Below, piece after piece: positions 1 through 64,000 of a stretch of 64,000 nt of DNA. The translations under genes were made by a program, and so were the position numbers. How positions within the stretch are numbered: position 1 is the stretch's first letter; every line of letters begins with the position of its first letter. The notes under the pieces are model-generated. The model saw nothing but the letters and a program-made list of their open reading frames with translations, had not been told where the DNA came from and searched no databases. Source of the DNA: Nitrospirillum viridazoti CBAmc (GTDB lineage: Bacteria; Pseudomonadota; Alphaproteobacteria; Azospirillales; Azospirillaceae). The stretch is from contig NZ_CP022110.1 in assembly GCF_000730165.1 (NCBI RefSeq), positions 496,001 through 560,000 of the forward strand. The letters run 5' to 3'.

Positions 1-420
1 GATGGCGCTGCCCCGGTCCACCAGCTTCTGCAGGCGCTGCCAATAGTCTGTCGCCAGGAAGCCCAGCATCTCCGGCGAATCCTGTTCCGCCTCCAGCGCC
101 ACCACCGCCTCGGCGATGGTCGCGTCCAGCTCTTCCACCACGCGGTCGAAGGGCTGGCGGTATTCCGGCGGCACATGGTCGTAGGCGTCGATGGCCAGTG
201 CCGCGAAACCCAGGCCGCTGCCCTCAAAATGCTGCTTGTAGGTCTTGGGGTGCCAGGCGCGGATCTCGTCCAGCATCTCCGGCATGTCGCCCAGCATGGA
301 TAACAGCATGATCACTTCGTTGAAGTGATTGAAGTAGTCCGTCGACAGCAGGGTGTTGCCGTCTATCGTCGTGTCTTTGACGAGGGTGCGGTAGTGGGCG
401 AGGGTATCGGCATCAGGCAT
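1..420 (-). CDS. Unknown protein, C-terminus cut by window edge
   Basis: An open frame runs from an ATG at 420-418 leftward to the window edge without a stop, giving 140 codons. The product starts MPDADTLAHYRTLVKD and is acidic, soluble-looking and rich in helix-forming residues, with no signal peptide or membrane segment. I do not recognise a family. Codon use is like that of its neighbours, so it is probably a real gene rather than a chance frame. Upstream (456-479) there are overlapping short inverted repeats that could belong to its promoter. The C-terminus lies outside the window. Confidence 0.7.
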   Translation of the reverse strand, partial: MPDADTLAHYRTLVKDTTIDGNTLLSTDYFNHFNEVIMLLSMLGDMPEMLDEIRAWHPKTYKQHFEGSGLGFAALAIDAYDHVPPEYRQPFDRVVEELDATIAEAVVALEAEQDSPEMLGFLATDYWQRLQKLVDRGSAI

Positions 421-534
421 GGCGCGTTCTTACCACGGGGCCTTCCGTCTGGGTGGCGAAAAATTCGCTAAAAAGCGAAGCGTGTGCGCATGGCTAGATG
501 AGCGCGACCCATTCTTGATCAAGTCGATTCCCGA

Positions 535-1383
535 TCAAGGCGTTTCCATGCCCAGGCGACGACAGACCTCGGCCGGTGTGGCGCCGCTGTCACGCAAGGC
601 CGCCAGGCTGGCGGCCCCGTCGCGCTTGGCCAGCCGTTCGCCCCGCTCGTTCATCAACAGGCGGTGGTGGTGCCAGGTGGGCACGTCCAGGTGCAGCAGG
701 GCTTGCAACAGGCGATGCACGTGCGTCGCCTCCATCAGGTCCCGCCCCCGTGTCACCAGGGTGACGCCCTGCAGGTGGTCGTCCACCGTCACCGCCAGGT
801 GATAGCTGGTGGCGACGTCGCGGCGGGCCAGCACCACGTCGCCCAGGATGCCCGGCTGGGCCGCCTGGGGGCCGGCCTCGCGGTCGGTCCAGGTCAGCGG
901 CCCGGTCTGGCGGGCGGCCGCCGCGACATCCAGCCGCAGGGCGTGCGGCGCGTCGGCGGCCAGCAGCTCGGCCCGGCGGCCCGGGTCCATGTGGCGGCAG
1001 GTGCCGGGATAAAGCGGTCCCTCCGGCCCGTGGGGTGCGGCCCCGGCCCGCGCGATCTCGTCCTGGATGTCCTTGCGCGAACAGAAGCAGGGGTACAGCA
1101 CGTCCAGGCCCGCCAGCCGGTCCAGGGCCGCGCGGTAGTCGGCCATATGCTCCGACTGGCGGCGCACCGGCTCCGGCCAACTCAGGCCCAGCCAGCCGAG
1201 GTCGCGGGTGAACGCCTTCTCGAACGCCGGCCGGCAGCGGTTGGGGTCGATGTCCTCGAAGCGCAGCAGGAAGGTACCGCCCGCCTTCTTCGCGGCATGC
1301 CAGCCGAACAGGGCGGAATAGGCGTGGCCCAGATGGGGCAGGCCGGTGGGGCTGGGGGCGAAGCGGGTGACGGGCTGGTCCAT
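535..1383 (-). CDS. gluQ: Glutamyl-Q tRNA(Asp) synthetase
   Basis: This is a truncated glutamyl-tRNA synthetase paralogue that activates glutamate and attaches it to the queuosine base of tRNA-Asp in the cytoplasm. The 282-residue length matches GluQ, which lacks the anticodon-binding half of GltX. The class I HIGH motif appears as HLGH at residues 17-20, just after FAPSPTG. The KMSKS-like loop is LAKRDG near the C-terminus. A zinc site of the GluQ type is visible as Cys99, Cys101, Tyr125 and Cys129. I chose the ATG at 1383, which gives the usual short N-terminus (MDQPVTRFAPSPTG). The frame stays open further upstream, but that extension is Arg/Pro-rich and not family-like. Confidence 0.93.
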   Translation of the reverse strand: MDQPVTRFAPSPTGLPHLGHAYSALFGWHAAKKAGGTFLLRFEDIDPNRCRPAFEKAFTRDLGWLGLSWPEPVRRQSEHMADYRAALDRLAGLDVLYPCFCSRKDIQDEIARAGAAPHGPEGPLYPGTCRHMDPGRRAELLAADAPHALRLDVAAAARQTGPLTWTDREAGPQAAQPGILGDVVLARRDVATSYHLAVTVDDHLQGVTLVTRGRDLMEATHVHRLLQALLHLDVPTWHHHRLLMNERGERLAKRDGAASLAALRDSGATPAEVCRRLGMETP

Positions 1384-1664
1384 GTCCCCTGATACCATCG
1401 GCGGGCGGCCGTTGCCCATCCCTGCCCCCGTCAGTCCCAGCAGCGTGGGGCCGAGTCGCGCGGGTGGTGCGTGCCGATCGGGTCTACAAAAAGGGGTACG
1501 CCAGGCTATCGGCCCCACATCTTGTGGGTAGCGGTATGACGTTATCGTGAAATAGCGGGCCCCCCACGAAGGCGAGGATTGCCGAGAGAGACGGGAAAGG
1601 CTAATAAGACGGTGATTTCTGGCCGTGGGTTCGGCCCGCGGCCGTCCTCGGGAACGGTGCGGGG

Positions 1665-2234
1665 GTGGTATTGTCTCCACCACTAGACAGTTGTCCGGCC
1701 TTGGTGCTGAACGCCGATTTTCGGCCGCTCAGTTATTTCCCCTTGTCCCTCTGGTCCTGGCAAGACACCGTCAAGGCGGTCTTCCTGGACAGGGTCAATA
1801 TCATTTCCGTCTACGACCGCGTCGTCCGGTCGCCCACGGCGGAAATCCGAATACCCAGCGTCATCAGCTTGAAGGAATACATACCGGCGACGCGAAGGCC
1901 GGCCTTCACCCGCTTCAACGTTTTCCTGCGCGATCACTTCTGTTGTCAGTATTGCGGTGAGCCTTTCCCCACCCAGGAACTGACCTTCGACCACGTCATC
2001 CCACGCTCCCGCGGCGGACGCACCACCTGGGACAACGTCGTCACCTCCTGCTCCGCCTGCAACCTGGCCAAGGGCAACCGGCTGCCCCACGTGTGCGGCA
2101 TGATCCCCTTGAGTCCCCCCTTCCAGCCCACGGTCTTTCAGCTGCAGGAAAACGGCCGGGCCTTCCCGCCCAACTTCCTGCACGAGAGCTGGCGCGACTT
2201 CCTCTATTGGGACACCGAGCTGGATCCGTTCTGA
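1665..2234 (+). CDS. HNH endonuclease family protein
   Basis: This 189-residue protein has a classical zinc-stabilised HNH nuclease core. It contains CxxC at residues 94-97, the His of the catalytic pair in TFDHVIPRSRGG (Asp109, His110), Asn124, and a second zinc pair with the final Asn in CSACN (129-133). Conserved stand-alone HNH proteins with the N-terminal signature ALVLNADFRPLSYFPLSLW are widespread in alphaproteobacteria, but their biological role is not established. The start is uncertain: the GTG at 1665 and the TTG at 1671 are both possible, and no strong Shine-Dalgarno site decides. It converges on the LysR gene, with 5 nt between the stops. Confidence 0.85.
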   Translation: MVLSPPLDSCPALVLNADFRPLSYFPLSLWSWQDTVKAVFLDRVNIISVYDRVVRSPTAEIRIPSVISLKEYIPATRRPAFTRFNVFLRDHFCCQYCGEPFPTQELTFDHVIPRSRGGRTTWDNVVTSCSACNLAKGNRLPHVCGMIPLSPPFQPTVFQLQENGRAFPPNFLHESWRDFLYWDTELDPF

Positions 2235-2239
2235 CGGTT

Positions 2240-3115
2240 TCAGCGATGGGGCGCCGTACAGGCCAGGATCCAGTCCTGGAAGGCCCTCACACCCGGCGTC
2301 AGCGGTTTGGAGAACAGCCGCGTCAGCCAATAGCACCCGGTATCCACCAGCACGTCGAACGGCTGCACCAGCCTGCCCTCCGCCAACTCCCGCCGGAACA
2401 TGGCGGGTGGCGCCAGGGCGACGCCTTCCCCCACCATGGCCGATTGGATCATGAGGGTGGAGGCGTCGAACAGGGGCCCCCGCGCCGGGATGCCGGGCAC
2501 GCCGGCGGCTTTCAGCCAGGCCGGCCAGTCCTGCGACCGATAGGACCGCAGCAGCGGATGCGCGGCCAGGTCGGCCGGCGTTTTTAGAAGGGCGGCCAGG
2601 GCCGGCGCGCACAGCGGCGTCATGGGCGCGTCCACCAGGCGGTGCGCCTCGACGCCATGCCAGGCGCCGTCGCCGAAGCGGATGGCCAGGTCCAGGCTCT
2701 CGGTCCACAGGTCGACCTTGTTGTTGTTGGTCATGATGCGCAGATCGACGCGCGGATGGTGGGCCCGGAACGCGGCCAGGCGTTCGAACAGGAAGCCCAC
2801 AGCGAAGGTGCCGACCACGCCCAAATTGACGATCTCCGCCGGGCCCGTTGCGCTGACGGCGTCCAGCGCCCGCTCCATCATGGCGAACGCCTCCAGGATC
2901 GTAGGCGCCAGGGCCTGCCCCTCATCGGTCAGGATCAGGCCCCGGGTGCTGCGGCGGAACAGGCTGACGCCCAGTTGCTCCTCCAGCCCGCGCACCTGAT
3001 GGCTGACCGCCGATTGCGTGACATGCAGTTCCGCCGCCGCGCGGGTCAGGCTCAGATGCCGGGCCGCGGCCTCGAAGGCCCGTAGCGCGTTCAAGGAAAT
3101 GGCGCTGAGCGGCAT
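2240..3115 (-). CDS. LysR-family regulator, GcvA-like
   Basis: A 291-residue LysR-type regulator. The N-terminal winged helix-turn-helix (about residues 6-65) contains LSLTRAAAELHVTQSAVSHQ and then the GcvA-type line LEEQLGVSLFRRSTRGLILT. The remainder is the effector-binding periplasmic-fold domain (about 90-290). The sequence type belongs to the GcvA/AmpR-like branch. It is divergent from the outer-membrane receptor at 3372, with about 256 nt between them. LysR proteins usually act on the divergent neighbour, so that receptor is the natural candidate target. The effector cannot be deduced. Confidence 0.9.
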   Translation of the reverse strand: MPLSAISLNALRAFEAAARHLSLTRAAAELHVTQSAVSHQVRGLEEQLGVSLFRRSTRGLILTDEGQALAPTILEAFAMMERALDAVSATGPAEIVNLGVVGTFAVGFLFERLAAFRAHHPRVDLRIMTNNNKVDLWTESLDLAIRFGDGAWHGVEAHRLVDAPMTPLCAPALAALLKTPADLAAHPLLRSYRSQDWPAWLKAAGVPGIPARGPLFDASTLMIQSAMVGEGVALAPPAMFRRELAEGRLVQPFDVLVDTGCYWLTRLFSKPLTPGVRAFQDWILACTAPHR

Positions 3116-3227
3116 GGGGCTCGTCCTTAGAAAAACTCAAGATCGCGCCAAGGTATCGTCGTTTGCGCCGACAATCAAATGCTGGAATTTTAAGGCATTA
3201 CCGACTGACGGGGGCGGGGTGTCCTGA

Positions 3228-3255
3228 GAAAAGCGCGGGGTACGTCCCGCTTTTC
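3228..3255. other. Hairpin in the LysR/receptor intergenic region
   Basis: GAAAAG at 3228-3233 pairs with CTTTTC at 3250-3255. The stem continues inward as CGGGG against TCCCG around a TACG loop, with a two-base bulge. There is no run of T after it, so it is not a standard terminator for either strand. It lies 116-144 nt upstream of the receptor start and could be part of its leader or a protein-binding site. Confidence 0.35.
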
Positions 3256-3371
3256 GCGAGTGCCACTCCCTCGTTTCCAGCCATGCGCCCACGTTTGCGA
3301 CCTGCCGGCCCACGCCGGCGGGGAGGTGCGCCCATGTGCCTGTGCCAAGAGCATATGAAAGGGGGAACAGG

Positions 3372-5501
3372 GTGAAGGGCAGGGGGGTTCGAAACGCGGT
3401 CATTGCCGGCCTCGCCGTCGCCGCGCCATCGGCGCTGGCGCAGACGGAAGTCACCGTCACGGCCACCCCGCCGGAAGCCGTGCGCCTGGACGACCGCACG
3501 GTTTACGACCTGGCCGGCAACCTTCAGGCCAAGGGGGGCGGTAGCGTCGCCGAGGTCCTGACCGCCCTGCCCGCGGTCAGTGTCGACCCGGCGGGCAAGG
3601 TCCGCGTGCACGGCGCCGCCGTCACGGTCATGGTCGATGGCAAGCCGTCGGCGGCCTTGCGCGGCATGCCCTTGGCGACGGCCCTGCAATCCATGCCGGC
3701 CAACACCATCGCCAAGATCGAGGTCATCACCGACCCGGGGCCGGAGTTCCGGGGGGATGCCGGCATCATCATCAACCTGGTCACGCGCAAGCCGCGCAGC
3801 CCGGCGGCCAAGGCGGACCTGGGGGCGGGTATCGGTCCGCAGGGGCGGCGCAGTGGCTCCGCCGCCGGCTCCTTCGGGGTGGGCGCCTGGGCGTTCAGCG
3901 GGTCGGCCGACGTGCGGGACGACATCCGCTACGACCTGTTGGATATCGACCGCACGGCCAAGAGCGCGGACGGATCGGCCGCCGGCCGCTTGGTGGAGCA
4001 TCGCTCCACCTTCGTGCCCTACACCAACACCACCGGTACCCTAAGCGTCTCCTATGCCGCTTCGGATCACGACACCGTCAGCCTCAGCGGGGAAGGGGCC
4101 CTGCGCCACCGGCCGCGCCAATATCGGGATGACCTCGGCGTCTATGGTCCCGACGGCGGCGTGACCAGCCGCAGCGTCACCCAGGACTGCGCCCCGCAGC
4201 ATTTCGACCACGCCTCCCTGACCGGCGATTACGTCCGCAAGGGCGTGATCGGCGGCGACACGCTGAGCGTGAAGGCCAGCCATGAGGATCATGAGACGCT
4301 GCGCGACCAGACCGATGACCAGCTCTTCCAGGTTCCCGCGTCTGTTGAGGACATCTATCGCCAGCGGCACACCGAACGTGAGCTGATCGATACTGTCAGC
4401 GGCGATTATGTCCTGCCGCTGCCCCGGGAAGGGCAGCTCAAGCTGGGCTTCGAGGTCGAGTCGGACCGGGTGCAGTCGGCCTATCAGGCGGGGGCGGTGG
4501 GCGGTCCGGATGACGGCGGGTTCGGCGCTACCCCCGCCGCGCGCTTCGGCCTCAACCGCACCCTCAGCGCCGGCTATGCCAGCTACCAGCGCTTGCTGGG
4601 CCCCTGGCTGGTCAAGGGCGGGCTGCGGGTGGAGTCGATGGCGACCCGGTTCCTGACGGGGACGGGCGGCATGCCGGACTCGAGCGACCTGCGCTGGCTG
4701 CCCAGTCTATCCCTGGGCCGGGACCTCAGCCCCGAAAGCCGCCTGACGTTCAGTTACACCCGGCGCATCGACCGGCCGACGACCGAACAGCTGAACCCGC
4801 TTCAGACCATCGTGGGCGCGACCACCATCCTGGGCAACACCGGCTTGCGGCCCAGCCGGACGGACTCCGTGGCGGCCGGCTACACCTACACGGCGGCGAA
4901 GGTGACGGCCAGCGGCAGCCTGTACGCGCGCCATCTGACCGACGATATCGTGGACTACCGCTATGCCGCCGCACCGGGCGCCACGACGCTGGTATCGACG
5001 GTGGAAAACGCGGGCAGCGGCACGTCCGCCGGCCTGGACTTGGCGGTGGATTTCCATCTGGGGCCGGACTGGGCGGTCGGCCTCAGTTCCGACCTGTCCC
5101 TCCTTCGGGAAACCATGCCGGTCGGCGGGGGGCTAATCGGTGGGGAGAATTATACCGGCACCCTGTTCACGCACCTCAGCAAGATCAACCTGACCTGGAC
5201 GCCGGAGGAGGGCGACCGCCTGCAACTCCAGGCGCAACTGCATGGCCGATCACTGGAGGCAGGCGGTACGCGGTCCGGCTATCAGTCGATGACCTTGTCC
5301 TATGGCCATGACGTGACGTCCCGGCTGAAATTGATCGTCACCGCCAATGACGTGTTCAATGGCGTGCGGCGCGTGACGTGGATCGACACGCCGCAGTATC
5401 GGGAACGGTCGGAATTGGCCGTGCCGGGGCAGATCGTCTATCTCAGGCTGACGTACAGGCTGGGTGGCGACGAGAATAAGGCGGGCGCCGCCGGGAAATG
5501 A
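3372..5501 (+). CDS. TonB-dependent outer-membrane receptor
   Basis: A 709-residue outer-membrane protein with a TonB-dependent receptor architecture. A signal peptide ends near ALAQ (residue about 24). A plug domain follows (about 30-150: LPAVSVDPAGKVRVHG, KIEVITDPGPEF, INLVTRKP), then a beta-barrel ending in the aromatic-rich IVYLRLTYRLGG. I chose the GTG at 3372 because an AAAGGGGG ribosome site sits 6 nt before it and the signal peptide then begins properly (VKGRGVRNAVIAGLA). An ATG 36 nt upstream is in frame but would extend the signal peptide with an atypical segment. The ligand is unknown. Its stop codon abuts the coq7 stop directly. Confidence 0.85.
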   Translation: MKGRGVRNAVIAGLAVAAPSALAQTEVTVTATPPEAVRLDDRTVYDLAGNLQAKGGGSVAEVLTALPAVSVDPAGKVRVHGAAVTVMVDGKPSAALRGMPLATALQSMPANTIAKIEVITDPGPEFRGDAGIIINLVTRKPRSPAAKADLGAGIGPQGRRSGSAAGSFGVGAWAFSGSADVRDDIRYDLLDIDRTAKSADGSAAGRLVEHRSTFVPYTNTTGTLSVSYAASDHDTVSLSGEGALRHRPRQYRDDLGVYGPDGGVTSRSVTQDCAPQHFDHASLTGDYVRKGVIGGDTLSVKASHEDHETLRDQTDDQLFQVPASVEDIYRQRHTERELIDTVSGDYVLPLPREGQLKLGFEVESDRVQSAYQAGAVGGPDDGGFGATPAARFGLNRTLSAGYASYQRLLGPWLVKGGLRVESMATRFLTGTGGMPDSSDLRWLPSLSLGRDLSPESRLTFSYTRRIDRPTTEQLNPLQTIVGATTILGNTGLRPSRTDSVAAGYTYTAAKVTASGSLYARHLTDDIVDYRYAAAPGATTLVSTVENAGSGTSAGLDLAVDFHLGPDWAVGLSSDLSLLRETMPVGGGLIGGENYTGTLFTHLSKINLTWTPEEGDRLQLQAQLHGRSLEAGGTRSGYQSMTLSYGHDVTSRLKLIVTANDVFNGVRRVTWIDTPQYRERSELAVPGQIVYLRLTYRLGGDENKAGAAGK

Positions 5502-6119
5502 TCAGACCCGTTCCGCCACCCAGATGACGGCGCGGGTGCCTGCCTTGATCAGGGTGTACAGCACGGGGTAGCCGGTGGTCAGCTCGGCGTCATGGGCCAG
5601 GCCGATGTCGCGGTGCTCCAGCTCCTCGGCCCGGAATTGCTCGATGGTGGCCTTCAGCTCGGATTCACCCGGACCCAGGCGCTCCGCCTGCTCGGCATAG
5701 TGGGCGTCGATCGCTTCCTCCACCGCCACGGTGCAGGCCATGGCCGCGCGTTCGCCCATCAGGGCGGTGGCCGCACCCAGGGCGTAGCCGGCCACCTTCC
5801 ACAGCGGCTGCAGGGCGGTGGGACGGACCCGGCGTTTCACCATCATCTGGTTGAAGGTGTCGAGGTGGACGCGCTCCTGCTCCTCCATATGGCGGATGGT
5901 GGCGCCCACCGGGCTCTTGCCCAGCACCGACAGCTGGCCGGCATAGATGCGGGCGGCGCCGTACTCGCCCGCCTGGTCCACGCGGATGATGCGGGCGATC
6001 TGCGCCTCGGTGCCCAGGTCGCCCGGCAGGGGGCGGCGGGCCAGGCGCTCAACCGGTTTCGGGGCAACCGGTTTCGGGGCAACCGGCTTCGGGGCGGCTG
6101 GTGTCGAGGTGGCGGTCAT
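5502..6119 (-). CDS. coq7: Demethoxyubiquinone hydroxylase (COQ7/CAT5 family)
   Basis: A di-iron monooxygenase for the C6 hydroxylation late in ubiquinone synthesis, associated with the inner membrane. The 205-residue product shows the family's carboxylate/histidine ligands: Glu52 in RVDQAGEYGA, the E-x-x-H of HMEEQERVH (Glu82/His85), VEEAIDAHY, and the second E-x-x-H in EELEHRDI. An Ala/Pro/Lys-rich leader of about 24 residues precedes the fold and contains a threefold PKPVA repeat. The start is the ATG at 6119, 11 nt after the dsbB stop, so the two genes are probably co-transcribed. Coupling of quinone synthesis with DsbB, which uses quinone as electron acceptor, makes functional sense but is an inference. 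Confidence 0.92.
   Translation of the reverse strand: MTATSTPAAPKPVAPKPVAPKPVERLARRPLPGDLGTEAQIARIIRVDQAGEYGAARIYAGQLSVLGKSPVGATIRHMEEQERVHLDTFNQMMVKRRVRPTALQPLWKVAGYALGAATALMGERAAMACTVAVEEAIDAHYAEQAERLGPGESELKATIEQFRAEELEHRDIGLAHDAELTTGYPVLYTLIKAGTRAVIWVAERV
6051..6095. repeat. Three 15-bp tandem repeats inside coq7
   Basis: The unit AACCGGTTTCGGGGC occurs at 6051-6065, again identically at 6066-6080, and with one change at 6081-6095. It encodes the PKPVA repeats of the COQ7 N-terminal leader. Unit length is a multiple of three, so gain or loss keeps the frame and makes the leader length prone to variation between strains. Confidence 0.9.
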
Positions 6120-6130
6120 GGCTGCCTCCC

Positions 6131-6652
6131 TCAGGCGCGCTTGGCGCCGGCCCGGGCGGCGGCCCAGGCCACCAGGCCCAGGACCAGCGAGGCCGGGAAG
6201 TTGAAGGCGGCCATGGAGATGCCGTGGAAGGTCCACTGTGCCTCGTCACAGCGCACCAGCGGGGCGGACAGCAGGCGCTCGCGCAACTGATCCAGCGTCA
6301 GGTTCTTGGGCATGCTGCTGCTGCAGGTGGTGAAGCCTTCCCACCAATGCTGCTCCACCCCGGCGTGGAAGCCGGCGATGGCGGCACCCGCCAGGAAGGC
6401 CAGCCCGCCCAGGACCAGCGAGGCGGTACGGAACCGAGGGTTCGCCAGGCCGGGCAGCAGCGCCACGATGGCGGCGACATAGGCCCAGCGCTGCCACATG
6501 CAGAACTCGCACGGGTGCAGGCCGCCGACATACTGCGACAGCAGCGCCGTGCCCAGGGCCCCGACCGATGCCAGCACCAGCGCCGCCTGCGGCAGGCGGG
6601 GATGGGCCAGCGGGGACGGGGCGGCGGTCGGGCTGGGCGCGTAGGCGGTCAT
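6131..6652 (-). CDS. dsbB: Disulfide bond formation protein B
   Basis: An inner-membrane quinone reductase that re-oxidises periplasmic DsbA. The 173-residue product has four hydrophobic segments. The first redox pair is Cys48-x-x-Cys51 (PCEFC), and the second periplasmic pair is Cys110 and Cys135 (TTCSSSMP and VRCDE). WWEGF before the second pair is typical of the short alphaproteobacterial DsbB proteins. It is followed after 11 nt by coq7, suggesting an operon dsbB-coq7. No dsbA is seen in the window. Confidence 0.9.
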   Translation of the reverse strand: MTAYAPSPTAAPSPLAHPRLPQAALVLASVGALGTALLSQYVGGLHPCEFCMWQRWAYVAAIVALLPGLANPRFRTASLVLGGLAFLAGAAIAGFHAGVEQHWWEGFTTCSSSMPKNLTLDQLRERLLSAPLVRCDEAQWTFHGISMAAFNFPASLVLGLVAWAAARAGAKRA

Positions 6653-6685
6653 GGCGGTGGTCCGAAGATCGGGGAGGTCAAAGGC

Positions 6686-7294
6686 TCAATGCAGATGCAC
6701 ATATTTGAGAAGCACGAAGCCGCCAACCAGCAGCACTAAGAACAGGGTGGTGACCAGCGTCAGGCGCTTCTCGATAAAAGTGCGGATGGGCTCGCCGAAT
6801 TTCCAGAGCAGGGCGGCGACCAGGAAAAAGCGCAAACTGCGGGAAATCAGCGAGGCGACGACGAAGCTGAGCAGGTTGAAATTAAAAGCGCCGCTGGCAA
6901 TGGTCACTAGCTTGAAGGGGATAATCGTCATTCCTTTGCCGACGATGATCCAGAATCCGTTGGAAATGCCAAGCCATCCTGCATCGTTGTAGCCATCCTT
7001 CAGCCCGTTGAAGGCTGCCATAAGATGCAACGCCTCCAGTATCCGCTGCCCAATGGTGTCCATGAAGAAGTGGCCGATGGCGTAGCCCAGGAAGCCGCCC
7101 AGGACGGAGGCGACGGTGCAGACCGTGGCCAGGAAGAAGGCGCGGCGCCGGTCGGCCAGGATCAGCGGGATCAGCAGCAGATCCGGCGGGATGGGAAAGA
7201 CCGAGCTTTCGATGAAGGAAATACCCGCCAGGGCCCAGACGGCATGGCGGTGGCCGGCGAGGGCGAGGGTGCGGTCATAAAGGCTACGCAGCAA
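6686..7294 (-). CDS. YqaA/DedA-type VTT-domain membrane protein
   Basis: A 202-residue inner-membrane protein of the DedA/VTT superfamily, YqaA branch. Diagnostic parts are FIESSVFPIPPDLLLIPL near the N-terminus, GYAIGHF, a GxxIIPFKLVTIASGAF segment, and several transmembrane stretches. Members of the superfamily act in lipid or undecaprenyl-phosphate translocation; the YqaA branch itself is uncharacterised. I prefer a TTG start at 7294: it gives the family-typical MLRSLYDRTLALAG, and a GGAGA ribosome site lies 6-7 nt before it. The in-frame ATG at 7321 would add a Cys/Arg-rich tail and lacks a ribosome site. Confidence 0.85.
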   Translation of the reverse strand: MLRSLYDRTLALAGHRHAVWALAGISFIESSVFPIPPDLLLIPLILADRRRAFFLATVCTVASVLGGFLGYAIGHFFMDTIGQRILEALHLMAAFNGLKDGYNDAGWLGISNGFWIIVGKGMTIIPFKLVTIASGAFNFNLLSFVVASLISRSLRFFLVAALLWKFGEPIRTFIEKRLTLVTTLFLVLLVGGFVLLKYVHLH

Positions 7295-7529
7295 CGGGCA
7301 TCTCCGACAGCGGGGCCCCATCCCTCATGGCGACAGGCCAAAGGGCGGTGGGGCCGGGCGCTACCCGTCTATCAGGTGCGCCCCGCGCCCGCAACCGCCG
7401 CCCCCGCCCCGCCGCGTGTCAACCCCGTGGCGCCCCCCTATGGCGCCCCTGCGATCCGCCGGCCTCATGCGGCGCTTGACCACCGGCTTTCTATCGCTAT
7501 GATCCGCCGCACGCTTGAAAGCGCCCGGT

Positions 7530-7615
7530 GCCTCCGTGGCGAAATGGTAGACGCGGCAGACTCAAAATCTGTTGGCCGCAAGGTCGTGTTGGTTCGAGTC
7601 CGACCGGGGGCACCA
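7530..7615 (+). tRNA. tRNA-Leu (CAA)
   Basis: An 86-nt cloverleaf. The acceptor stem GCCTCCG (7530-7536) pairs with CGGGGGC with one G-U pair. The anticodon loop CTCAAAA is flanked by CAGA/TCTG, giving anticodon CAA (codon UUG). There is a long variable arm of the leucine type, a T-arm with TTCGAGT, and an encoded ACCA 3' end at 7612-7615. Confidence 0.97.
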
Positions 7616-7647
7616 CTTCCATCCTTTGAAATCGCTGACTGTCAAAG

Positions 7648-7671
7648 ATGGCCCTCCCCGGGCCATTTTTT
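7648..7671 (+). terminator. Rho-independent terminator after tRNA-Leu
   Basis: ATGGCCC and GGGCCAT form a perfect 7-bp stem around a TCCCC loop, followed by a run of six T. It lies 32 nt after the tRNA end and should terminate its transcript. Confidence 0.9.
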
Positions 7672-7761
7672 GTTCCGCGTCCCGTGCCTCGCTGTCGCAC
7701 CCGACATGACAGCGCAATGTTAAGCGGTTAATTTGGCAGCCTTCTCCAGATCGGGACCCCC

Positions 7762-8700
7762 ATGACCGCCTTTCGCCGCCTGTGCGCCGCCGCCTTCGTC
7801 TCCACCGCCACCCTTGCCCTCACCGCCGGCCCGGCCCTGGCCTGGGGGCCGAACGGGCATGCCATCGTCGGCGACATCGCGCAGGATCGGCTGACGCCCA
7901 AAGCCAAGGCGGTGGTGGATCAGCTGCTGTCGCTGGAGGGGCATCACACCCTGGATGAGGTGGCGAGCTGGCCGGACACCGTGGGCCACCTGCCCAAGGA
8001 CAAGGGCGGCCTGCCCGACACGCTGCCGTGGCATTATGTCGACGTGCCCACCGACCAGCCGGCCTACGACCCTGCCCGCGACTGCGCCGACGACAACTGT
8101 GTCCTCGCCCGACTGCCGGAGCAGGTCCGCATCCTGGCCGACACCAAGGCGGCGCCCGAGGCGCGGCTGGCGGCGCTGAAATGGGTGGTCCACCTGGTGG
8201 GCGACCTGCACCAGCCCCTGCATGCCGCCGAGCGCAACCACGACAAGGGCGGCAACGACGTCAAGGTCCGCTATTTCGATGAGGATCGGAACGGCCACCT
8301 GAACCTGCATTCGGTCTGGGATGGCTCCATCGTCGACCGCGAGCTGGGCCTGTCGGTGAACAAGGACTACTCCATCGATCTGGCCAAGGCCAAAGCGGCG
8401 GCGGCCACGCTGGAACCCGGCATCACCACCTATGACGCCAAGGCCTGGACGCCGAAGACGCCGCCCACCAAGCCCCCCTTCAAGGGTGCCGGCTTGGACA
8501 AGGCGGTGCAGGCCTGGGGCGAGGAAAGCCATGGCCTGGCCCGCGACGTGGTCTACGGCCTGCTGCAGGCGCCGGAATCCGATGGGGTCGAGCGCCTGGC
8601 CCAGGGTTACGAGACCGCCGCCTGGCCGCTGGTCCGCATGCGCCTGGAAATGGCCGGCGTGCGCCTGGCCTGGGTGGTGAACCGGGCGGTGGGGTACTGA
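7762..8700 (+). CDS. Secreted S1/P1-type nuclease
   Basis: A 312-residue exported zinc nuclease of the S1/P1 family, which degrades single-stranded nucleic acids. Signal peptide residues 1-27 end in GPALA. The mature protein begins Trp28-GPNGH, as expected, because the N-terminal Trp itself is a zinc ligand in this family. Further ligand motifs are visible: WPDTVGH, WHYVDVP, KWVVHLVGDLHQPLH, NDVKVRYF and NLHSVWDGSIVD. Likely roles are phosphate or nucleotide scavenging from extracellular nucleic acid. It is preceded by the tRNA-Leu terminator, so it has its own promoter. Confidence 0.93.
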   Translation: MTAFRRLCAAAFVSTATLALTAGPALAWGPNGHAIVGDIAQDRLTPKAKAVVDQLLSLEGHHTLDEVASWPDTVGHLPKDKGGLPDTLPWHYVDVPTDQPAYDPARDCADDNCVLARLPEQVRILADTKAAPEARLAALKWVVHLVGDLHQPLHAAERNHDKGGNDVKVRYFDEDRNGHLNLHSVWDGSIVDRELGLSVNKDYSIDLAKAKAAAATLEPGITTYDAKAWTPKTPPTKPPFKGAGLDKAVQAWGEESHGLARDVVYGLLQAPESDGVERLAQGYETAAWPLVRMRLEMAGVRLAWVVNRAVGY

Positions 8701-8828
8701 ACCCACGGTCCATCCGCACCTGACGGAAGCGAAGATTCGGCGCGGCGGCCCACGGTGATCGACGCCGGCGGCTGAGGCCATGGTTTGGCGATCGATCTGC
8801 TTTATCAGATAATATTCGCACCGATTAC

Positions 8829-8842
8829 TTGATGTGCGTCAA
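8829..8842 (+). promoter_or_regulatory. FNR/FixK-like box
   Basis: TTGATGTGCGTCAA fits the FNR/FixK/Anr-type inverted repeat TTGAT-N4-ATCAA with one deviation. It lies 80 nt before the start of the 78-residue protein, a distance that would fit class II activation with a transcript start near 8877. No regulator of this family is encoded in the window. Confidence 0.5.
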
Positions 8843-8922
8843 ATAGGGGGACCAATACGAGAGAACAGTTGCGAAGGAGCCGGCGCGGGATTTTCATGGA
8901 GGCACAAAGGTGGAGGTGTCCC

Positions 8923-9159
8923 ATGACCCAGTACAGCACCTATTCCCTCGTCTTGAGGGAGCACATAGCGGATCTCGACCCCCTCATCGACCGGTGGACC
9001 AGCGGGCATTTCCGGCTGACCGGCGCCGCCCATGACGAGGCCGAGGAATTCGTGGATCGCCTCAAGGATCTGCGGGCCGAACTGGCCAGCCGCATCGCGC
9101 GGCCGGATCTGGAGGGTCGCATGACCCCCCAGGTCGCCGACGGCATGACGGTGCGTTAG
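8923..9159 (+). CDS. Small acidic protein, paralogue A
   Basis: A 78-residue soluble protein that I do not recognise. The start at 8923 is supported by a GGAGG ribosome site 6 nt upstream; the frame is open further up but without such a site. The sequence has a central REHIADLDPLIDRW block, then DEAEEFVDRLKDLRAEL, an amphipathic helix, and ends in RPDLEG followed by a polar tail. It is clearly homologous along its whole length to the 79-residue protein at 10195, with a YitT gene in between on the other strand. An FNR-like box lies upstream. No membrane segment or signal is present. Confidence 0.8.
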   Translation: MTQYSTYSLVLREHIADLDPLIDRWTSGHFRLTGAAHDEAEEFVDRLKDLRAELASRIARPDLEGRMTPQVADGMTVR

Positions 9160-9183
9160 CGGCGGTCCCGGAGTTCCCCATCC

Positions 9184-9226
9184 CCCCGCGTCCGTCCCCT
9201 GGCCAGTCCTGGTGACGGACGCGGGG
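9184..9226. terminator. Perfect 13-bp hairpin between convergent genes
   Basis: CCCCGCGTCCGTC at 9184-9196 is perfectly complementary to GACGGACGCGGGG at 9214-9226, with a 17-nt loop. It sits between the converging 3' ends of the 78-residue protein and the YitT gene. It lacks a T-run on either strand, so it is either a factor-assisted bidirectional terminator or a 3'-end stabilising stem. Confidence 0.5.
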
Positions 9227-9268
9227 CCGGGTGGGCTTTGTGCCCGATGCCCGCCCGATATCCGGTCG

Positions 9269-9898
9269 TCAGCGCGCCGGGTCGGCGGTCAGGCCCAGGT
9301 AGCGGTCGGCCCGGTGGTTCATGGCCACGATCATGTTGGCGACAACCGCGCCCATGACCGACAGGGCCAGGCGCTGCGGCGTCAGCACGAAGCAGGCGGC
9401 CGTCAGGATGGCCGCGTCCAGGCCCAGTTGGACATAGCCGGCGCGGATGCCGAACCGTTCCTGCAGGTACAGCGCCAGGATGTTGATGCCGCCCAGCCCG
9501 ATGCGGTGGCGGAACAGGATCAGCAGGCCGGTGCCGATCAGCCCGCCGCCGGCCAGCGCCGCGTAGACCGGGTTCAGTACGGCGAAATCCACCCAGCCGG
9601 GCGTCAGCCGCGTTTCCACCGTGACCAGGCAGACGGCGGCGAAGGTGCGCGCCGTGAAGCGCCAGCCCATGCGCCGCCAGGCCAGGACATAGAAGGGCAG
9701 GTTCAGCACGAAGAAGAACAGCCAGAATCCCTGGTCGGTCACATAGTGCAACAGCAGGGCCAGGCCGGCGATGCTGCCCACCAGCAATGTCGCCTTGGCA
9801 TATAGCACCGTGCCCAGCGAGACGAGCAGCGTGCCGATGCCCAGCGCTGCCAGGTCCTCATAAGATTTATGGTGCTGTTGATTGACTGGATTCATCAT
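9269..9898 (-). CDS. YitT-family membrane protein
   Basis: A 209-residue inner-membrane protein with about five to six hydrophobic segments. The YitT hallmarks are present: GTLLVSLGTVLYAKA, GSIAGLALLLHY, LNLPFYVLAW, and GGxIGTGLLILFRHRIGLGGINILALYLQ. The family is widespread and its function is unknown. An ATG pair at the start (9898 and 9895) makes the first codon ambiguous by one residue. It is flanked on both sides by plus-strand paralogous small proteins. Confidence 0.85.
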   Translation of the reverse strand: MMNPVNQQHHKSYEDLAALGIGTLLVSLGTVLYAKATLLVGSIAGLALLLHYVTDQGFWLFFFVLNLPFYVLAWRRMGWRFTARTFAAVCLVTVETRLTPGWVDFAVLNPVYAALAGGGLIGTGLLILFRHRIGLGGINILALYLQERFGIRAGYVQLGLDAAILTAACFVLTPQRLALSVMGAVVANMIVAMNHRADRYLGLTADPAR

Positions 9899-10194
9899 TT
9901 ATCAGCCAACGAATACTATTATCATGTCATCTTATATTGAAATGTAACGCGACGTGATCTTCAATGTTCACACGGCAGGTCATCCCCCGGGACGGCCCTC
10001 GCGACGTCCGCCATAGGTCATTGCTCCCCTGGCCAAGGTCGTCCGCCGGACGTAGCCGGCCGCACCTAGTCGGACCGCATAGGGGCTGGGGGAGGTTACG
10101 GGCTTTCGGCGTAGGGGCCTTGAACCATTGCCCCGTTGCCGATCTCCCCGGCGTTTGAAAGGCTTGAGGGACGCATCACAGCAGGAGGAAAGCC

Positions 10195-10434
10195 ATGAGC
10201 ACGAACCAGAGCGCCGCGTACGCCCGCATCCTGCAGGAGCGCATCGCCGACCTGGATCCCCTGATCGAACGGTGGAGCAGCGACAGCCTGATCCTGACCG
10301 ACACCGCCGGTGACGAGGCCGAGGAATATCTGGAACGGCTGAAGGTGGTGCGCGCCGAAATGGCGGGTCGCCTGGGCCGCCCGGACCTGGAGGTGCCCAC
10401 CCCGGGCATCACCAACAGCATGCTGGCGCGCTGA
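10195..10434 (+). CDS. Small acidic protein, paralogue B
   Basis: A 79-residue soluble protein, paralogous to the one at 8923. Shared blocks are IADLDPLIERW, DEAEEYLERLKVVRAEM and GRPDLE. A strong ribosome site (AGGAGGAAA) precedes the ATG by 5-6 nt. The upstream 296 nt contain no FNR-like box of the kind seen before paralogue A, so the two copies may be differently regulated. Function is not recognisable. The conserved Leu/Asp/Trp core suggests a small helical-bundle or partner-binding protein, but this is only inference. Confidence 0.82.
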   Translation: MSTNQSAAYARILQERIADLDPLIERWSSDSLILTDTAGDEAEEYLERLKVVRAEMAGRLGRPDLEVPTPGITNSMLAR

Positions 10435-10466
10435 CGGCGGTCAGTGTGCCATCTGGCAAGAGGAAG

Positions 10467-10492
10467 CGGCCCGGACACCTTCGCCCGGGCCG
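10467..10492. terminator. GC-rich hairpin between convergent genes
   Basis: CGGCCCGG at 10467-10474 can pair with CCGGGCCG at 10485-10492. It lies between the 3' ends of paralogue B and the permease gene. There is no clean T-run, only pyrimidine-rich flanks, so terminator function is tentative. Confidence 0.4.
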
Positions 10493-10501
10493 TTCGCCTT
10501 C

Positions 10502-11878
10502 CTACAGTCCCGCCTCCGGCAGCACCCCGCCGGCCGGGCGGCGCAAGACCGTCAGGCGGCAGTACAGCCAGCCCAAGGCCAGCAGGGCCACGAACACCCC
10601 GAACAGCAGCAGGTTGTAATAGATCATGGCCGCCAGGCACAGGCAGGCCAGGCCCAGCGCCACGGCCGGCACCAGGGGATATCCCGGTGCCCGGAAGGGG
10701 CGCTGCATGTCCGCTGCGGTACGGCGCAGGCGGAACAGGCTGGCCATGCTGATGATGTACATGACGATGGCGCCGAACACCGACAGGGTGACGATGTTGG
10801 CCGTCAGCGGCTGGCCGCCGAAGGCCAGCACCTCGTCGGAAAAGATGGCGGCGATGCCCACCAAGGCGCCCGCGAGGATGGCCCAGTGCGGCGTGCGCCG
10901 CGTGGGGTGCAGGCGGCTCAGGCCCGCCGGCAGGAAACCCGCCCGGGCCAGCGCGAAGATCTGGCGGGAATAGCCCATGATGATGCCGTGGAAGCTGGCC
11001 ACCAGGCCGAACAGGCCGATCCACACCAGCATGTGCAGCCAGCCGCTGTCCGCGCCCACCACCGCCTTCATGGCCTGGGGCAGGGGATCGTTGATGTTGG
11101 CCAGGTCGCGCCAGTCGCCCACCCCGCCGGCCAGCACCATGGTGCCGAAGGCCAGGGCCACCAGGGTCAGGATGCCGGCGATATAGGCGCGGGGGATGGT
11201 GCGGGCGGGGTCCTTGGCTTCTTCCGCCGCCATGGCCGCCCCTTCGATGGCCAGGAAGAACCAGATGGCGAAGGGGATGGCGGCGAAGATGCCGCCCAGG
11301 GCCGGAGCCGAAAGGGGGCCGGCCTCACCCGACCAGCCGTGGGCGGCGAAGTTGCCCCAGGTGAAGCCCGGCGACACCACACCCATGAACACCAGCAGTT
11401 CGGCGATGGCCAGCAGGGTGACGCACAACTCGAACGTGGCGGCGATGGTGACGCCGGCGATGTTCAGCGCGGCGAAGACGCCATAGGCGCCCACGGCCGC
11501 CAGCTTGGGGCTCAGGCCGGGGAACTGGACATTGAGGTAGGCGCCGATGGCCAGCGCGATGGCCGGCGGGGCGAAGACGAACTCGATCAGCGTGGCGTAG
11601 CCGGCGATGAAGCCGCCCAGCGGGCCGAAGGCGCGGTGGCTGTAGGCGAAGGGGCCGCCGGCGTGCGGGATGGCGGTGGTCAGCTCGGTGAAGCTGAAGA
11701 TGAAGGTGGTGTACAGCACCGCCACCAGGATGGTGGTGGCGAGGAACCCCAGCGTGCCGGCTTGGGCCCAGCCATAGCTCCAGCCAAAATACTCGCCGGA
11801 GATCACCAGCCCGACGGCGATGCCCCAGAGATGCCACCCGCCCAGGCTCTTGCTCAGCCCGGCCCCATCCGTCGCCAT
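10502..11878 (-). CDS. APC-family permease, ethanolamine-permease type
   Basis: A 458-residue amino acid/polyamine/organocation transporter with about 12 membrane segments. It begins GGWHLWGIAVGLVISGEYFGWSYG, and contains TAIPHAGGPFAYSHRAFG and the helix 6 line FAIWFFLAIEGAAMAAEEAKDP, all matching the ethanolamine permease (Eat) group. The product would import ethanolamine or a related amine by proton coupling. No ethanolamine ammonia-lyase genes are in the window, so the substrate remains a family-based inference. The gene is monocistronic, and its start at 11878 lies next to the nag-operon tail. Confidence 0.8.
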   Translation of the reverse strand: MATDGAGLSKSLGGWHLWGIAVGLVISGEYFGWSYGWAQAGTLGFLATTILVAVLYTTFIFSFTELTTAIPHAGGPFAYSHRAFGPLGGFIAGYATLIEFVFAPPAIALAIGAYLNVQFPGLSPKLAAVGAYGVFAALNIAGVTIAATFELCVTLLAIAELLVFMGVVSPGFTWGNFAAHGWSGEAGPLSAPALGGIFAAIPFAIWFFLAIEGAAMAAEEAKDPARTIPRAYIAGILTLVALAFGTMVLAGGVGDWRDLANINDPLPQAMKAVVGADSGWLHMLVWIGLFGLVASFHGIIMGYSRQIFALARAGFLPAGLSRLHPTRRTPHWAILAGALVGIAAIFSDEVLAFGGQPLTANIVTLSVFGAIVMYIISMASLFRLRRTAADMQRPFRAPGYPLVPAVALGLACLCLAAMIYYNLLLFGVFVALLALGWLYCRLTVLRRPAGGVLPEAGL

Positions 11879-11956
11879 GCCCCACGCCCCCGTTTCGTTT
11901 TCCGGACCAGTATGCCCAGGAAACCTCGGTGTGGGGGAGGGGGATTTGCCCTTGTT

Positions 11957-12241
11957 TTAGGCGAAGGTGAGAAGGCCCAATGATTGGGCGTCGGTGGTGC
12001 CCGCCGTCAGTTGCGCCAGCTGCCGCCGCAGGGCCGCGTTCTCTTCCTCCAGCCGCGTCAGGCGGCGGCGCAGGTCGGATTCATCGGGCGCGCCGGCTTG
12101 GTCGCGCCGCCAGCGATAATAGGTCATGCGGCTGACGCCCAGGATGCGCGCCACGTCCACCACCTTCACGCCCTGCTCCAGCAGGCCATCGGCCTTGGCC
12201 AGGCACTGTGCGATCTCCTCGGCGGAATGATTCCGTTTCAT
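11957..12241 (-). CDS. Solo IS3-type OrfA-like helix-turn-helix protein
   Basis: A 94-residue protein starting MKRNHSAEEIAQCLAKADGL, with a helix-turn-helix (VVDVARILGVSRMTYYRWRRD) and then a leucine-zipper-like coiled coil (LRRRLTRLEEENAALRRQLAQL). This is the plan of OrfA from IS3-family elements. No OrfB (DDE catalytic) frame and no terminal inverted repeats are visible around it. The ATG has a GGGAGAGGGG ribosome site. It lies 41 nt after nagA on the same strand, so it may be read as the last gene of that operon. It could be a transposase relic or a domesticated DNA-binding protein. Confidence 0.75.
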   Translation of the reverse strand: MKRNHSAEEIAQCLAKADGLLEQGVKVVDVARILGVSRMTYYRWRRDQAGAPDESDLRRRLTRLEEENAALRRQLAQLTAGTTDAQSLGLLTFA

Positions 12242-12282
12242 TGCCCCTCTCCCGCTCTTGGCCCTGTCCGTCCTCTCAAGCG

Positions 12283-13425
12283 CTATCGTTCCGTGCCGGC
12301 GCTCCACACCCGCCGCACGGTCAGGGCCTGCGACAGCTCCACGAAGTCCGCCCGTCCGCCCGGCCTGATGCAGCCCACATCGTCCAGCCCCAGGAAGGTG
12401 GCCGGCACGCGCGCCGCCATGGCCAGCGCCGTCTCCGGCGCAACACCCATCAGGCGCACGGCCCCCCGCACGGCCGCCGCCATGTCGATGTCGGCCCCAG
12501 CCAGCACGCCGTCCGCCGTCACCAGGCGGCCGTCGCGGCGGTAGATGGTGTGGCCGTAGAGTTCGAAGCTGTCGACATCGGTGCCGGTGGGCGGCATGGC
12601 GTCGGTCACCAGGAACAGCCGGTCGGGTCCCTTGGCCGCCAAGGCCAGGCGCAGCACGGCGCCGTGGACGTGCACGCCATCGGCGATGATGCCGCACCAG
12701 CCGCGCGGGCTGGACAGGGCCGCCCCGGCGATGCCCGGTTCCCGATTCATCAGAGGGGGCATGGCGTTGAACAGATGGGTGAAGCCGGTCAGGCCGTGGT
12801 CCAGCGCGCTGTCGGTGCGGGCGTAGGTGGCGGCGGAATGGCCGCCGGCCAGGATGAGGCCGGCTTCCGCCAGCTGTGCCAGGGTCCCGTCGCTGACCAC
12901 CTCGGGGGCCAGGGTCAGCAGCACGCGGCCCTGGGGGAAGCGCGCCGGCAGGCCCAGCAGGAAATCGATGTCCTCGTCGGTGGGCGCGCGGACATAGGCG
13001 GCCTCGTGCACGCCCCGGCGTTCCATGTTCAGGAAGGGGCCTTCCAGGTGGATGCCGACCACGCCGCCACCCGCCACTTGTGCTGCCTCGGCGGCCGCAT
13101 CCACCGCCAGGCGCCACTTGCCGGCGGCATCCGTGATGAAGGTGGGCAGCAGCGACGTGGTGCCGAAGCGGCGGTGGGCGCTGGCGATGGCCAGGGCGGC
13201 CTCGGCCGTCGGCGTCTCATTGAACAGCACGCCACCGCCGCCGTTCACCTGGGTGTCGACGAAGCCGGGCGCCAGCAGGCTGTCGGGCTCCAGGGCCACC
13301 TCTTCCACGGATGCCGGGGGCAGGGGCAGCAGATCCAGCACACGTCCGTCCTCCACCAGGACGCCGATGCCATCCAGTGTCTGATCGCCGGTGAAAACCG
13401 GGCACCCGTGGAAGAAAGTCCGCAT
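12283..13425 (-). CDS. nagA: N-acetylglucosamine-6-phosphate deacetylase
   Basis: A cytoplasmic amidohydrolase converting GlcNAc-6-P to GlcN-6-P plus acetate. The 380-residue product shows FVDTQVNGGGGV (the Q-x-N variant of the first metal motif, as in E. coli NagA), GIHLEGPFLN with the metal-binding Glu, GGHSAAT, THLFNAM, and the catalytic Asp in LVTDAMPPTG. Its start codon overlaps the stop of the upstream deaminase gene by one base (TGATG), which indicates translational coupling. It is the point where the kinase and PTS routes of this island meet. Confidence 0.95.
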   Translation of the reverse strand: MRTFFHGCPVFTGDQTLDGIGVLVEDGRVLDLLPLPPASVEEVALEPDSLLAPGFVDTQVNGGGGVLFNETPTAEAALAIASAHRRFGTTSLLPTFITDAAGKWRLAVDAAAEAAQVAGGGVVGIHLEGPFLNMERRGVHEAAYVRAPTDEDIDFLLGLPARFPQGRVLLTLAPEVVSDGTLAQLAEAGLILAGGHSAATYARTDSALDHGLTGFTHLFNAMPPLMNREPGIAGAALSSPRGWCGIIADGVHVHGAVLRLALAAKGPDRLFLVTDAMPPTGTDVDSFELYGHTIYRRDGRLVTADGVLAGADIDMAAAVRGAVRLMGVAPETALAMAARVPATFLGLDDVGCIRPGGRADFVELSQALTVRRVWSAGTER

Positions 13426-14480
13426 CACACCGTCTCCGTCACCTTGCGCAGGTTGGGCGGCACGTCGGGGTCCAGGCCCCGGGCGCGCGCCACCTTGTGG
13501 ATGGCCATGTAGAAGCTGGCGACCGCCGCCAAGGGGCCGACCTCGGCCGGCAGGCCCGGCACCACGGGCAAGGCCTCGACACCGTCGATGTCGGTCTCGG
13601 TGGCCAGGATGGGGGCGCCCAGGCCCGCCGCCTTGGCCAGGGTGCCGCGCGTCACCTCCGCCGTCACGTCGTCCTGGGTCAGCGCCAGGATGGGGAAGCC
13701 GGGCCCCACCAGGGCGAAGGGGCCGTGCACCACCTCGGCGGCGCTGAAGGCCTCGGCATGCAGGCGCGAGGTCTCCTTGCACTTCAGCGCGATTTCGGCC
13801 GCCGCACCGCTGCCGATGCCCCGGCCCAGGACATACAGGCCCGTGGCGAGCTCGAGCCGGCGCAAGGCCGGATACCAGTCCAGGGCCACCGCGGCGTCCA
13901 GCCAGCCGGGGACCCTGGCCACCGTATCCAGCAGGCCGGCATCCTCCCGCCAATGGGCCACCAGCTGCAGGAAGGCGACGCAGGCGGTCAGGTAGGATTT
14001 GGTGGCGGCGACGCTCTTCTCCGGCCCGGCGCACAGCGGGATGAAGACGTCGGCCAACTCGGCCAGGGGGGAAGTCTCGTCATTGACGAAACCCACCACC
14101 AGGGCGCCGCCGGCCTTCGCCGCCTCCGCCAGGCGCAGCAGGTCGGGGCTGCGGCCGGACTGCGACACCGCAACGAACAGCGCACCCTCCATCTGCAGCG
14201 GCGCGTTGTAGAGCGAGATGACGGACGGCCCGACGGAGGCGACCGGCACGCCCACCCGGGTTTCGATCAGGTACTTGCCGTAGGCGGCGGCGTGGTCGCT
14301 GCTGCCCCGGGCGCAGGTGATGACCACCTTGGGCTTCAGCGCGCGCAGGCGGGCGCCCAGGTCGCGGAACAGGGGGGCGGCGCGCGCGATCTGGCGGGCG
14401 CTGGCGGCACCGGACTCGGCGGCCTCGATGGCCATCAATGGGGCCATTGGGTGTTTAGGGGGTTTGGCGGCGGCGGTCAT
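13425..14480 (-). CDS. nagB: Glucosamine-6-phosphate deaminase, SIS type (NagB-II)
   Basis: A 351-residue protein with two sugar-isomerase (SIS) domains and no glutaminase domain. It should deaminate GlcN-6-P to fructose-6-P. Visible motifs are CARGSSDHAA and VSQSGRSPD in the first SIS domain, SVAATKSYL, ETSRLHAEAFSAAEVVHGP in the second, and a C-terminal DPDVPPNLRKVTETV with the lysine typical of NagB-II. It sits between the GlcNAc kinase and nagA, which fits a deaminase better than the biosynthetic GlmS. It is unrelated in fold to classical E. coli NagB. The ATG at 14480 is used. Confidence 0.9.
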   Translation of the reverse strand: MTAAAKPPKHPMAPLMAIEAAESGAASARQIARAAPLFRDLGARLRALKPKVVITCARGSSDHAAAYGKYLIETRVGVPVASVGPSVISLYNAPLQMEGALFVAVSQSGRSPDLLRLAEAAKAGGALVVGFVNDETSPLAELADVFIPLCAGPEKSVAATKSYLTACVAFLQLVAHWREDAGLLDTVARVPGWLDAAVALDWYPALRRLELATGLYVLGRGIGSGAAAEIALKCKETSRLHAEAFSAAEVVHGPFALVGPGFPILALTQDDVTAEVTRGTLAKAAGLGAPILATETDIDGVEALPVVPGLPAEVGPLAAVASFYMAIHKVARARGLDPDVPPNLRKVTETV

Positions 14481-14514
14481 GATGGTTCCTGTGTGGCGAT
14501 ATCGGTGTGTGTCG

Positions 14515-15408
14515 TCATGCGGCGCGCTCCGCCGGGTGCCGGGCGGCGGCGCGGGCCAGATGCAGGCCGCCATCCAGGGCGTCGCCCCGCGCCGGCACCA
14601 GCAGGCGCCGGGCCCAGGGGGCCATCCACGGCTCGATCACCGGAGCCAGGCCGCCCATCAGGCAGACCTTGGGGGCGCCCAGGTCCACCAGGCGGCGGAC
14701 GTGGGCGGTCAACTGGCCGGCGGCGACCTCCACCAGTTGAGTGGCCACGGGATCGCTGGCGGCGGCGAAATCCAGGGTCAGGGGCGCCAGGGTGCCGTAG
14801 TCGGCGGGCTTGGCCGTGCCGGCCCAGGCGACCACGGCGGCGGGATCACCTCCCAACCGCGTCAGCACATGCAGGGTGAAGGGCGTGTGGGGGGCCAGGC
14901 CGTCATGTCCGCGCAGGGCGGCGCGCGCCGCCTCCCGCCCCAGATGGGCGCCGCTGCCCTCATCCGACACCTCAAAGCCCCAGCCGCCCACCGGCCGGCC
15001 GATGCCGCCCACCAGGGCGTAGCCGATGCTGCCGGTGCCGGCGATCAGGATGGCGCCGTCCGCTCCGTCGAAGGCGCCCAGGCAGGCGGTGTGGGCATCG
15101 TTGCGGGCGGCCACGCCGGCGCAGCGGACGGGGGCGCCAGCCTCAACCGCGCGCTCATCCTCCGCCCGGCAGATGCCGGCCAGGCCCAGGCCGACATGGG
15201 TGCGGGACAGGGCATCACGGTCCAGGCCGGCCTGGGCCAGCGCCTGGTCGCACGCGGCCAGGATGGCGGCCCAGCTGACGTCCAGGCCCAACCGGATGTT
15301 GGCGGGGCCGCCCCGGCCCTCGCCCAGCCGGTCGCCGGCGGCATTGGTCAGCCGTGCGCGGCAACCGGTGCCGCCGCCATCCACGCCCATGTAGAGAAAG
15401 TCGCCCAT
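14515..15408 (-). CDS. nagK: BadF/BcrA-type N-acetylglucosamine kinase
   Basis: A 297-residue ASKHA-fold kinase of the BadF/BadG/BcrA/BcrD group. The phosphate-binding motifs are GVDGGGTGCRARL near the N-terminus and AGTGSIGYAL around residue 120, followed by GWGFEVSDEGSG. Enzymes of this branch phosphorylate GlcNAc (and in some bacteria MurNAc). The position directly upstream of the deaminase and nagA implies GlcNAc to GlcNAc-6-P for sugar that arrives unphosphorylated. No murQ-type etherase is in the cluster, which argues against MurNAc as the main substrate. A candidate operator lies just upstream. Confidence 0.87.
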   Translation of the reverse strand: MGDFLYMGVDGGGTGCRARLTNAAGDRLGEGRGGPANIRLGLDVSWAAILAACDQALAQAGLDRDALSRTHVGLGLAGICRAEDERAVEAGAPVRCAGVAARNDAHTACLGAFDGADGAILIAGTGSIGYALVGGIGRPVGGWGFEVSDEGSGAHLGREAARAALRGHDGLAPHTPFTLHVLTRLGGDPAAVVAWAGTAKPADYGTLAPLTLDFAAASDPVATQLVEVAAGQLTAHVRRLVDLGAPKVCLMGGLAPVIEPWMAPWARRLLVPARGDALDGGLHLARAAARHPAERAA

Positions 15409-15431
15409 GCCCAGACCCGTTCGTTCGGTGA

Positions 15432-15455
15432 TGGTATGATACCAGATGTGGACCA
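15432..15455. promoter_or_regulatory. Candidate GntR-type operator before nagK
   Basis: TGGTATGATACCA (15432-15444) is a perfect inverted repeat with a single central base. It is followed by TGGACCA at 15449-15455. TGG...CCA palindromes of this kind resemble operators of GntR/HutC-type amino-sugar regulators such as NagR and DasR. It lies 24 nt upstream of the nagK start, a position suited to repression. No GntR gene is encoded in the window. Confidence 0.5.
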
Positions 15456-15704
15456 GATCAGAAGGTCGAGCTTTCGATATTCACGTTCCGCTGCCTGATC
15501 TCATCCGCAAAATAACGCTGAAACCGTCAAAAATGGCGTACTGATATCATAAGAAACAATGCACTAACGCAGATCGTCCCGATGGCCATTCGTCGAGCCG
15601 CGAGACTCGGCTGTATAAGGCCAGGAAAAGACCACATCGGGATGGCGCTGCCGAAAGGGGCCAGTCGCAGCCGCCGCCGGATTGCGTCAGGATGGCCCCG
15701 GCAC

Positions 15705-16607
15705 TCATGCGGCAACCCTTTCATCCACGGTCCGGGCCTTGTGCCCCGGTCCCACATAAACCAGGTCTCCCGGCCCTTCGCTCAGACGGCGCACGGCGTC
15801 GGCGCGGCTGATCAGCGACCCTCCCGCGTCGAACGGCCGGCCGGCATCGGGCACGGCCGACAGCAGCAGCCGGGTGTAAGGATGCCGGGGGCCGTCGATC
15901 ACCGCGGCGGTGGGGCCGGATTCCACGACACGGCCCCGGAACAGCACCGCCGTCTCCTCCGCCACATAGCGGGCGGTGGCGATGTCGTGGGTGATGTACA
16001 GCAGGGCGATGTCCCGTTCGGCCTTCAGGCGCTGCAAGGTGTCCAGCACGCTGAGGCGGATCGAGACGTCCAGCATGCTGGTGGGCTCGTCGGCGATGAT
16101 CACGGCCGGGTTCACCGCCAGGGCACGGGCCAGGCTCACCCGCTGGCGCTGCCCGCCGGACAGCTCATGCGGGAAGCGGTGCAGCAGGGAGTCCGCGTCC
16201 AGCTCCACCTGGGTCAGCAGGGCGCGAACCTCGGCGCCCCGGCCGGCACGGTCTAGGTCCGGCCGGTGCAGGGCCAGGGGGCGGGCCAAATGATGGGCCA
16301 CGGTGTGGGCGGGGTTCAGGGCGGCGAAGGGGTCCTGGAACACCATCTGCACGACGCGGCGGTATTCCAGCAGCTCCCGCCGGCCGGACAGGCCGGTGAT
16401 GTCACGGCCCTGGAACAGGATGCGGCCGGACGTGGGCCGCAGCATGTGGGTCAGCAGCTTGGCGCAGGTGCTCTTGCCCGACCCGGATTCGCCCACCAGC
16501 GCCAGCGCGCGGCCAGGGTGCAGGGACAGGTCCACGGCGTCCAGGGCCTTGTTCCCATTCGGGAAAACCATGGAGAGCTTTTCGGTCTGAAGCACGGGCG
16601 TGGTCAT
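15705..16607 (-). CDS. Dpp/Opp-type ABC transporter ATPase 2
   Basis: A 300-residue ATP-binding subunit. Motifs are Walker A GESGSGKST, signature LSGGQRQR, Walker B VIIADEPTSMLD and the switch His in YITHD. The C-terminal oligopeptide-transporter extension begins at RHPYTRLLLSAVP. The start at 16607 overlaps the stop of the preceding ATPase gene by four bases (ATGA). It is the last gene of the five-gene transporter operon and is followed by a 296-nt gap before nagK. In this amino-sugar context I infer chito-oligosaccharide rather than peptide import. Confidence 0.92.
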   Translation of the reverse strand: MTTPVLQTEKLSMVFPNGNKALDAVDLSLHPGRALALVGESGSGKSTCAKLLTHMLRPTSGRILFQGRDITGLSGRRELLEYRRVVQMVFQDPFAALNPAHTVAHHLARPLALHRPDLDRAGRGAEVRALLTQVELDADSLLHRFPHELSGGQRQRVSLARALAVNPAVIIADEPTSMLDVSIRLSVLDTLQRLKAERDIALLYITHDIATARYVAEETAVLFRGRVVESGPTAAVIDGPRHPYTRLLLSAVPDAGRPFDAGGSLISRADAVRRLSEGPGDLVYVGPGHKARTVDERVAA

Positions 16608-17446
16608 GGCATCACCAGGTCGGGCTGGGCGCGGACGGGTTCGGCCGGGTGCAGCGGCGGAATGCTGTTCCACAGGCTGCGGGTATAGGGATGGTTCGCA
16701 CCCCCTTTCCCTTCTCCGGCCGCGATGGCGGCGGGCGTGGTCAGTTCCACCAGCCGACCCTGCAGCATCACGCCCACCCGGTCGCAGAACTGGCTTATCA
16801 GCGCCAGGTCATGGGTGATGAACAGGACGGAGAAGCCCAGGCGGCGGCGCAGGTCGGCCACCTGTTCCAGGATCTCCCGCTGCACCACTACGTCCAGGGC
16901 GGTCGTCGGCTCATCCATGATGACCAGCTTGGGCTTCAGCGCCAGGGCCAGGGCGATCACCAGGCGCTGGCGCATGCCGCCGGAGAACTGGTGGGGATGA
17001 TCGCACAGCCGGTCGGGTGAAATGCCCACCAGGCGCAACAGGCCGGCGCTGCGCTCCGCCACCTCGGCCCTGTTGGTGATGCCGTGGGTCCGGAACATGT
17101 CGCGGAACTGGTCGGACACGCGCAGCACTGGGTTCAGGGCGTTCATGGCGCTTTGGAGCACCACGCTGACCTCGCGCCAGCGCCATTGGCGCAGGTCTTT
17201 GGGCCCGAGGGCCAGCACGTTGGTGCCGGCCAGGGTGACCTGCCCGCCGGTGACGTGGGCCGGCGGGCGGTGCAGGCGGGCGATGGCGAAGGCCAGGGTG
17301 CTCTTGCCCGATCCGGACTCGCCGGCCAGGCCCATGACCTCGCCGGCGCCCAGGTCGAAGGATACGCCGTCCACGGCGCGGGTGGCGCCTTGCGGTGTCG
17401 CGTAATCGACCGTCAGGCCGCGAACCTGAAGCAGGGGCGCGGTCAT
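16604..17446 (-). CDS. Dpp/Opp-type ABC transporter ATPase 1
   Basis: A 280-residue ATP-binding subunit with Walker A GESGSGKST, signature FSGGMRQR, Walker B KLVIMDEPTTALD and FITHDLALI. The C-terminal HPYTRSLWNSIP segment is the family's oligopeptide/dipeptide-transporter tail. Its ATG overlaps the upstream permease stop by four bases, and its stop overlaps the next ATPase start in the same way, so all subunits are likely made in fixed ratio. Confidence 0.92.
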   Translation of the reverse strand: MTAPLLQVRGLTVDYATPQGATRAVDGVSFDLGAGEVMGLAGESGSGKSTLAFAIARLHRPPAHVTGGQVTLAGTNVLALGPKDLRQWRWREVSVVLQSAMNALNPVLRVSDQFRDMFRTHGITNRAEVAERSAGLLRLVGISPDRLCDHPHQFSGGMRQRLVIALALALKPKLVIMDEPTTALDVVVQREILEQVADLRRRLGFSVLFITHDLALISQFCDRVGVMLQGRLVELTTPAAIAAGEGKGGANHPYTRSLWNSIPPLHPAEPVRAQPDLVMP

Positions 17447-18306
17447 GCCATCGCCCTCAGCTTCAGGCGCAGGGTGCGCAGGCGGGGGTTGGCAACCTCA
17501 TCCATGGCGAAGTTGATCAGCGACAGGCCGCTGCCGAACAGCACCAGGGCCAGACAGGGGCAGGCGACCTCCCACCAGGCACCCACCTGCAGGGCCGACG
17601 TGGTCTGGGCGTTGTACAGCATGGTGCCCCAGGACACCTTCAGTGCGTCCCCCAGGCCCAGGAACTCCAGGGTCGCCTCCGTCACCACGGCGTACAGCAC
17701 GCTGCCGATGAAGTTGAAACCGATGATGGACACCAGGTTGGGCAGCAGCTCGCAGGCCAGGATGCGCCAGGTGGGCTCGCCCAGCAGCTCGGCGGCGTGG
17801 ATGTAGTCGCGGTTGCGCAAGGATTGCGTCTGGGCGCGGGTGACGCGCGCCCCCCAGCCCCAGGCGGTGCCGGCGATGATCAGGGCGATGGTGGCCGGGC
17901 TGGCGGCCCCGATGAAGGCGGCCAGCACCAGCATCAAGGGCAGGTTGGGGATGACCAGCACCACATTGGTGATCAGGTTCAGGGCCTCATCCACCCGGCC
18001 GCCCAGGTACCCGGCGGTGACCCCCACGACGGTGCCGATGGCGGTGATCATCAGGCCGGCCGACAGGCCCACCAGCAGCGAGGTGCGGGTGCCATGGATG
18101 GTCTGGGCCAGCACGTCGCGGCCCATGCGGGTGGTGCCCATGAGGTGCGTGGCGCTGGGCGCCTCATGCGGGCGGCCCACGCGCTGGTTGGGGCCGGCGG
18201 GCGCCACCAGGGGCCCGAACACCGCCAGCGCCAGGAAAAACGCCACGATGCCGGCGCCGATGCTGGCCTTGCGGTTGGCGAGAAGCGAGGTGAAGAAGGC
18301 GCGCAT
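17443..18306 (-). CDS. Dpp/Opp-type ABC permease, DppC-like
   Basis: A 287-residue inner-membrane permease. It has the N-terminal first helix and GTTRMGRDVLAQTIHGTRTSL that mark the DppC/OppC side, six membrane segments, and the cytoplasmic EAA-like loop near IHAAELLGEPTWRILACELLP. It pairs with the DppB-like permease 5 nt upstream and the two ATPases downstream. Confidence 0.92.
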   Translation of the reverse strand: MRAFFTSLLANRKASIGAGIVAFFLALAVFGPLVAPAGPNQRVGRPHEAPSATHLMGTTRMGRDVLAQTIHGTRTSLLVGLSAGLMITAIGTVVGVTAGYLGGRVDEALNLITNVVLVIPNLPLMLVLAAFIGAASPATIALIIAGTAWGWGARVTRAQTQSLRNRDYIHAAELLGEPTWRILACELLPNLVSIIGFNFIGSVLYAVVTEATLEFLGLGDALKVSWGTMLYNAQTTSALQVGAWWEVACPCLALVLFGSGLSLINFAMDEVANPRLRTLRLKLRAMA

Positions 18307-18311
18307 GGCGC

Positions 18312-19289
18312 TCAGGCCCTCCGCAGGCGGGGATCCAGGGCCAGGCACAGCAGGTCCGCCGCGAAGTTCGCCGTCAGCATGGCCAGCGTCATGAGCATGA
18401 GCTGACCCTGGATCAGGGGATAGTCGCGGGCGGTGATGCCCTGGTACAGGGTGTAGCCCAGGCCCGGATAGTTGAAGACGATTTCGGTGATCAGCGCCCC
18501 ACCGAAGGTGGCGCCCAGGGTCATGGCGAAACTGGTGACGGTGGGCAGCAGGGCGTTGCGCGCGGCATAGGCGTAGCGCACGCGCCCGTCCGACAGGCCC
18601 TTGGCCGTGGCCAGGGTGATGTAGTCCTCGCCCAGCAGGTTGATCATGCTGTTGCGCATGGTGACCAGGTAGCCGCCGATCTGCGCCACCACCAGGGTCA
18701 GGATGGGCAAGGCCGCATGCACCAGCACGCTGCCGATGAAGGCCGGGGTGAAGCCGGGGTCCAGCTCCGGCGCCCAGGCGTAGCCGGTGGGCAGCCACTT
18801 CAGCCGGATGCTCAGCACGAACAGGGCGACCAGCGAGGTCACCAGCGGCGGCACCGCCTGGATCATCAAGGCCGCCGGCGCGCCGAAGCTGTCGAAGGCC
18901 CCGCCCCGGCGCCAGGCGGCGCGGATGCCCAGCGCCGACCCCAGCAGGAAGGCGATGAGGGAGGAGGTCAGGACCAGCAGCAGGGTCCAGGGCAGGGCCT
19001 GCATCAGCACGGCGTTGACCGTCAGCGGGTGGAAGCGCACCGACAGGCCCAGGTCGAAGGTGAAGACGCTGGCCAGATACCGGCCGAACTGCACTGGCCA
19101 GGGCCCGTCGACGAAGCCGAAGGTGGCCTTCAGCGCTTCCAGGCTTTCCGGCGGCAGCACGGTGCCCGCCTGGGCGAACATGATGTCGACCGGGTTGCCG
19201 GGCATCAGCCTCGGCAGCAGGAAGTTGAAGATCGCGGCCACGACGAAGGCGACGACGTAGAACCCGGCCCGGCGAAGCAGGAAGGACAT
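18312..19289 (-). CDS. Dpp/Opp-type ABC permease, DppB-like
   Basis: A 325-residue permease of the DppB/OppB side. The N-terminus has RRAGFYVVAFVVAAIFNFLLP and LMPGNPVD. A periplasmic stretch leads into five further membrane segments, and the EAA-type loop is MRNSMINLLGEDYITLATAKGLS. It is the first of the four tightly spaced transporter genes, 76 nt after the solute-binding protein gene. Confidence 0.92.
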   Translation of the reverse strand: MSFLLRRAGFYVVAFVVAAIFNFLLPRLMPGNPVDIMFAQAGTVLPPESLEALKATFGFVDGPWPVQFGRYLASVFTFDLGLSVRFHPLTVNAVLMQALPWTLLLVLTSSLIAFLLGSALGIRAAWRRGGAFDSFGAPAALMIQAVPPLVTSLVALFVLSIRLKWLPTGYAWAPELDPGFTPAFIGSVLVHAALPILTLVVAQIGGYLVTMRNSMINLLGEDYITLATAKGLSDGRVRYAYAARNALLPTVTSFAMTLGATFGGALITEIVFNYPGLGYTLYQGITARDYPLIQGQLMLMTLAMLTANFAADLLCLALDPRLRRA

Positions 19290-19365
19290 AGGATATCAGC
19301 CTTGGCCTTTAGGTGTCTGAGGGATCGCCCGAAAGCGTCCAGTCATCTGACGAGGGGCGGCGGGA

Positions 19366-21123
19366 TCACCCGCCGCCGGCGGAGGGGATTGGCGGTGCCG
19401 CCGCTGCGGCCTGGCCCTTCACCGGTTCCAGCGCCAGCAGGTGCAGCAGGCGTTCGGGTGTGCCGTCGAAGACGTCGGGTCGGGCCACAGGGTTGTCGGC
19501 GTTGAACCAGCCCTTGAAGCGGCGGGTGTTGTATTCGTACCAGGTGGGGTTGCTGAACAGCGGCACGTAGGGGCTGTTGGCCGCCACGATCATCTGCACC
19601 TTGTCCATGGCGCGGCGCTGCTCCGTCGGGTCGATGGTGGCCACGAAGGCGTCCAGCGCGCTGTCCAGGTCCGGATCGGTGAAGCGGGTGGGGGCGAAGC
19701 GCGTCTTGCCGCTGTAGCGGGAATGGAAGCCGGTGTCGAAGCTGCGGTAGGGCGTCTCCCCCGGGAACAGGCCGTTGATGGCCATGTCGTAGTCGCCGCT
19801 GATCAGCTTCTGCGCCCAGGACGCCGGCTCCACGGTGGAGACGCGCACGTTCAGGCCCAGGGCGTTCAGGCTTTCCGCCACCAGCTGGGTGGAATTGACC
19901 CAGTCGGTCCAGCCGGTAGGCACCAGGATGTCGAAGGCGATAGGGCTGCCATCGGCATTGTCGATGTAGCCGTCGCCGTTGACGTCGCGAAAGCCGCTCT
20001 CCGCCAGCAGGGCCTGGGCGCCGTTCTTGTCGAAATGGGCGTAGCGGCCGTACTGGCGCTCGGCTTCCGGGTTCACCCAGTCCTGATAGGTGCGGCCGAT
20101 GCCGCTGGCGTACTCGTTGACCTCGGGATAGCCGTAGCCGGCGATGTCCACGATGGCGCGCCGGTCCACCGCCATGCTGACGGCGCGGCGGAAATTGACG
20201 TTGCGGAAGGCGGCGCGGTTGCCCCGGCTGGGGCTGTTCAGGTTGATGTCGATGGCGACCGTGCCGCCCGGCGGGAACCAATAGCGGTGGTGCTTGGGAT
20301 CGGCCGCCACGTAGGTGCGCTCGATATCCGGCAGGAAGGCGCCGAACCAGTCCAGCCGCCCCTCGGCGGCGGCGGTCAGCAGCTGCTCGTTGTTGCGCAC
20401 TTGGGGGAAGCTCATGCAGTCGACCTTCAGGTCGGCGCCGTCCCAGTAGTTGGGGTTGCGGCACTGCACGTAGACCTGAGGGGTGAAGCGCTTCACCTCC
20501 GTCATCGGGCCGGTGCCGACGGGGGCGTCGTTGGTGAAGGTCACGGGATCCGCGACCTTGGACCAGATATGGCGGGGCACCACCGGCACGCGCACGATCT
20601 CGAACACGATGCTGGTGTTCACCTTCTTCAGGGTGAAGACCACGGTGTGGGCGTCGACCGCCTCCACCGCTGCGACGCGGTTGCCCATGTCCAGCGTGTC
20701 CAGCGCGCGGAACCGGCGCAGCAGGTCGAAGGTGTAGGCGACATCGGCGGCGGTGAAGGGCTGGCCGTCCGACCACTGCACCCCGTCGCGCAGCTTGAAG
20801 GTCAGCTTCAACAGGTCGGGGGAGAAGGCGTAGTCCGTGGCCAGGCGGTATTCGGGGCGCCCGCCGTACATGGAATTGAAGACCACCAGCGGCTCATAGA
20901 TGAACTCCCGCACGCTGGGCAGGCGGCTGGTCTCGTTGAACGGGTTGAAGTTGCGGACCCAGCCGCTGGACATGGCGGCCAGCACGGTCAGCGTCGCTGG
21001 GGCCGGCTGGCTGTCGGGCGGCGCAGTGGGCGCCGCGATGGGCGCGGTCGCTGTCGGGGCCGCCAGCGCCGTGGCGGCCAGGGCCAGGGCAACACCCGTG
21101 ATGGAAACGAAACGTCGGATCAA
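19366..21123 (-). CDS. Family-5 (DppA-like) solute-binding protein
   Basis: A periplasmic binding protein of about 585 residues belonging to the cluster C/family 5 type used by Dpp/Opp transporters. Signal peptide: IRRFVSITGVALALAATALAA. Family motifs: FIYEPLVVFN, FKLRDGVQWSDGQPFTAADV, and FRRAVSMAVDR. I favour the TTG at 21123, because the signal peptide then starts properly and GGGGA lies just before it. A GTG at 21207 is also in frame but gives a long charged leader. In Vibrio the chitobiose-binding protein is of this same DppA-like family, so the location after nagZ suggests a GlcNAc-disaccharide ligand. Confidence 0.88.
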   Translation of the reverse strand: MIRRFVSITGVALALAATALAAPTATAPIAAPTAPPDSQPAPATLTVLAAMSSGWVRNFNPFNETSRLPSVREFIYEPLVVFNSMYGGRPEYRLATDYAFSPDLLKLTFKLRDGVQWSDGQPFTAADVAYTFDLLRRFRALDTLDMGNRVAAVEAVDAHTVVFTLKKVNTSIVFEIVRVPVVPRHIWSKVADPVTFTNDAPVGTGPMTEVKRFTPQVYVQCRNPNYWDGADLKVDCMSFPQVRNNEQLLTAAAEGRLDWFGAFLPDIERTYVAADPKHHRYWFPPGGTVAIDINLNSPSRGNRAAFRNVNFRRAVSMAVDRRAIVDIAGYGYPEVNEYASGIGRTYQDWVNPEAERQYGRYAHFDKNGAQALLAESGFRDVNGDGYIDNADGSPIAFDILVPTGWTDWVNSTQLVAESLNALGLNVRVSTVEPASWAQKLISGDYDMAINGLFPGETPYRSFDTGFHSRYSGKTRFAPTRFTDPDLDSALDAFVATIDPTEQRRAMDKVQMIVAANSPYVPLFSNPTWYEYNTRRFKGWFNADNPVARPDVFDGTPERLLHLLALEPVKGQAAAAAPPIPSAGGG

Positions 21124-21268
21124 GGCCGTCCCCAAAGGTACTGAAGCTCCCGGACTGGAGCGCCGCTGGACTCTAATCGGTCTCTGGCGCCCCGTCCCGC
21201 CTTTCACTGTCGCCGCCCGGGCCGCCCCAGGCCAGGGCGCAAACTCGTCAGTTTCGTCAGAGCGCCGT

Positions 21269-22321
21269 TTACGCCAGCTGGGCTGTCAGGTCGCGGGCGG
21301 CCGCGGCCACGTCGTCGATCAGCCCGCCGGGGGTACCATGGGCGGGCACGGCCGTGCGGGTCAGGCGCGCCAGGCTGTCGGGCGTCAGGGGGCGGGCGGC
21401 GGCCGCGATGGGCCGCCACTCATCCACATCACCATGGCTGGACAGGCAGATGTCGATGCCCGAGGCCAGCACGGCGGCGCAGCGCTGGGCCAGGGTGCCG
21501 GCCAGCGCCTCCATATAGATGCAGTCGGAAATCAGCACGCCGCCGAAGCCGATGCGGCCGCGGATCACTTGCTCCACCACCAAAGGGGAGATGGAGGCGG
21601 GGCGGGCGGTGTCCACCGCGCTGAACACGATGTGCGCCACCATGGCCCATGGGCCCGGACCCTGTATCGCCCCTTGGGCCAGGCGGCGGAAGGGCAGGAA
21701 GTCGCTGTCGGCCAGGGTGTCCAGGTCGGTATCCACCACCGGCAGGCGCTCATGGCTGTCCACCATGGCGCGGCCGTGGCCGGGGATGTGCTTGATGATG
21801 GGCGTGACGCCGGCGGCGATCATGCCGGCCATGAAGGCGCCGGCCAGTTCCGCCACCTCGTCCGGCTGGTCGCTGAAGGCGCGGTCGCCGATGACCTCGT
21901 GGCTGCCCGGCACCGGCACGTCGGCCAGGGGGGCGCAGTCAACGGAAATGCCGTGCTGGCGCAACAGGCTGCCGATGGCCGCGCCGTCCAGATGGGCCGC
22001 CGCCAGCCCGGCCGCGCGGTCGCGGCGATACAGGGCGCCGATACGGGCGGGCGGGGGGAAGGCCGGCCACACCGGCGGGTCCATGCGCTGGTGCTGTCCC
22101 CCCTCATGGTCGATCAGGATGGGGGCGTCGGCACGGCCCACGGCATCGCGGAAATCGTCGCACAGGCGGCGCAGCTGATCGGGTGTACCGCAGTTGCGCT
22201 TGAACAGGATCAGGCCCAGCGGGTCGGCGTCGCGGAAGAAGGCCTTCTGGTCGGCCGTCATCTCCAGCCCCGGCACCCCGAAGACGACGGCGAGCGGCGG
22301 TTGGCGGGTGCTTACGGTCAT
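21269..22321 (-). CDS. nagZ: GH3 beta-N-acetylhexosaminidase
   Basis: A 350-residue single-domain glycoside hydrolase family 3 enzyme without signal peptide, so it should act in the cytoplasm on imported GlcNAc-containing disaccharides. The catalytic dyad loop is intact (KHIPGHG 177-183, then Asp188-Ser-His190), and the nucleophile is expected at Asp266 in SDCIYM. Two family motifs are altered: the usual DQEGGRVQR appears as DHEGGQHQR (71-79), and SDD is SDC. This could mark a shifted specificity. Gene order nagZ, binding protein, permeases and ATPases on one strand suggests that it splits the transported sugar. Confidence 0.88.
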   Translation of the reverse strand: MTVSTRQPPLAVVFGVPGLEMTADQKAFFRDADPLGLILFKRNCGTPDQLRRLCDDFRDAVGRADAPILIDHEGGQHQRMDPPVWPAFPPPARIGALYRRDRAAGLAAAHLDGAAIGSLLRQHGISVDCAPLADVPVPGSHEVIGDRAFSDQPDEVAELAGAFMAGMIAAGVTPIIKHIPGHGRAMVDSHERLPVVDTDLDTLADSDFLPFRRLAQGAIQGPGPWAMVAHIVFSAVDTARPASISPLVVEQVIRGRIGFGGVLISDCIYMEALAGTLAQRCAAVLASGIDICLSSHGDVDEWRPIAAAARPLTPDSLARLTRTAVPAHGTPGGLIDDVAAAARDLTAQLA

Positions 22322-22615
22322 GGGGCGTCACCTTTTCTGATGCTGGTTCTGATGCTGGGCGCGGGCGCGGCCGGGCCCGCGGCGCGGGCGGGGCGCCGGA
22401 AGCGGTGGGGGGGCGGAATATCGAGGAAATCCGCGCCTCGGCGGGCCGGTCGCGGTCCCCGGCAGGGGAGCCCGGGCAGGCCCTGGCGATCAAGGCCCGC
22501 TTTGCGGATTGACGAAATTGACGGTATGCTCGCAGCCGTGCGCCGGTAAAGCCGATTTAAAAACAGTGATGTCGGTGGATTTGGATGTATTCCTGTCCCC
22601 ATCAAAAAACAGGGG

Positions 22616-24127
22616 GTGATCGGGGTGGTCGGGTTTGAGAGGTGGGCTATCAAGGCGCCGGCCAGCCTCGTCACGCTTGCGGTGCTGCTCTGCCTGTCGC
22701 TGATGACGGCGCTGTACGCCGTCATGGATCGCACCGACACGGCCGTGGCCACCGCCCGCGACATGGCCGCCCATGATCTCGGCATCCTGTACGAATCCGC
22801 GCGCGACCAGAGTGCCGCCTTCTCCAGCACCAGCTTCATCGGCTACAGCGTGGGCCGTTATTACGGCTTCGCCTCCGCCTTCGCGCAGATTTCCCCCAAT
22901 CCCGAGCGGGCCGCTGCCCTGCTGCGTACCGCCTTCGCGGCGGGCGACGCGCAGCAGCAGGGCGCCTCTTCCGCGCTCGCCCCCTATATGGCTGTGCACG
23001 ACCGCTTCCACGCCAGCTTCGTGGACATGATCGGCTCATCCGTTTTCAGCGACCTCTACCTCATCGATCGCCTGGGCCGCGTGGTCTACAGCCTGCGCAA
23101 GGATGGCGCGTTCGGCCAGGACCTGAACGACGCCCACGCCCGCGACACCCCGCTGGGCGAGGTGTTCCGCGAGATCATGGCCCGGCTGCAGAAGGTGGAC
23201 GACCCCACCCAGGTGCTGGTGGTCACTCCGCCCAAGGATCTGGATGGCGCCACCGCCAGCGACGGGCCGGAGGGAATAGGCATGCTGGTGGCCCGGCCGG
23301 TGGTGCGCCATGGCTCGGTGGAGGGTGTCGTGGCCTTCCGCCTGCCGCTGGCCACGGTAGACCGCCGCCTGGGCACCCTGGCGCGCCAGGGTGTCGGCTT
23401 TACGCTGATCGATGCCGGCGGGCACCCGGCGGACCAGCCGGCGTCGGCCCGTGGCCTGTCTCCTTATGGTGTGTACGGCGTGCCCGGATCGCCGTGGCAG
23501 TTCCAGGTGCTGTCCAGCGGCTGGGCCCTGTCGGGCTGGCTGGGCTGGTGGACCTGGGGTCTGACCCTGGTGAGCGCCGCCGCCGGCGGCTGGACCTGGC
23601 GCCAGTCCCGCCACGCCGCGCCCAAGGCCCCTGTGGTGGCTCAGGTGCCGGTTCCCGTGACGCCGCCCGTCATGGTGCCAGCCCCCGTCACCCCGCCGCC
23701 GGTGATCGCCGCCGTCACGCCGGTCCCCGAACCGGTGCTGGAGGCGGCAATGCCGGCCCCCGCCCCGGTGCTGGAGGTCGAGCCTGCCAACGACCTGGAC
23801 GCCAATGAGGAGTTCCGCCGCTGCATCGTCGACGTCATGACCCTGGCGCTGGACTTCTGGCACCACGCCAAGCGCAAGGGGAAGATCGAGCTGGCGGAGG
23901 AAAGCGGGCTGTGGCGCGTCTATATGGATCGCAGTTCGCTGCAGACCCGCACGCTGGATAAATACCTGCTGGTGGAAACATTGCCTCGCAACCCCCGCTG
24001 GCGCGATGTGGTGCGCACGGCGGAATTCGTGCTGCGGCATTGCCCCGACGCGGGTGTGGAGCGGGAGGGGGTGCGCGAGGCCCTGGGCCGGCTGAAACAG
24101 CACCTGCGGCATGCCGAGCGCATATAG
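22616..24127 (+). CDS. Orphan membrane sensor with unknown C-terminal domain
   Basis: A 503-residue inner-membrane protein. One membrane helix at about 16-38, a periplasmic Cache-like sensor region of about 265 residues (YLIDRLGRVVYSL is typical), and a second helix with many Trp and Gly near 305-328. A Pro/Val-rich linker (about 335-395) leads to a cytoplasmic domain of about 105 residues. That domain contains HHAKRKGKIELAEESGLWRV, TRTLDKYLLVETLP and PRWRDVVRTAEFVL; it is not a HAMP, MCP, kinase or GGDEF domain. I do not know its function. The GTG at 22616 or the GTG at 22625 (better spacing to AGGGGG) is the start. It is divergent from nagZ, so it may sense the island's sugar. Confidence 0.75.
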   Translation: MIGVVGFERWAIKAPASLVTLAVLLCLSLMTALYAVMDRTDTAVATARDMAAHDLGILYESARDQSAAFSSTSFIGYSVGRYYGFASAFAQISPNPERAAALLRTAFAAGDAQQQGASSALAPYMAVHDRFHASFVDMIGSSVFSDLYLIDRLGRVVYSLRKDGAFGQDLNDAHARDTPLGEVFREIMARLQKVDDPTQVLVVTPPKDLDGATASDGPEGIGMLVARPVVRHGSVEGVVAFRLPLATVDRRLGTLARQGVGFTLIDAGGHPADQPASARGLSPYGVYGVPGSPWQFQVLSSGWALSGWLGWWTWGLTLVSAAAGGWTWRQSRHAAPKAPVVAQVPVPVTPPVMVPAPVTPPPVIAAVTPVPEPVLEAAMPAPAPVLEVEPANDLDANEEFRRCIVDVMTLALDFWHHAKRKGKIELAEESGLWRVYMDRSSLQTRTLDKYLLVETLPRNPRWRDVVRTAEFVLRHCPDAGVEREGVREALGRLKQHLRHAERI

Positions 24128-24432
24128 CGCCGCCCAATCCGCCGCCCAGTCCATAAGTAATACATTGTAATGTTACAGGTTTCACCGGCCGCGGCAGTCA
24201 AAATCCCCGGTTTTGCCGTCATTTTCGACATTCTGCCGGAACCAGCCTTTCGCCCCCGCCCCCCTCTCATGCCTGATATGCCGGAACGCACGGTCACCCC
24301 GGGTTGCCCCGGTGGGCTCCCCAATCGGGCAAGAGGGGGTTGGCGGTGTCTGGTTCCAGGCGTGGCGCCGTCGGTTGGGTCCGATGGTTGGCCGCGCCGG
24401 TAAACACAAAAGATGGGCCAGAGGAGGGTTTG
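24128..24432. other. 305-nt leader before the TonB receptor
   Basis: No gene is visible. It presumably holds the promoter of the receptor at 24433. CAAAA and TTTTG form an inverted repeat at 24199-24215 (17 nt in all), a possible operator. GTAATACATTGTAATGTTAC at 24157-24176 is an imperfect palindrome, symmetric only at its ends. Neither can be assigned to a regulator. Confidence 0.4.
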
Positions 24433-27111
24433 ATGGGTTTTGGGAGAAAGATGCTGCGCGGTTCCGCCAGCGTGGTAGCGGTGCTGGCCATGTCGGCCAC
24501 GGCCTATGCGGCCGACGCGCCCGCCCCGGCGGCGGACTCCAGCCTCGACGAAATCGTGGTCACGGGCTTCCGCAAGTCGATCCAGGACAGTATCGATGTG
24601 AAGCGCGACAAGACCGCCGTGGTCGACGTGGTCAGCGCGGAAGACATCGGCAAGCTGCCCGACAAGAACGTGGCCGACGCGTTGCAGCGCGTGCCCGGCG
24701 TCATGATCCAATCCGCCGCCTCCGGCGAAGGCGGCTTCGACGAAGCCGACCGTGTCAGCATTCGCGGCTCCAGCCCCTCGCTGACCAACACCACCATCAA
24801 CGGCCATGGTGTGGCCACCGGCGACTGGTTCCTGCTGGACCAGTATTCCACCGTCGGCCGCTCGGTCAGCTTCTCGCTGCTGCCGTCCGAAATCGTCGAC
24901 AAGACCCTGGTGTACAAGAGCCAGCAGGCCGACCTGGTCGAGGGCGGCGTCGCCGGCTCCATCGACATCCTCACCCGCAAGCCCCTGGACTTTAAGGACA
25001 ACTTCACCGCCGCCGCCGATATCGAGGGCGTCTACGGCGACATGGCCGAGAAGGTGTCGCCGCAGTTCAACGGCCTGGTGTCGTGGAAGAACAAGTCCAA
25101 CACCTTCGGCGTCCTGGCGCAGGCCTTCTATGAAGAACGCGACGTCCAGCGCGAGGGCCAGGAAGTCCTGGGCTATTCGCAGTTCGCCGCCACCGACGCT
25201 GCCGTCAAGGCACACCCGGAACTGAATGGCGTCTATTACCCCACCCTGATCGGTTCCGCCCTGTTCCAGCAGAAGCGCAAGCGTATGGGCGGCGACATCG
25301 ACGTCGAGTTCACGCCGACCGACAAGCTGACGGTGGACATCAACGGCTTCTATTCGCACATGGACGCCGACAATTCCAACCGCAACTTCATGTACTGGGG
25401 TTCCAGCATCTTCTCGACGCAGCAGGCGGTGCCCACCGCCTACACCGTCAAGAACCACACCCTGACCTCGGCCACCACGCCGTCGGTGACCAACGCCATC
25501 GTCTATGACCTGATCTCGCGCCCCGGCGCCTCGGCCGAGACGTCCTACATCGACGCCGACGTGACCTACCAGGCGACCGACCGCCTGAGCTTCACCGGCA
25601 AGGTCGGCTACACCTACGGCCTGGGCGACACGCCTAGCGAGCCGGCCTATGAGGCGGTGGCCGCCTCGTCCGCCAGCTACGCGCTGAACGGCCTGTCGGC
25701 CCCCGCCACTGTCAATTTCGGCATCCCCACCGGCACCCAGAACGGCAATTACGCCACCGGCTGGGCTTGGACCGACGTGCTGACGGCCGTGGACCAGGAG
25801 TATTACGGCCAGCTGGACGCCAAGTACGACGTCAAGTCCGGCATCTGGGACTCGGTGAAGGCCGGCGTGCGCGTCAGCGCCCACCAGCGCAATACCCAGT
25901 TCAAGGTCGATGGCGGCTGCTGCGCCAACGGCGGCTGGGGCGTGGCCACGCCCTCGTCCAGCGGCACCTATCCCGCCGGCTTCGGTTCCAACCTGGGTGG
26001 TCCCGTCCTCAGCAACATCTGGAACCTGTCGAACGACCAGGTCGCCGCCTTCTTCAATTCCTACGGCATCGGCAACGCCGACCCCATCAATGGTGCCGAT
26101 GGCACCTCACGCTACTACTGGCCGGGTTCGTTCAAGGTGTCGGAGACCGACAGCGCCGCCTATGTCATGGCCAATGTCGGCGGCGCCGGCTGGTCGGGCA
26201 ACTTCGGCGTCCGCTTCGTCGATACCAACCTGACCAGCCTGGTGTACTTCGCCTCCACCGCCGGGGCGCCGGGCGCCATCAACACCTCCGCCTTCGGCCC
26301 CTATGTGCCGACCAACATCAGCCACGACTACGTCAACGTGCTGCCCAGCGCCAACCTGAAGCTGGAGGTGACCGACGATGTGGTGGCCCACCTGGCGGTG
26401 GCCAAGACCATGGCGCGGCCCGACTACAGCGCGCTGGGCGGTTCGGTCAGCCTGAACGACGTGGCCTCCTCCGGCTCGGGTGGCAACCCCGACCTGAAGC
26501 CCATCGAGTCCACCAACTACGACGCCTCGCTGGAATGGTACTACGGCCCGCAGTCCCTGCTGTCGTTCGCCGTGTTCTACAACGACATGAACTCGTACGT
26601 GACCTACGGCGTCACGCCGCAGACCTTCTATTCCGACTTCTACAAGGCCAACCACACCTACCAGGTGACCCACCCGTTCAACACCTCGGCCAAGAACCGC
26701 GGCTTTGAACTGGCGATCCAGCAGCCGATCTACGGCGGCTTCGGCGTCCAGGCCAACTACACCTACGCCTACGGCACCGAGGAAAGTGGCGCGCCGATGA
26801 TCGGCAACTCCCGTCACACCTACAATCTGACGGGTTATTACGAGAACGACTGGATCAGCGCCCACCTGTCCTACACCTTCCGCTCGCACTTCGTGGTGGG
26901 CTTGGATCGCAGCACCCTGGAAAACCAGGATGACTTCGGCACCCTGGACGCGTCGGTCAACATACCGGTCAATGACTACCTCAGCCTGACCTTCTCGGCC
27001 CTGAACATCACGGATGAGCTGATGAAGTACTACGCCAACAACACTGACCAGCCGCGTGCCATCTACGACAACGGCCGTCAGTACTACTTCGGCGCCCACT
27101 TCAAGTACTGA
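24433..27111 (+). CDS. TonB-dependent receptor, Caulobacter/Xanthomonas sugar type
   Basis: An 892-residue outer-membrane receptor. Signal peptide 1-26 (ending TAYA), TonB-box-like LDEIVVTGFRKS, plug motifs DVVSAEDIGKLPDKNVADALQRVPGV and RVSIRGSSPSLTNTTING, then a large barrel ending in YYFGAHFKY. This is the type common in Caulobacter and Xanthomonas for carbohydrate uptake; in Caulobacter such a receptor (there called NagA) takes up GlcNAc and chitin oligomers. The start is fixed by GAGGAGGG 5 nt before the ATG. Position within the amino-sugar island strongly suggests a chito-oligosaccharide ligand. Confidence 0.9.
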   Translation: MGFGRKMLRGSASVVAVLAMSATAYAADAPAPAADSSLDEIVVTGFRKSIQDSIDVKRDKTAVVDVVSAEDIGKLPDKNVADALQRVPGVMIQSAASGEGGFDEADRVSIRGSSPSLTNTTINGHGVATGDWFLLDQYSTVGRSVSFSLLPSEIVDKTLVYKSQQADLVEGGVAGSIDILTRKPLDFKDNFTAAADIEGVYGDMAEKVSPQFNGLVSWKNKSNTFGVLAQAFYEERDVQREGQEVLGYSQFAATDAAVKAHPELNGVYYPTLIGSALFQQKRKRMGGDIDVEFTPTDKLTVDINGFYSHMDADNSNRNFMYWGSSIFSTQQAVPTAYTVKNHTLTSATTPSVTNAIVYDLISRPGASAETSYIDADVTYQATDRLSFTGKVGYTYGLGDTPSEPAYEAVAASSASYALNGLSAPATVNFGIPTGTQNGNYATGWAWTDVLTAVDQEYYGQLDAKYDVKSGIWDSVKAGVRVSAHQRNTQFKVDGGCCANGGWGVATPSSSGTYPAGFGSNLGGPVLSNIWNLSNDQVAAFFNSYGIGNADPINGADGTSRYYWPGSFKVSETDSAAYVMANVGGAGWSGNFGVRFVDTNLTSLVYFASTAGAPGAINTSAFGPYVPTNISHDYVNVLPSANLKLEVTDDVVAHLAVAKTMARPDYSALGGSVSLNDVASSGSGGNPDLKPIESTNYDASLEWYYGPQSLLSFAVFYNDMNSYVTYGVTPQTFYSDFYKANHTYQVTHPFNTSAKNRGFELAIQQPIYGGFGVQANYTYAYGTEESGAPMIGNSRHTYNLTGYYENDWISAHLSYTFRSHFVVGLDRSTLENQDDFGTLDASVNIPVNDYLSLTFSALNITDELMKYYANNTDQPRAIYDNGRQYYFGAHFKY

Positions 27112-27415
27112 GGTTCATGAGTGTGTGGTGGCCGGCCCAGGGGACGTTCCCCTGATCCCCGGCCGCCGCCAGTGCCCCGTCGGCTGGTTCGTCACGGACG
27201 GCGGGTTGTTTCCGTGAGGGCGTACTTTCTTTGGATTGTGCTCTCGATCTCCCCGAACTTGGAAAGGCCCGGGCGTTCGTCCGGGCCCTTTTTCCCGGGG
27301 TTGGAGTTTCGCGGGATGAGGCGTCCCGCCGCTTGCCCGCTACCGGGGGCGGCGTGCTTTAGTCGGGTTGAATGCCGAAACGGTGCCCCAGGGTGCCGGG
27401 AAATGAGGAAGAGGC
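27112..27415. other. 304-nt gap between receptor and PTS operon
   Basis: Holds the receptor's terminator (27264-27293) and, after it, presumably the promoter of the PTS operon in about 27300-27410. No gene is visible, and I could not identify a convincing operator. Confidence 0.5.
27264..27293 (+). terminator. Rho-independent terminator after TonB receptor
   Basis: GGCCCGGGCG and CGTCCGGGCC pair as a 10-bp stem with one G-U pair around a tiny loop (27266-27287), followed by C and five T. Confidence 0.85.
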
Positions 27416-30067
27416 GTGGGCGGTTCGATGGTGGGAAATGGGGCGCCAGCCGGTGCGACGCCGGGAACGGCAAACGTGACGCGGCTCACCTTGCTGGCCC
27501 CGCTGGACGGATGGGCGACCCCGCTGGACGAGGTGCCCGATCCCGTCTTCGCCCAGCGCATGATGGGGGAAGGGCTGGCGCTGGACCCGACGGGCGGCAC
27601 CCTGCGGGCCCCGTGCGACGGCGTGGTGTTGACCGTCCACCGCGCGCGCCACGCCGTGACCTTGCGCGCCGACTGCGGCGTGGAAATCCTGATGCATGTG
27701 GGGCTGGAGACCGTGGCCCTGGGCGGCCGGGGCTTCACCGTCCATGTGGCCGAGGGCGCGCTGGTGCGGGCCGGCGATGCCCTGATCGACTTCGACATGG
27801 ACCTGCTGGCCAGGGAAGCCAAAAGCCTGCTGACCCCGCTGATCGTCGCCGGCGGCCCGGCCGCCACGGTGGTGGAGGTCAGGACCGGCGCGCCGGTGCG
27901 CGCGGGCGAGGTGCTGCTGACCCTGCTGGTGCAGGGCGACGCCGCCGCCAGTGCTGCTACCGGGGAACGCACCCAGAGTGCGGAACAATCAGTGGTGCTG
28001 CCCCTGGTGCATGGCCTGCACGCCCGGCCCTCCGCCGTGTTGGCCGCCGCCGCCAAGTCTTACGCCGCCGCCGTCTTCCTGGCGGCGCAAGGCCGCCGCG
28101 CCAATGCCAAGAGTGCCGTGGCCGCCATGTCGCTGGGCCTGCGCCATGGCGACGCCCTGACCGTGCTGGCGGAGGGGGAGGACGCCGCCGCCGCCGTCGC
28201 CGCCGTCGCCGCCGCGATATCCGCCGGCCTGGGCGAGGCACCGGTTCCCCTTGCCGAAGCGCTGCCCGTGCCCTCGCTGCCCAGCGCCGCCGTGCCGCCG
28301 CACGACGAACCGCCGGTGCTGGAGGCCCAGCCGCCCTTCGCCCCGGGTGAGACGGCCGTCATCCGCGCCGTCACCGCCGCCCCGGGCCTGGCGCTGGGCC
28401 GCGCCTTCCGCTTGCAGGAAGAGGAAGTGGAGGTGCCTGCCAGCGGCCTGGACGCCGATGCCGAGCGGCAGGCCCTTGCCAACGCCCTGGATCGCGTGCG
28501 CGCCCGTCTGGCCGCCGCCGTGGCCCACGCGGAAGAGACGCGCCAGACCCAGCGTCGCGACATCTTCCAGGCGCACCTGGCCATCCTGGACGATCCCGAC
28601 CTGTTCGACGAGGCGCAGGCTGCCATTGCCGGTGGCGAATCCGCGGGGAGCGCCTGGCGCGGCGCCACCGACCGGTCCGCCGCCGCCCTCCGCGCCCTGG
28701 GCAACCCCCGCATGGCGGAGCGCGCGGCCGACCTGATCGACCTGCGCCGCCAGGTCATGCTGGCCCTGGCCGGGCGGGAGCCGCAGCCGGTGATCCTGCC
28801 CCAGGGCGCCATCCTGGTGGCGGAAGAGCTGATGCCCAGCCAGCTCAGCAACCTGGACGCCGGCCGCCTGGCCGGCTTCTGCACCGCGCGCGGCGGCCCC
28901 ACCAGTCATGTGGCCATCCTGGCGGCCTCCATGGGCGTGCCGGCCCTGGTGGCGGGCGGGGCCGCCGTGCTGCGCATCCCCGATGACGCCCCGCTGATCC
29001 TGGACGCCGATCGCGGCCTGCTGCATGTTCAGCCGCCGGCCGATGACCTGGCCAAGCTGGAGCGCGAGACCGCGCGGCGCAAGGTGCTGGCCGAGGCCAA
29101 CCTGAAGGCGGCGGCGGCCGACTGCGTCATGGCCGACGGCACCCGCATCGAGGTCTACACCAATGTCGGCAAGGTGGCCGACGCGGTGAAGGGCGTGGCC
29201 AAGGGGGCGGAGGGCTGCGGCCTGCTGCGCACCGAATTCCTGTTCCTGGACCGGCAGACGGCACCCGATGAGGATGAACAGGCGGCCCAATACCAGGCGG
29301 TGGCGACGGCCTTGGCCGGCCGACCGCTGATCATCCGCACCCTGGACGTGGGCGGGGACAAGCCCTTGCCCTACCTGCCGCTGCCGCGGGAGGAGAACCC
29401 CATCCTGGGCCTGCGCGGCGTGCGCATCGGCCTGCGCCGGCCGGAGATTCTGCGCACCCAGTTGCGCGCCATCCTGCGCGTCCGTCCGGTGGGCCAGTGC
29501 CGCATCATGGTGCCCATGGTCGCCACCCTGGATGAGGTGCGGGCCGTGCGCGACATGCTGGACCATGAGCGCGAGGCCCTGGGCCATGCCCCGCCGGTGC
29601 AGCTGGGCGTCATGGTGGAAACGCCGGCGGCGGCGGTGACCGCCGACCAGCTGGCCACCGAGGCCGATTTCCTGTCCATCGGCACCAACGACCTGACGCA
29701 GTACGTGCTGGCCATGGACCGGGGTAACCCTGACCTGGCCGCCCGCCTGGACGCCCTGCACCCCGCCGTGCTGCGCCTTATCCGCCAGACGGCGGAGGGG
29801 GCGGCCAAGCACGGCCGCTGGGTGGGCGTATGCGGCGCCCTGGCTTCCGACCCCGCCGCCGCCCCCTTGCTGGTGGGCCTGGGCGTGACGGAGCTGTCGG
29901 CCACCCCGCCCACCATCCCGGACATCAAGGCGGCCCTGCGCCCGCTGGACAGGGCCGCCTGCGTTGCGCTCGCCACCGAGGCGCTGGCGCAGGAGTCCGC
30001 CGCCGCCGTGCGCAGCCTGCTGGCCCGCGCCGGTCTCGCCGTCGCCATCACCGAGGGAGCCGCCTGA
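27416..30067 (+). CDS. PTS EIIA-HPr-Enzyme I triple fusion
   Basis: An 883-residue multiphosphoryl transfer protein carrying three PTS modules. Residues about 25-175 are a glucose-class EIIA with active His94 (ILMHVGLETV). Residues about 192-275 are HPr with His202 in GLHARPSAVLA; the regulatory serine region reads NAKSAVAAMSLGL. Residues about 313-880 are Enzyme I with His499 in GGPTSHVAIL and PEP-binding motifs toward the C-terminus. It passes phosphate from PEP to the EIICB encoded next. The GTG at 27416 has GAGGA 6 nt upstream; an ATG at 27428 is possible. The stop overlaps the next start (TGATG). This gives the sugar system its own phosphorylation chain. Confidence 0.93.
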   Translation: MGGSMVGNGAPAGATPGTANVTRLTLLAPLDGWATPLDEVPDPVFAQRMMGEGLALDPTGGTLRAPCDGVVLTVHRARHAVTLRADCGVEILMHVGLETVALGGRGFTVHVAEGALVRAGDALIDFDMDLLAREAKSLLTPLIVAGGPAATVVEVRTGAPVRAGEVLLTLLVQGDAAASAATGERTQSAEQSVVLPLVHGLHARPSAVLAAAAKSYAAAVFLAAQGRRANAKSAVAAMSLGLRHGDALTVLAEGEDAAAAVAAVAAAISAGLGEAPVPLAEALPVPSLPSAAVPPHDEPPVLEAQPPFAPGETAVIRAVTAAPGLALGRAFRLQEEEVEVPASGLDADAERQALANALDRVRARLAAAVAHAEETRQTQRRDIFQAHLAILDDPDLFDEAQAAIAGGESAGSAWRGATDRSAAALRALGNPRMAERAADLIDLRRQVMLALAGREPQPVILPQGAILVAEELMPSQLSNLDAGRLAGFCTARGGPTSHVAILAASMGVPALVAGGAAVLRIPDDAPLILDADRGLLHVQPPADDLAKLERETARRKVLAEANLKAAAADCVMADGTRIEVYTNVGKVADAVKGVAKGAEGCGLLRTEFLFLDRQTAPDEDEQAAQYQAVATALAGRPLIIRTLDVGGDKPLPYLPLPREENPILGLRGVRIGLRRPEILRTQLRAILRVRPVGQCRIMVPMVATLDEVRAVRDMLDHEREALGHAPPVQLGVMVETPAAAVTADQLATEADFLSIGTNDLTQYVLAMDRGNPDLAARLDALHPAVLRLIRQTAEGAAKHGRWVGVCGALASDPAAAPLLVGLGVTELSATPPTIPDIKAALRPLDRAACVALATEALAQESAAAVRSLLARAGLAVAITEGAA

Positions 30068-31824
30068 TGCGCGACCGCTTCGCCCTGATACAGCAGCTGG
30101 GCCGCGCCCTCATGCTGCCCATCGCCGTGTTGCCGGTGGCCGGCCTGCTGCTGCGTCTGGGGCAGCCCGATCTGCTGGGCATCCCCTTCATCGCCGCCGC
30201 CGGCGAGGCCATCTTCACCAACCTGGGCCTGGTCTTCGCCATCGGCGTGGCGGTGGGCCTGGCGCGGGAGAACAACGGTGCCGCCGGCCTGGCCGGCGTG
30301 GTGGGCTTCCTGGTGGCGACACAGGGGGCGCAGGCCCTGGTGCGCGTGCCGCCGGAGGTGGTGGCCGGCCTCACCGGAACGGCGCTGGACGCCGCCGCCA
30401 CCAGCTACAAGATCAAGGCGGTGGCCAAGATCGGCGTGCCGGCCGGCATCCTGTCCGGCCTGCTGGCCGGGGGCCTCTACAACCGCTACAGCGAATTGAA
30501 GCTGCCGGAGTTCCTGTCCTTCTTCGGCGGCCGGCGCTTCGTGCCCATCGCCACCGGCTTCGCCGGGCTGGGCCTGGCGCTCATCTTCGGCTTCGGCTGG
30601 CCGGTGCTTGAGGCCGGGCTGGACGGGCTCAGCCGCGCCGTGCTGTCGGCCGGCGACGTCGGCCTGTTCCTCTACGGCCTGCTGAACCGGGTGCTGATCA
30701 TCACCGGTCTGCACCACATCCTGAACAATGTCGCCTGGTTCATCCTGGGCGACTATCACGGGGCCACGGGCGATCTGAAGCGCTTCTTCGCGGGCGACCC
30801 CACGGCAGGCGGTTTCATGGCCGGCTATTTCCCCGTCATGATGTTCGGCCTGCCGGCGGCCTGCCTGGCCATGTATCGCGCGGCCAAGCCGGAACGGCGG
30901 GCGGCCATCGGCGGCATGTTGCTGTCCATGGCGCTGACCGCCTTCCTGACTGGCGTGACCGAGCCCATCGAGTTCACCTTCATGTTCGTGGCCCCGCCCC
31001 TCTACGCCTTGCACGCCGTGCTGACGGGCCTGGCCATGGTGGTGATGGACGTGCTGGGGGTGAAGCTGGGCTTCACCTTCTCCGCCGGGCTGGTCGACTA
31101 CATCGTCAATTTCGGCAAGGCGACGCGGCCCCTGCTGCTGCTGCCGGTGGGTGCCGCCTACTTCGCCGTCTATTACGCCGCCTTCGCCTTCGTCATCCGC
31201 CGCTTCAACCTGAAGACCCTGGGGCGGGAGGACGCGCCGGTGGCGGTCGTATCCACCCAAGCGCTGGCCGAGCAGGGTCGGGGCGGGGGCTTCGTCGTCG
31301 CCTTGGGCGGGGCCGGCAACATTCGCACCGTGGACGCCTGCACCACCCGCCTGCGCCTGGTGCTGGCCGACAACCGCGCGGTGGATGAGACGGCGCTGAC
31401 GGCCCTGGGTTCCCGCGGTGTGGTCCGCCCCAACGCCACCGCCCTGCAGGTGGTGCTGGGCCCCGTGGCCGACCAGGTGGCGGGCGAGATCCGCAAGGCC
31501 CTGACCCATCTGCCGGCGGGCGGCGCGGTTGCCGTCGCCGTTGCGGTGGAGGAGCCGGCGCCGGCCACCGCTCCGGCCCCCTTGCCGGATGTCGCCACCG
31601 TGCTGGCGGCCCTGGGCGGCACGGGCAACGTCCAGACGGTGGAGGCTCGCGCCACCCGCCTGTTGCTGGGTGTCGCCGATGCCGCCGGCGTGGACGAGGG
31701 GCGCTTGCTGTCCCTGGGCCTGCGCGGTGTGGCCCGGGTCGGCTCCGGCCGCCTGCACCTGCTGCTGGGGGGCCCCGCCGCCCCGCTGGCTGATGCCCTG
31801 ACCCACGCCATGGCCAGGGGCTGA
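30067..31824 (+). CDS. nagE: GlcNAc-type PTS permease EIICB with duplicated EIIB
   Basis: A 585-residue PTS permease of the glucose/GlcNAc family. EIIC (about 1-375) has ten or so membrane segments and motifs GLHHILNNVAWFI and TGVTEPIEFTFMF. Two EIIB modules follow. The first has the phosphorylation Cys425 in VDACTTRLRL. The second, about 100 residues on, reads VEARATRLLL and has Arg528 in place of the Cys, so it cannot carry phosphate there. Imported GlcNAc would emerge as GlcNAc-6-P for NagA. It is translationally coupled to the EIIA-HPr-EI gene. GlcNAc rather than glucose is inferred from the neighbours. Confidence 0.9.
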   Translation: MRDRFALIQQLGRALMLPIAVLPVAGLLLRLGQPDLLGIPFIAAAGEAIFTNLGLVFAIGVAVGLARENNGAAGLAGVVGFLVATQGAQALVRVPPEVVAGLTGTALDAAATSYKIKAVAKIGVPAGILSGLLAGGLYNRYSELKLPEFLSFFGGRRFVPIATGFAGLGLALIFGFGWPVLEAGLDGLSRAVLSAGDVGLFLYGLLNRVLIITGLHHILNNVAWFILGDYHGATGDLKRFFAGDPTAGGFMAGYFPVMMFGLPAACLAMYRAAKPERRAAIGGMLLSMALTAFLTGVTEPIEFTFMFVAPPLYALHAVLTGLAMVVMDVLGVKLGFTFSAGLVDYIVNFGKATRPLLLLPVGAAYFAVYYAAFAFVIRRFNLKTLGREDAPVAVVSTQALAEQGRGGGFVVALGGAGNIRTVDACTTRLRLVLADNRAVDETALTALGSRGVVRPNATALQVVLGPVADQVAGEIRKALTHLPAGGAVAVAVAVEEPAPATAPAPLPDVATVLAALGGTGNVQTVEARATRLLLGVADAAGVDEGRLLSLGLRGVARVGSGRLHLLLGGPAAPLADALTHAMARG

Positions 31825-31871
31825 CGGCCCAACCCCATCCACGGTTCCGCTTTCCTCAGGGGCACTTACCC

Positions 31872-33890
31872 ATGCGATTGAAGGCCTTGCTTGTCTCCGG
31901 CGTGACCCTGATGGCCGCCAGCGTCGGTTCCGCCGCCTACGCCCAGCAGGCGGCGCTCATGCCCCTGCCGGCGGCCATGAGCGCGGGCACGGGGCAGTTG
32001 TTGGTGGATGGCGGCTTCACCGTGGCGCTGGCGGGGCCCGCCGACCCGCACTTGACCGTGGCGGCCCACACCCTGATCCAGCGCCTGTCGGCCAAGACCG
32101 GGCAGTTCCTGGCCGGCGCGCCGGTGGCGAAAGGCGCCACCCTGACGCTGACCGTCACGGGCGTCAGCGCCGCCGTGCCGGCGCCCCAGGAGGATGAGGC
32201 CTACACCCTGACGGTGACGCCAAAGGGCGCCAGCATCACGGCCGCGACATCAGTCGGTATCAACCGGGGCATCGCCACCTTCGCCCAACTGGTGACCAAC
32301 GGCCCCCAGGGCTGGGCCGTGCCGGCGGTAACCATCCACGACCAGCCGCGTTTCCCCTGGCGTGGCCTGCTGTTGGATGTGTCGCGCCACTTCATGCCCA
32401 TCGCCTCGGTGGAACGCACCATCGACCTGATGCAGGCGGTGAAGCTGAACGTGCTGCATTGGCACCTCGCCGACAACCAGGGCTTCCGCGTGGAAAGCAA
32501 GGTCTTCCCCAAGCTGCACCAGTTGGGGTCGGATGGCGACTTCTACACCCAGGACCAGGTGCGCCAAGTCATCCGCTACGCCGCCGACCGGGGCATCCGC
32601 GTGGTGCCGGAATTCGACATGCCCGGCCACACCACCGCCTGGCTGGTGGGTTATCCGGAACTGGCCAGCGCGCCCGGCCCCTACACCATCGAGCGGCACT
32701 GGGGCGTCTTCGACCCGGCGCTGGACCCGACGCGCGACAGCACATACCAATTCCTGGACCGTCTCGTTAGCGAAATGACTGCGCTGTTCCCCGACCCCTA
32801 TTTCCACATCGGTGGGGATGAGGTGAACGGCGAACAGTGGAAGGCCAGCCCCGCCGTCCAGGCCTATATGAAGGCCCATGGTCTGAAGGACACCGCCGCC
32901 TTGCAGGCCCTGTTCACCACCAGGGTGCAGGCCATCGTCGCCCGCCACGGCAAGCATGCCATCGGCTGGGATGAGATCATGGACGGCGACATGCCCAAGG
33001 ACGTGGTGGTGCAGTCCTGGCGGGACACGGAATCGCTGAAGAAGGCGGCCCTGGCCGGCCATGCCGGCATCCTGTCCGCCCCCTATTATCTGGATTTGAG
33101 CTGGCCGGCCGGTCGCCACTACGCCGCCGACCCCATGCCGGAAAACCTGCCGGCGGGGTTGGAGGGCCTGATCCTGGGCGGCGAAGCCTGCGCCTGGAGC
33201 GAGCGGCTGTCGCCGGAGAACCTGGATATCCGCCTATGGCCCCGCGCCGCCGTGGTGGCGGAAAAGCTGTGGTCGCCCAAGGATATGACGGCCGACATCC
33301 CGGCCATGTACGCGCGTCTGGACAGTGTGGCCGATGACTTGGCCTTTGCCGGTTCGAGGCACAGGGCGGCGAATGAGGCCATGCTGGCCCGGGTGGCGGG
33401 GCCGGCGGGGGTTGGCGCCGTCTGGTCCCTGGCCCAGGCGGTGGAACCGCTGAAGGACTATAACCGCTCGACCCAGCGGCCGGACGCCGTGCAGTCCACG
33501 CCCCTGAACCGCCTGGTGGACGCGATCCCGGCGGAAAGCGCCGTGGCGCGGGAATTCGGCCTGGCCGTGGACCGTCTCATCGCCCAGCCTGGCGACACCG
33601 CCGCCCGGACGCAGGTGCGGAGCCTGCTGGAACGGTGGCAGACGGCGGAGACATTGCTGGCCCCCTACCGCCAGGCCACGCCGTTGCTGGCGGAACTGGC
33701 CGGGCCGGCGGCCAAGCTGACCCGCTTGGCCGAGGCGGGGCTGGCCGCCGCCGATGCCGTGGCCACGGGCAAGCCCCTGGCCGACCGCGCCGCGGCGAAA
33801 AAGGCGCTGGCGGAGGCGGTGGAGCCAGGTGCTGAGCTGGAGTTCGCCATCCTGCCGGCGGTGACCAGGCTGGTGAAGGCGGCGCCTTAA
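31872..33890 (+). CDS. Secreted GH20 beta-N-acetylhexosaminidase
   Basis: A 672-residue exported enzyme that releases terminal GlcNAc from chitin oligomers in the periplasm or at the surface. Signal peptide 1-24 (ending AAYA). An N-terminal alpha/beta GH20b-like domain (about 28-155) precedes the catalytic barrel, which starts RFPWRGLLLDVSRHF. The catalytic pair is Asp316-Glu317 in HIGGDEVNG; LHWHLADNQGFR, EFDMPGH and GGEACAWSE are also typical. It lies 47 nt after nagE and is probably the third gene of that operon. The last about 170 residues are helical and less conserved. Its stop overlaps the stop of the converging LysR gene by 4 nt. Confidence 0.93.
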   Translation: MRLKALLVSGVTLMAASVGSAAYAQQAALMPLPAAMSAGTGQLLVDGGFTVALAGPADPHLTVAAHTLIQRLSAKTGQFLAGAPVAKGATLTLTVTGVSAAVPAPQEDEAYTLTVTPKGASITAATSVGINRGIATFAQLVTNGPQGWAVPAVTIHDQPRFPWRGLLLDVSRHFMPIASVERTIDLMQAVKLNVLHWHLADNQGFRVESKVFPKLHQLGSDGDFYTQDQVRQVIRYAADRGIRVVPEFDMPGHTTAWLVGYPELASAPGPYTIERHWGVFDPALDPTRDSTYQFLDRLVSEMTALFPDPYFHIGGDEVNGEQWKASPAVQAYMKAHGLKDTAALQALFTTRVQAIVARHGKHAIGWDEIMDGDMPKDVVVQSWRDTESLKKAALAGHAGILSAPYYLDLSWPAGRHYAADPMPENLPAGLEGLILGGEACAWSERLSPENLDIRLWPRAAVVAEKLWSPKDMTADIPAMYARLDSVADDLAFAGSRHRAANEAMLARVAGPAGVGAVWSLAQAVEPLKDYNRSTQRPDAVQSTPLNRLVDAIPAESAVAREFGLAVDRLIAQPGDTAARTQVRSLLERWQTAETLLAPYRQATPLLAELAGPAAKLTRLAEAGLAAADAVATGKPLADRAAAKKALAEAVEPGAELEFAILPAVTRLVKAAP

Positions 33891-34804
33891 GGTCCCATCC
33901 CCGGAATGCCTGGCACGGCGTCCGCCAGGAAGTCGATCAGCAGGCGGACGCGGGCGATGCCCGCCCGTTCCGGCACGATCAACATGTTGAAGGGCACGGG
34001 CGGCGGACTATGGCCGGGCAAGACGATTTCCACCCGCCCGTCGGCCAGCAAGTCATCCATCAGCCAATGGTGGGTGGGTCCGATGCCCCGGCCGGCCGCC
34101 AGCGCCTCGCGCGCGCCCAGGCCATGGTCGACGCGGAAGCGCCCGCCGGCCGGCACTTCCACCTGATCGTTATCGGGTCCGTGCAACACCAGCGTGTCGC
34201 TGCCGGCCACGTTGGACATGCGGATGATGTCGTGGTCTGCCAGATCCTGCGGCCGGGCGGGCCGGCCCCGCCGCGCCAGATAATCCGGTGAGGCCATCAG
34301 CGATCGGCGTGAACGGCCCAGGGGCTTCAGCTTCAGGGTGCTGTCGGTCAGGGGGCCCAGGCGTAGAGCGATGTCCACGCCCTCTCGCACCAGGTCCACA
34401 CGCTCATCCGTCAGGCTCAAATCGATGCCGATGTCCGGGTGACGATCCTGGAAGGCGAACAGCAGGCGGCTGATATGGCGTACGCCCAGGGCCGCCGTGC
34501 AGGATAGGCGGATGGTGCCCGCCGCGCCCTGCCGGCCACCACGCGCCTCATCCGACGCCTGATCCACCAGCCGCAGGATCTGGACGCACTGGGCGTGATA
34601 GCGCGCGCCTTCCTCCGTCGGTGTGACGCGGCGGGTAGTGCGGCTCAAGAGGGGCACGCCCACCGCCTCTTCCAACTCGCGCAGCTGGCGGGTGACGGTG
34701 GACTGGCCCACCGCCAGCTCCCGCGCCACGGCGGACAAATTGCCCCGCTCCGCCACGCGGACGAAGGTACGCATGCGCTCTAGCGTGACGTCGGACTTAT
34801 CCAT
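33887..34804 (-). CDS. LysR-family regulator
   Basis: A 305-residue LysR-type regulator. The helix-turn-helix is at about 8-65 (LSAVARELAVGQSTVTRQ, then LEEAVGVPLLSRTTRRVTPTEEG). The effector domain reads like the branch that often controls an adjacent oxidoreductase. It is divergent from the quinone reductase gene at 34900, with 95 nt between them, and is the likely regulator of that gene. It is not obviously connected with the amino-sugar island, despite overlapping the hexosaminidase stop. Confidence 0.9.
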   Translation of the reverse strand: MDKSDVTLERMRTFVRVAERGNLSAVARELAVGQSTVTRQLRELEEAVGVPLLSRTTRRVTPTEEGARYHAQCVQILRLVDQASDEARGGRQGAAGTIRLSCTAALGVRHISRLLFAFQDRHPDIGIDLSLTDERVDLVREGVDIALRLGPLTDSTLKLKPLGRSRRSLMASPDYLARRGRPARPQDLADHDIIRMSNVAGSDTLVLHGPDNDQVEVPAGGRFRVDHGLGAREALAAGRGIGPTHHWLMDDLLADGRVEIVLPGHSPPPVPFNMLIVPERAGIARVRLLIDFLADAVPGIPGMGP

Positions 34805-34899
34805 AATTCGGCATGATCTTATGCATTGCCCACCTGTAGCGCATGGATGGGATCAGGTCTACCTGAGGGGTCGGTTCGCTAATCTGGAGCACCAACCCC

Positions 34900-35691
34900 A
34901 TGAACGTTCTTCTCGTCTTTGCCCATCCCGATCCCCGGTCGTTGAATGGCGCGTTGCGCGATGTCGCCGTCGCCGAGCTTCAGGCCCAGGGCCACACCGT
35001 CCAGGTGTCCGACCTCCACGCCATGGGCTGGAAGGCCGTGGTCGACCACGCCGACTTCCCCGACCTTAAGCCTGAGGATCGCCTGGTGCCGGTGCTGGCG
35101 TCGCGCGACGGCTACGCCGCCAGCCGGTTGACGGCCGACGTGCTGGCGGAACAGGAAAAGCTGCGCTGGGCCGACATGCTGATCCTGCAGTTCCCACTCT
35201 GGTGGTTCACCATGCCGGCCATCCTGAAGGGCTGGGTTGATCGCGTGTTTGCCTATGGATTCGCCTATGGCGTGGGCGAACATAGCGACAGGCGCTGGGG
35301 CGACCGCTATGGCGAGGGCGTCTTCCAGGGCAAGCGCGCCATGGTCATCACCACCGCCGGCGGCTGGGCGCCGCACTATGGCCCGCGCGGCATCAATGGC
35401 CCCATCGACGACCTGCTGTTCCCCATCCACCACGGCATCCTCTACTACCCGGGCTACGCCGTCCTGCCGCCCTTCGTCCTGTACCAGGCGGATCGGCTGG
35501 ACGCGGCGGGCTTCGAGCGCGAGGCCGAGCGTTTGCGGGAATGCCTGCGCACCTTGGAGCAGACGGCCCCCATTCCCTATCGGCAGCAGAATGGCGGGGA
35601 CTACCGGATCCCCAGCATGGAACTGCGGGAGTCATTGGGCGGCGGCGCCACCGGCTTCGCGTTACATCTGCGAGAGGGGGTCAAAGCCTGA
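34900..35691 (+). CDS. NAD(P)H:quinone oxidoreductase, flavodoxin-like fold
   Basis: A 263-residue cytoplasmic flavoprotein of the NQO/MdaB type, expected to reduce quinones or similar electrophiles by two electrons using FAD and NAD(P)H. It shows VFAHPDPRSLNGALRD (the flavin phosphate loop), LQFPLWWFTMPAILKGWVDRV, and ITTAGGWAPHYG around the flavin. The adjacent divergent LysR gene is the probable regulator. The 3' end overlaps the converging livM gene by 11 nt. Confidence 0.88.
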   Translation: MNVLLVFAHPDPRSLNGALRDVAVAELQAQGHTVQVSDLHAMGWKAVVDHADFPDLKPEDRLVPVLASRDGYAASRLTADVLAEQEKLRWADMLILQFPLWWFTMPAILKGWVDRVFAYGFAYGVGEHSDRRWGDRYGEGVFQGKRAMVITTAGGWAPHYGPRGINGPIDDLLFPIHHGILYYPGYAVLPPFVLYQADRLDAAGFEREAERLRECLRTLEQTAPIPYRQQNGGDYRIPSMELRESLGGGATGFALHLREGVKA

Positions 35692-36607
35692 TCTTCAGTC
35701 GCGCCCCGATCTCCCCCACCAGGCCCCGGCGGAAGACCAGGACGCAGGCGATGAAGACGGCGCCGATGACGGCGGGGACGGGCAGGCCGCTGGTGGCGAG
35801 CGCACTTTCCAGGCCCACGGACAGGAAGGCGCCCACCGCCGGGCCGGCCACGGTGCCGATGCCACCCAGCAGGGTCATCAGCACCACCTCGCCCGACATC
35901 TGCCACTGCACGTCGGTCAGGGTAGCGATCTGGAAGACCAGGGCCTTGGTGCCGCCGGCCAGGCCCGCCAGCGTGGCCGACAGCACGAAGGCGGTCAGCT
36001 TGTAGCGGTCGACCTCATAGCCCAGCGACCGGGCGCGGGCCTCGTTGTCGCGCACCGCCTTCAGCACTTGGCCGAAGGGCGAATGGACGATGCGGTAAAG
36101 CGCAAGGTGCCCCAGGGCCGCGATGGCCAGCACGGCGTAATAGGCGTCGGTGGGCTGGCCAAGGTCGATCAGACCCAACAAGCGGCCCTGGGGTACCCCC
36201 TGGATGCCGTCCTCACCGCCGGTGAAGGGAGCCTGCAGGAACAGGAAGAACAGCATCTGCGCCAGCGCCAGCGTGGTCATGGCGAAATAGATGCCCTGCC
36301 GACGGATGGCCAGCGCGCCCATGGCCAGGCCAAGCGCCGCGGCGGCCAGCGTGCCGCCTAGGATGGCCAGTTCCGGCGGCCAGCCCCAGACCTTGGCGGC
36401 ATGGGCGGTGACATAAGCCGCCCCGCCGAAGAACGCGGCATGGCCGAAGGACAGCAGGCCGGCGTAGCCCAGCAGCAGGTTGAAGGCGGCGGCGAACAGG
36501 GCGAAGCACAGGGCCTTCATCAGGAAGGCGGGGTAGACCACCCAGGGGGCGGCCAACAGCAGGGCCAGGGCGACCAGGGTCAGCGAGGTCAGGGGAGAGA
36601 GGCGCAT
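35681..36607 (-). CDS. Branched-chain amino-acid-type ABC permease, LivM-like
   Basis: A 308-residue inner-membrane permease with about eight to ten hydrophobic segments. Characteristic stretches are LLLGYAGLLSFGHAAFFGGAAYV, GIYFAMTTLALAQ, and the loop SPFGQVLKAVRDNEARARSLGY. It is the distal gene of livG-livF-livH-livM. Its ATG overlaps the livH stop by one base. Substrate may be amino acids, but related systems also carry urea, amides or aromatic acids. Confidence 0.9.
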   Translation of the reverse strand: MRLSPLTSLTLVALALLLAAPWVVYPAFLMKALCFALFAAAFNLLLGYAGLLSFGHAAFFGGAAYVTAHAAKVWGWPPELAILGGTLAAAALGLAMGALAIRRQGIYFAMTTLALAQMLFFLFLQAPFTGGEDGIQGVPQGRLLGLIDLGQPTDAYYAVLAIAALGHLALYRIVHSPFGQVLKAVRDNEARARSLGYEVDRYKLTAFVLSATLAGLAGGTKALVFQIATLTDVQWQMSGEVVLMTLLGGIGTVAGPAVGAFLSVGLESALATSGLPVPAVIGAVFIACVLVFRRGLVGEIGARLKIRL

Positions 36608-37476
36608 CAGTTCACCCGCCCAAACAGCCCGGCGGGGCGTACCAGCAGCACCAGCGCCATGATGACGAACACCACGATGTTGGCGGCGGGGGGATAGAAC
36701 ACCTTGGTCAGGCCTTCGGCCAAGCCCAGGCCATAGCCGCTGAGGATGGCGCCGGACAGGGACCCCATGCCGCCGATGACCACCACGGCGAAGACGACGA
36801 TGATCAGATTGCTGCCCATCAGGGGGTTGGCCTGGTAGACGGGGGCGGCCATGACCCCGGCGAAGGCCGCCAGTGCCACCGCTACACCGAAGGTGACGGT
36901 GACCAGCAGGGGCACATTGAGGCCTAGGGCCTGGGCCATGTCCGGCCGTTCCGTCGCCGCGCGCAGGCGGGCGCCCAGGGCGGTGCGTTCGATGGCCAGC
37001 CAGGTGGCCAGGCAGACGACGATGGAGGCCGCGACCACCCAGCCGCGATAGAGCGGCAGGAACATGAAACCCAAATTCACCCCGCCCTGCAGCGCCTCCG
37101 GCACCGGATAGGGCTGGCCGGAGGAGCCGTAGACCTGCCGGAAGGTGCCTTCCAGCACCAGGGCCAGGCCGAAGGTGGCCAGCAGGCCGTACAGCGGGTC
37201 CAGGCCTGCCAGGCGCTTCAGCATCAGCCGCTCCACCCCCATGCCCGCCAGGCCCAAGGCCAGGGGCACCAGCACCAGGGCCGGCCAATAGCCGATGTCG
37301 AGATACGTGGCCAATCCCCAGGCGGCGAAAGCCCCCACCATGTAGAAGGCGCCGTGGGCGAAATTGATAATGCCCAGCACGCCGAAGATGACGGCCAGGC
37401 CCAGGCTCAGCAGGGCGTAGAAGGCGCCGTTGATAAGGCCCAGCAGCAACTGTCCCGACAGGACCTGAACGGACAT
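36607..37476 (-). CDS. Branched-chain amino-acid-type ABC permease, LivH-like
   Basis: A 289-residue permease with the LivH signature GLINGAFYALLSLGLAVIFG and INFAHGAFYMVGAF at the N-terminus, the loop TALGARLRAATERPDMAQALGL, and VVVIGGMGSLSGAILSGYGLG near the C-terminus. It lies directly after livF, 1 nt downstream, in one operon. Confidence 0.92.
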   Translation of the reverse strand: MSVQVLSGQLLLGLINGAFYALLSLGLAVIFGVLGIINFAHGAFYMVGAFAAWGLATYLDIGYWPALVLVPLALGLAGMGVERLMLKRLAGLDPLYGLLATFGLALVLEGTFRQVYGSSGQPYPVPEALQGGVNLGFMFLPLYRGWVVAASIVVCLATWLAIERTALGARLRAATERPDMAQALGLNVPLLVTVTFGVAVALAAFAGVMAAPVYQANPLMGSNLIIVVFAVVVIGGMGSLSGAILSGYGLGLAEGLTKVFYPPAANIVVFVIMALVLLVRPAGLFGRVN

Positions 37477-37477
37477 C

Positions 37478-38182
37478 TCACACCCCCAGGAAGCGGTCCA
37501 GCCGGCCGGGGTCGGCAGCCAGCTCGGCGTTGTCCAGCGTGTCTACCACCCGGCCGTTCTCCATGACGATGTGGCGGTCGGCCACCGTGGCGGCGAAATG
37601 CACGTTCTGCTCCACCAGCAGCACGGTGTGGCCCCGGCCCTTCAGGTCGCGAAGGATCGCGCCGATCTGCCGCACGATGACGGGGGCCAGGCCCTCCGTC
37701 GGTTCGTCCAGCAACAGCAGGCCGGCACCGGTGCGAAGGGCGCGGGCGATGGCCAGCATTTGCTGCTCCCCGCCCGACAGCTTGGTGCCGGGGCTGGCGC
37801 GGCGTTCCTTCAGGCGCGGGAACAGCGCGTCGATCTCACCATCGCTCAAGGCGCCCGCCCGCGCGCGCGGCGGCAGGGCCAGGTTCTCCGCCACCGACAG
37901 GCTGGCGAAGATGCCCCGGTCGTCGGGGACGTAGCCGATGCCCGCGCGGGCGATGCGGTGCGGCGGCAGGCTGATCAACTGCCGGCCTCTCAATTCGATG
38001 GAGCCGCTGCGGCGGGGCAGCATGCCCATGATGGCGCGCAAGGTGCTGGTCTTGCCCGCGCCATTGCGGCCCACCAGGGTCACGACCTCGCCCGCCCGGA
38101 TGCTGAAGTCCACGCCGTGCAGCACGTGGCTCTCGCCGTAATGGCCGTCCAGGCCGGTGACCGACAGCACCGTCTCAGGCAT
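37478..38182 (-). CDS. Branched-chain amino-acid-type ABC ATPase, LivF-like
   Basis: A 234-residue ATPase with Walker A GRNGAGKTST, signature LSGGEQQM, Walker B GLLLLDEPTEGLAP and switch VEQNVHFA. The short length and VPDDRGIFASLSVAENL are typical of LivF. Its first codons overlap the livG stop by 8 nt. Confidence 0.93.
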   Translation of the reverse strand: MPETVLSVTGLDGHYGESHVLHGVDFSIRAGEVVTLVGRNGAGKTSTLRAIMGMLPRRSGSIELRGRQLISLPPHRIARAGIGYVPDDRGIFASLSVAENLALPPRARAGALSDGEIDALFPRLKERRASPGTKLSGGEQQMLAIARALRTGAGLLLLDEPTEGLAPVIVRQIGAILRDLKGRGHTVLLVEQNVHFAATVADRHIVMENGRVVDTLDNAELAADPGRLDRFLGV

Positions 38183-38981
38183 GCCCGGTCCCCATGTAGG
38201 CCTCGCGCACCGCGCGGTCGGCGGCGATATCGGCGTAGCTGCCCTCGGCCAGGATTTCCCCCCGCTGCAGCACGGTGATTCGGTCCGACAGGTCGGCGAC
38301 CACGCCCAGGTTGTGCTCCACCATCACCACCGTCCGCCGGCCGTTTTCCTTTTGCGCCGTGCGGCGGATCAGGGCGGCGGTGCGCGCCACATCCTCCCGC
38401 CCCATGCCGGCCAGCGGCTCGTCCAGCAGCAGCACGTCGGGGTCCAGCGCCAGGGTGGTGGCGATCTCCAGCGCCTTCTTGGCGCCGTAGGGCAGGGTGC
38501 CGGCCGGTTCCTGGGCCCGCGCCTCCAGCCCGACCTCGGCCAGCAGGGCCAATGCCCGGTCGTTCAGCGCGGCCAGGGTGGATTCCGGCCGCCAGAAGTG
38601 GAAGCGGCCGGGCGTGCGCCGCTGCAGCGCCACGCGCACATTCTCCAGCGCCGTCAGATGGGGGAAGGTGGCGGATATCTGGAAGGACCGGCCTATGCCC
38701 CGCCGGGCGATGGCGGCGGGGCTGGCGGCGGTGATGTCCACGCCGTCATGCAGGATATGGCCGGATGTCGGCGCCAGGAACTTGGTCAGCAGGTTGAACA
38801 CGGTGGTCTTGCCGGCGCCATTGGGGCCGATCAGGGCATGGATGGTTCCCCGGCGCACGGTGAAGTCCAGGTCGCGCACGGCGGTGAAGCCCCGGAAGGA
38901 CTTGGTCAGCCCCCGTGTCTCCAGGACCACGTCCGTTATCGGAACCACCGTTGGGGCGTCCGTCATTGCGGGGTCGGTCAT
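38175..38981 (-). CDS. Branched-chain amino-acid-type ABC ATPase, LivG-like
   Basis: A 268-residue ATPase: Walker A GPNGAGKTT, the LivG helix RRGIGRSFQISATFPHLTALENV, Walker B DVLLLDEPLAGM, and MVEHNLGVV. The signature motif is degenerate (LPYGAKKALEIATTLA in place of LSGGQQR), which is common in the LivG branch. I place the start at the ATG at 38981; an ATG at 38966 is possible. The open frame continues about 1.5 kb further upstream, but that is antisense to the binding-protein gene and not coding. It is the first gene of the operon, divergent from the binding-protein gene. Confidence 0.9.
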   Translation of the reverse strand: MTDPAMTDAPTVVPITDVVLETRGLTKSFRGFTAVRDLDFTVRRGTIHALIGPNGAGKTTVFNLLTKFLAPTSGHILHDGVDITAASPAAIARRGIGRSFQISATFPHLTALENVRVALQRRTPGRFHFWRPESTLAALNDRALALLAEVGLEARAQEPAGTLPYGAKKALEIATTLALDPDVLLLDEPLAGMGREDVARTAALIRRTAQKENGRRTVVMVEHNLGVVADLSDRITVLQRGEILAEGSYADIAADRAVREAYMGTGHA

Positions 38982-39176
38982 CGGGCCTGCCCTGTCGCGC
39001 ATCCTGGCCGGCATTGTCCGCCGGGCATCTGGTCTCCCGCGGTCATTAGGCCCAGGGCAACAAGATATTTCAAGGTGTTGCATTCCCGGATCGCCCGGGA
39101 TGCGGCATAGTGGCGGGCAGCGGCGCCGGGATCGGCAGGGTCGGGCGCCGACCATAACGATATCGGGAGGAAGCGG

Positions 39177-40427
39177 ATGAGCGGAACTCTGACACGGCGC
39201 GCCCGCGTGGTTCTCGGGGCAACGCTGGGTGCCGCGGCGCTCGGCTTGCTGGCGCTGGGGGCGGCGCGGGCGGCTCCAGAGTCGGACACGACAAAGCCGG
39301 TGCGCATCGGCATCCTGAACGACCAATCCGGCACCTATGCCGATTTCGGCGGCCGCGGTTCGGTCGTGGCGGCGCAAATGGCCATCGACGACTTCGGCGG
39401 CAGCGTGCTGGGGCGCAAGATCGTGCTGCTCAGCGCCGACCATCAGAACAAGCCGGACACCGGCGTCGCCATCGCCCGTCAGTGGTTCGATGCCGATGCC
39501 GTCGACATGATCGGCGAGCTCACCACCTCTTCCGTGGCCCTGGCGGTGCAGGACCTGGCCAAGGCCAAGGGCAAGATCGACATCGTGGTGGGGGCGGCGA
39601 CTTCCAAGCTGACCAATGAGGCCTGCTCGCCCACCGGCTTCCATTGGGCCTACGACACCTATGCCCTGGCGCGGGGCACGGGCGGGGCGCTGGTGGAATC
39701 GGGCGGCAAGTCCTGGTTCTTCATCACCGCCGACTATGCCTTCGGGCACCAGTTGGAAAAGGACACCACCGACTTCGTGACCGCGAAGGGCGGCACGGTG
39801 GTGGGGGCGGTCAACGCACCCTTCCAGAACAGCGACTTCTCTTCCTTCCTGTTGCAGGCGCAGGCGTCCAAGGCCCAGGTCATCGGCCTGGCCAACGCCG
39901 GCACCGACACCACCAACGCCATCAAGCAGGCCGCGGAATTCGGCATCACCAAGGGCGGGCAGAAGCTGGCCGGCCTGCTGTTCACCCTCAGCGACGTGCA
40001 CGCCCTGGGCCTGAAGACGGCGCAGGGCCTGGTGCTGACCGAGGCCTTCTATTGGGACCGCGACGACGCCAGCCGGCAGTGGGCGGAGCGCTATTTCCAG
40101 AAGATGAAACGCATGCCCAACATGATCCAGGCCGGAACCTATTCCTCGGTCCTGCATTACCTGAAGGCGATCAAGGCAGCGGGCACCACCGACGCCAAGG
40201 CGGTGGCGGCCAAGATGCGCGAGCTTCCGGTGGACGACATGTTCGCCAAGGGCACGGTGCGCGAGGACGGCACCATGGTGCACGACATGTACCTGTTCGA
40301 GGTGAAGAAGCCGGAGGAGAGCAAAAAGCCCTGGGATTATTACAAGCTGCTGCGCACCATTCCGGGGGAGGAGGCCTACCAGGCCCAGGACAAGGGCGCC
40401 TGCCCCCTCACTAAAAAGGCCTCCTGA
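39177..40427 (+). CDS. ABC transporter substrate-binding protein, LivK-like
   Basis: A 416-residue periplasmic binding protein of the branched-chain amino-acid family. Signal peptide of about 32 residues (VLGATLGAAALGLLALGAARAA). It opens VRIGILNDQSGTYADFGGRG and contains QNSDFSSFLLQAQASKAQVI. A GGGAGGAA ribosome site precedes the ATG. It is divergent from the liv permease/ATPase operon with 195 nt between them, so the two probably share a control region. The SPTGFHWAYDTYALARG part is typical of the paralogues with non-amino-acid ligands, so the substrate is left open. Confidence 0.9.
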   Translation: MSGTLTRRARVVLGATLGAAALGLLALGAARAAPESDTTKPVRIGILNDQSGTYADFGGRGSVVAAQMAIDDFGGSVLGRKIVLLSADHQNKPDTGVAIARQWFDADAVDMIGELTTSSVALAVQDLAKAKGKIDIVVGAATSKLTNEACSPTGFHWAYDTYALARGTGGALVESGGKSWFFITADYAFGHQLEKDTTDFVTAKGGTVVGAVNAPFQNSDFSSFLLQAQASKAQVIGLANAGTDTTNAIKQAAEFGITKGGQKLAGLLFTLSDVHALGLKTAQGLVLTEAFYWDRDDASRQWAERYFQKMKRMPNMIQAGTYSSVLHYLKAIKAAGTTDAKAVAAKMRELPVDDMFAKGTVREDGTMVHDMYLFEVKKPEESKKPWDYYKLLRTIPGEEAYQAQDKGACPLTKKAS

Positions 40428-40572
40428 TCCGGCGTCCGGTTTTTGAAGCCCCATTCGCCGCATTGCCGCCCCGACCGCACCGGCGGTAGAAGGTCGGGCG
40501 GGGTGGCTTATCTCTAGTAGGCCCACCTGGGGTAGGCGACTCTTTGCGGGGATTGGGGCGGGGACCGGACGG

Positions 40573-42525
40573 ATGACCAGCGCGGAACCGATGGCGAAGG
40601 ACGAGGGCGGTGCCGCCCCGGCGACCGATGGCTTGCATGAACAGCATGGCCATGGCCATGTTCACGGCAGCCGCGGCATGCTGATGCTGGGGGCGCTGGG
40701 GGTGGTCTTCGGCGACATCGGCACCTCGCCCCTCTATGCCATGCAGACGGCACTGGGCGCCGTCACCCATCACGGCCGTGTGCCCAGCGAGGGCGACGTG
40801 CTGGGGGTGGTCAGCCTGATCATCTGGGCGCTGATTCTGATCGTGGCGGTGAAGTACGTGGCCCTGGTGCTGCGCGCCGACAACGATGGCGAGGGCGGCA
40901 TCCTCTCGCTTCTGTCCCTGGTGCATCCGCCCAGCGCCAGGGAGATGGTGCCCATGGTGGTGTTCTTGGGCATCTGCGGCGCCGCCCTGCTGTTCGGCGA
41001 CGGCGCCATCACGCCCGCCATCTCCGTCCTGTCGGCCATGGAGGGGCTGGTCGTGGCCGACAGCCACCTGGGCGCCTTCGTCCTGCCCCTGACCGTGGCG
41101 GTGCTGGTGGCCCTGTTCGCCATCCAGTACCGCGGCACCGGCGCCATCGGCCGTCTGTTCGGCCCCATCATGGCGCTGTGGTTCGGCGTGCTGGCCCTGG
41201 CCGGCCTCAGCCATGTGGTGCAGCGGCCGGACATCCTCATGGCCTTCAACCCGCTGTCGGCGGAACATCTGCTGGTGCATGCGCCGGGCGTGGCCTTCGC
41301 CGTGTTCGGCGCCGTCTTCCTGGCGCTGACGGGGGCGGAGGCCTTGTACGCCGACATGGGCCACTTCGGCGCCGGCGCCATCCGCCGGGCCTGGTTTGTC
41401 GTTGTCTTCCCCGCCCTGATCCTGAATTACCTGGGCCAGGGCGCCCTGCTGCTGGACAAGCCGGAGGCGGTGGACAATCCCTTCTACCGCCTGGCGCCGG
41501 ACTGGGCGCTGGTGCCCCTGGTCATCCTGGCAACCATGGCCACGGTCATCGCCAGCCAGGCGCTGATCTCCGGCGTGTTTTCCATGACGCGGCAGGCCAT
41601 TACCCTGCGCCTGCTGCCGCGCATGTCCATTTCCCCCACCTCGCGCAAGTCCTACGGCCAGATCTATGTCGGCGTGGTCAACTGGCTGTTGATGCTGGCG
41701 ACCCTGATGATCGTGCTGGGCTTCCGCCATTCCGAGGCGCTGGCCGCCGCTTACGGCATCGCCGTGTCGGCCACCATGCTGATCACCACCATCCTGCTAC
41801 GCCGGGTGATGCGCGAACTGTGGAACTGGCCGGCCATCCCCACCAACCTGATGATGGGCTTCTTCGCCGCCGTGGACCTGGCCTTCCTGGTGGCCAACAG
41901 CACCAAGCTGCTGGAGGGCGGCTGGCTGCCGCTGGCCATCGGCGGCTTCATCGCCTTCCTCATGGTGGCCTGGCGCAAGGGCACCGCCATCGTGCAGATC
42001 AAGCTGAGCGAGGGCGGCACCACCTTCGCCGACTTCATGCGCCAGGTGGAGCAGACGGTGGTGCACCGGCTGCCCGGCACGGCGGTGTTCGTGACCCGCA
42101 CGGCCGACCGGGTGTCGCCCATGCTGGTGCACCACGTCACGCACAACCGGGTGCTGCATGAGCATGTCATCCTGCTGACCCTGGTCCCGACCAAGCGGCC
42201 CCGCGTGCCGGCCGGTGAGCGCCTGGCGGTGGAGCAGGTGGGCAACGGCTTCTGGCGGGTGACGGTGCGCATCGGCTTCATGCAGAAGCCCGACGTGCCC
42301 ACGGTCATGCGCGGCCTGGCCCGACTGGGCCTGGCCTTCTGCCGGGAAGAGGTGACCTACTACATCTCGCACGAACGGCTGATCCGCGCCGAGCGGAACC
42401 CCGCCCTGTCCGGGCCCATCTGGACCGCCTATCACCTGATGCAGCGCCTGGGCTTGCGGGCCTCGGACTACTTCCACCTGCCGCCGGAGCAGGTGATGGA
42501 AGTGGGGTTCAGGCTGGAAGTCTAA
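40573..42525 (+). CDS. kup: Kup-type potassium uptake protein
   Basis: A 650-residue low-affinity potassium/proton symporter of the KUP/HAK/KT family. Diagnostic sequences: GALGVVFGDIGTSPLYAMQTA, ADNDGEGGILSLLSL, FGDGAITPAISVLSAMEGL and LTGAEALYADMGHFG. There are about 12 membrane segments and a C-terminal cytoplasmic domain ending VGFRLEV. The N-terminus has an unusual His-rich stretch (HEQHGHGHVHG, about residues 22-32), possibly metal-sensitive. The start at 40573 is the family-like choice. The stop overlaps that of the converging LysR gene. Confidence 0.94.
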   Translation: MTSAEPMAKDEGGAAPATDGLHEQHGHGHVHGSRGMLMLGALGVVFGDIGTSPLYAMQTALGAVTHHGRVPSEGDVLGVVSLIIWALILIVAVKYVALVLRADNDGEGGILSLLSLVHPPSAREMVPMVVFLGICGAALLFGDGAITPAISVLSAMEGLVVADSHLGAFVLPLTVAVLVALFAIQYRGTGAIGRLFGPIMALWFGVLALAGLSHVVQRPDILMAFNPLSAEHLLVHAPGVAFAVFGAVFLALTGAEALYADMGHFGAGAIRRAWFVVVFPALILNYLGQGALLLDKPEAVDNPFYRLAPDWALVPLVILATMATVIASQALISGVFSMTRQAITLRLLPRMSISPTSRKSYGQIYVGVVNWLLMLATLMIVLGFRHSEALAAAYGIAVSATMLITTILLRRVMRELWNWPAIPTNLMMGFFAAVDLAFLVANSTKLLEGGWLPLAIGGFIAFLMVAWRKGTAIVQIKLSEGGTTFADFMRQVEQTVVHRLPGTAVFVTRTADRVSPMLVHHVTHNRVLHEHVILLTLVPTKRPRVPAGERLAVEQVGNGFWRVTVRIGFMQKPDVPTVMRGLARLGLAFCREEVTYYISHERLIRAERNPALSGPIWTAYHLMQRLGLRASDYFHLPPEQVMEVGFRLEV

Positions 42526-43430
42526 CTTTCCCCGCAGACCTCGCGCACGCACCCGCGCAGCCAGCGATGGGCGGGGTCGGCGTCCAGGCGGGGGTGCCAG
42601 AGCAACGACACGGTGATTTCCGGCACATCGACCGGCAGGGCGAAGCTGAACAGGCCCTTACGCAGGGTCAGGGTATGCCGCTCTGGCACCGTCGCCACCA
42701 GGTCGGTGGCGCGGGCCAGGGTCAAGGCCGCGGAAAAGTCGCCCACGATGACGGCCACGTCACGCATCAGGCCCAGCGGTTCCAGCGCCGCGTCCACCGG
42801 GGCGTGGCGGCGGTCCGCATCATGCTCACGGCGGGCCACGGCGATGTGGCGGGCGGCGGCGAAGCGGGCGGGGGTGAGGGTGCCTTGGCCTAGGGGGTGC
42901 CCGGTTCGCGCCACGCCGACGAAGCGGTCGCGGAACAGGGCTTGGGCGCGGACCTCCGGCCCCATGCTGTCGCCCACCACCCCGGTTTCCAGATCCACGG
43001 CGCCGTCGCGCAGCGGCGTGCTGCCCTTGTCCGGCTTGGGCGCGAAGCGCAAGCGGACGCCCGGCGCCTCCCGCGCCACTCGGTTGACGAGCGCGACGCC
43101 GAAGCTTTCCACGAATCCTTCCCGTGTGCGCAGGGTGAAGGTGCGGGTGAGGCGCGCCAGATCCAGCCCCTCCGCCGGGCGCAGCACGGCCTCCGCCTCC
43201 CGCACCAGGGGGGCCACCCGCTCGCGCAGGTCCAGGGCATGGGGCGTGGGCACCAGGCCCCGGCCCGCCCGCACCAGCAGCGGGTCGCCGGTCACCTCCC
43301 GCAGGCGGGCCAGCGCCCGGCTCATGGCTGAAGGGCTGAGCCGCAGGCGGCGCGCGGCCTTGGCCACGCTGCCCTCGCTCAGCAGCACGTCCAGGGTGAT
43401 CAGCAGGTTCAGGTCGGGCAGGGTAGCCAT
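42522..43430 (-). CDS. LysR-family regulator, NodD-like branch
   Basis: A 302-residue LysR regulator. It starts MATLPDLNLLITLDVLL, then the helix-turn-helix SVAKAARRLRLSPSAMSRALARLRE and DPLLVRAGRGLVPTP, which is the arrangement of the NodD/LinR-like branch. The ATG at 43430 matches family starts; an in-frame ATG at 43445 adds only MLGYV. It is divergent from the MFS transporter gene at 43559, with an inverted repeat in the gap, so it probably controls that transporter. Confidence 0.9.
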   Translation of the reverse strand: MATLPDLNLLITLDVLLSEGSVAKAARRLRLSPSAMSRALARLREVTGDPLLVRAGRGLVPTPHALDLRERVAPLVREAEAVLRPAEGLDLARLTRTFTLRTREGFVESFGVALVNRVAREAPGVRLRFAPKPDKGSTPLRDGAVDLETGVVGDSMGPEVRAQALFRDRFVGVARTGHPLGQGTLTPARFAAARHIAVARREHDADRRHAPVDAALEPLGLMRDVAVIVGDFSAALTLARATDLVATVPERHTLTLRKGLFSFALPVDVPEITVSLLWHPRLDADPAHRWLRGCVREVCGES

Positions 43431-43474
43431 GACGTATCCTAACATGCGGCGCAACGCGACATAGCGCGTGGCAT

Positions 43475-43498
43475 GCACGAATATGCTGCAATCCGTGC
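43475..43498. promoter_or_regulatory. Inverted repeat between LysR and MFS genes
   Basis: GCACGAAT and ATCCGTGC bracket a 24-bp imperfect inverted repeat (arms GCACGnAT/ATnCGTGC). Size and place in a divergent LysR promoter suit a LysR recognition site. Confidence 0.4.
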
Positions 43499-43558
43499 GC
43501 ATTCCGCCATGTCACCCTGGCAGCTACCGTCCGCCCGAACCAATGAGCGGAGGGTGAC

Positions 43559-45013
43559 ATGACCTCAATGAGTGTGGATCAACCAGTGACGGTGGCGCCA
43601 ATGGGGACCCGGTGGGTCCTGGCCGCGTTGTCGCTGTGCGTGCTGCTGTCTTCCCTGGGTACCAGCGTGGCCAACGTGGCGCTGCCCACCCTGGCGCGGG
43701 CCCTGGGCGCGCCTTTCCAGCAGGTGCAATGGGTGGTGCTGGCCTATCTGCTGGCCATGACGACCCTGATCGTCAGCGTCGGGCGGCTGGGGGACTTGAT
43801 GGGTCGCCGCCGCCTGTTGCTGGCGGGCCTCGCCCTGTTCACCGGCGCCTCGGCCCTGTGCGGTTTGGTGCCCGGCCTGGGTGTCCTGGTCGCCGCCCGG
43901 GCGGCGCAGGGGCTGGGCGCGTCGGCCATGACGGCGCTGGCCCTGGCCTTCGTCGGCGGAACGGTACCCAAGGATCGCATCGGCCGCGCCATGGGCTTGA
44001 TGGGCACCATGTCGGCCGTGGGCACCGCGTTAGGCCCGTCCCTGGGCGGCGCCCTCATCGCCGCCTGGGGCTGGCGGGCCATCTTCCTGGTCAACCTGCC
44101 GCTGGGCGGTCTGGCCCTGCTGCTGGCTTGGCGGGCCCTGCCGGCGGATAGGGGACCGGCGGACGGGCCGTCAGCATCTGCGGACCGGCCCCGATTCGAT
44201 GCCGCCGGCACGGTGCTGCTGGGCGTCACCCTGGCGCTGTACGCCCTGGCCATGACGTTGGGACGAGGGCACTGGGGCGTGCTGAACTTGGCGCTGCTGG
44301 CGGCGGCGGCCGTGGGCGCCGGGCTGTTCGCGCTGGTGGAGGTGCTGGTGCCGTCACCCCTGGTGCGCCTGGGCCTGCTGCGCGACCCGGTGGTGGGGCC
44401 CGGCCTGGCGGGCAGTGGCGCTGTGGCGACGGTGATGGCGACCACCTTCGTGGTGGGGCCGTTCTACCTGGCCCGCGCCGTGGGCCTTAGCCCCGCCGGG
44501 GTGGGGCTGGTGATGTCGGCCGGACCCCTGATGTCCGCCCTGGCCGGTGTGCCGGCGGGCCGGCTGGTCGATCGCTTCGGCGCGGCGCATGTGAGTGTCG
44601 CCGGCTTGGCCGCCATGGTGGCGGGGACGGTGCTGATGGCATTGGCGGGGCTGGGTGCGCGAGGGGGCGTCCCGGGTGTCGCCGGTTACGTCGGGTCCAT
44701 CGCGGTGCTGACCGCCGGCTACGCCCTGTTCCAGGCGGCCAACAACACCGCGGTCATGTCGGGTGTTCCGGCCGACCGGCGGGGTATCGTCTCCGGCATC
44801 CTGAACCTGGCGCGCAACCTGGGCCTGATCACCGGCGCCTCGGCCCTGGGGGCGGTGTTCGTCCTGGCCGCCGGCGTGCCCGACATCACCAATGCCCCGG
44901 CGGGCGCGGTGGCCGCCGGCATGCGCGTCACCTTCCTGGCGGCGGGCGGCCTGGTGGCCCTGGCCCTGCTGGTGACGGCCAGGGGGCGGCGGCATTCTTT
45001 GCTTGAAATGTAA
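43559..45013 (+). CDS. MFS efflux transporter, DHA2 (EmrB/QacA) type
   Basis: A 484-residue major facilitator transporter of the drug:H+ antiporter-2 group. It shows LSSLGTSVANVALPTLARAL in helix 1, GRLGDLMGRRRLLLAG (motif A), and GPSLGGALIAAWGWRAIFLVNLP in helix 5. The helices are spread as in 14-segment transporters. It probably exports a toxic or signalling compound sensed by the adjacent LysR protein. The stop codon lies inside the Zur-box-like palindrome, so the downstream promoter begins within its last codons. Confidence 0.9.
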   Translation: MTSMSVDQPVTVAPMGTRWVLAALSLCVLLSSLGTSVANVALPTLARALGAPFQQVQWVVLAYLLAMTTLIVSVGRLGDLMGRRRLLLAGLALFTGASALCGLVPGLGVLVAARAAQGLGASAMTALALAFVGGTVPKDRIGRAMGLMGTMSAVGTALGPSLGGALIAAWGWRAIFLVNLPLGGLALLLAWRALPADRGPADGPSASADRPRFDAAGTVLLGVTLALYALAMTLGRGHWGVLNLALLAAAAVGAGLFALVEVLVPSPLVRLGLLRDPVVGPGLAGSGAVATVMATTFVVGPFYLARAVGLSPAGVGLVMSAGPLMSALAGVPAGRLVDRFGAAHVSVAGLAAMVAGTVLMALAGLGARGGVPGVAGYVGSIAVLTAGYALFQAANNTAVMSGVPADRRGIVSGILNLARNLGLITGASALGAVFVLAAGVPDITNAPAGAVAAGMRVTFLAAGGLVALALLVTARGRRHSLLEM

Positions 45014-45032
45014 TGTTATAACGTTACATTTC
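45005..45032. promoter_or_regulatory. Zur-box-like palindrome
   Basis: A 28-bp near-perfect inverted repeat: GAAATGTAA on the left (45005-45013) mirrors TTACATTTC on the right (45024-45032), with TGTTATAACG between them. It closely resembles the proteobacterial Zur (zinc uptake regulator) consensus of the form GAAATGTTATA-n-TATAACATTTC. It lies 36 nt upstream of the 91-residue gene, whose operon partner is a DUF1826 protein. Confidence 0.8.
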
Positions 45033-45067
45033 TTGGGTTTCTCTTCCATTGCCGGAGCCCGAGCCCG

Positions 45068-45343
45068 ATGTCCACCCTCACCGCCGCCCTTGGACTGCCC
45101 CCTGGCGTGGTGCCGCCCCGCTTCGCCGAGGCCCTGCTCACCTTCCAGGGGGCGCTGTCGCGATGCGAGGCAGCGGGCATCCCGGCGCACAGTGCGTTGG
45201 CCGCCGGCCTGGTGGAACTGCTGCCGCGCCTGATCGCCGTCTATGGGGCGGAAGGGGTGGCCGATGTGCTGGCCACCCTGGCGGCCCATGTCGGCGGCGA
45301 TGTGAAGGGGGACGACCTGGTGGCCGGGCGGACGCGGCAATGA
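45068..45343 (+). CDS. Small protein in Zur-box operon
   Basis: A 91-residue protein that I do not recognise. It is mostly helical and hydrophobic-balanced (FAEALLTFQGALSRCEAAGI, AALAAGLVELLPRLIAVYG) with one Cys and a few His, and no signal peptide. A GGAG site lies 10 nt before the ATG. The last four bases overlap the start of the DUF1826 gene (ATGA), and the operon begins with a Zur-box-like palindrome. A role in zinc limitation is therefore likely, but the biochemical function is unknown. Confidence 0.75.
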   Translation: MSTLTAALGLPPGVVPPRFAEALLTFQGALSRCEAAGIPAHSALAAGLVELLPRLIAVYGAEGVADVLATLAAHVGGDVKGDDLVAGRTRQ

Positions 45344-45981
45344 CCGGCGCCGGCATTGTCGAGGATGCCAGCCCTGCCGTGCTGGGCCGTGTATCGGATC
45401 CGGCGGTGGGCTTGGCGCTGTGGCGCCGGGACCGGTTCCCCGGCGCGGCGTTGGACCCTTGGTTGGACGCGCTGCCGGCGGACCGCCTGCCCCGAGGCCG
45501 TTTCCTGGCACGCCTTGGTGACGTGGATACCGCCCTGGGGCCACTGCTGGACGGGGCTGGCGCGCCCATGGCTTTGGCCGCCGACATCGTGGACCTCAGC
45601 CGCCGTTTCCTGGATGTCGCGGGCGGGGAATGGGTGGACCTGCGGCTGGAGGTGGTGCAGGGCGACGCCTGCTGGAAATTCCACCGCGACCATGTGCGGC
45701 TGCGCCTGATCACGACCTATCGGGGCCCAGGCACCCAGGTGGTGGCGCCGATAGACGCCGCCCGCGCACTGGCGGAGCAACGGCGGTACCAGGGCCCCTT
45801 GCATGAGATGCCGCGCCATGCGGTGGCGCTGTTCAAGGGCTGTGGCGAAACAGGTGACGACACCTCTGGGGCGGGGATCGTCCATCGGTCGCCCCCCATC
45901 GCCGGCACCGGCCAGGCACGGCTGGTCCTGTGCCTGAACCTACCCTCGGCCGCGTCGCCCGAGGCTTGGGTGCCCACCTAA
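45340..45981 (+). CDS. DUF1826 family protein
   Basis: A 213-residue cytoplasmic protein matching DUF1826. Visible motifs are FHRDHVRLRLITTYRGPGTQ in the middle, then HEMPRHAVALFKG, and GIVHRSPPIAGTGQARLVLCLN at the C-terminus. The spaced His/Asp residues (FHRDH, and the His of VHRSPP) look like a metal- or oxygenase-type site. DUF1826 genes often accompany CobW-type zinc metallochaperones and are predicted to be Zur-regulated; no cobW lies within the window. Start at 45340, overlapping the upstream gene by 4 nt. Confidence 0.82.
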   Translation: MTGAGIVEDASPAVLGRVSDPAVGLALWRRDRFPGAALDPWLDALPADRLPRGRFLARLGDVDTALGPLLDGAGAPMALAADIVDLSRRFLDVAGGEWVDLRLEVVQGDACWKFHRDHVRLRLITTYRGPGTQVVAPIDAARALAEQRRYQGPLHEMPRHAVALFKGCGETGDDTSGAGIVHRSPPIAGTGQARLVLCLNLPSAASPEAWVPT

Positions 45982-46179
45982 CCTTTCGCTTATATATCCC
46001 GTTGGTGGTGTTAACGGTGTACGAACATTAATAAGGCGGCAAGTTTTTTATCATACTCCATGAAATATCCAATCCTCCTGCATATTCCGAGTCCTGGCTC
46101 CGGCGAGAGATCCTTTTCGAAATCTTGTGAATTCGCCGGTGTGGCTGACTTGGAATATTGGATTTTTCGGAGTGTTGAA

Positions 46180-47664
46180 ATGATGCTGGCTGGTTTTCTG
46201 CAGAAGTTTCGGGTCATGGCGGCCACGTTGGCGGCCCTGGACCGGTCCCAGGCGGTGATCGAGTTCGCCATGGACGGCACTGTGCTGACCGCGAACAAGA
46301 ACTTCCTGAAGGCCATGGGCTATACCCTGGCCGAGATCCAGGGCAAGACCCATGCCCTGTTCGTGGAAGAGGCGGAGCGGAACGGCACCGCCTACAAGGC
46401 CTTTTGGGAGGCGTTGCGGCGCGGGGAATATCAGGCGGCGCAGTTCAAGCGTATCGGCAAGGGCGGCAAGGAGGTCTGGATCGAGGCCTCCTACAACCCC
46501 ATCCTCGACACCAAAGGCCGGCCGCTGAAGGTGGTGAAGTACGCGACCGACGTCACGGCGCAGAAGATGGAATACGCCGACCTGCGGGGCCAGATGGACG
46601 CCATCCGCAAATCGCAGGCGGTGATCGAGTTCACCATGGACGGCACCGTGCTGACCGCCAATGAGGGCTTCCTCAACACCCTGGGCTATACGCTGGCCGA
46701 GGTGCAGGGCAAGCCGCACGCCATGTTCGTGGACGCCGCCTACCGCGACAGTGCCGATTACCGTGCCTTCTGGGACGCGCTGCGCCGCGGCGAGTATAAG
46801 GCGGCCCAGTTCCGCCGTCTGGGCAAGGGCGGCAAGGAGGTCTGGATCGAGGCGTCGTACAACCCAATCTTCGATCTGAACGGCCGGCCGTTCAAGGTGG
46901 TGAAGTACGCTACCGACATCACCCGCCAGGTGCAGATGCTGGCCGACCTGAAGGTCCTGATCGACAAGAACTTCGGGGAAATCGACCACGCCGTGGACCA
47001 GACCACGCGCCAGTCGGGTGATGCGCTGACCGCCGCTGGCGAAACCTCCGGTGCCGTGCAGATGATGGCGTCCAGCGCCGAGGAACTGGCGGCATCCATC
47101 CGCGAAATCTCGCAAAGCATGGCGCAGTCGCGGATGGCGGCCGAGAACGCCACCGCGCTGGCCGACAAGGCCGACGCCTCGACCCAGCGGTTGGCTGAGG
47201 TCGCCCGCTCCATGGAAGGGGTGGTCGAGGTCATCCGGGGCATCGCGGGTCAAATCAACCTGCTGGCCCTGAACGCCACCATCGAGGCGGCACGGGCCGG
47301 CGACGCCGGCAAGGGCTTCGCCGTGGTGGCGACGGAGGTGAAGAACCTGGCCACCCAGTCCGCCAACGCCACCCAGCAAATCTCCGATGAGATCGAGGGC
47401 ATGCAGGCCGTGTCCGGCGAGGTGGTGGGCGCCCTGAGTACCATCCGCCAGTCCATCGGCACGGTGCGGGAATATGTGACCACCACCGCCAGCGCCGTGG
47501 AGGAACAGAGCGCCGTGACTCGTGACATGTCCTCCAACATGCAGCGCACGGCGGTGGCGGTGGAGACGGTCACCAATAACCTCGGCAGCATCACCGCGGC
47601 CATCGGCCAGGTTGGCGAGGCCGTCGCCACCACCAAGCGGGCCGCGCACGTGCTGGCGCGATGA
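46180..47664 (+). CDS. Soluble chemoreceptor with two PAS domains
   Basis: A 494-residue methyl-accepting chemotaxis protein without membrane segments, so a cytoplasmic sensor. PAS/PAC domain 1 is at about 20-125 and domain 2 at about 145-250. The two are nearly copies of each other (QAVIEF-MDGTVLTAN, GYTLAE-QGK, ALRRGEY-AAQF, GKGGKEVWIEASYNPI). The signalling domain (about 290-480) carries the conserved hairpin tip IAGQINLLALNATIEAARAG. The start at 46180 (ATGATG) is preceded by GGAG with 7 nt spacing. The frame remains open upstream, but that AT-rich stretch (46011-46180) looks like promoter. PAS domains suggest sensing of redox or a ligand via a cofactor. Confidence 0.9.
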   Translation: MMLAGFLQKFRVMAATLAALDRSQAVIEFAMDGTVLTANKNFLKAMGYTLAEIQGKTHALFVEEAERNGTAYKAFWEALRRGEYQAAQFKRIGKGGKEVWIEASYNPILDTKGRPLKVVKYATDVTAQKMEYADLRGQMDAIRKSQAVIEFTMDGTVLTANEGFLNTLGYTLAEVQGKPHAMFVDAAYRDSADYRAFWDALRRGEYKAAQFRRLGKGGKEVWIEASYNPIFDLNGRPFKVVKYATDITRQVQMLADLKVLIDKNFGEIDHAVDQTTRQSGDALTAAGETSGAVQMMASSAEELAASIREISQSMAQSRMAAENATALADKADASTQRLAEVARSMEGVVEVIRGIAGQINLLALNATIEAARAGDAGKGFAVVATEVKNLATQSANATQQISDEIEGMQAVSGEVVGALSTIRQSIGTVREYVTTTASAVEEQSAVTRDMSSNMQRTAVAVETVTNNLGSITAAIGQVGEAVATTKRAAHVLAR

Positions 47665-47721
47665 GCGGGAAGCCCGGGACCAGCGGCGTGGGGAGATGCC
47701 CCACGCCGCTGCGGGCCCGAA

Positions 47722-49014
47722 CTACGCCCTGAACAGGGCCGGATCGCCGCTGCCCGGGTGGAAGCCGGGGAAGACGGCATCCACCTGGGCCACGCCCATG
47801 CGATGCTTCAGCACGCTGGTCAGCACGTCGCGATAGTCGGTGGTGACAGCCAGGTCAACGCGCTCGTCCAAGTCCTGCGGCTGCAGGCCCGGCCAGCGGC
47901 CCAGCAGGCGGCCGCCCGCCACGCCCCCGCCCAGCACCATCATCAGCGAGCCATGGCCGTGGTCGGTGCCGCCGCTGCGGTTGGCCCGCAGGCGGCGGCC
48001 GAACTCGCTGACCGTCACCAGGGTGATGCGATCGTGATAGGCCGACAGGTCGTTCCAGAAAGTGCTCAGCGAGCCCGACAGCTGGTGGATCAGGCTCTTG
48101 AACCGGCCGGCCTGGCCCTCATGCGTGTCCCAGCCGCCCATGTCGACGCAGGCGACCTTCAGGCCGGCATCCATGCGGATCAGGCGGGCCACCGTCTCCA
48201 GCGAGCGACCGACGTCGCCCTCGAAGGCGCCGCCATGCTCCGGCTGGTAGGCCAGGACCTTGCCGTCCGGCCCTTTGGGCAGGGCGGCGTTCAGGCGCAG
48301 CGCGGCGTCCAGCGCCACCCGGCCCCCGCGCGCGACATTGGGGTTGAAGGATGCCGGCTGGCCGGCGGCGGGGTACAGCCGCTCCAGCACCGCCTGGGTG
48401 CTTGGCCCGCCGGGCAGGCCGAAGCCGCCGCGCAGGTCGGGAATGGACAGGGCTTCGGGATAGCCTTGCAGCAGCTTGGGCACGCCCCCGGCGGTGCTGA
48501 CCGCCACCAGCTCGCCATTGCTTCCCATCTGGTGCAGCAGGCGGGCGACCCAGCCACCCTCCGTGCCCAGGACGCCGTTGCCCTTGGGCTCCTCCGCCAA
48601 GCCACGCTCCATCAGTTCCTGCGCCTCGAAATGGCTGCGGGTGGCGTTGGACAGGCCGGTGGCGTGGACGATGGCCAGGTCGCCCTGGCGGTAGAGCTCA
48701 TGCAGGGCGGCGGCCTCGGGATGCAGGCGGAAGTCCACACCCTGCGCCAGATCGCTGTCCATCGCGATGCCGGCCTTGTCGCCGCTGTCCAGCAGCCGCA
48801 GGTCGGCCGGCCGCGCGTCGATGTAGACGGCGTCGTTGGCCGGGCCGATGAAGTTCAGCACGTCCATGCCACCGCGGAAGAACAGCACGACCAGGATTTT
48901 GCCATTGGGCGCGCCACCGGGCGCGGCAAAGGCCAGCTGGCCCAGGCCGGGCACGGTGGTGAGGGCGCCGGCGGCGGCCAGGGTCTTCAATATCTCGCGT
49001 CGATTGAACGCCAT
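47722..49014 (-). CDS. DUF1501 secreted protein
   Basis: A 430-residue exported protein of the DUF1501 family, which has an alkaline-phosphatase/sulfatase-like fold by prediction. The N-terminus NRREILKTLAAAGALT with a following hydrophobic stretch looks like a twin-arginine signal. Conserved parts: LVVLFFRGGMDVLN, HPEAAALHELY, VDMGGWDTHEGQ, VTVSEFGRR and the TDHGHGSLMMVLG metal-type motif. It is the downstream partner of the DUF1800 gene, 18 nt apart. The pair is widespread, but no biochemical function is established. Confidence 0.9.
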   Translation of the reverse strand: MAFNRREILKTLAAAGALTTVPGLGQLAFAAPGGAPNGKILVVLFFRGGMDVLNFIGPANDAVYIDARPADLRLLDSGDKAGIAMDSDLAQGVDFRLHPEAAALHELYRQGDLAIVHATGLSNATRSHFEAQELMERGLAEEPKGNGVLGTEGGWVARLLHQMGSNGELVAVSTAGGVPKLLQGYPEALSIPDLRGGFGLPGGPSTQAVLERLYPAAGQPASFNPNVARGGRVALDAALRLNAALPKGPDGKVLAYQPEHGGAFEGDVGRSLETVARLIRMDAGLKVACVDMGGWDTHEGQAGRFKSLIHQLSGSLSTFWNDLSAYHDRITLVTVSEFGRRLRANRSGGTDHGHGSLMMVLGGGVAGGRLLGRWPGLQPQDLDERVDLAVTTDYRDVLTSVLKHRMGVAQVDAVFPGFHPGSGDPALFRA

Positions 49015-49032
49015 GATCGTCTCTCCTCCCGC

Positions 49033-50634
49033 TCAGCGCAGCTGGAACGCGGGGCTCATGGCCACGTAAGCGGCCAAGCGGCGGTTGGCGAATTCGCCGG
49101 TTTTATTGTCCACCATGGGCGGCGTGTCGGCGGCCAGTGACAGGCCGCCCAGCAGCGCGGCCGCGTCGATGGCCGTGGGGCTGCCCAGCAGGCGGTCGGA
49201 CCAAAAGGCCACCGCCTGGCCGCTGTGGGCGGCGGCCGGCCCCATCTGGGCCGTGGCGGACAGGCCGGGGGGCATCCACCACCCCTCCGCCAAGCCCAGC
49301 GCCAGGTTCCAGCGCGCCCGCATGTTCTGCGCGCCCAGCCAATAATCGTCGGCCACGGGGTGTCCGTCGGGGCTGGGCCAGGCGTACAGCTTCTGCCCGG
49401 CGCTATCCATGGTGCCCACCAGCGGCTCGCTGGCGGTGACGGGTATGCCGGTGGCGCGCGCGAAGCTGGCCACCAGTTCCAGCGGCCGCTTGGGCCTGGC
49501 GCCCCAATTGGCCGTGGCCTGGGGCGACAGGGCGATCAACCGCACCACCCGGGCGATCTGGTCGGGGCGCTGGCGGTTGTCCAGCCAAGTCGCGGCGGCG
49601 GCCTTGACCAGCTCCGGCGACGGTTCCCCGCCCAGCAGGGACCGCACCATCTTGGTGCAGATGAACTGGGCGGTGGCGGGATGGTTGGCCACCAGGTCCA
49701 GCACCTTGTGCCCATCGTTCTGCGGCGGCTGGTAGCTGTCGAATTCCGCCGCCAGCACGCGCTTCTGGTAATTGTCGTGCCAGGATTCGATGTAGGTGAA
49801 GCGGCCGTCGTTGGGCGCCTTGTAGCCGCCCAGATCCTGGCCGCTCTGGATGCTCCACCCGGTGAAGGCGCGGCTGGCCTCATAGACATCCTGGTCGATA
49901 TAGCCCTCAGGGGCGCCCTTCAGGGCGCCGGGCACGTCGCGCCAGCGGTCGTACTGGGTGTTCAGGTAGGCGTCGCGGCCCAAGGTGTGCAGTTCGAACA
50001 GCTCACGGGCGTAGTTCTCGTTGGCCGCCCCGCCGCGCGAGGATCGGTTGTTCAGGTAGATCAGCATGGCGGGGCTGGTCGCCACCGCCTCCAGCAGATC
50101 GCGGAAATTGCCCAGGGCGTGGGCCCGCAAGGCGGCGTCATAGGCGGGCAGCGCCGGGGCCGTGTAACTGTCGGCCGCGTTGACGGAGAAATGGTCGTGC
50201 CAGAACAGCGTCATGACCTGGCGCAGCTGGGCGGGGTCGTAGACTGCGCGGATGACCGTGGCCGCGGCCAAATCCAGACGCGGGCGCACCCGTTCCTGAT
50301 AAGGCAGCTTGCGGTCCGGCTGGTTCAGCGACCACAGCGCGTCCACCGGCTGGTCCAGGGTGCGCAGCGGGCGCATTTCATCCAGCGCGGCCCAGCCTTC
50401 GCCGGCGTCGTACTTGATGCGCATGACCGCGCTGTCCAGCTTCTGCTGGCATTCGGGCCCCGGGCCGGTGCCGGCGGCCGCCAGGTGCAGCTGCTCATCC
50501 AGCCAATGCGGGATGCCCTGTTGCTTCAGGGCCTGAGCGTCACCGGGCCTGGGGCCATAGGCGAAGCGGTTCAGGAATATCCATTCTTGCGACGGGGCGG
50601 CGCCAGCGGCCGCAACTGGGGTGGGGACGACCAT
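49033..50634 (-). CDS. DUF1800 family protein
   Basis: A 533-residue protein of the DUF1800 family. It has the hallmark N-terminal FLNRFAYGPRPGDAQAL, then MTLFWHDHFSVN, NENYARELFELHTLG, ASRAFTGWSI and HDNYQKRVL. The start at 50634 has GGAGG 7 nt upstream; no clear signal peptide is seen, though VVPTPVAAAGAAPS is weakly hydrophobic. The following DUF1501 gene is always its companion in many genomes, and together they are thought to act in the cell envelope. Function is unknown. Confidence 0.9.
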   Translation of the reverse strand: MVVPTPVAAAGAAPSQEWIFLNRFAYGPRPGDAQALKQQGIPHWLDEQLHLAAAGTGPGPECQQKLDSAVMRIKYDAGEGWAALDEMRPLRTLDQPVDALWSLNQPDRKLPYQERVRPRLDLAAATVIRAVYDPAQLRQVMTLFWHDHFSVNAADSYTAPALPAYDAALRAHALGNFRDLLEAVATSPAMLIYLNNRSSRGGAANENYARELFELHTLGRDAYLNTQYDRWRDVPGALKGAPEGYIDQDVYEASRAFTGWSIQSGQDLGGYKAPNDGRFTYIESWHDNYQKRVLAAEFDSYQPPQNDGHKVLDLVANHPATAQFICTKMVRSLLGGEPSPELVKAAAATWLDNRQRPDQIARVVRLIALSPQATANWGARPKRPLELVASFARATGIPVTASEPLVGTMDSAGQKLYAWPSPDGHPVADDYWLGAQNMRARWNLALGLAEGWWMPPGLSATAQMGPAAAHSGQAVAFWSDRLLGSPTAIDAAALLGGLSLAADTPPMVDNKTGEFANRRLAAYVAMSPAFQLR

Positions 50635-50729
50635 TCCCGGCCCTCCTTGATCAATCGATCCGACCCCCATGCTACTCTATTTCCCGTCATAACCCGGCGT
50701 CCGCCAGTAGCGGTAGGGTCTATGGATAG

Positions 50730-50758
50730 AAAAAGGGGGCCCCGGTGGGACCCCCTTT
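50730..50758 (-). terminator. Terminator of the OPT transporter gene
   Basis: On the minus strand, GGGGGTCCC and GGGGCCCCC pair around ACC (50735-50755) and are followed by five T. It lies 51 nt beyond the OPT stop codon. Confidence 0.85.
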
Positions 50759-50808
50759 CTAACCCTTTCGGGATGAGGCTTTTCGCCCCACTTGATATCC
50801 TGTGCCGG

Positions 50809-52836
50809 TTACTTTCGTTCGGCCAGCACCCAGCGGACGCTCCACAGGCAGGCCACCAGGAAGACGATACCGCCCAGCCATTCGGCCGCCCCGGCGAAGC
50901 CGTCGCCCATGACCGCCAGCGGTTCCTGGTTGCCGGTCAGCGAGATGATGGCCGCCTGGGCCACGCCGAACAGGCTTTCGCCCACGATCATGCCCGAGGC
51001 CAGCAGCATGGCGCGGCGCTGGGCCACGTCGGCGAACTTCTCGACGGGCACACCGGCCGCCTTGGCCCGCTGGGCCAGCACGCGGTCGACGATGTAGGCC
51101 AGCAGGGCGCCCACGCTGACGGGCACGGTGACCGTCATGGGCAGGTAGATGCCCAGGGCCACGGCCAGCGGCGGCAGGCGGAAGCGGCGGGTGGTGGCCT
51201 TCAGCACCTCGTCCACCACCACCAGGCAGATGCCGACCACGGCGCCGATGCCCAGCATGGACCAGTCCAGCTTGCCGCTGAGGATGCCCGTGGCCAGGGT
51301 GGCCATCAGCGTCGCCTGCGGGGCGCCCAGTGTCTTGGCTGGGTCCATGCCCGGGTCCAGCGGCGCGCCGGCGAAGCCGTAGGCGTGCTGCAGCAGGTTC
51401 AGCACCGGCGGGATGACGGCGGCGCCGACGATGCAGCCCAGCACCAGGGCCACCTGCTGGCGCCAGGGCGTGGCCCCTACCAGCTGGCCGGTCTTCAGGT
51501 CCTGCAGGTTGTCGTTGGCGATGGTGGCGATGGTCAGCACGACCGAGGTGGTGAACAGCGCCAGCGCCACGGCGGCCCCGCGGATGACCGGATCGGACAC
51601 CCCGTCCTTGCCCAGCAGGGTGACCAGCAGCAGGGACGAGGCGATGGCCGCCAGGATGCCGATGCTGGAGATGGGGCTGTTGGAACTGCCGATCAGGCCC
51701 GCCATGTAGCCCGAGGCGGCGGCGACGATGAAGCCCATGACGGCGGCGAAGACGACGCCGGCCAGGACCAGCACCACCAAGTGGGTGGACAGCGGCGTGC
51801 CCAGGATGAAGGAGATGAACAGTCCCGCCAGCGGCACCAGCAGCACGGCGGCGATGGCCATGACGTAGTGGAAGGGGATGTCCTGCTCCACCCGGGGGAC
51901 GGAGTGGGCGTTGCCGGCGCGCACGGTCTTCATGGCGTTCAGCGAGGCGCGGATGCCGTCGGTCATCGGCTTGGCCAGGACGATCAGGGTCCAGATGGCG
52001 GCGGCGGCGATGGCGCCGGCGCCGATCAGGCGGACCTGCTGGCGCCACACGACGCTGTTGGCATACTTGATCAGGTCCATGCCGTCGACCGGCGGGTGCA
52101 GCCAGGTCAGGATAGGCACGGCGCCGAACCAGGCGATGGCCACGCCCACGAACATGGCGAAGCCCACGGTGGCACCCACCAGATAGCCGGCGCCCAGCAG
52201 GGCCATCGACAGGCCGGTGCCCAGGCCCGTGACGGCGTTGCCGATGCGCAGGAAGCCCTGGAACTGCTCGGTGAAGAAGCGCATCGCCGTCATCAGGAAG
52301 AACCCGATGGAAACGAGGGTGCCGGCGACCACGTCGCGCAGGCCCGCGCCCTTGGCGGCCTCGTCCGCACCGGCCTCACCGGCCGTGTCGGGGGAGCCGA
52401 CCTTCAGCACTTCCGCCGCAGCCACGCCCTCGGGGTAGGGCAGGTTGCCCTGCACCACCATGGCCCGGCGCAGGGGCACGGTGTACATGACGCCCAGGAT
52501 GCCGCCCACGGCGCAGATGCCGGCGGACTGCCAGAAGGGGAAGCCGGTCCAGTAGCCGACGATGACCAGGCCGGGCAGCACGAAGATGACGGATGACAGG
52601 GTGCCGGCGGATGAGGCCAGCGTCTGCACGAAGTTGTTTTCCTGGATGGTGCTGTCCTTGGCCAGGCGCAGCACCGCCATGGAGATGACCGCCGCCGGGA
52701 TGGAGGAGGCGAAGGTCAGGCCTACTTTCAGGCCCAGGTAGACGTTGGCGGCGGTGAACACCACGGTGATCAGGGCACCCAGAATGATGCCGCGCAGGGT
52801 CAGTTCCCTAATCGAGCTGCGCGCGAACCGGGTCAT
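50809..52836 (-). CDS. OPT-family oligopeptide/metal-chelate transporter
   Basis: A 675-residue inner-membrane protein with about 16 hydrophobic segments, belonging to the OPT family (bacterial branch). Typical parts are ELTLRGIILGALITVVFTAA and NVYLGLKVGLTFASSIPAAV at the N-terminus, GNLPYPEGVAAAEVL, and DNLQDLKTGQLVGATPWRQQ in the centre. Members move oligopeptides or iron-chelate complexes. I use the ATG at 52836 (MTRFARSSIRELTLRG); the upstream 30 codons are not family-like. The gene stands alone with its own terminator. Confidence 0.92.
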   Translation of the reverse strand: MTRFARSSIRELTLRGIILGALITVVFTAANVYLGLKVGLTFASSIPAAVISMAVLRLAKDSTIQENNFVQTLASSAGTLSSVIFVLPGLVIVGYWTGFPFWQSAGICAVGGILGVMYTVPLRRAMVVQGNLPYPEGVAAAEVLKVGSPDTAGEAGADEAAKGAGLRDVVAGTLVSIGFFLMTAMRFFTEQFQGFLRIGNAVTGLGTGLSMALLGAGYLVGATVGFAMFVGVAIAWFGAVPILTWLHPPVDGMDLIKYANSVVWRQQVRLIGAGAIAAAAIWTLIVLAKPMTDGIRASLNAMKTVRAGNAHSVPRVEQDIPFHYVMAIAAVLLVPLAGLFISFILGTPLSTHLVVLVLAGVVFAAVMGFIVAAASGYMAGLIGSSNSPISSIGILAAIASSLLLVTLLGKDGVSDPVIRGAAVALALFTTSVVLTIATIANDNLQDLKTGQLVGATPWRQQVALVLGCIVGAAVIPPVLNLLQHAYGFAGAPLDPGMDPAKTLGAPQATLMATLATGILSGKLDWSMLGIGAVVGICLVVVDEVLKATTRRFRLPPLAVALGIYLPMTVTVPVSVGALLAYIVDRVLAQRAKAAGVPVEKFADVAQRRAMLLASGMIVGESLFGVAQAAIISLTGNQEPLAVMGDGFAGAAEWLGGIVFLVACLWSVRWVLAERK

Positions 52837-53217
52837 CGGATGAAATCCGTCATATGTGAGGAATCCCCATCTGCGTCGTATCGACGTCGTCGTGTAGGCG
52901 CCGGCCGCTTTTGTGGGCCCCTTCAAGCGGGCGCCGGACTGGATGGGCCGGGAGTTTAGCGGGCGCCCCCGGCCCCGTCGAGGCCAGCCAGACGGACCAG
53001 GCCAGAATCCGGGGCTTTCCCGCCAAAAAGAAACGGGGCCGGCGCTGGGCCGACCCCGTTCCTCACTTTATTGCGCTTTTTTGTTCCCTCAGGTGCCGGG
53101 CGGCCACATCCGTGGCCTTGGCTATCCTCACTGCGCCCTTCGGTGCTCGCTGCGGGGCCAGCGGTCGCTGGCCTTGTCGGCATGAGAAGCGTGGTTAGGG
53201 GCGCCTTGGAGATGGCA
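52837..53217. other. 381-nt gap between OPT and TPR genes
   Basis: Carries the minus-strand terminator of the TPR gene (53025-53060) and, to its left, presumably the OPT promoter. The remainder up to 53217 is GC-rich, and I see no gene in it. Confidence 0.5.
53025..53060 (-). terminator. Terminator downstream of TPR gene
   Basis: On the minus strand AACGGGGTCGGCC pairs with GGCCGGCCCCGTT (one mismatch region near the tip), followed by TTCTTTTT. It lies about 160 nt after the TPR stop codon. Confidence 0.75.
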
Positions 53218-54456
53218 TCAAGCCGGCTGGTTCAGGTACAGCAGCCAGGCCTTGGCCAGTTCACCGACACCTTCCGGCGCGCTGGTCAGTTCCTGGAAGG
53301 CCTTCTGGGCCTGGTCCTTCTGGCCGGCGTTCAGGTAGGCGACGGCCAGGTGCAGCTTGGCGTCGTTGGGGTTCTTCAGGCCACCCTTGTCGATGCCCTT
53401 CTGGATCAGCTCGATGGCCTTGGCCTGGTTGCCATAGCTGGCATAGGCCTCGCCCAGCTTCTCCAGCGGCAGGCCGGTGGGGGCCTTGGAGACTTCGGCG
53501 ACCTGCTTGTCGATGCCCTTCTGGTCCTCGGCGGCGGCCTTGGTCATCTCGGCCAGCATCTGCTTGGCGGTCGGGTTGCCGGCCAGCTGGCTCTGGCCCT
53601 TCTCCAGGGCGGCCTTGGCCTCGCCCGGCAGGGTGGCCTGCTTGGCCAGGTCGGCGTACTCCAGGTACTCGTTGCCGCCCTTGATGGCACCGACGCGCGC
53701 GCTCAGGCGGTACAGGTCCAGGGCCAGGCGGTCGGAGAAGCCGGGCTTGCGCGGCAGGAAGGCCAAGTAGTCGGCCCAGTAGTCCGGCTTCTGGTAGTGC
53801 TGCAGCAGCATGGCGATGTAGTCGACGTAGTTGCTGTAGTCCTTACGCTGCGCGGCGCTGTCCACCAGCATCTGGTAGACCTGCTCCTGCGCCGGCTTGC
53901 CGGCCTTTTCATCGGCGTCGATGGCCTGCTTGCAGTTCGTGTCGGTCGCGGCCCAGTCCTTCAGCGACCAGGAGGCCTGGCAGCGCAGGGTGAGGATCTC
54001 CGGCGTGGCGCCGCCCTTCTGGACCACGGCGTCCGACTTCGCCATGAACTTGGGATAATCCTTGTTCTGGTAGTAGAGCTGCATCAGCGTGCGCTCACGC
54101 TTGGCGGCATCCGCCTCCGGCAGCTGGTTGGTGGCCAGCTCGGCCTCCAGCGCGTCGATCAGGTGCGGCGTGTCGTTCAGGCCCAGGTAGGCCTGCACGC
54201 GCATCTCGGCGATGAAGAAGTTTTCGTACGGCGTACGGTCGGCCTTGGCGGCCTCGGCCTGCGCGGTGGCGTCGATGATGGCCTGGTAGTTCTTCTCGTC
54301 CAGCGCCTTCTGGGCGGCCTGCAGCGACGGGGTCAGTTCCTTGCTGATCTGCTTTTCCGGCGGCGTGGCGTCCTTGTCCTTGTCCTTGGCTTGGGCGGTC
54401 CCGATACCGGCAGCCAGCAGGGCACCCAGCATGAGGGGATAGAATTTGGCGCGCAT
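53218..54456 (-). CDS. Periplasmic TPR-repeat protein
   Basis: A 412-residue exported protein: signal peptide 1-27 (MRAKFYPLMLGALLAAGIGTAQA), a Lys/Asp-rich linker, then helix-turn-helix repeats of TPR/Sel1-like character throughout (LQAAQKALDEKNYQAIIDATA, LEKLGEAYASYGNQAKAIEL and AVAYLNAGQKDQAQKAFQEL are the clearest). Start chosen at 54456 with GAGGA upstream. It probably acts as a periplasmic scaffold, but no partner is evident nearby. The gene is monocistronic. Confidence 0.8.
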   Translation of the reverse strand: MRAKFYPLMLGALLAAGIGTAQAKDKDKDATPPEKQISKELTPSLQAAQKALDEKNYQAIIDATAQAEAAKADRTPYENFFIAEMRVQAYLGLNDTPHLIDALEAELATNQLPEADAAKRERTLMQLYYQNKDYPKFMAKSDAVVQKGGATPEILTLRCQASWSLKDWAATDTNCKQAIDADEKAGKPAQEQVYQMLVDSAAQRKDYSNYVDYIAMLLQHYQKPDYWADYLAFLPRKPGFSDRLALDLYRLSARVGAIKGGNEYLEYADLAKQATLPGEAKAALEKGQSQLAGNPTAKQMLAEMTKAAAEDQKGIDKQVAEVSKAPTGLPLEKLGEAYASYGNQAKAIELIQKGIDKGGLKNPNDAKLHLAVAYLNAGQKDQAQKAFQELTSAPEGVGELAKAWLLYLNQPA

Positions 54457-54706
54457 TCGGTCCTCGTCGATGGCAATCATGTGATGGCCCGGTCCGGCGT
54501 CGCGTCGAAGGGGCCAAGGTCGACTTCGGGCAACCGTCTCCCCGCCGCCGCGATCCTCCCCGACGGGGACACCGCTGCCACGGAAGGATAGGGTTAATCC
54601 CTGGCGGGGCGACCCTGCGGGATGGAACGGGTGCTCGTCAACCCCTACACCCGTCTTCTGTCGAAAGCGGGGCGGCGCAAAAGGGCCAGGGGCGACCGGC
54701 GACGGC

Positions 54707-56008
54707 TTAGCCGAAAGTTAGGTCCAGCAGGTACAGGGCGGCGCCGATCAGGGCGCCCAGCACCGTGCCGTTGATGCGGATGAACTGCAGATCCTTGCCC
54801 ACGCCCTCTTCCAGCCGGCGGGCGAAATCGGCGGCGTCCTGCGCCTTCAGCGTGTCGGTGATGAAGCTGCGGATGGACATGCGCCAGCCCGGGATGGCGG
54901 CCAGGAAGGCGCCCTCGACCGCCGCGTCCAGCCGGGCGCGGGTGGCCGGTTGGTCCAACTCCTGCGCCAGCGACAACAACATGGCGTCCAGCGCGTCGCG
55001 CAGCACGCCGTCCGGCTTGGCCGCGTCCTCCAGCGCCGCCGACTTCAACCGGCCGATGAGGTGGTGCAGAGCCAAGCGCAGGGTCTTGATGTCCACCGCG
55101 TTGCGCAGCACCGACGCCAGCCGGTCGCCCAGCGGATCGCCGTCCAGGATGCGGTCGGGGATTTCCGCCAACCATTGCCGCAGGGCGTGGCCAGCCTCGC
55201 TGTAGGGGCTGCGCAGGTCGAACAGGTGGCCGGCCAGGGCATCCGTCACCTGGTCGGCCAGGCTGCGGTCCAGGGTACGCGGCATCCACCATTTCGACCG
55301 GGTGGCGACCGCGTCGCGGATGTGCGGCCGGCTGCCGTGGATCAGCACCACGCCGTAATCCGACACCTCTTGGATGAGGGCTTCGAACAGGGGGCTGTTG
55401 ATGGCATCGCGCAGCAGACGGGCGACCATGGGCCGCATGTCCATGGCGCGCAGGCCCTCCATCGCCGCCCGCGCCAGCGCCTCGCGCAAGGCCGCCTCCC
55501 GTCCACGCGACAGCAGCCGCGGAAGGGAGGCCAGCGCCAAGTCCGCCAGCTGGGCGCGGTTGGCCGGATCGGCCAGGGCGCGGGCCAGCTGGTCGGCGGC
55601 GTTCAGGCGCTGAACCTGGCCGCGCAGCCGGTCGGGACCCAGGAATTCGCTGTCGATATAGGTCGCGATGCCATCGGCGATGCGGTCGCGGTTCTGCGGC
55701 ACCAGGGCGGTGTGCGGCACCGGGACGCCCAGCGGATGGCGGAACAAGGCCGTGACGGCGAACCAGTCGGCCAGTCCGCCCACCAGTCCCGCCTCCCCCA
55801 CGGCGCGCAGCAGGCTCCAGAACCCGGGCCAGGGCCAGCCGATATAGTCGGGCAGCAGGCGCGGCACCAGCCGGGCCGCCAGCCACAGGCAGGCGACGGT
55901 GGCGAGGTAAAGGCCGGCGATGCGCCGCCAGCGGCGCAGGGCGGCGGCGCGGTCGCCGGCGGTGGCGGGGTCGAAAGGCAGGGGCAGGGAATGGTCAGGC
56001 ATGGGCAT
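54707..56008 (-). CDS. DUF445 membrane-anchored protein
   Basis: A 433-residue protein of the DUF445 family (YjiN/YheB relatives). An N-terminal membrane helix (IAGLYLATVACLWLAARLVP) is followed by GLADWFAVTALFRHPLGVPVPHTALVP, the family signature, then a long helical region, and a C-terminal hydrophobic segment LGALIGAALYLLDL. Function is unknown; members are thought to be envelope proteins with a long coiled stalk. Two ATGs (56008, 56002) compete for the start. Confidence 0.9.
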   Translation of the reverse strand: MPMPDHSLPLPFDPATAGDRAAALRRWRRIAGLYLATVACLWLAARLVPRLLPDYIGWPWPGFWSLLRAVGEAGLVGGLADWFAVTALFRHPLGVPVPHTALVPQNRDRIADGIATYIDSEFLGPDRLRGQVQRLNAADQLARALADPANRAQLADLALASLPRLLSRGREAALREALARAAMEGLRAMDMRPMVARLLRDAINSPLFEALIQEVSDYGVVLIHGSRPHIRDAVATRSKWWMPRTLDRSLADQVTDALAGHLFDLRSPYSEAGHALRQWLAEIPDRILDGDPLGDRLASVLRNAVDIKTLRLALHHLIGRLKSAALEDAAKPDGVLRDALDAMLLSLAQELDQPATRARLDAAVEGAFLAAIPGWRMSIRSFITDTLKAQDAADFARRLEEGVGKDLQFIRINGTVLGALIGAALYLLDLTFG

Positions 56009-56181
56009 CCCGAGGGGGTGTGGCGGGCCTCATGATGACGGCGCCTGGCGGCGCTGTCCCGGACCATATGGCCCTGACGGGGCGGAACCACCGGGACGGA
56101 ACCACCCGTGACGTCGAAACCGCGGCGCCGGCCAGCCGGTTCCCTGCAAGCCGCAGGTTGCGGCGATCGGCCGCCAACCCC

Positions 56182-56640
56182 TCAGTCGGCGGCGGCATCG
56201 TCTTCATGGAAGGGGAAGCCGCGCAGCGCGCCGTCCATGTCGCCGTTGTCGGAATGGAAGCGATAGGTGCGGTCGTCCGGCGGGCGATAGCGGCCGGACT
56301 GCAGGCCGTCCAGGATGCGGGCGGATATCCAGCCCGACAGCAGGCTGGCGGGGCCGGCCAGCGCCCGGTCCGGATCCTTGAGATAGGCGCGATCGTAAAG
56401 CGCGGCGCCGATGGCCGCCCCGTGGTGTGCCAGGAACTCCGCCAGCAGGTCGACGAATTCCACGGGCTCCAGCATGGGTTCCACCGTCCCGGCGGCGCGC
56501 GCCAGCACGGGGTATAGCAGGTGGGTGCGGTCGGCGAAGCGGCCATCGCGCTCCACCCGGTCGGCGACCAGGTTCAGATAGCGGCTGCGGGGGGCGGGCT
56601 GGCTGCGCAGGGCCGCGTCCAGGATTTGGCGATGGTTCAT
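56182..56640 (-). CDS. Hypothetical protein
   Basis: A 152-residue soluble protein without signal peptide or membrane segment, not recognised. It contains MNHRQILDAALRSQPAPRSR, a helical middle (VEFVDLLAEFLAHHGAAIGAAL), and ends in an acidic HEDDAAAD tail. The start could also be the ATG at 56709, which adds 23 residues. The position between DUF445 and the carbonic anhydrase gives no hint of function. Codon bias is like that of true genes, so it is likely expressed. Confidence 0.65.
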   Translation of the reverse strand: MNHRQILDAALRSQPAPRSRYLNLVADRVERDGRFADRTHLLYPVLARAAGTVEPMLEPVEFVDLLAEFLAHHGAAIGAALYDRAYLKDPDRALAGPASLLSGWISARILDGLQSGRYRPPDDRTYRFHSDNGDMDGALRGFPFHEDDAAAD

Positions 56641-56865
56641 GCGGTCGGGTTCAGGGGCTGCAACTTTTACTGGCCGACCAGCTTGCGGGCTTTCGTTCGG
56701 CCAGGCCATCTCTTTATGTGGGCCCCGCCGACCGGGTTAACCAGGCCGTGGAGCAGGCCGGACGCCGCCAGCGCGAGGGCCCGTCCCGCCGACGGGACTG
56801 GATTTTGCCGCCATCAGCCAGTAGACCAATGGCCGACGGTCACCAACCGGGACGGCTCTGACGTT

Positions 56866-56916
56866 CCAGCAATGGTTTCGGGCCAGCTATGGCTTCGGAC
56901 CAGCAATGACTTCGGG
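56866..56916. repeat. Three 17-bp tandem repeats before carbonic anhydrase
   Basis: Three consecutive imperfect copies of CCAGCAATGGTTTCGGG occupy 56866-56882, 56883-56899 and 56900-56916 (2-4 differences between copies). They end 11 nt before the start codon of the carbonic anhydrase gene, so they lie in its leader. The last copy contributes GGGAG to the ribosome site. Confidence 0.85.
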
Positions 56917-56927
56917 AGACATCTTTT

Positions 56928-57542
56928 ATGCGGAAGCTCATCGAGGGATTTCTGAATTTCCGCGCCAGCGCCCTTCCCGAATATGCCCGCCGCTTCCAAT
57001 GGCTGGCCGAGGTCGGGCAGAATCCGCGCGCGGCCGTGGTCGCCTGCTGTGATAGCCGGGTGGACCCGCAGATGATCTTCTCGGCGGGGCCTGGCGACCT
57101 GTTCATCGTCCGCAACGTTGCCAACCTGATCCCGCCCTATCAGCCCAACAGCGACTACCACGGCACCAGCGCCGCCCTGGAATTCGCCGTGCGCCAGCTG
57201 CGCGTGGGCGACATCATCGTCATGGGCCACACCCATTGCGGCGGTGTTAAGGCCCTGATGGCGGCGGGGGAGGATGACGGCGACTTCATCGGCCACTGGA
57301 TGTCCATCGCCAAGAGCGTGCGCGGCAAGGCCCAGGACGTGTCCGAGGCCGAGCGCGAGGTCATCCGCCTGACCATCACCAACCTGCTGACCTTCCCCTG
57401 GATCAAGGCGGCGGTGGAGGCCGGCGGCCTGCGCCTGCACGGCTGCCTGTTCGACGTGGCCGACGCCGACCTGCTGCTGCTGAACCAGGCCACGGGCCAG
57501 TTCAAGTCGGTGCAGGAAGGCGTCGAGGGTATTCCCCTCTAA
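56928..57542 (+). CDS. Beta-class carbonic anhydrase
   Basis: A 204-residue cytoplasmic enzyme catalysing CO2/bicarbonate interconversion. Zinc ligands are Cys40 (ACCDSRVDP), His101 and Cys104 (GHTHCGG), and the Asp42-Arg44 dyad of the beta class is intact. IVRNVANLIPP and HGTSAALEFAV are typical of the family. Length and motifs are ordinary. It is followed by a strong terminator, and its leader contains three 17-bp tandem repeats. Confidence 0.95.
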   Translation: MRKLIEGFLNFRASALPEYARRFQWLAEVGQNPRAAVVACCDSRVDPQMIFSAGPGDLFIVRNVANLIPPYQPNSDYHGTSAALEFAVRQLRVGDIIVMGHTHCGGVKALMAAGEDDGDFIGHWMSIAKSVRGKAQDVSEAEREVIRLTITNLLTFPWIKAAVEAGGLRLHGCLFDVADADLLLLNQATGQFKSVQEGVEGIPL

Positions 57543-57564
57543 TTTGTTCTGACGTCGAAATGAT

Positions 57565-57595
57565 AAAGGGCGCCCCATGTTGGGCGCCCTTTTTT
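57565..57595 (+). terminator. Terminator after carbonic anhydrase
   Basis: AAGGGCGCCC and GGGCGCCCTT pair in a 10-bp stem with a short CATGTT loop, followed by T-rich sequence. It also separates the gene from the converging Pls-like synthetase (stop at 57612). Confidence 0.9.
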
Positions 57596-57611
57596 GTGTC
57601 GTCCGGGGTAT

Positions 57612-60600
57612 TCAAACAGGCTGCGCCGGGCAGCCTATGAAGCGGCTGCCCGCCGGCAGGTGCTCACCCTTCATGGCCAGGGACAGGGGTCCCAGTTCGG
57701 AACCCCGCCCCAGCACGGAATCGTACAGCACCACGGACCCGGCACCGACATGGGCGCCAGCCTCGATGGTAACGGGCCCCAGCTTCATGACCCGGTCCTC
57801 GAACAGGTGGGTCTGCAGGGTGACGCCCGGGCCCATGGCGGCATCGTCGCCGATGTGGATCATGTCCAACTCGCACAGGTAGGCCGTTTCCAGGTAGACG
57901 CGGTGGCCCACCTTCGCGCCCAGCAGGCGCATGTACAGCGGCAGGAAGGGCGTGCCCAGGAAGGGCCCCAGGACCCAGCCCGCGAGGGCGTCGTACAGCG
58001 AGGTCACGAACTCGATGCGCCAGACGGCCGTGCTCCACAGCGGATGGATGCCGGGGCGGAAGCGGCCGATCACCCCCCACTTCACACAGGCCAGCAGCAG
58101 GGCCGCGCTGACGCAGATGACCAGCGGACCCAGGCCCAGCCACAGCAGGGCCAGCCACAGGCTGGAGACGGCCAGGGCATGGGCCGCCAGCCACAGGGCG
58201 CCCACGGTGGCGGTGCCGGTGATGCCGCCCTGCACCAGGATGCGCAGCGCCTCGATGACGGCGCGGGTGGCGATCAGGCGCGACGTGGGGGCGACGGTGT
58301 AGGCCTCGGAGATGCCCTCCACCTTCTGGCGCCGGGGCAGGCGCACCGGCGGCAGGCCCAGCCAGTCTGTCTGGCGGTTGGCGTCCAAGGGGGCGGTGGA
58401 CAGCACGCCTACCAGGCAATTGTCCGGCAGATCGGCGCCGGCCGGCAGGAAGGCGGAGTTGCCGACGAAGGTGTCGTGGCCCACCCGGGTGGGCGCGAAG
58501 CGCACCAGGCCGCCGTGGATGGCGGGGCTGCCCACCAGCGAGGCGTCGGCCAGGAAGGCACGGTCGCCCACCTCCAGCTGTTCCGGCACCACGTGGGCCA
58601 CGGTCGACACCTCGCAGGCATGACCGATCTTGGCCCCCAGCAGGCGCAGCCAGGTGGCGGAGAACAGGCTGCCGTAGACGGTGTACAGCTGCTCCACCGC
58701 CATGCGGTGCACGCGGTCGGCGAACCAGCGGTGGCATTCCACCATGCTGTCCAGGCGTACGCTGGCGCGCCCCACCACCGGCGGCACCAGGCGGCGGGCA
58801 CCCAGCAGCACCAGGGCGGTCCAGGGCATGCACACCGCCCCGCCCACCACGCCAGCCAGGATCAGCAGCGGGCCCATACGGGCGATGGGCAGTTCGGTAC
58901 CCAGCACCAGGGCGAAGGCGACGGCCAGGGGCAGCAGGGTCAGGAAGCGCACCAGGCTGAGCCCGGCCAGGCCCAGCAGGTAGCGGCCGGCGCGGGGGCG
59001 CAAGGGCCCGTCCGCCCGGCCCACCATCCAGTCCGGCCGCGACGACGGTCCGGCGGGGGAGCCCGCCCACACCGCGTCCGCCGGCACCACGGCCCCGTCG
59101 ATCAGGCAGCTGCGCGCGTCCAGGCCGGCCCCGGCCTCCAGCGCGCTGCCCAGGCCGACGATGGACGCGGCGCCCACCGTGGCGTTCGAGCCGATGGCCA
59201 CGGTGCCGATCTCGATATGGCCGGCGCGCACATGGTGGGTCAGCAGCAGCGTGTCCTCGCCTACCGTGGCGTGGTCGCCGATGGTGATCAGGTCCCACAA
59301 CATGCCGCCGTGGCATCCCAGGAAGCTGCCATGGCCGATACGCCCGCCCATGGCGCGGGCGTACAGCCGCATCAGCGGCGTGCCGGCGATCCAGGACATG
59401 GGCAGGGCGGCCTCGATATGGCTGACCATCCACCAACGCCAGTGCCACAGGCCCCACAGGCGATGGCGTCCCGGGCGCACGCGGCCCAGCAACAGCCATT
59501 TGGCGGCGATGGCCAGGGCGAAGGACACCGGCAGGGCGGCGATGGACAGCCCGGCCATGATGACGAAGGACAACGGGCTCAGCCGCCCGGTCATGCCGTG
59601 ATGGACCAGCACGCCCAGCATGACCAGCATGGGCAGGCCGCCCAGCGCCGTCACCAGCGGCAGGGTCATCGCCTGGGCCAGGCCGAAGGCCAGGTGGCGG
59701 CGGGTGCTGGCGCGCCGTGTCTCGCTGGTGACCTTGGGCGTCGGCGGCGCCGCCAGGACCTGGGCCAGGCCCCGGACGGTGGGGTTCAGGTATAAGGCAC
59801 GCACGGTGGCGCCGGGGTGGCGCTGGCGCAGGCGGGAGATGGCCGAGGCCGCGGCCAGCGAATGGCCGCCCAAATCCATGAAGAAGTCGGCGTCGCGGGC
59901 GCGGATGGGCCGGCCCAGCGCCTGGGCGAAGGCGTCGGCCACCTCTTCCTCCGCCTCGCCCTGGGGCGGATCGCCGATGTCCTCCGGGACGTCGCGGGGC
60001 GTGGGCTCCGGCAGTTCGCGCCGGTCGATCTTGCCACCCACGGTGCGGGTCATGGCCGGCACCTTCACCAGGAAGCTGGGGCGCATGTAGGCGGGGACGG
60101 AGGCGGCGACATGGGCGGCGATGGTGTTGCGGTCGGCCGTACCGACATACCAGATGACGATGCTGTCGACGCCGGCCACCGGGCGCACGGCGGCGGCGGC
60201 CAGCTGCACGCCGGGGCAGCCGGCGGCGATGGCCTCGATCTCGCCCAGCTCAATGCGGAAGCCGCGCAGCTTCACCTGGTTGTCCACACGCCCCAGGAAG
60301 TCGACGCGGCCGTCGATCAGAGGGCGGCCCAGGTCGCCGGTGGCGTAGAGCCGCTGCCCGGCGGCGTCCACCTTGAAGCGCTTGGCCGTTTCCTCCGGCC
60401 GGTTCAGGTAGCCGTCGGCCAGGGCGGGGCCGCCGATATGGATCTCCCCTGTCTCGCCCACCGGCACCGGCAGGCCGTCCGGGCCCAGCACCAGCACGCG
60501 GTAGCCCGGCAGCCCCCGGCCGATGGTCACCGGCTGGCCGGCCCGGGCCTCGTCCGCCGTCGCCACCACCGAGGCCTCGGTGGGCCCGTAGGTGTTCAGC

Positions 60601-61544
60601 ATGCGCCGGCCCGGGGCCCAGCGGTCGACCAGGGCGGCGGAACAGGTCTCACCCCCCACCACCAGCAGGCGGACGTCGGGCAGATCCTCGTCGATCAGGC
60701 CCAGCAGGGTGGGGACGGTGGAGAAGAAGGTGGCGCGGCGGCAGCGCAACTCGCTGGCCAGCAGCTGCGGGTCGCGCATCACCAGGCCGGAGGCCGGCAG
60801 CAGGCAGGCGCCCGCGGCCACGGCCAGCCACACCTCCTCCACCGAGGCGTCGAAGGCCAGCGAGAAGCCCTGCCATACCCGGTCCGTCTCGGCCAGCTGA
60901 TAGACCTGCGAGGCGCCGCGCACATAGGTCATGACGGCGCCGTGCGACAGCACCACACCCTTGGGCAGGCCGGTCGTGCCGGACGTGAAGATGAGGTAGC
61001 AGGTGTCGGCGGGCGTGGCCGGCAACACCGCGTCCGGCAAGCCATGGGCCGAGACGATGGGGTCGTCCAGCAGGGCGGTGCCGATCAGGTCCTCCGGCGC
61101 CACCGAGGCGACGCCGGGCACGGCGAAGTCGCCGGCGGCATCGACCATCAGCAGGCTGTCGGACTGCTCCGCGATGCTGGCCACGCGGGCGGCGGGCCAG
61201 CTGGCGTCGATGGGAATATAGGCGGCGCGGCGCAACAGGATGCCGAACAGGCAGGCGTATAATTCTGCGGTGCCACGACCGCGCAGCATGATTCGCGCGC
61301 CGGGGCCCACACCCCGGGCGGCCAGGGTGGCGGCGACACGGCGGGCCCGTTCGCCCATGTCGCCCCAGGTCAGCATGAAGCCGTCGCCGGTTTCCACCGC
61401 CGGCAGGGCTGGCGTGGCGGCCACGCGCGCCAGGAACAGCGCCGCCAGCGTCTGGGCGCCGGCCAGGCCGTGATGCGGGCCGCCCGGCTGCTGGCCGGGC
61501 CCCTCCGCCTCCATCCGTTCGGCGATCAACGAACCGCTGAGCAT
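57612..61544 (-). CDS. Pls/PosA-type non-ribosomal peptide synthetase
   Basis: A 1310-residue single-module synthetase. An adenylation domain (about 30-515) has IFTSGTTGLPKGVV, TYGPTEASVVAT, YATGDLGR and GGKIDRRELP. A carrier domain (about 530-605) has the phosphopantetheine Ser562 in DLGGHSLAAAS. The rest (about 625-1310) is a membrane domain with several hydrophobic segments and repeated hexapeptide (left-handed beta-helix) modules such as IGDHATVGEDTLLL and IGDDAAMGPGVTLQ. This plan is that of epsilon-polylysine synthetase relatives, which join amino acids by isopeptide bonds without a thioesterase. My pocket reading (Asp232, Ala233, Glu236, Ser275, Val295, Gly297, Thr318, Val326, Val327, Lys505) resembles a lysine code. 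There is no condensation domain. Confidence 0.88.
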   Translation of the reverse strand: MLSGSLIAERMEAEGPGQQPGGPHHGLAGAQTLAALFLARVAATPALPAVETGDGFMLTWGDMGERARRVAATLAARGVGPGARIMLRGRGTAELYACLFGILLRRAAYIPIDASWPAARVASIAEQSDSLLMVDAAGDFAVPGVASVAPEDLIGTALLDDPIVSAHGLPDAVLPATPADTCYLIFTSGTTGLPKGVVLSHGAVMTYVRGASQVYQLAETDRVWQGFSLAFDASVEEVWLAVAAGACLLPASGLVMRDPQLLASELRCRRATFFSTVPTLLGLIDEDLPDVRLLVVGGETCSAALVDRWAPGRRMLNTYGPTEASVVATADEARAGQPVTIGRGLPGYRVLVLGPDGLPVPVGETGEIHIGGPALADGYLNRPEETAKRFKVDAAGQRLYATGDLGRPLIDGRVDFLGRVDNQVKLRGFRIELGEIEAIAAGCPGVQLAAAAVRPVAGVDSIVIWYVGTADRNTIAAHVAASVPAYMRPSFLVKVPAMTRTVGGKIDRRELPEPTPRDVPEDIGDPPQGEAEEEVADAFAQALGRPIRARDADFFMDLGGHSLAAASAISRLRQRHPGATVRALYLNPTVRGLAQVLAAPPTPKVTSETRRASTRRHLAFGLAQAMTLPLVTALGGLPMLVMLGVLVHHGMTGRLSPLSFVIMAGLSIAALPVSFALAIAAKWLLLGRVRPGRHRLWGLWHWRWWMVSHIEAALPMSWIAGTPLMRLYARAMGGRIGHGSFLGCHGGMLWDLITIGDHATVGEDTLLLTHHVRAGHIEIGTVAIGSNATVGAASIVGLGSALEAGAGLDARSCLIDGAVVPADAVWAGSPAGPSSRPDWMVGRADGPLRPRAGRYLLGLAGLSLVRFLTLLPLAVAFALVLGTELPIARMGPLLILAGVVGGAVCMPWTALVLLGARRLVPPVVGRASVRLDSMVECHRWFADRVHRMAVEQLYTVYGSLFSATWLRLLGAKIGHACEVSTVAHVVPEQLEVGDRAFLADASLVGSPAIHGGLVRFAPTRVGHDTFVGNSAFLPAGADLPDNCLVGVLSTAPLDANRQTDWLGLPPVRLPRRQKVEGISEAYTVAPTSRLIATRAVIEALRILVQGGITGTATVGALWLAAHALAVSSLWLALLWLGLGPLVICVSAALLLACVKWGVIGRFRPGIHPLWSTAVWRIEFVTSLYDALAGWVLGPFLGTPFLPLYMRLLGAKVGHRVYLETAYLCELDMIHIGDDAAMGPGVTLQTHLFEDRVMKLGPVTIEAGAHVGAGSVVLYDSVLGRGSELGPLSLAMKGEHLPAGSRFIGCPAQPV

Positions 61545-62170
61545 CAACGTCCCACCCCTGAGCCCCGGGGGCGAAAAGCCGCCCGCCTGGGGGAACCCGG
61601 TATACGCCGGTAAAGGTCCACATTCCCATGACCGTTTTCATCCCCTACGTAGGGATGGGCACCCCGAATTCGCGCGAACGCGGGGGGCCTCGGTACCGGT
61701 CCGAACCTATCCGACACACACCCGTTGTAGATGGCCGATCGACCCCCCATGTCAAGCGGTTGGCCTATAGACCCAGGGTCGCATACAAAATAAAGGGGGG
61801 CGAGGGGGAAAGCCTACTTCCCTGGAGGTAGCGGCCGGGGCCTTCCGGAACGCCACGTAAAGCTCCGTTACAAAACGATACAAAGAGCGGCTTTTCCCGT
61901 AACACAACCCTCTGTAGGTTCAGCCTCGAAACAGGCGGACCTGCGGAGATTAGGCTTTTGGTCAGATCTTCCGCTGTAAATCAGGCGTTGTCCGCCACCA
62001 CGGTCGCGGGGGCCGTGGGTTCGCTGGCAGGCACGCCCCTTTTGGGTTTCCCCAAAAGCGCTGGACTGTGCCCGCACGAGCCCTTGCTTCCATCGTCCGT
62101 GCCACCGCCAATCCCGACATCCCAACGCGGCAGCAGTTTGGGTGCCGGCTGGACAAAAGGCTACAAGACG
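61545..62170. other. 626-nt intergenic region, divergent promoters
   Basis: Lies between the Pls-like synthetase and the efflux operon, which are divergent, so it should contain promoters for both. Features: an AT-richer patch around 61780-61800; TACAAA direct repeats (61870-61882) enclosed by GTTAC (61867-61871) and GTAAC (61898-61902); and a perfect hairpin CTTTTGGG/CCCAAAAG at 62039-62058. I see no gene; an open frame reaching left to 61958 in front of the adaptor does not look like protein. Confidence 0.5.
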
Positions 62171-63418
62171 ATGACCATCCATTCCGCTGAACTTCCGGCC
62201 GACCGGACCGACCTGGGCGCTTATGCACCGGCGGGGGCCCCTGGCCGCCTGCGGGGCCGGTCGGGGCTCAAGCGCTATCGCTGGTGGTTGCTGGCCGGGG
62301 GTGTCGTCGTCCTGGGCGCCATCGCCGCCGCCGTCCTCATGCGTTCAGGCGCCAAGCCGGCGGCCCCGGCCGCCGCGCCAGCCAAGGTGTCCGCCCTGCC
62401 GGTGACGGTGGCGCCGGTCGTCGTGGCCCCCGTCACCCGCACCTTGTTGGTCACCGGTTCGCTGGCCGCCTTCGATGACCTGCCCATCGGCACGGAAACG
62501 TCGGGCCTGGCCCTGGCCGAGGTGCTGGTCGACATCGGCGACACCGTGAAGAAGGGCCAGCTGCTGGCCCGCTTCAACGACAGCGTGCTGCGCGCCGACC
62601 TGGCCGAGAAGGAGGCGTTGCTGACTGAGGCCAAGGGCAACGTGGTCGAGGCCGACGCTAACTACGCTCGCGCCCAGGACCTGGTGCGCACCGGCGCCAT
62701 GAGCGCGCGTGACCTGGACAACCGCCGGGCCCTGGCCGTCAGCATGCGCGCCCGCGTCGGCGTGGCCGAAGCCAACCGCGACCTGTCGATCGCCCGGCTG
62801 AAGCAGTCAGAGGTGCGCGCACCCGCCGACGGCACCATCACCGCCCGCACCGCCCGCATCGGCGCCGTGCTGTCCGCCGGCGGGACCGAGCTGTTCCGCA
62901 TGATCCGCGAGAACCGCGTGGAGCTGGTGGCCGAGGTGCCCGAGAACGACATGATGGTGGCCAAGGCCGGCCAGACGGTGAACGTCACCATCGATGGCGA
63001 CAACATGGCCCACCATTACGTCGGCACCATCCGCGTGGTGGAGCCGACGGTGGACAACAAGACCCGCCTGGGCCGCCTGCGCATCGACCTGGAACGGAAC
63101 CCCGACCTGCGGCCCGGCATGTTCGTCACCGGCCGCGTGGCCGTGGGCCAAGCCGACGGCCTGGTGGTGCCGGAAGCCGCCATTGTCTATCGCGAGGTGC
63201 GGCCGGTCGTGTTCGTGGTGGACCAGGAAAACAAGGTCGCCGGCCGCAGCGTCACCACCGGCGCCCGGCAGGACGGCAACATCGCCATCGTGTCCGGCGT
63301 GAAGGCGGGCGAGAGGGTTGTGCTGTCCGGCGCCGGCTACCTGAAGGACGGCGATGTGGTCACCGTGGTCGACAAGGCCGTGGAAGGCACGGTCAAGCCG
63401 CTGCCGGTGCAGCAGTAA
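62171..63418 (+). CDS. RND efflux periplasmic adaptor (MFP)
   Basis: A 415-residue membrane-fusion protein. An N-terminal anchor helix (WWLLAGGVVVLGAIAAAVLM) follows about 36 cytoplasmic residues. Then comes the lipoyl-like half (VLVDIGDTVKKGQLLARFND), a short helical hairpin with LVRTGAMSARDLDNR, and VRAPADGTITARTARIGAVLSAG. The beta-barrel and membrane-proximal domains follow (LRPGMFVTGRV, VVPEAAIVYRE). Start at the ATG 62171. The following gene, 23 nt downstream, is the RND pump. The substrate is unknown. Confidence 0.93.
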   Translation: MTIHSAELPADRTDLGAYAPAGAPGRLRGRSGLKRYRWWLLAGGVVVLGAIAAAVLMRSGAKPAAPAAAPAKVSALPVTVAPVVVAPVTRTLLVTGSLAAFDDLPIGTETSGLALAEVLVDIGDTVKKGQLLARFNDSVLRADLAEKEALLTEAKGNVVEADANYARAQDLVRTGAMSARDLDNRRALAVSMRARVGVAEANRDLSIARLKQSEVRAPADGTITARTARIGAVLSAGGTELFRMIRENRVELVAEVPENDMMVAKAGQTVNVTIDGDNMAHHYVGTIRVVEPTVDNKTRLGRLRIDLERNPDLRPGMFVTGRVAVGQADGLVVPEAAIVYREVRPVVFVVDQENKVAGRSVTTGARQDGNIAIVSGVKAGERVVLSGAGYLKDGDVVTVVDKAVEGTVKPLPVQQ

Positions 63419-63441
63419 ATCGGGAAAAGGGGGCCCTAATC

Positions 63442-64000
63442 ATGAGCAGCGGCAACATCTCCGCGGTCGCCATCCGCCATCCCATCCCGCCTATCGTCCT
63501 GTTCATCGTCCTGATCATCGCGGGCATCATCGCTTATTTCAAGCTGGACGTCGCCGGCAGCCCGGACCTCGATTTTCCCGTGGTCACCGTGACGGTCAGC
63601 CGTCCGGGTGCCGCGCCGTCGGAGATGGAAGTCCAGGTGACCAAGCTGGTCGAGGACGCGGTGTCCAACATCGTGGGCCTGGATCACGTGTCGTCCGACA
63701 TCACCGACGGCCTGTCCAACACGGTGCTGGAATTCAAGATCGGCTACGACACCGACCGCGCCGTGAACGACGTGCGCAACGCCATTTCCCGCATCCGCTC
63801 CAACCTGCCAGGCGACATCTATGAGCCGCAGGTGGAGCGGCAGGACGTCACCGGCGACGAAATCCTGACCTACGCCGTTTCCTCCGACACCCGGTCGGTG
63901 GAGGAACTGTCGTGGCTGATCGACAATGAGATCAGCCGCGCCATCACCCATGTGCCCGGCGTGGGCGCCACGGACCGCTTCGGTGGCCTGGACCGTGAAA
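63442..64000 (+). CDS. RND efflux pump, N-terminal part (cut by edge)
   Basis: The first 186 codons of an AcrB/MdtB-type inner-membrane proton-driven pump. The first membrane helix is PIPPIVLFIVLIIAGIIAYF, preceded by SAVAIRHP. The porter domain begins with SPDLDFPVVTVTVSRPGAAP, EDAVSNIVGLDHVSS and NAISRIRSNLPGDIYEP. A strong AAAAGGGGG site precedes the ATG. It forms an operon with the adaptor. The protein continues beyond the right edge; a full pump has about 1030 residues. Confidence 0.93.
   Translation, partial: MSSGNISAVAIRHPIPPIVLFIVLIIAGIIAYFKLDVAGSPDLDFPVVTVTVSRPGAAPSEMEVQVTKLVEDAVSNIVGLDHVSSDITDGLSNTVLEFKIGYDTDRAVNDVRNAISRIRSNLPGDIYEPQVERQDVTGDEILTYAVSSDTRSVEELSWLIDNEISRAITHVPGVGATDRFGGLDRE

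Follow-up and report, generated by a model that had tools for sequence, protein, structure and literature searches.

Gene and Locus

The window analyzed here is a stretch of 64,000 nucleotides from Nitrospirillum viridazoti CBAmc. Near its end lies a complete gene for a Pls/PosA-family, nonribosomal peptide synthetase (NRPS)-like synthetase (57612..61544, minus strand), recognized from its open reading frame and its matches to TIGR02353 and TIGR01733, and encoding 1310 aa from ATG. The frame is uninterrupted over 57612-61547 (minus strand) and counts 1311 codons from an alternative TTG start at 61547, from which residues are numbered below. The ATG at 61544, with a AGGGGTGGG stretch six bases 5' of it, is the likelier start. 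Between the synthetase gene and a convergent carbonic anhydrase gene sits a palindromic, possibly two-way terminator (57565..57592, listed on the plus strand; 11 pairs, loop of 6, T run), which is putative and found by pattern match only. On the other side a divergent gene for an HlyD-type efflux fusion protein (61958..63418, plus strand, start uncertain), identified with Pfam, is followed by an AcrB/AcrD/AcrF pump gene that extends beyond the window end. A promoter scan at the locus found none. With a convergent carbonic anhydrase gene, a terminator-like site and a divergent pump as its surroundings, the synthetase appears to stand alone, and a gene-cluster reading was discarded.

The gene is present in 7/7 Nitrospirillum genomes, that of the window included, and is a single gene common to the genus. 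The HlyD gene adjoins it in all seven Nitrospirillum loci, the window counted, and the neighbor genes recur in 7/7 genus loci (window included) versus 0/7 loci of other genera (12-20 kb each). In comparisons with five relatives of the genus (5 pairs) the synthetase has a dN/dS of 0.05-0.22, similar to that of the neighbor genes, and is under purifying selection. The phosphopantetheine serine of the carrier domain (Ser563) and the pocket residues Asp233, Glu237 and Lys506 are each conserved in 96/96 rows of the family alignment, and these four residues together with the dN/dS values argue that the feature is real and not a chance frame. That the gene is decayed or silent and yields no product is scarcely credible: the frame is interrupted at about residue 645 in one Nitrospirillum genome of the seven (G006) but unbroken in the other six, the dN/dS range resembles that of the neighbors, and the motifs sought in the synthetase are all retained.

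Domain Architecture

The initial annotation had described adenylation and carrier domains fused to a membrane domain, the plan of relatives of the epsilon-poly-L-lysine synthetase Pls, and on this TIGR02353, TIGR01733 and Pfam agree. The adenylation domain (59997..61451, minus strand; approximately residues 33-517 with TTG=1) is covered by PF00501 and by an above-cutoff TIGR01733 match (341.9 bits, residues 60-451), and 7wew (Pls A domain) and 8g95 (PosA A domain) are among its matches in the PDB. It is followed by a peptidyl carrier domain (59757..59945, minus strand; PF00550, 38.4 bits) with Ser563 at 59859-59861, and then by a membrane-bound NRPS terminal (polymerization) domain (57624..59678, minus strand), recognized from TIGR02353, an AlphaFold2 model and partial Foldseek matches. 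This order, adenylation and carrier domains and then a C-terminal NRPS terminal domain, is that of the Pls/PosA family. The TIGR02353 "Pls/PosA family" model is matched full-length by residues 624-1308, at 551.6 bits against a cutoff of 423.1, and the C-terminal half, failure of which to align with the Pls-family terminal domain had been named beforehand as grounds for rejection, does align at the level of sequence. Pfam reports four families in all, among them AMP-binding (41-381), PP-binding (535-597) and Hexapep; at E 0.001 neither a condensation nor a thioesterase family is found on the synthetase, as the initial annotation had it.

Specificity Pocket and Substrate

Pocket positions 1-9 (D233, A234, E237, S276, V296, G298, T319, V327 and V328; 60564..60851, minus strand) were assigned from alignments to 7WEW and PosA, and position 10 (Lys506; 60030..60032, minus strand; K in 96/96 rows) from an alignment to LgrA. 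The pocket thus reads D-A-E-S-V-G-T-V-V-K, the ten letters first proposed for it, and the 96-row family alignment returns them identically; the Asp and Glu expected of the family at positions 1 and 3 are D233 and E237. In Pls, lysine is contacted by D213, E217, S256, T301 and K495 according to PMC11253843, the numbering of which is one lower than that of the 7WEW chain. D233, E237, S276 and T319 keep these contacts letter by letter against 7WEW, and K506 is placed at Pls K495 from the alignment ends, by position only. Eight of the nine aligned pocket positions equal those of 7WEW. The lone difference, I to V at position 5, counts against a lysine reading; in PosA this position makes no substrate contact (PMC10522769).

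Of the 89 rows from outside Nitrospirillum, taken from a search kept to the best 80 of 561 together with 28 further stretches, 16 agree with the Pls code at nine or all ten of its positions, and the match is therefore selective. The lysine-like pocket had originally been argued from the lysine code of bacitracin synthetase, which we take to be D-A-E-S-I-G-S-V-C-K and which the window pocket equals at 7/10 positions. This likeness does not settle the matter, since the nearest code of Acinetobacter PosA is also the bacitracin lysine module, yet that enzyme activates ornithine (PMC10522769). As proof of lysine the bacitracin code was therefore dropped as weak, whereas the lysine assignment itself stands on the agreement with Pls. 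It is decided by positions 2 (Ala), 4 (Ser) and 9 (Val), which agree with the solved poly-lysine synthetase, unlike PosA. A pocket pointing to a different amino acid had been set beforehand as a refutation; the code as aligned points to lysine.

The product could instead be a cationic homopolymer of another diamino acid, above all L-ornithine (delta-poly-L-ornithine, as made by PosA, a member of the same family), and the 151-residue pocket region indeed scores higher with PosA (128.7 bits) than with Pls (116.7 bits), an observation counted against lysine. PosA Met218Ala moreover retains its ornithine preference (PMC10522769), and Ala at position 2 alone therefore makes no lysine enzyme. Over the whole protein Pls scores 267.5 bits and PosA, with its shorter chain, 236.7. 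PosA of Acinetobacter baumannii shares the domain plan, the predicted C-terminal fold and the Asp, Glu and Thr of the pocket, and its gene, like that of the window, appears to stand alone. Its ten-letter code, D M E H N G T V S K, equals that of the window at 6/10 positions only, with Met, His, Asn and Ser where the window has Ala, Ser, Val and Val (positions 2, 4, 5 and 9). The Ser at position 4 is that of Pls, versus His in PosA, and Val at position 9 replaces a PosA Ser that binds the delta-amine of ornithine and whose loss costs 183-fold (same source, PMC10522769). With PosA-type rows also falling in a separate clade of the adenylation tree, we consider ornithine, or another such monomer, rather improbable. 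The code of epsilon-poly-beta-lysine synthetases, D G E S I S V V N K, departs from that of the window at positions 2, 5, 6, 7 and 9, and this reading was rejected. A lysine 2,3-aminomutase gene is absent among the eight Pfam-scanned neighbor proteins and the pump gene.

Family Spread and Phylogeny

Polymers of this kind had been presented as well-known in Streptomyces and little studied in alphaproteobacteria. This does not hold: the family is wider, with the "Pls/PosA family" label on plasmid records from Azospirillum, Rhizobium, Shinella, Phyllobacterium, Sphingomonas and Skermanella, and it was mined in 2023 (PMC10522769), its spread and pocket codes being already published. The synthetase is thus a further, rather divergent member of a known enzyme family. 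Within its bacterial family, 31/82 genomes gave no match at E 1e-60. For the named set the top 80 loci of 561 were kept, 28 further stretches were added, and the resulting code frequencies are not a census; 12 of the 108 loci were omitted from the code table as being without a usable full-length reading, the masked rows of Azospirillum and the interrupted G006 frame among them. The seven Nitrospirillum rows of that table represent six genomes because one contig appears twice, as L054 and as L078.

Azospirillum Pls/PosA proteins come from the same bacterial family and share the domain plan but are of another type, being 35-38% identical to the window protein. The four read (L069, L070, L074 and L075) carry the pocket code DLEDIGSVVK, and L069, the one of these four placed in the trees, falls in a separate clade. 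The similar DLEDIGTV(T/V/I)K has been described as an unusual code from rhizobia, Methylobacterium and archaea (PMC10522769). Azospirillum frames of approximately 2000-4100 aa raised the idea of multimodule synthetases ending in a Pls domain. All seven longer stretches (L068, L070-L073, L076 and L077; G395 and G399 left out) hold long N runs, which keep the frames open, and Pfam found no extra domains in the three of the seven that were scanned; the idea was therefore dropped.

Once the pocket columns are taken out, the adenylation tree leaves the window outside two clades of 17 rows each, one with ornithine-type and DLED codes (support 96/98) and one with mostly Phe-type codes (100/99). It is placed beside other Ala-type rows at a weak support of 33/66, and an AU test of the adenylation part, with Pls included as a 155-residue fragment, does not reject a single Ala-type clade (p 0.18). 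Pls enters the tree solely as this fragment and sits on a long branch. The C-terminal tree, which was made by a quick method and in which the rows of the window were flagged for unusual composition, does not unite the Ala-type rows in one group. The branch of the window lineage is very long, at 2.16 (adenylation) and 2.04 (C-terminal) changes per column, which was also counted against lysine.

In a more elaborate reading, Nitrospirillum would hold an old, private poly-lysine synthetase lineage whose lysine pocket was acquired independently of its close relatives in Azospirillum, whose adenylation and terminal domains may have different histories, and whose product the HlyD-AcrB pump may export or protect against. 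We regard this as an unlikely, tentative proposal; if true, a self-contained polymer system would be fixed in a nitrogen-fixing plant associate.

Terminal Domain and Proposed Product

The AlphaFold2 model of the C-terminal half (pLDDT 90.2, pTM 0.90) predicts three repeats, each a membrane helix pair with a beta-helix, that is, the six transmembrane helices in three pairs typical of Pls/PosA proteins. The predicted fold is consistent with the description of PosA in PMC10522769. Hydropathy gives five hydrophobic stretches in this half, the final two helices being merged. A Foldseek search with the model returned 113 matches at E <=0.001, the best 50 of which are hexapeptide-type proteins (acyltransferases) with partial coverage and TM-scores by query of 0.07-0.16; a solved whole terminal domain is absent among these best 50. 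Where left-handed beta-helix modules had been proposed, model, hydropathy and Foldseek thus support the membrane and beta-helix parts, the handedness being assumed from the hexapeptide-repeat match. The third repeat carries the motif QTHLFEDRVMK (57783..57815, minus strand), with H1247 conserved in 95/96, E1250 in 95/96, D1251 in 94/96 and K1255 in 95/96 rows; His1247 is a candidate catalytic residue and, at a guess, the base.

Taken together, these data point to an epsilon-poly-L-lysine synthetase, with predicted substrate and product, a reading to which we assign a probability of about 78%. The adenylation domain would activate L-lysine to lysyl-AMP, with Asp233 and Lys506 holding its alpha-amine and carbonyl and Glu237, Ser276 and Thr319 its epsilon-amine. 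By analogy with the family, lysine would then be loaded onto the phosphopantetheine of Ser563, and the terminal domain, with its three membrane hairpins and three beta-helices, would repeatedly couple the carboxyl to the next epsilon-amine and release a short polycationic isopeptide. This product may leave the cell and, we speculate, target competing microbes or surfaces. Alternatively, lysine might be loaded and the divergent terminal domain yield a short oligomer or lysyl transfer instead of a free homopolymer. The C-terminal domain sits on its very long branch without a clear sister group, and aminoacyl transfer by a hexapeptide-type fold would be chemically possible, given the partial fold matches. 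Against this, 146 of the 156 terminal-domain columns that are >=94% conserved in 50 other rows are kept in the window, the QTHLFEDRVMK motif is retained and TIGR02353 is matched over its full length, which leaves such a product very unlikely.

Epsilon-poly-L-lysine is a food-grade antimicrobial polymer currently made with Streptomyces, and Nitrospirillum is a nitrogen-fixing plant associate. If epsilon-poly-L-lysine is indeed the product, the synthetase would offer a Gram-negative, plant-associated source for it, and the polymer could be tested as a competition or root-colonization factor; a search of open-licence literature found nothing linking Nitrospirillum with polylysine or a nonribosomal peptide. 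A divergent sequence with the lysine contacts of Pls would also help to separate residues that choose lysine from those merely inherited. Pls of Streptomyces albulus (7WEW), from a host of another phylum, is alike in domain plan, pocket and reported lysine contacts, and is approximately 52% identical across a 155-residue pocket stretch. Among the neighbors identified in the window, no peptidase of the pldII type, or any other that might degrade the polymer or protect the cell from it, came to notice, a point counted against the assignment. Two PF01648 phosphopantetheinyl transferase matches in the genome, in turn, count in its favor.

Results and Discussion

The minus-strand frame at 57612–61547 encodes 1311 residues from a TTG codon (residue 1 in the numbering used here) or 1310 from the ATG at 61544, the start chosen in the initial annotation. 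Its assignment there to the Pls/PosA type held, as residues 624–1308 match TIGR02353 ("Pls/PosA family non-ribosomal peptide synthetase") at 551.6 bits against an NCBIfam cut-off of 423.1, with TIGR01733 (amino acid adenylation) matched at 341.9 bits (cut-off 317.4). Pfam returns AMP-binding, PP-binding and hexapeptide repeat matches and, as anticipated, neither a condensation nor a thioesterase domain in the synthetase. Motifs TSGTTGLPKG, NTYGPTE, YATGD, GRVDNQVKLRG and GGKID are found, together with the carrier motif LGGHSL containing Ser563. Judged from its sequence, the enzyme is real, conserved and probably functional, belongs to the Pls/PosA family and has a pocket that reads as that of a lysine enzyme. 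It keeps 146 of the 156 columns that are at least 94% conserved in 50 other aligned sequences (rows), and comparison with five relatives from the genus gives dN/dS values of 0.05, 0.05, 0.12, 0.19 and 0.22, with 0.10–0.27 for four neighbor genes against three relatives each. Excluded from both measures is the copy of relative genome G006 (locus L056), the sole one among seven Nitrospirillum with a broken frame (near residue 645), which may reflect either genuine loss or an error in sequencing.

Alignment with solved adenylation-domain structures of Streptomyces albulus Pls (epsilon-poly-L-lysine synthetase, 7wew) and Acinetobacter baumannii PosA (delta-poly-L-ornithine synthetase, 8g95 and 8g97) places pocket positions 1–9 at D233, A234, E237, S276, V296, G298, T319, V327 and V328, and position 10 is K506. 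Over the aligned stretch Pls reads D A E S I G T V V, differing from the window at one of nine positions, and the eight identities with the Pls adenylation domain speak for the lysine-like pocket first proposed. In the available text of a review (PMC11253843), the amine and carbonyl of the substrate are held in Pls_A by D213 and K495 and the epsilon-amine by E217, T301 and S256. Counting along the aligned chain, in which Pls numbers equal those of the review plus 1, D213, E217, T301 and S256 correspond to D233, E237, T319 and S276, and K495 to K506 by position, provided that the aligned stretch ends without a gap. The PosA pocket, in the available text of PMC10522769, is D M E H N G T V S K, in which Ser313 (position 9) touches the delta-amine of ornithine, its loss costing 183-fold, and Met218 (position 2) restricts chain length; the window enzyme instead has Val and Ala, respectively, at these two positions, as does Pls. 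Two observations count against the lysine reading: the same source describes PosA Met218Ala as retaining its ornithine preference, and over the pocket region of the window PosA outscores Pls (128.7 versus 116.7 bits). The likeness to the bacitracin lysine code noted initially is unsafe as the sole argument, because the nearest code of PosA is likewise the bacitracin lysine module and yet PosA activates ornithine (PMC10522769, available text).

Of 108 family loci (80 named, the best 80 of at least 561, and 28 stretches from other genomes), 96 gave a complete reading, the window's among them, with position 2, after which we name the types, being Met in 43, Ala in 23, Phe in 16, Leu in 11 and another residue in 3. 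The Ala-type rows comprise 7 from Nitrospirillum, all DAESVGTVVK (one contig entered twice), and 16 others, reading DAESIGTVIK (14) or DAESIGTVVK (2), from Planctomycetota, Verrucomicrobiota, Cyanobacteriota, Myxococcota, Bacteroidota and others. The 89 non-Nitrospirillum rows match the Pls code at all ten positions in 2 cases, at nine in 14, eight in 4, seven in 13, six in 43, five in 10 and four in 3. All four fully read Azospirillum rows (L069, L070, L074, L075) carry DLEDIGSVVK, with Asp at position 4. Divergent Skermanella-type members read DFECLSVVTK (L065, L066) or DFEPLSAVSK (L067); in the tree of the C-terminal domain, L065 and L067 lie on a long branch. DLESIGTV(I/T)K occurs in two archaeal metagenome bins (L086, L129; contigs titled Thaumarchaeota and Bathyarchaeota), and archaeal members are mentioned in the available text of PMC10522769.

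While the code is that of lysine, the descent of the window synthetase is uncertain, and separate histories of its adenylation and C-terminal halves are possible, because of the two trees and a very long Nitrospirillum stem (2.16 and 2.04 changes per column, respectively). In the adenylation and carrier tree (54 rows, careful method, pocket columns removed), in which a 155-residue fragment, flagged as long and poorly filled, is all that represents Pls, the window belongs neither to a 17-row clade combining ornithine-type and DLED (DLEDIGSVVK and like) rows (support 96/98) nor to another 17-row, mostly Phe-type clade (100/99). Two Ala-type sequences from alphaproteobacteria are its closest neighbors beyond Nitrospirillum, a placement that is weakly supported (33/66), and a single clade of all Ala-type rows is not rejected (AU test, p 0.18). 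The C-terminal tree (53 rows, quick method with one kind of support, Nitrospirillum rows flagged for odd letter make-up) places the window within a group (support 95) made up of 12 Phe-type rows, 6 Ala-type rows and 1 of another type, the Ala-type rows being scattered. Since Azospirillum row L069 lies in a clade other than that of the window in both trees, the two genera seem to share no orthologue.

AlphaFold2 modeling of the C-terminal domain (40-row alignment; mean pLDDT 90.2, pTM 0.90) predicts three repeats, each combining long helices, one strand and shorter helices with a series of short strands that resembles a beta-helix. Five stretches marked by hydropathy cover these helices, the last two helices being merged, and Foldseek matches galactoside, maltose and serine O-acetyltransferases and other hexapeptide-type proteins to part of the model, which together favor the membrane domain with beta-helix modules suggested at the outset. 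A solved whole C-terminal domain is absent among the best 50 of 113 matches at E ≤0.001; the predicted fold agrees with the model described for PosA in the available text of PMC10522769. The third repeat contains QTHLFEDRVMK, of which H1247, E1250 and K1255 are each kept in 95 of 96 rows. His1247 is a candidate for the base that would assist the epsilon-amine in attacking the carrier thioester, an assignment made by analogy with hexapeptide acyltransferases.

The gene is present in all seven Nitrospirillum genomes, the window's own counted, and matches occur in 51 of 82 genomes and 3 of 13 genera of the bacterial family (Nitrospirillum 7/7, Azospirillum group 41/45, Skermanella group 3/5) and in 10 of 385 genomes in an even draw across the class. 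A 2023 paper (PMC10522769, available text) described the family, its distribution among Proteobacteria and its pocket codes, and public sequence records already name Pls/PosA-family genes; the novelty is small and consists in a lysine-type member that occurs across Nitrospirillum, sits on a long branch of its own and differs from the Azospirillum type. Adjoining genes for an OPT transporter, a TPR protein, DUF445, a 175-aa protein, carbonic anhydrase and HlyD recur in 7/7 Nitrospirillum loci and in 0/7 loci of other genera (12–20 kb each). The synthetase gene appears to stand alone, as a palindromic terminator-like site (57565–57592) separates it from the convergent carbonic anhydrase gene on one side and the HlyD gene upstream, with an AcrB/AcrD/AcrF gene after it, is divergent; posA likewise stands alone (PMC10522769, available text). 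A link to this pump is only a guess, because the adjoining HlyD gene is found solely inside the genus. Two PF01648 matches in the window genome could supply phosphopantetheinyl transfer, and other condensation-domain matches lie on contigs 3 and 4. Richer surroundings than those of the stand-alone window gene are seen on a Sphingomonas parapaucimobilis plasmid (L161), where a Pls/PosA gene, whose code DMEHNGTVTK is ornithine-like, is overlapped at its end by a phosphopantetheinyl transferase gene (8747–9304), and genes for a GNAT acetyltransferase and S8 peptidase come next. Elsewhere in the window, adjacent DUF1501 and DUF1800 genes form an apparent pair (47725–50670, −).
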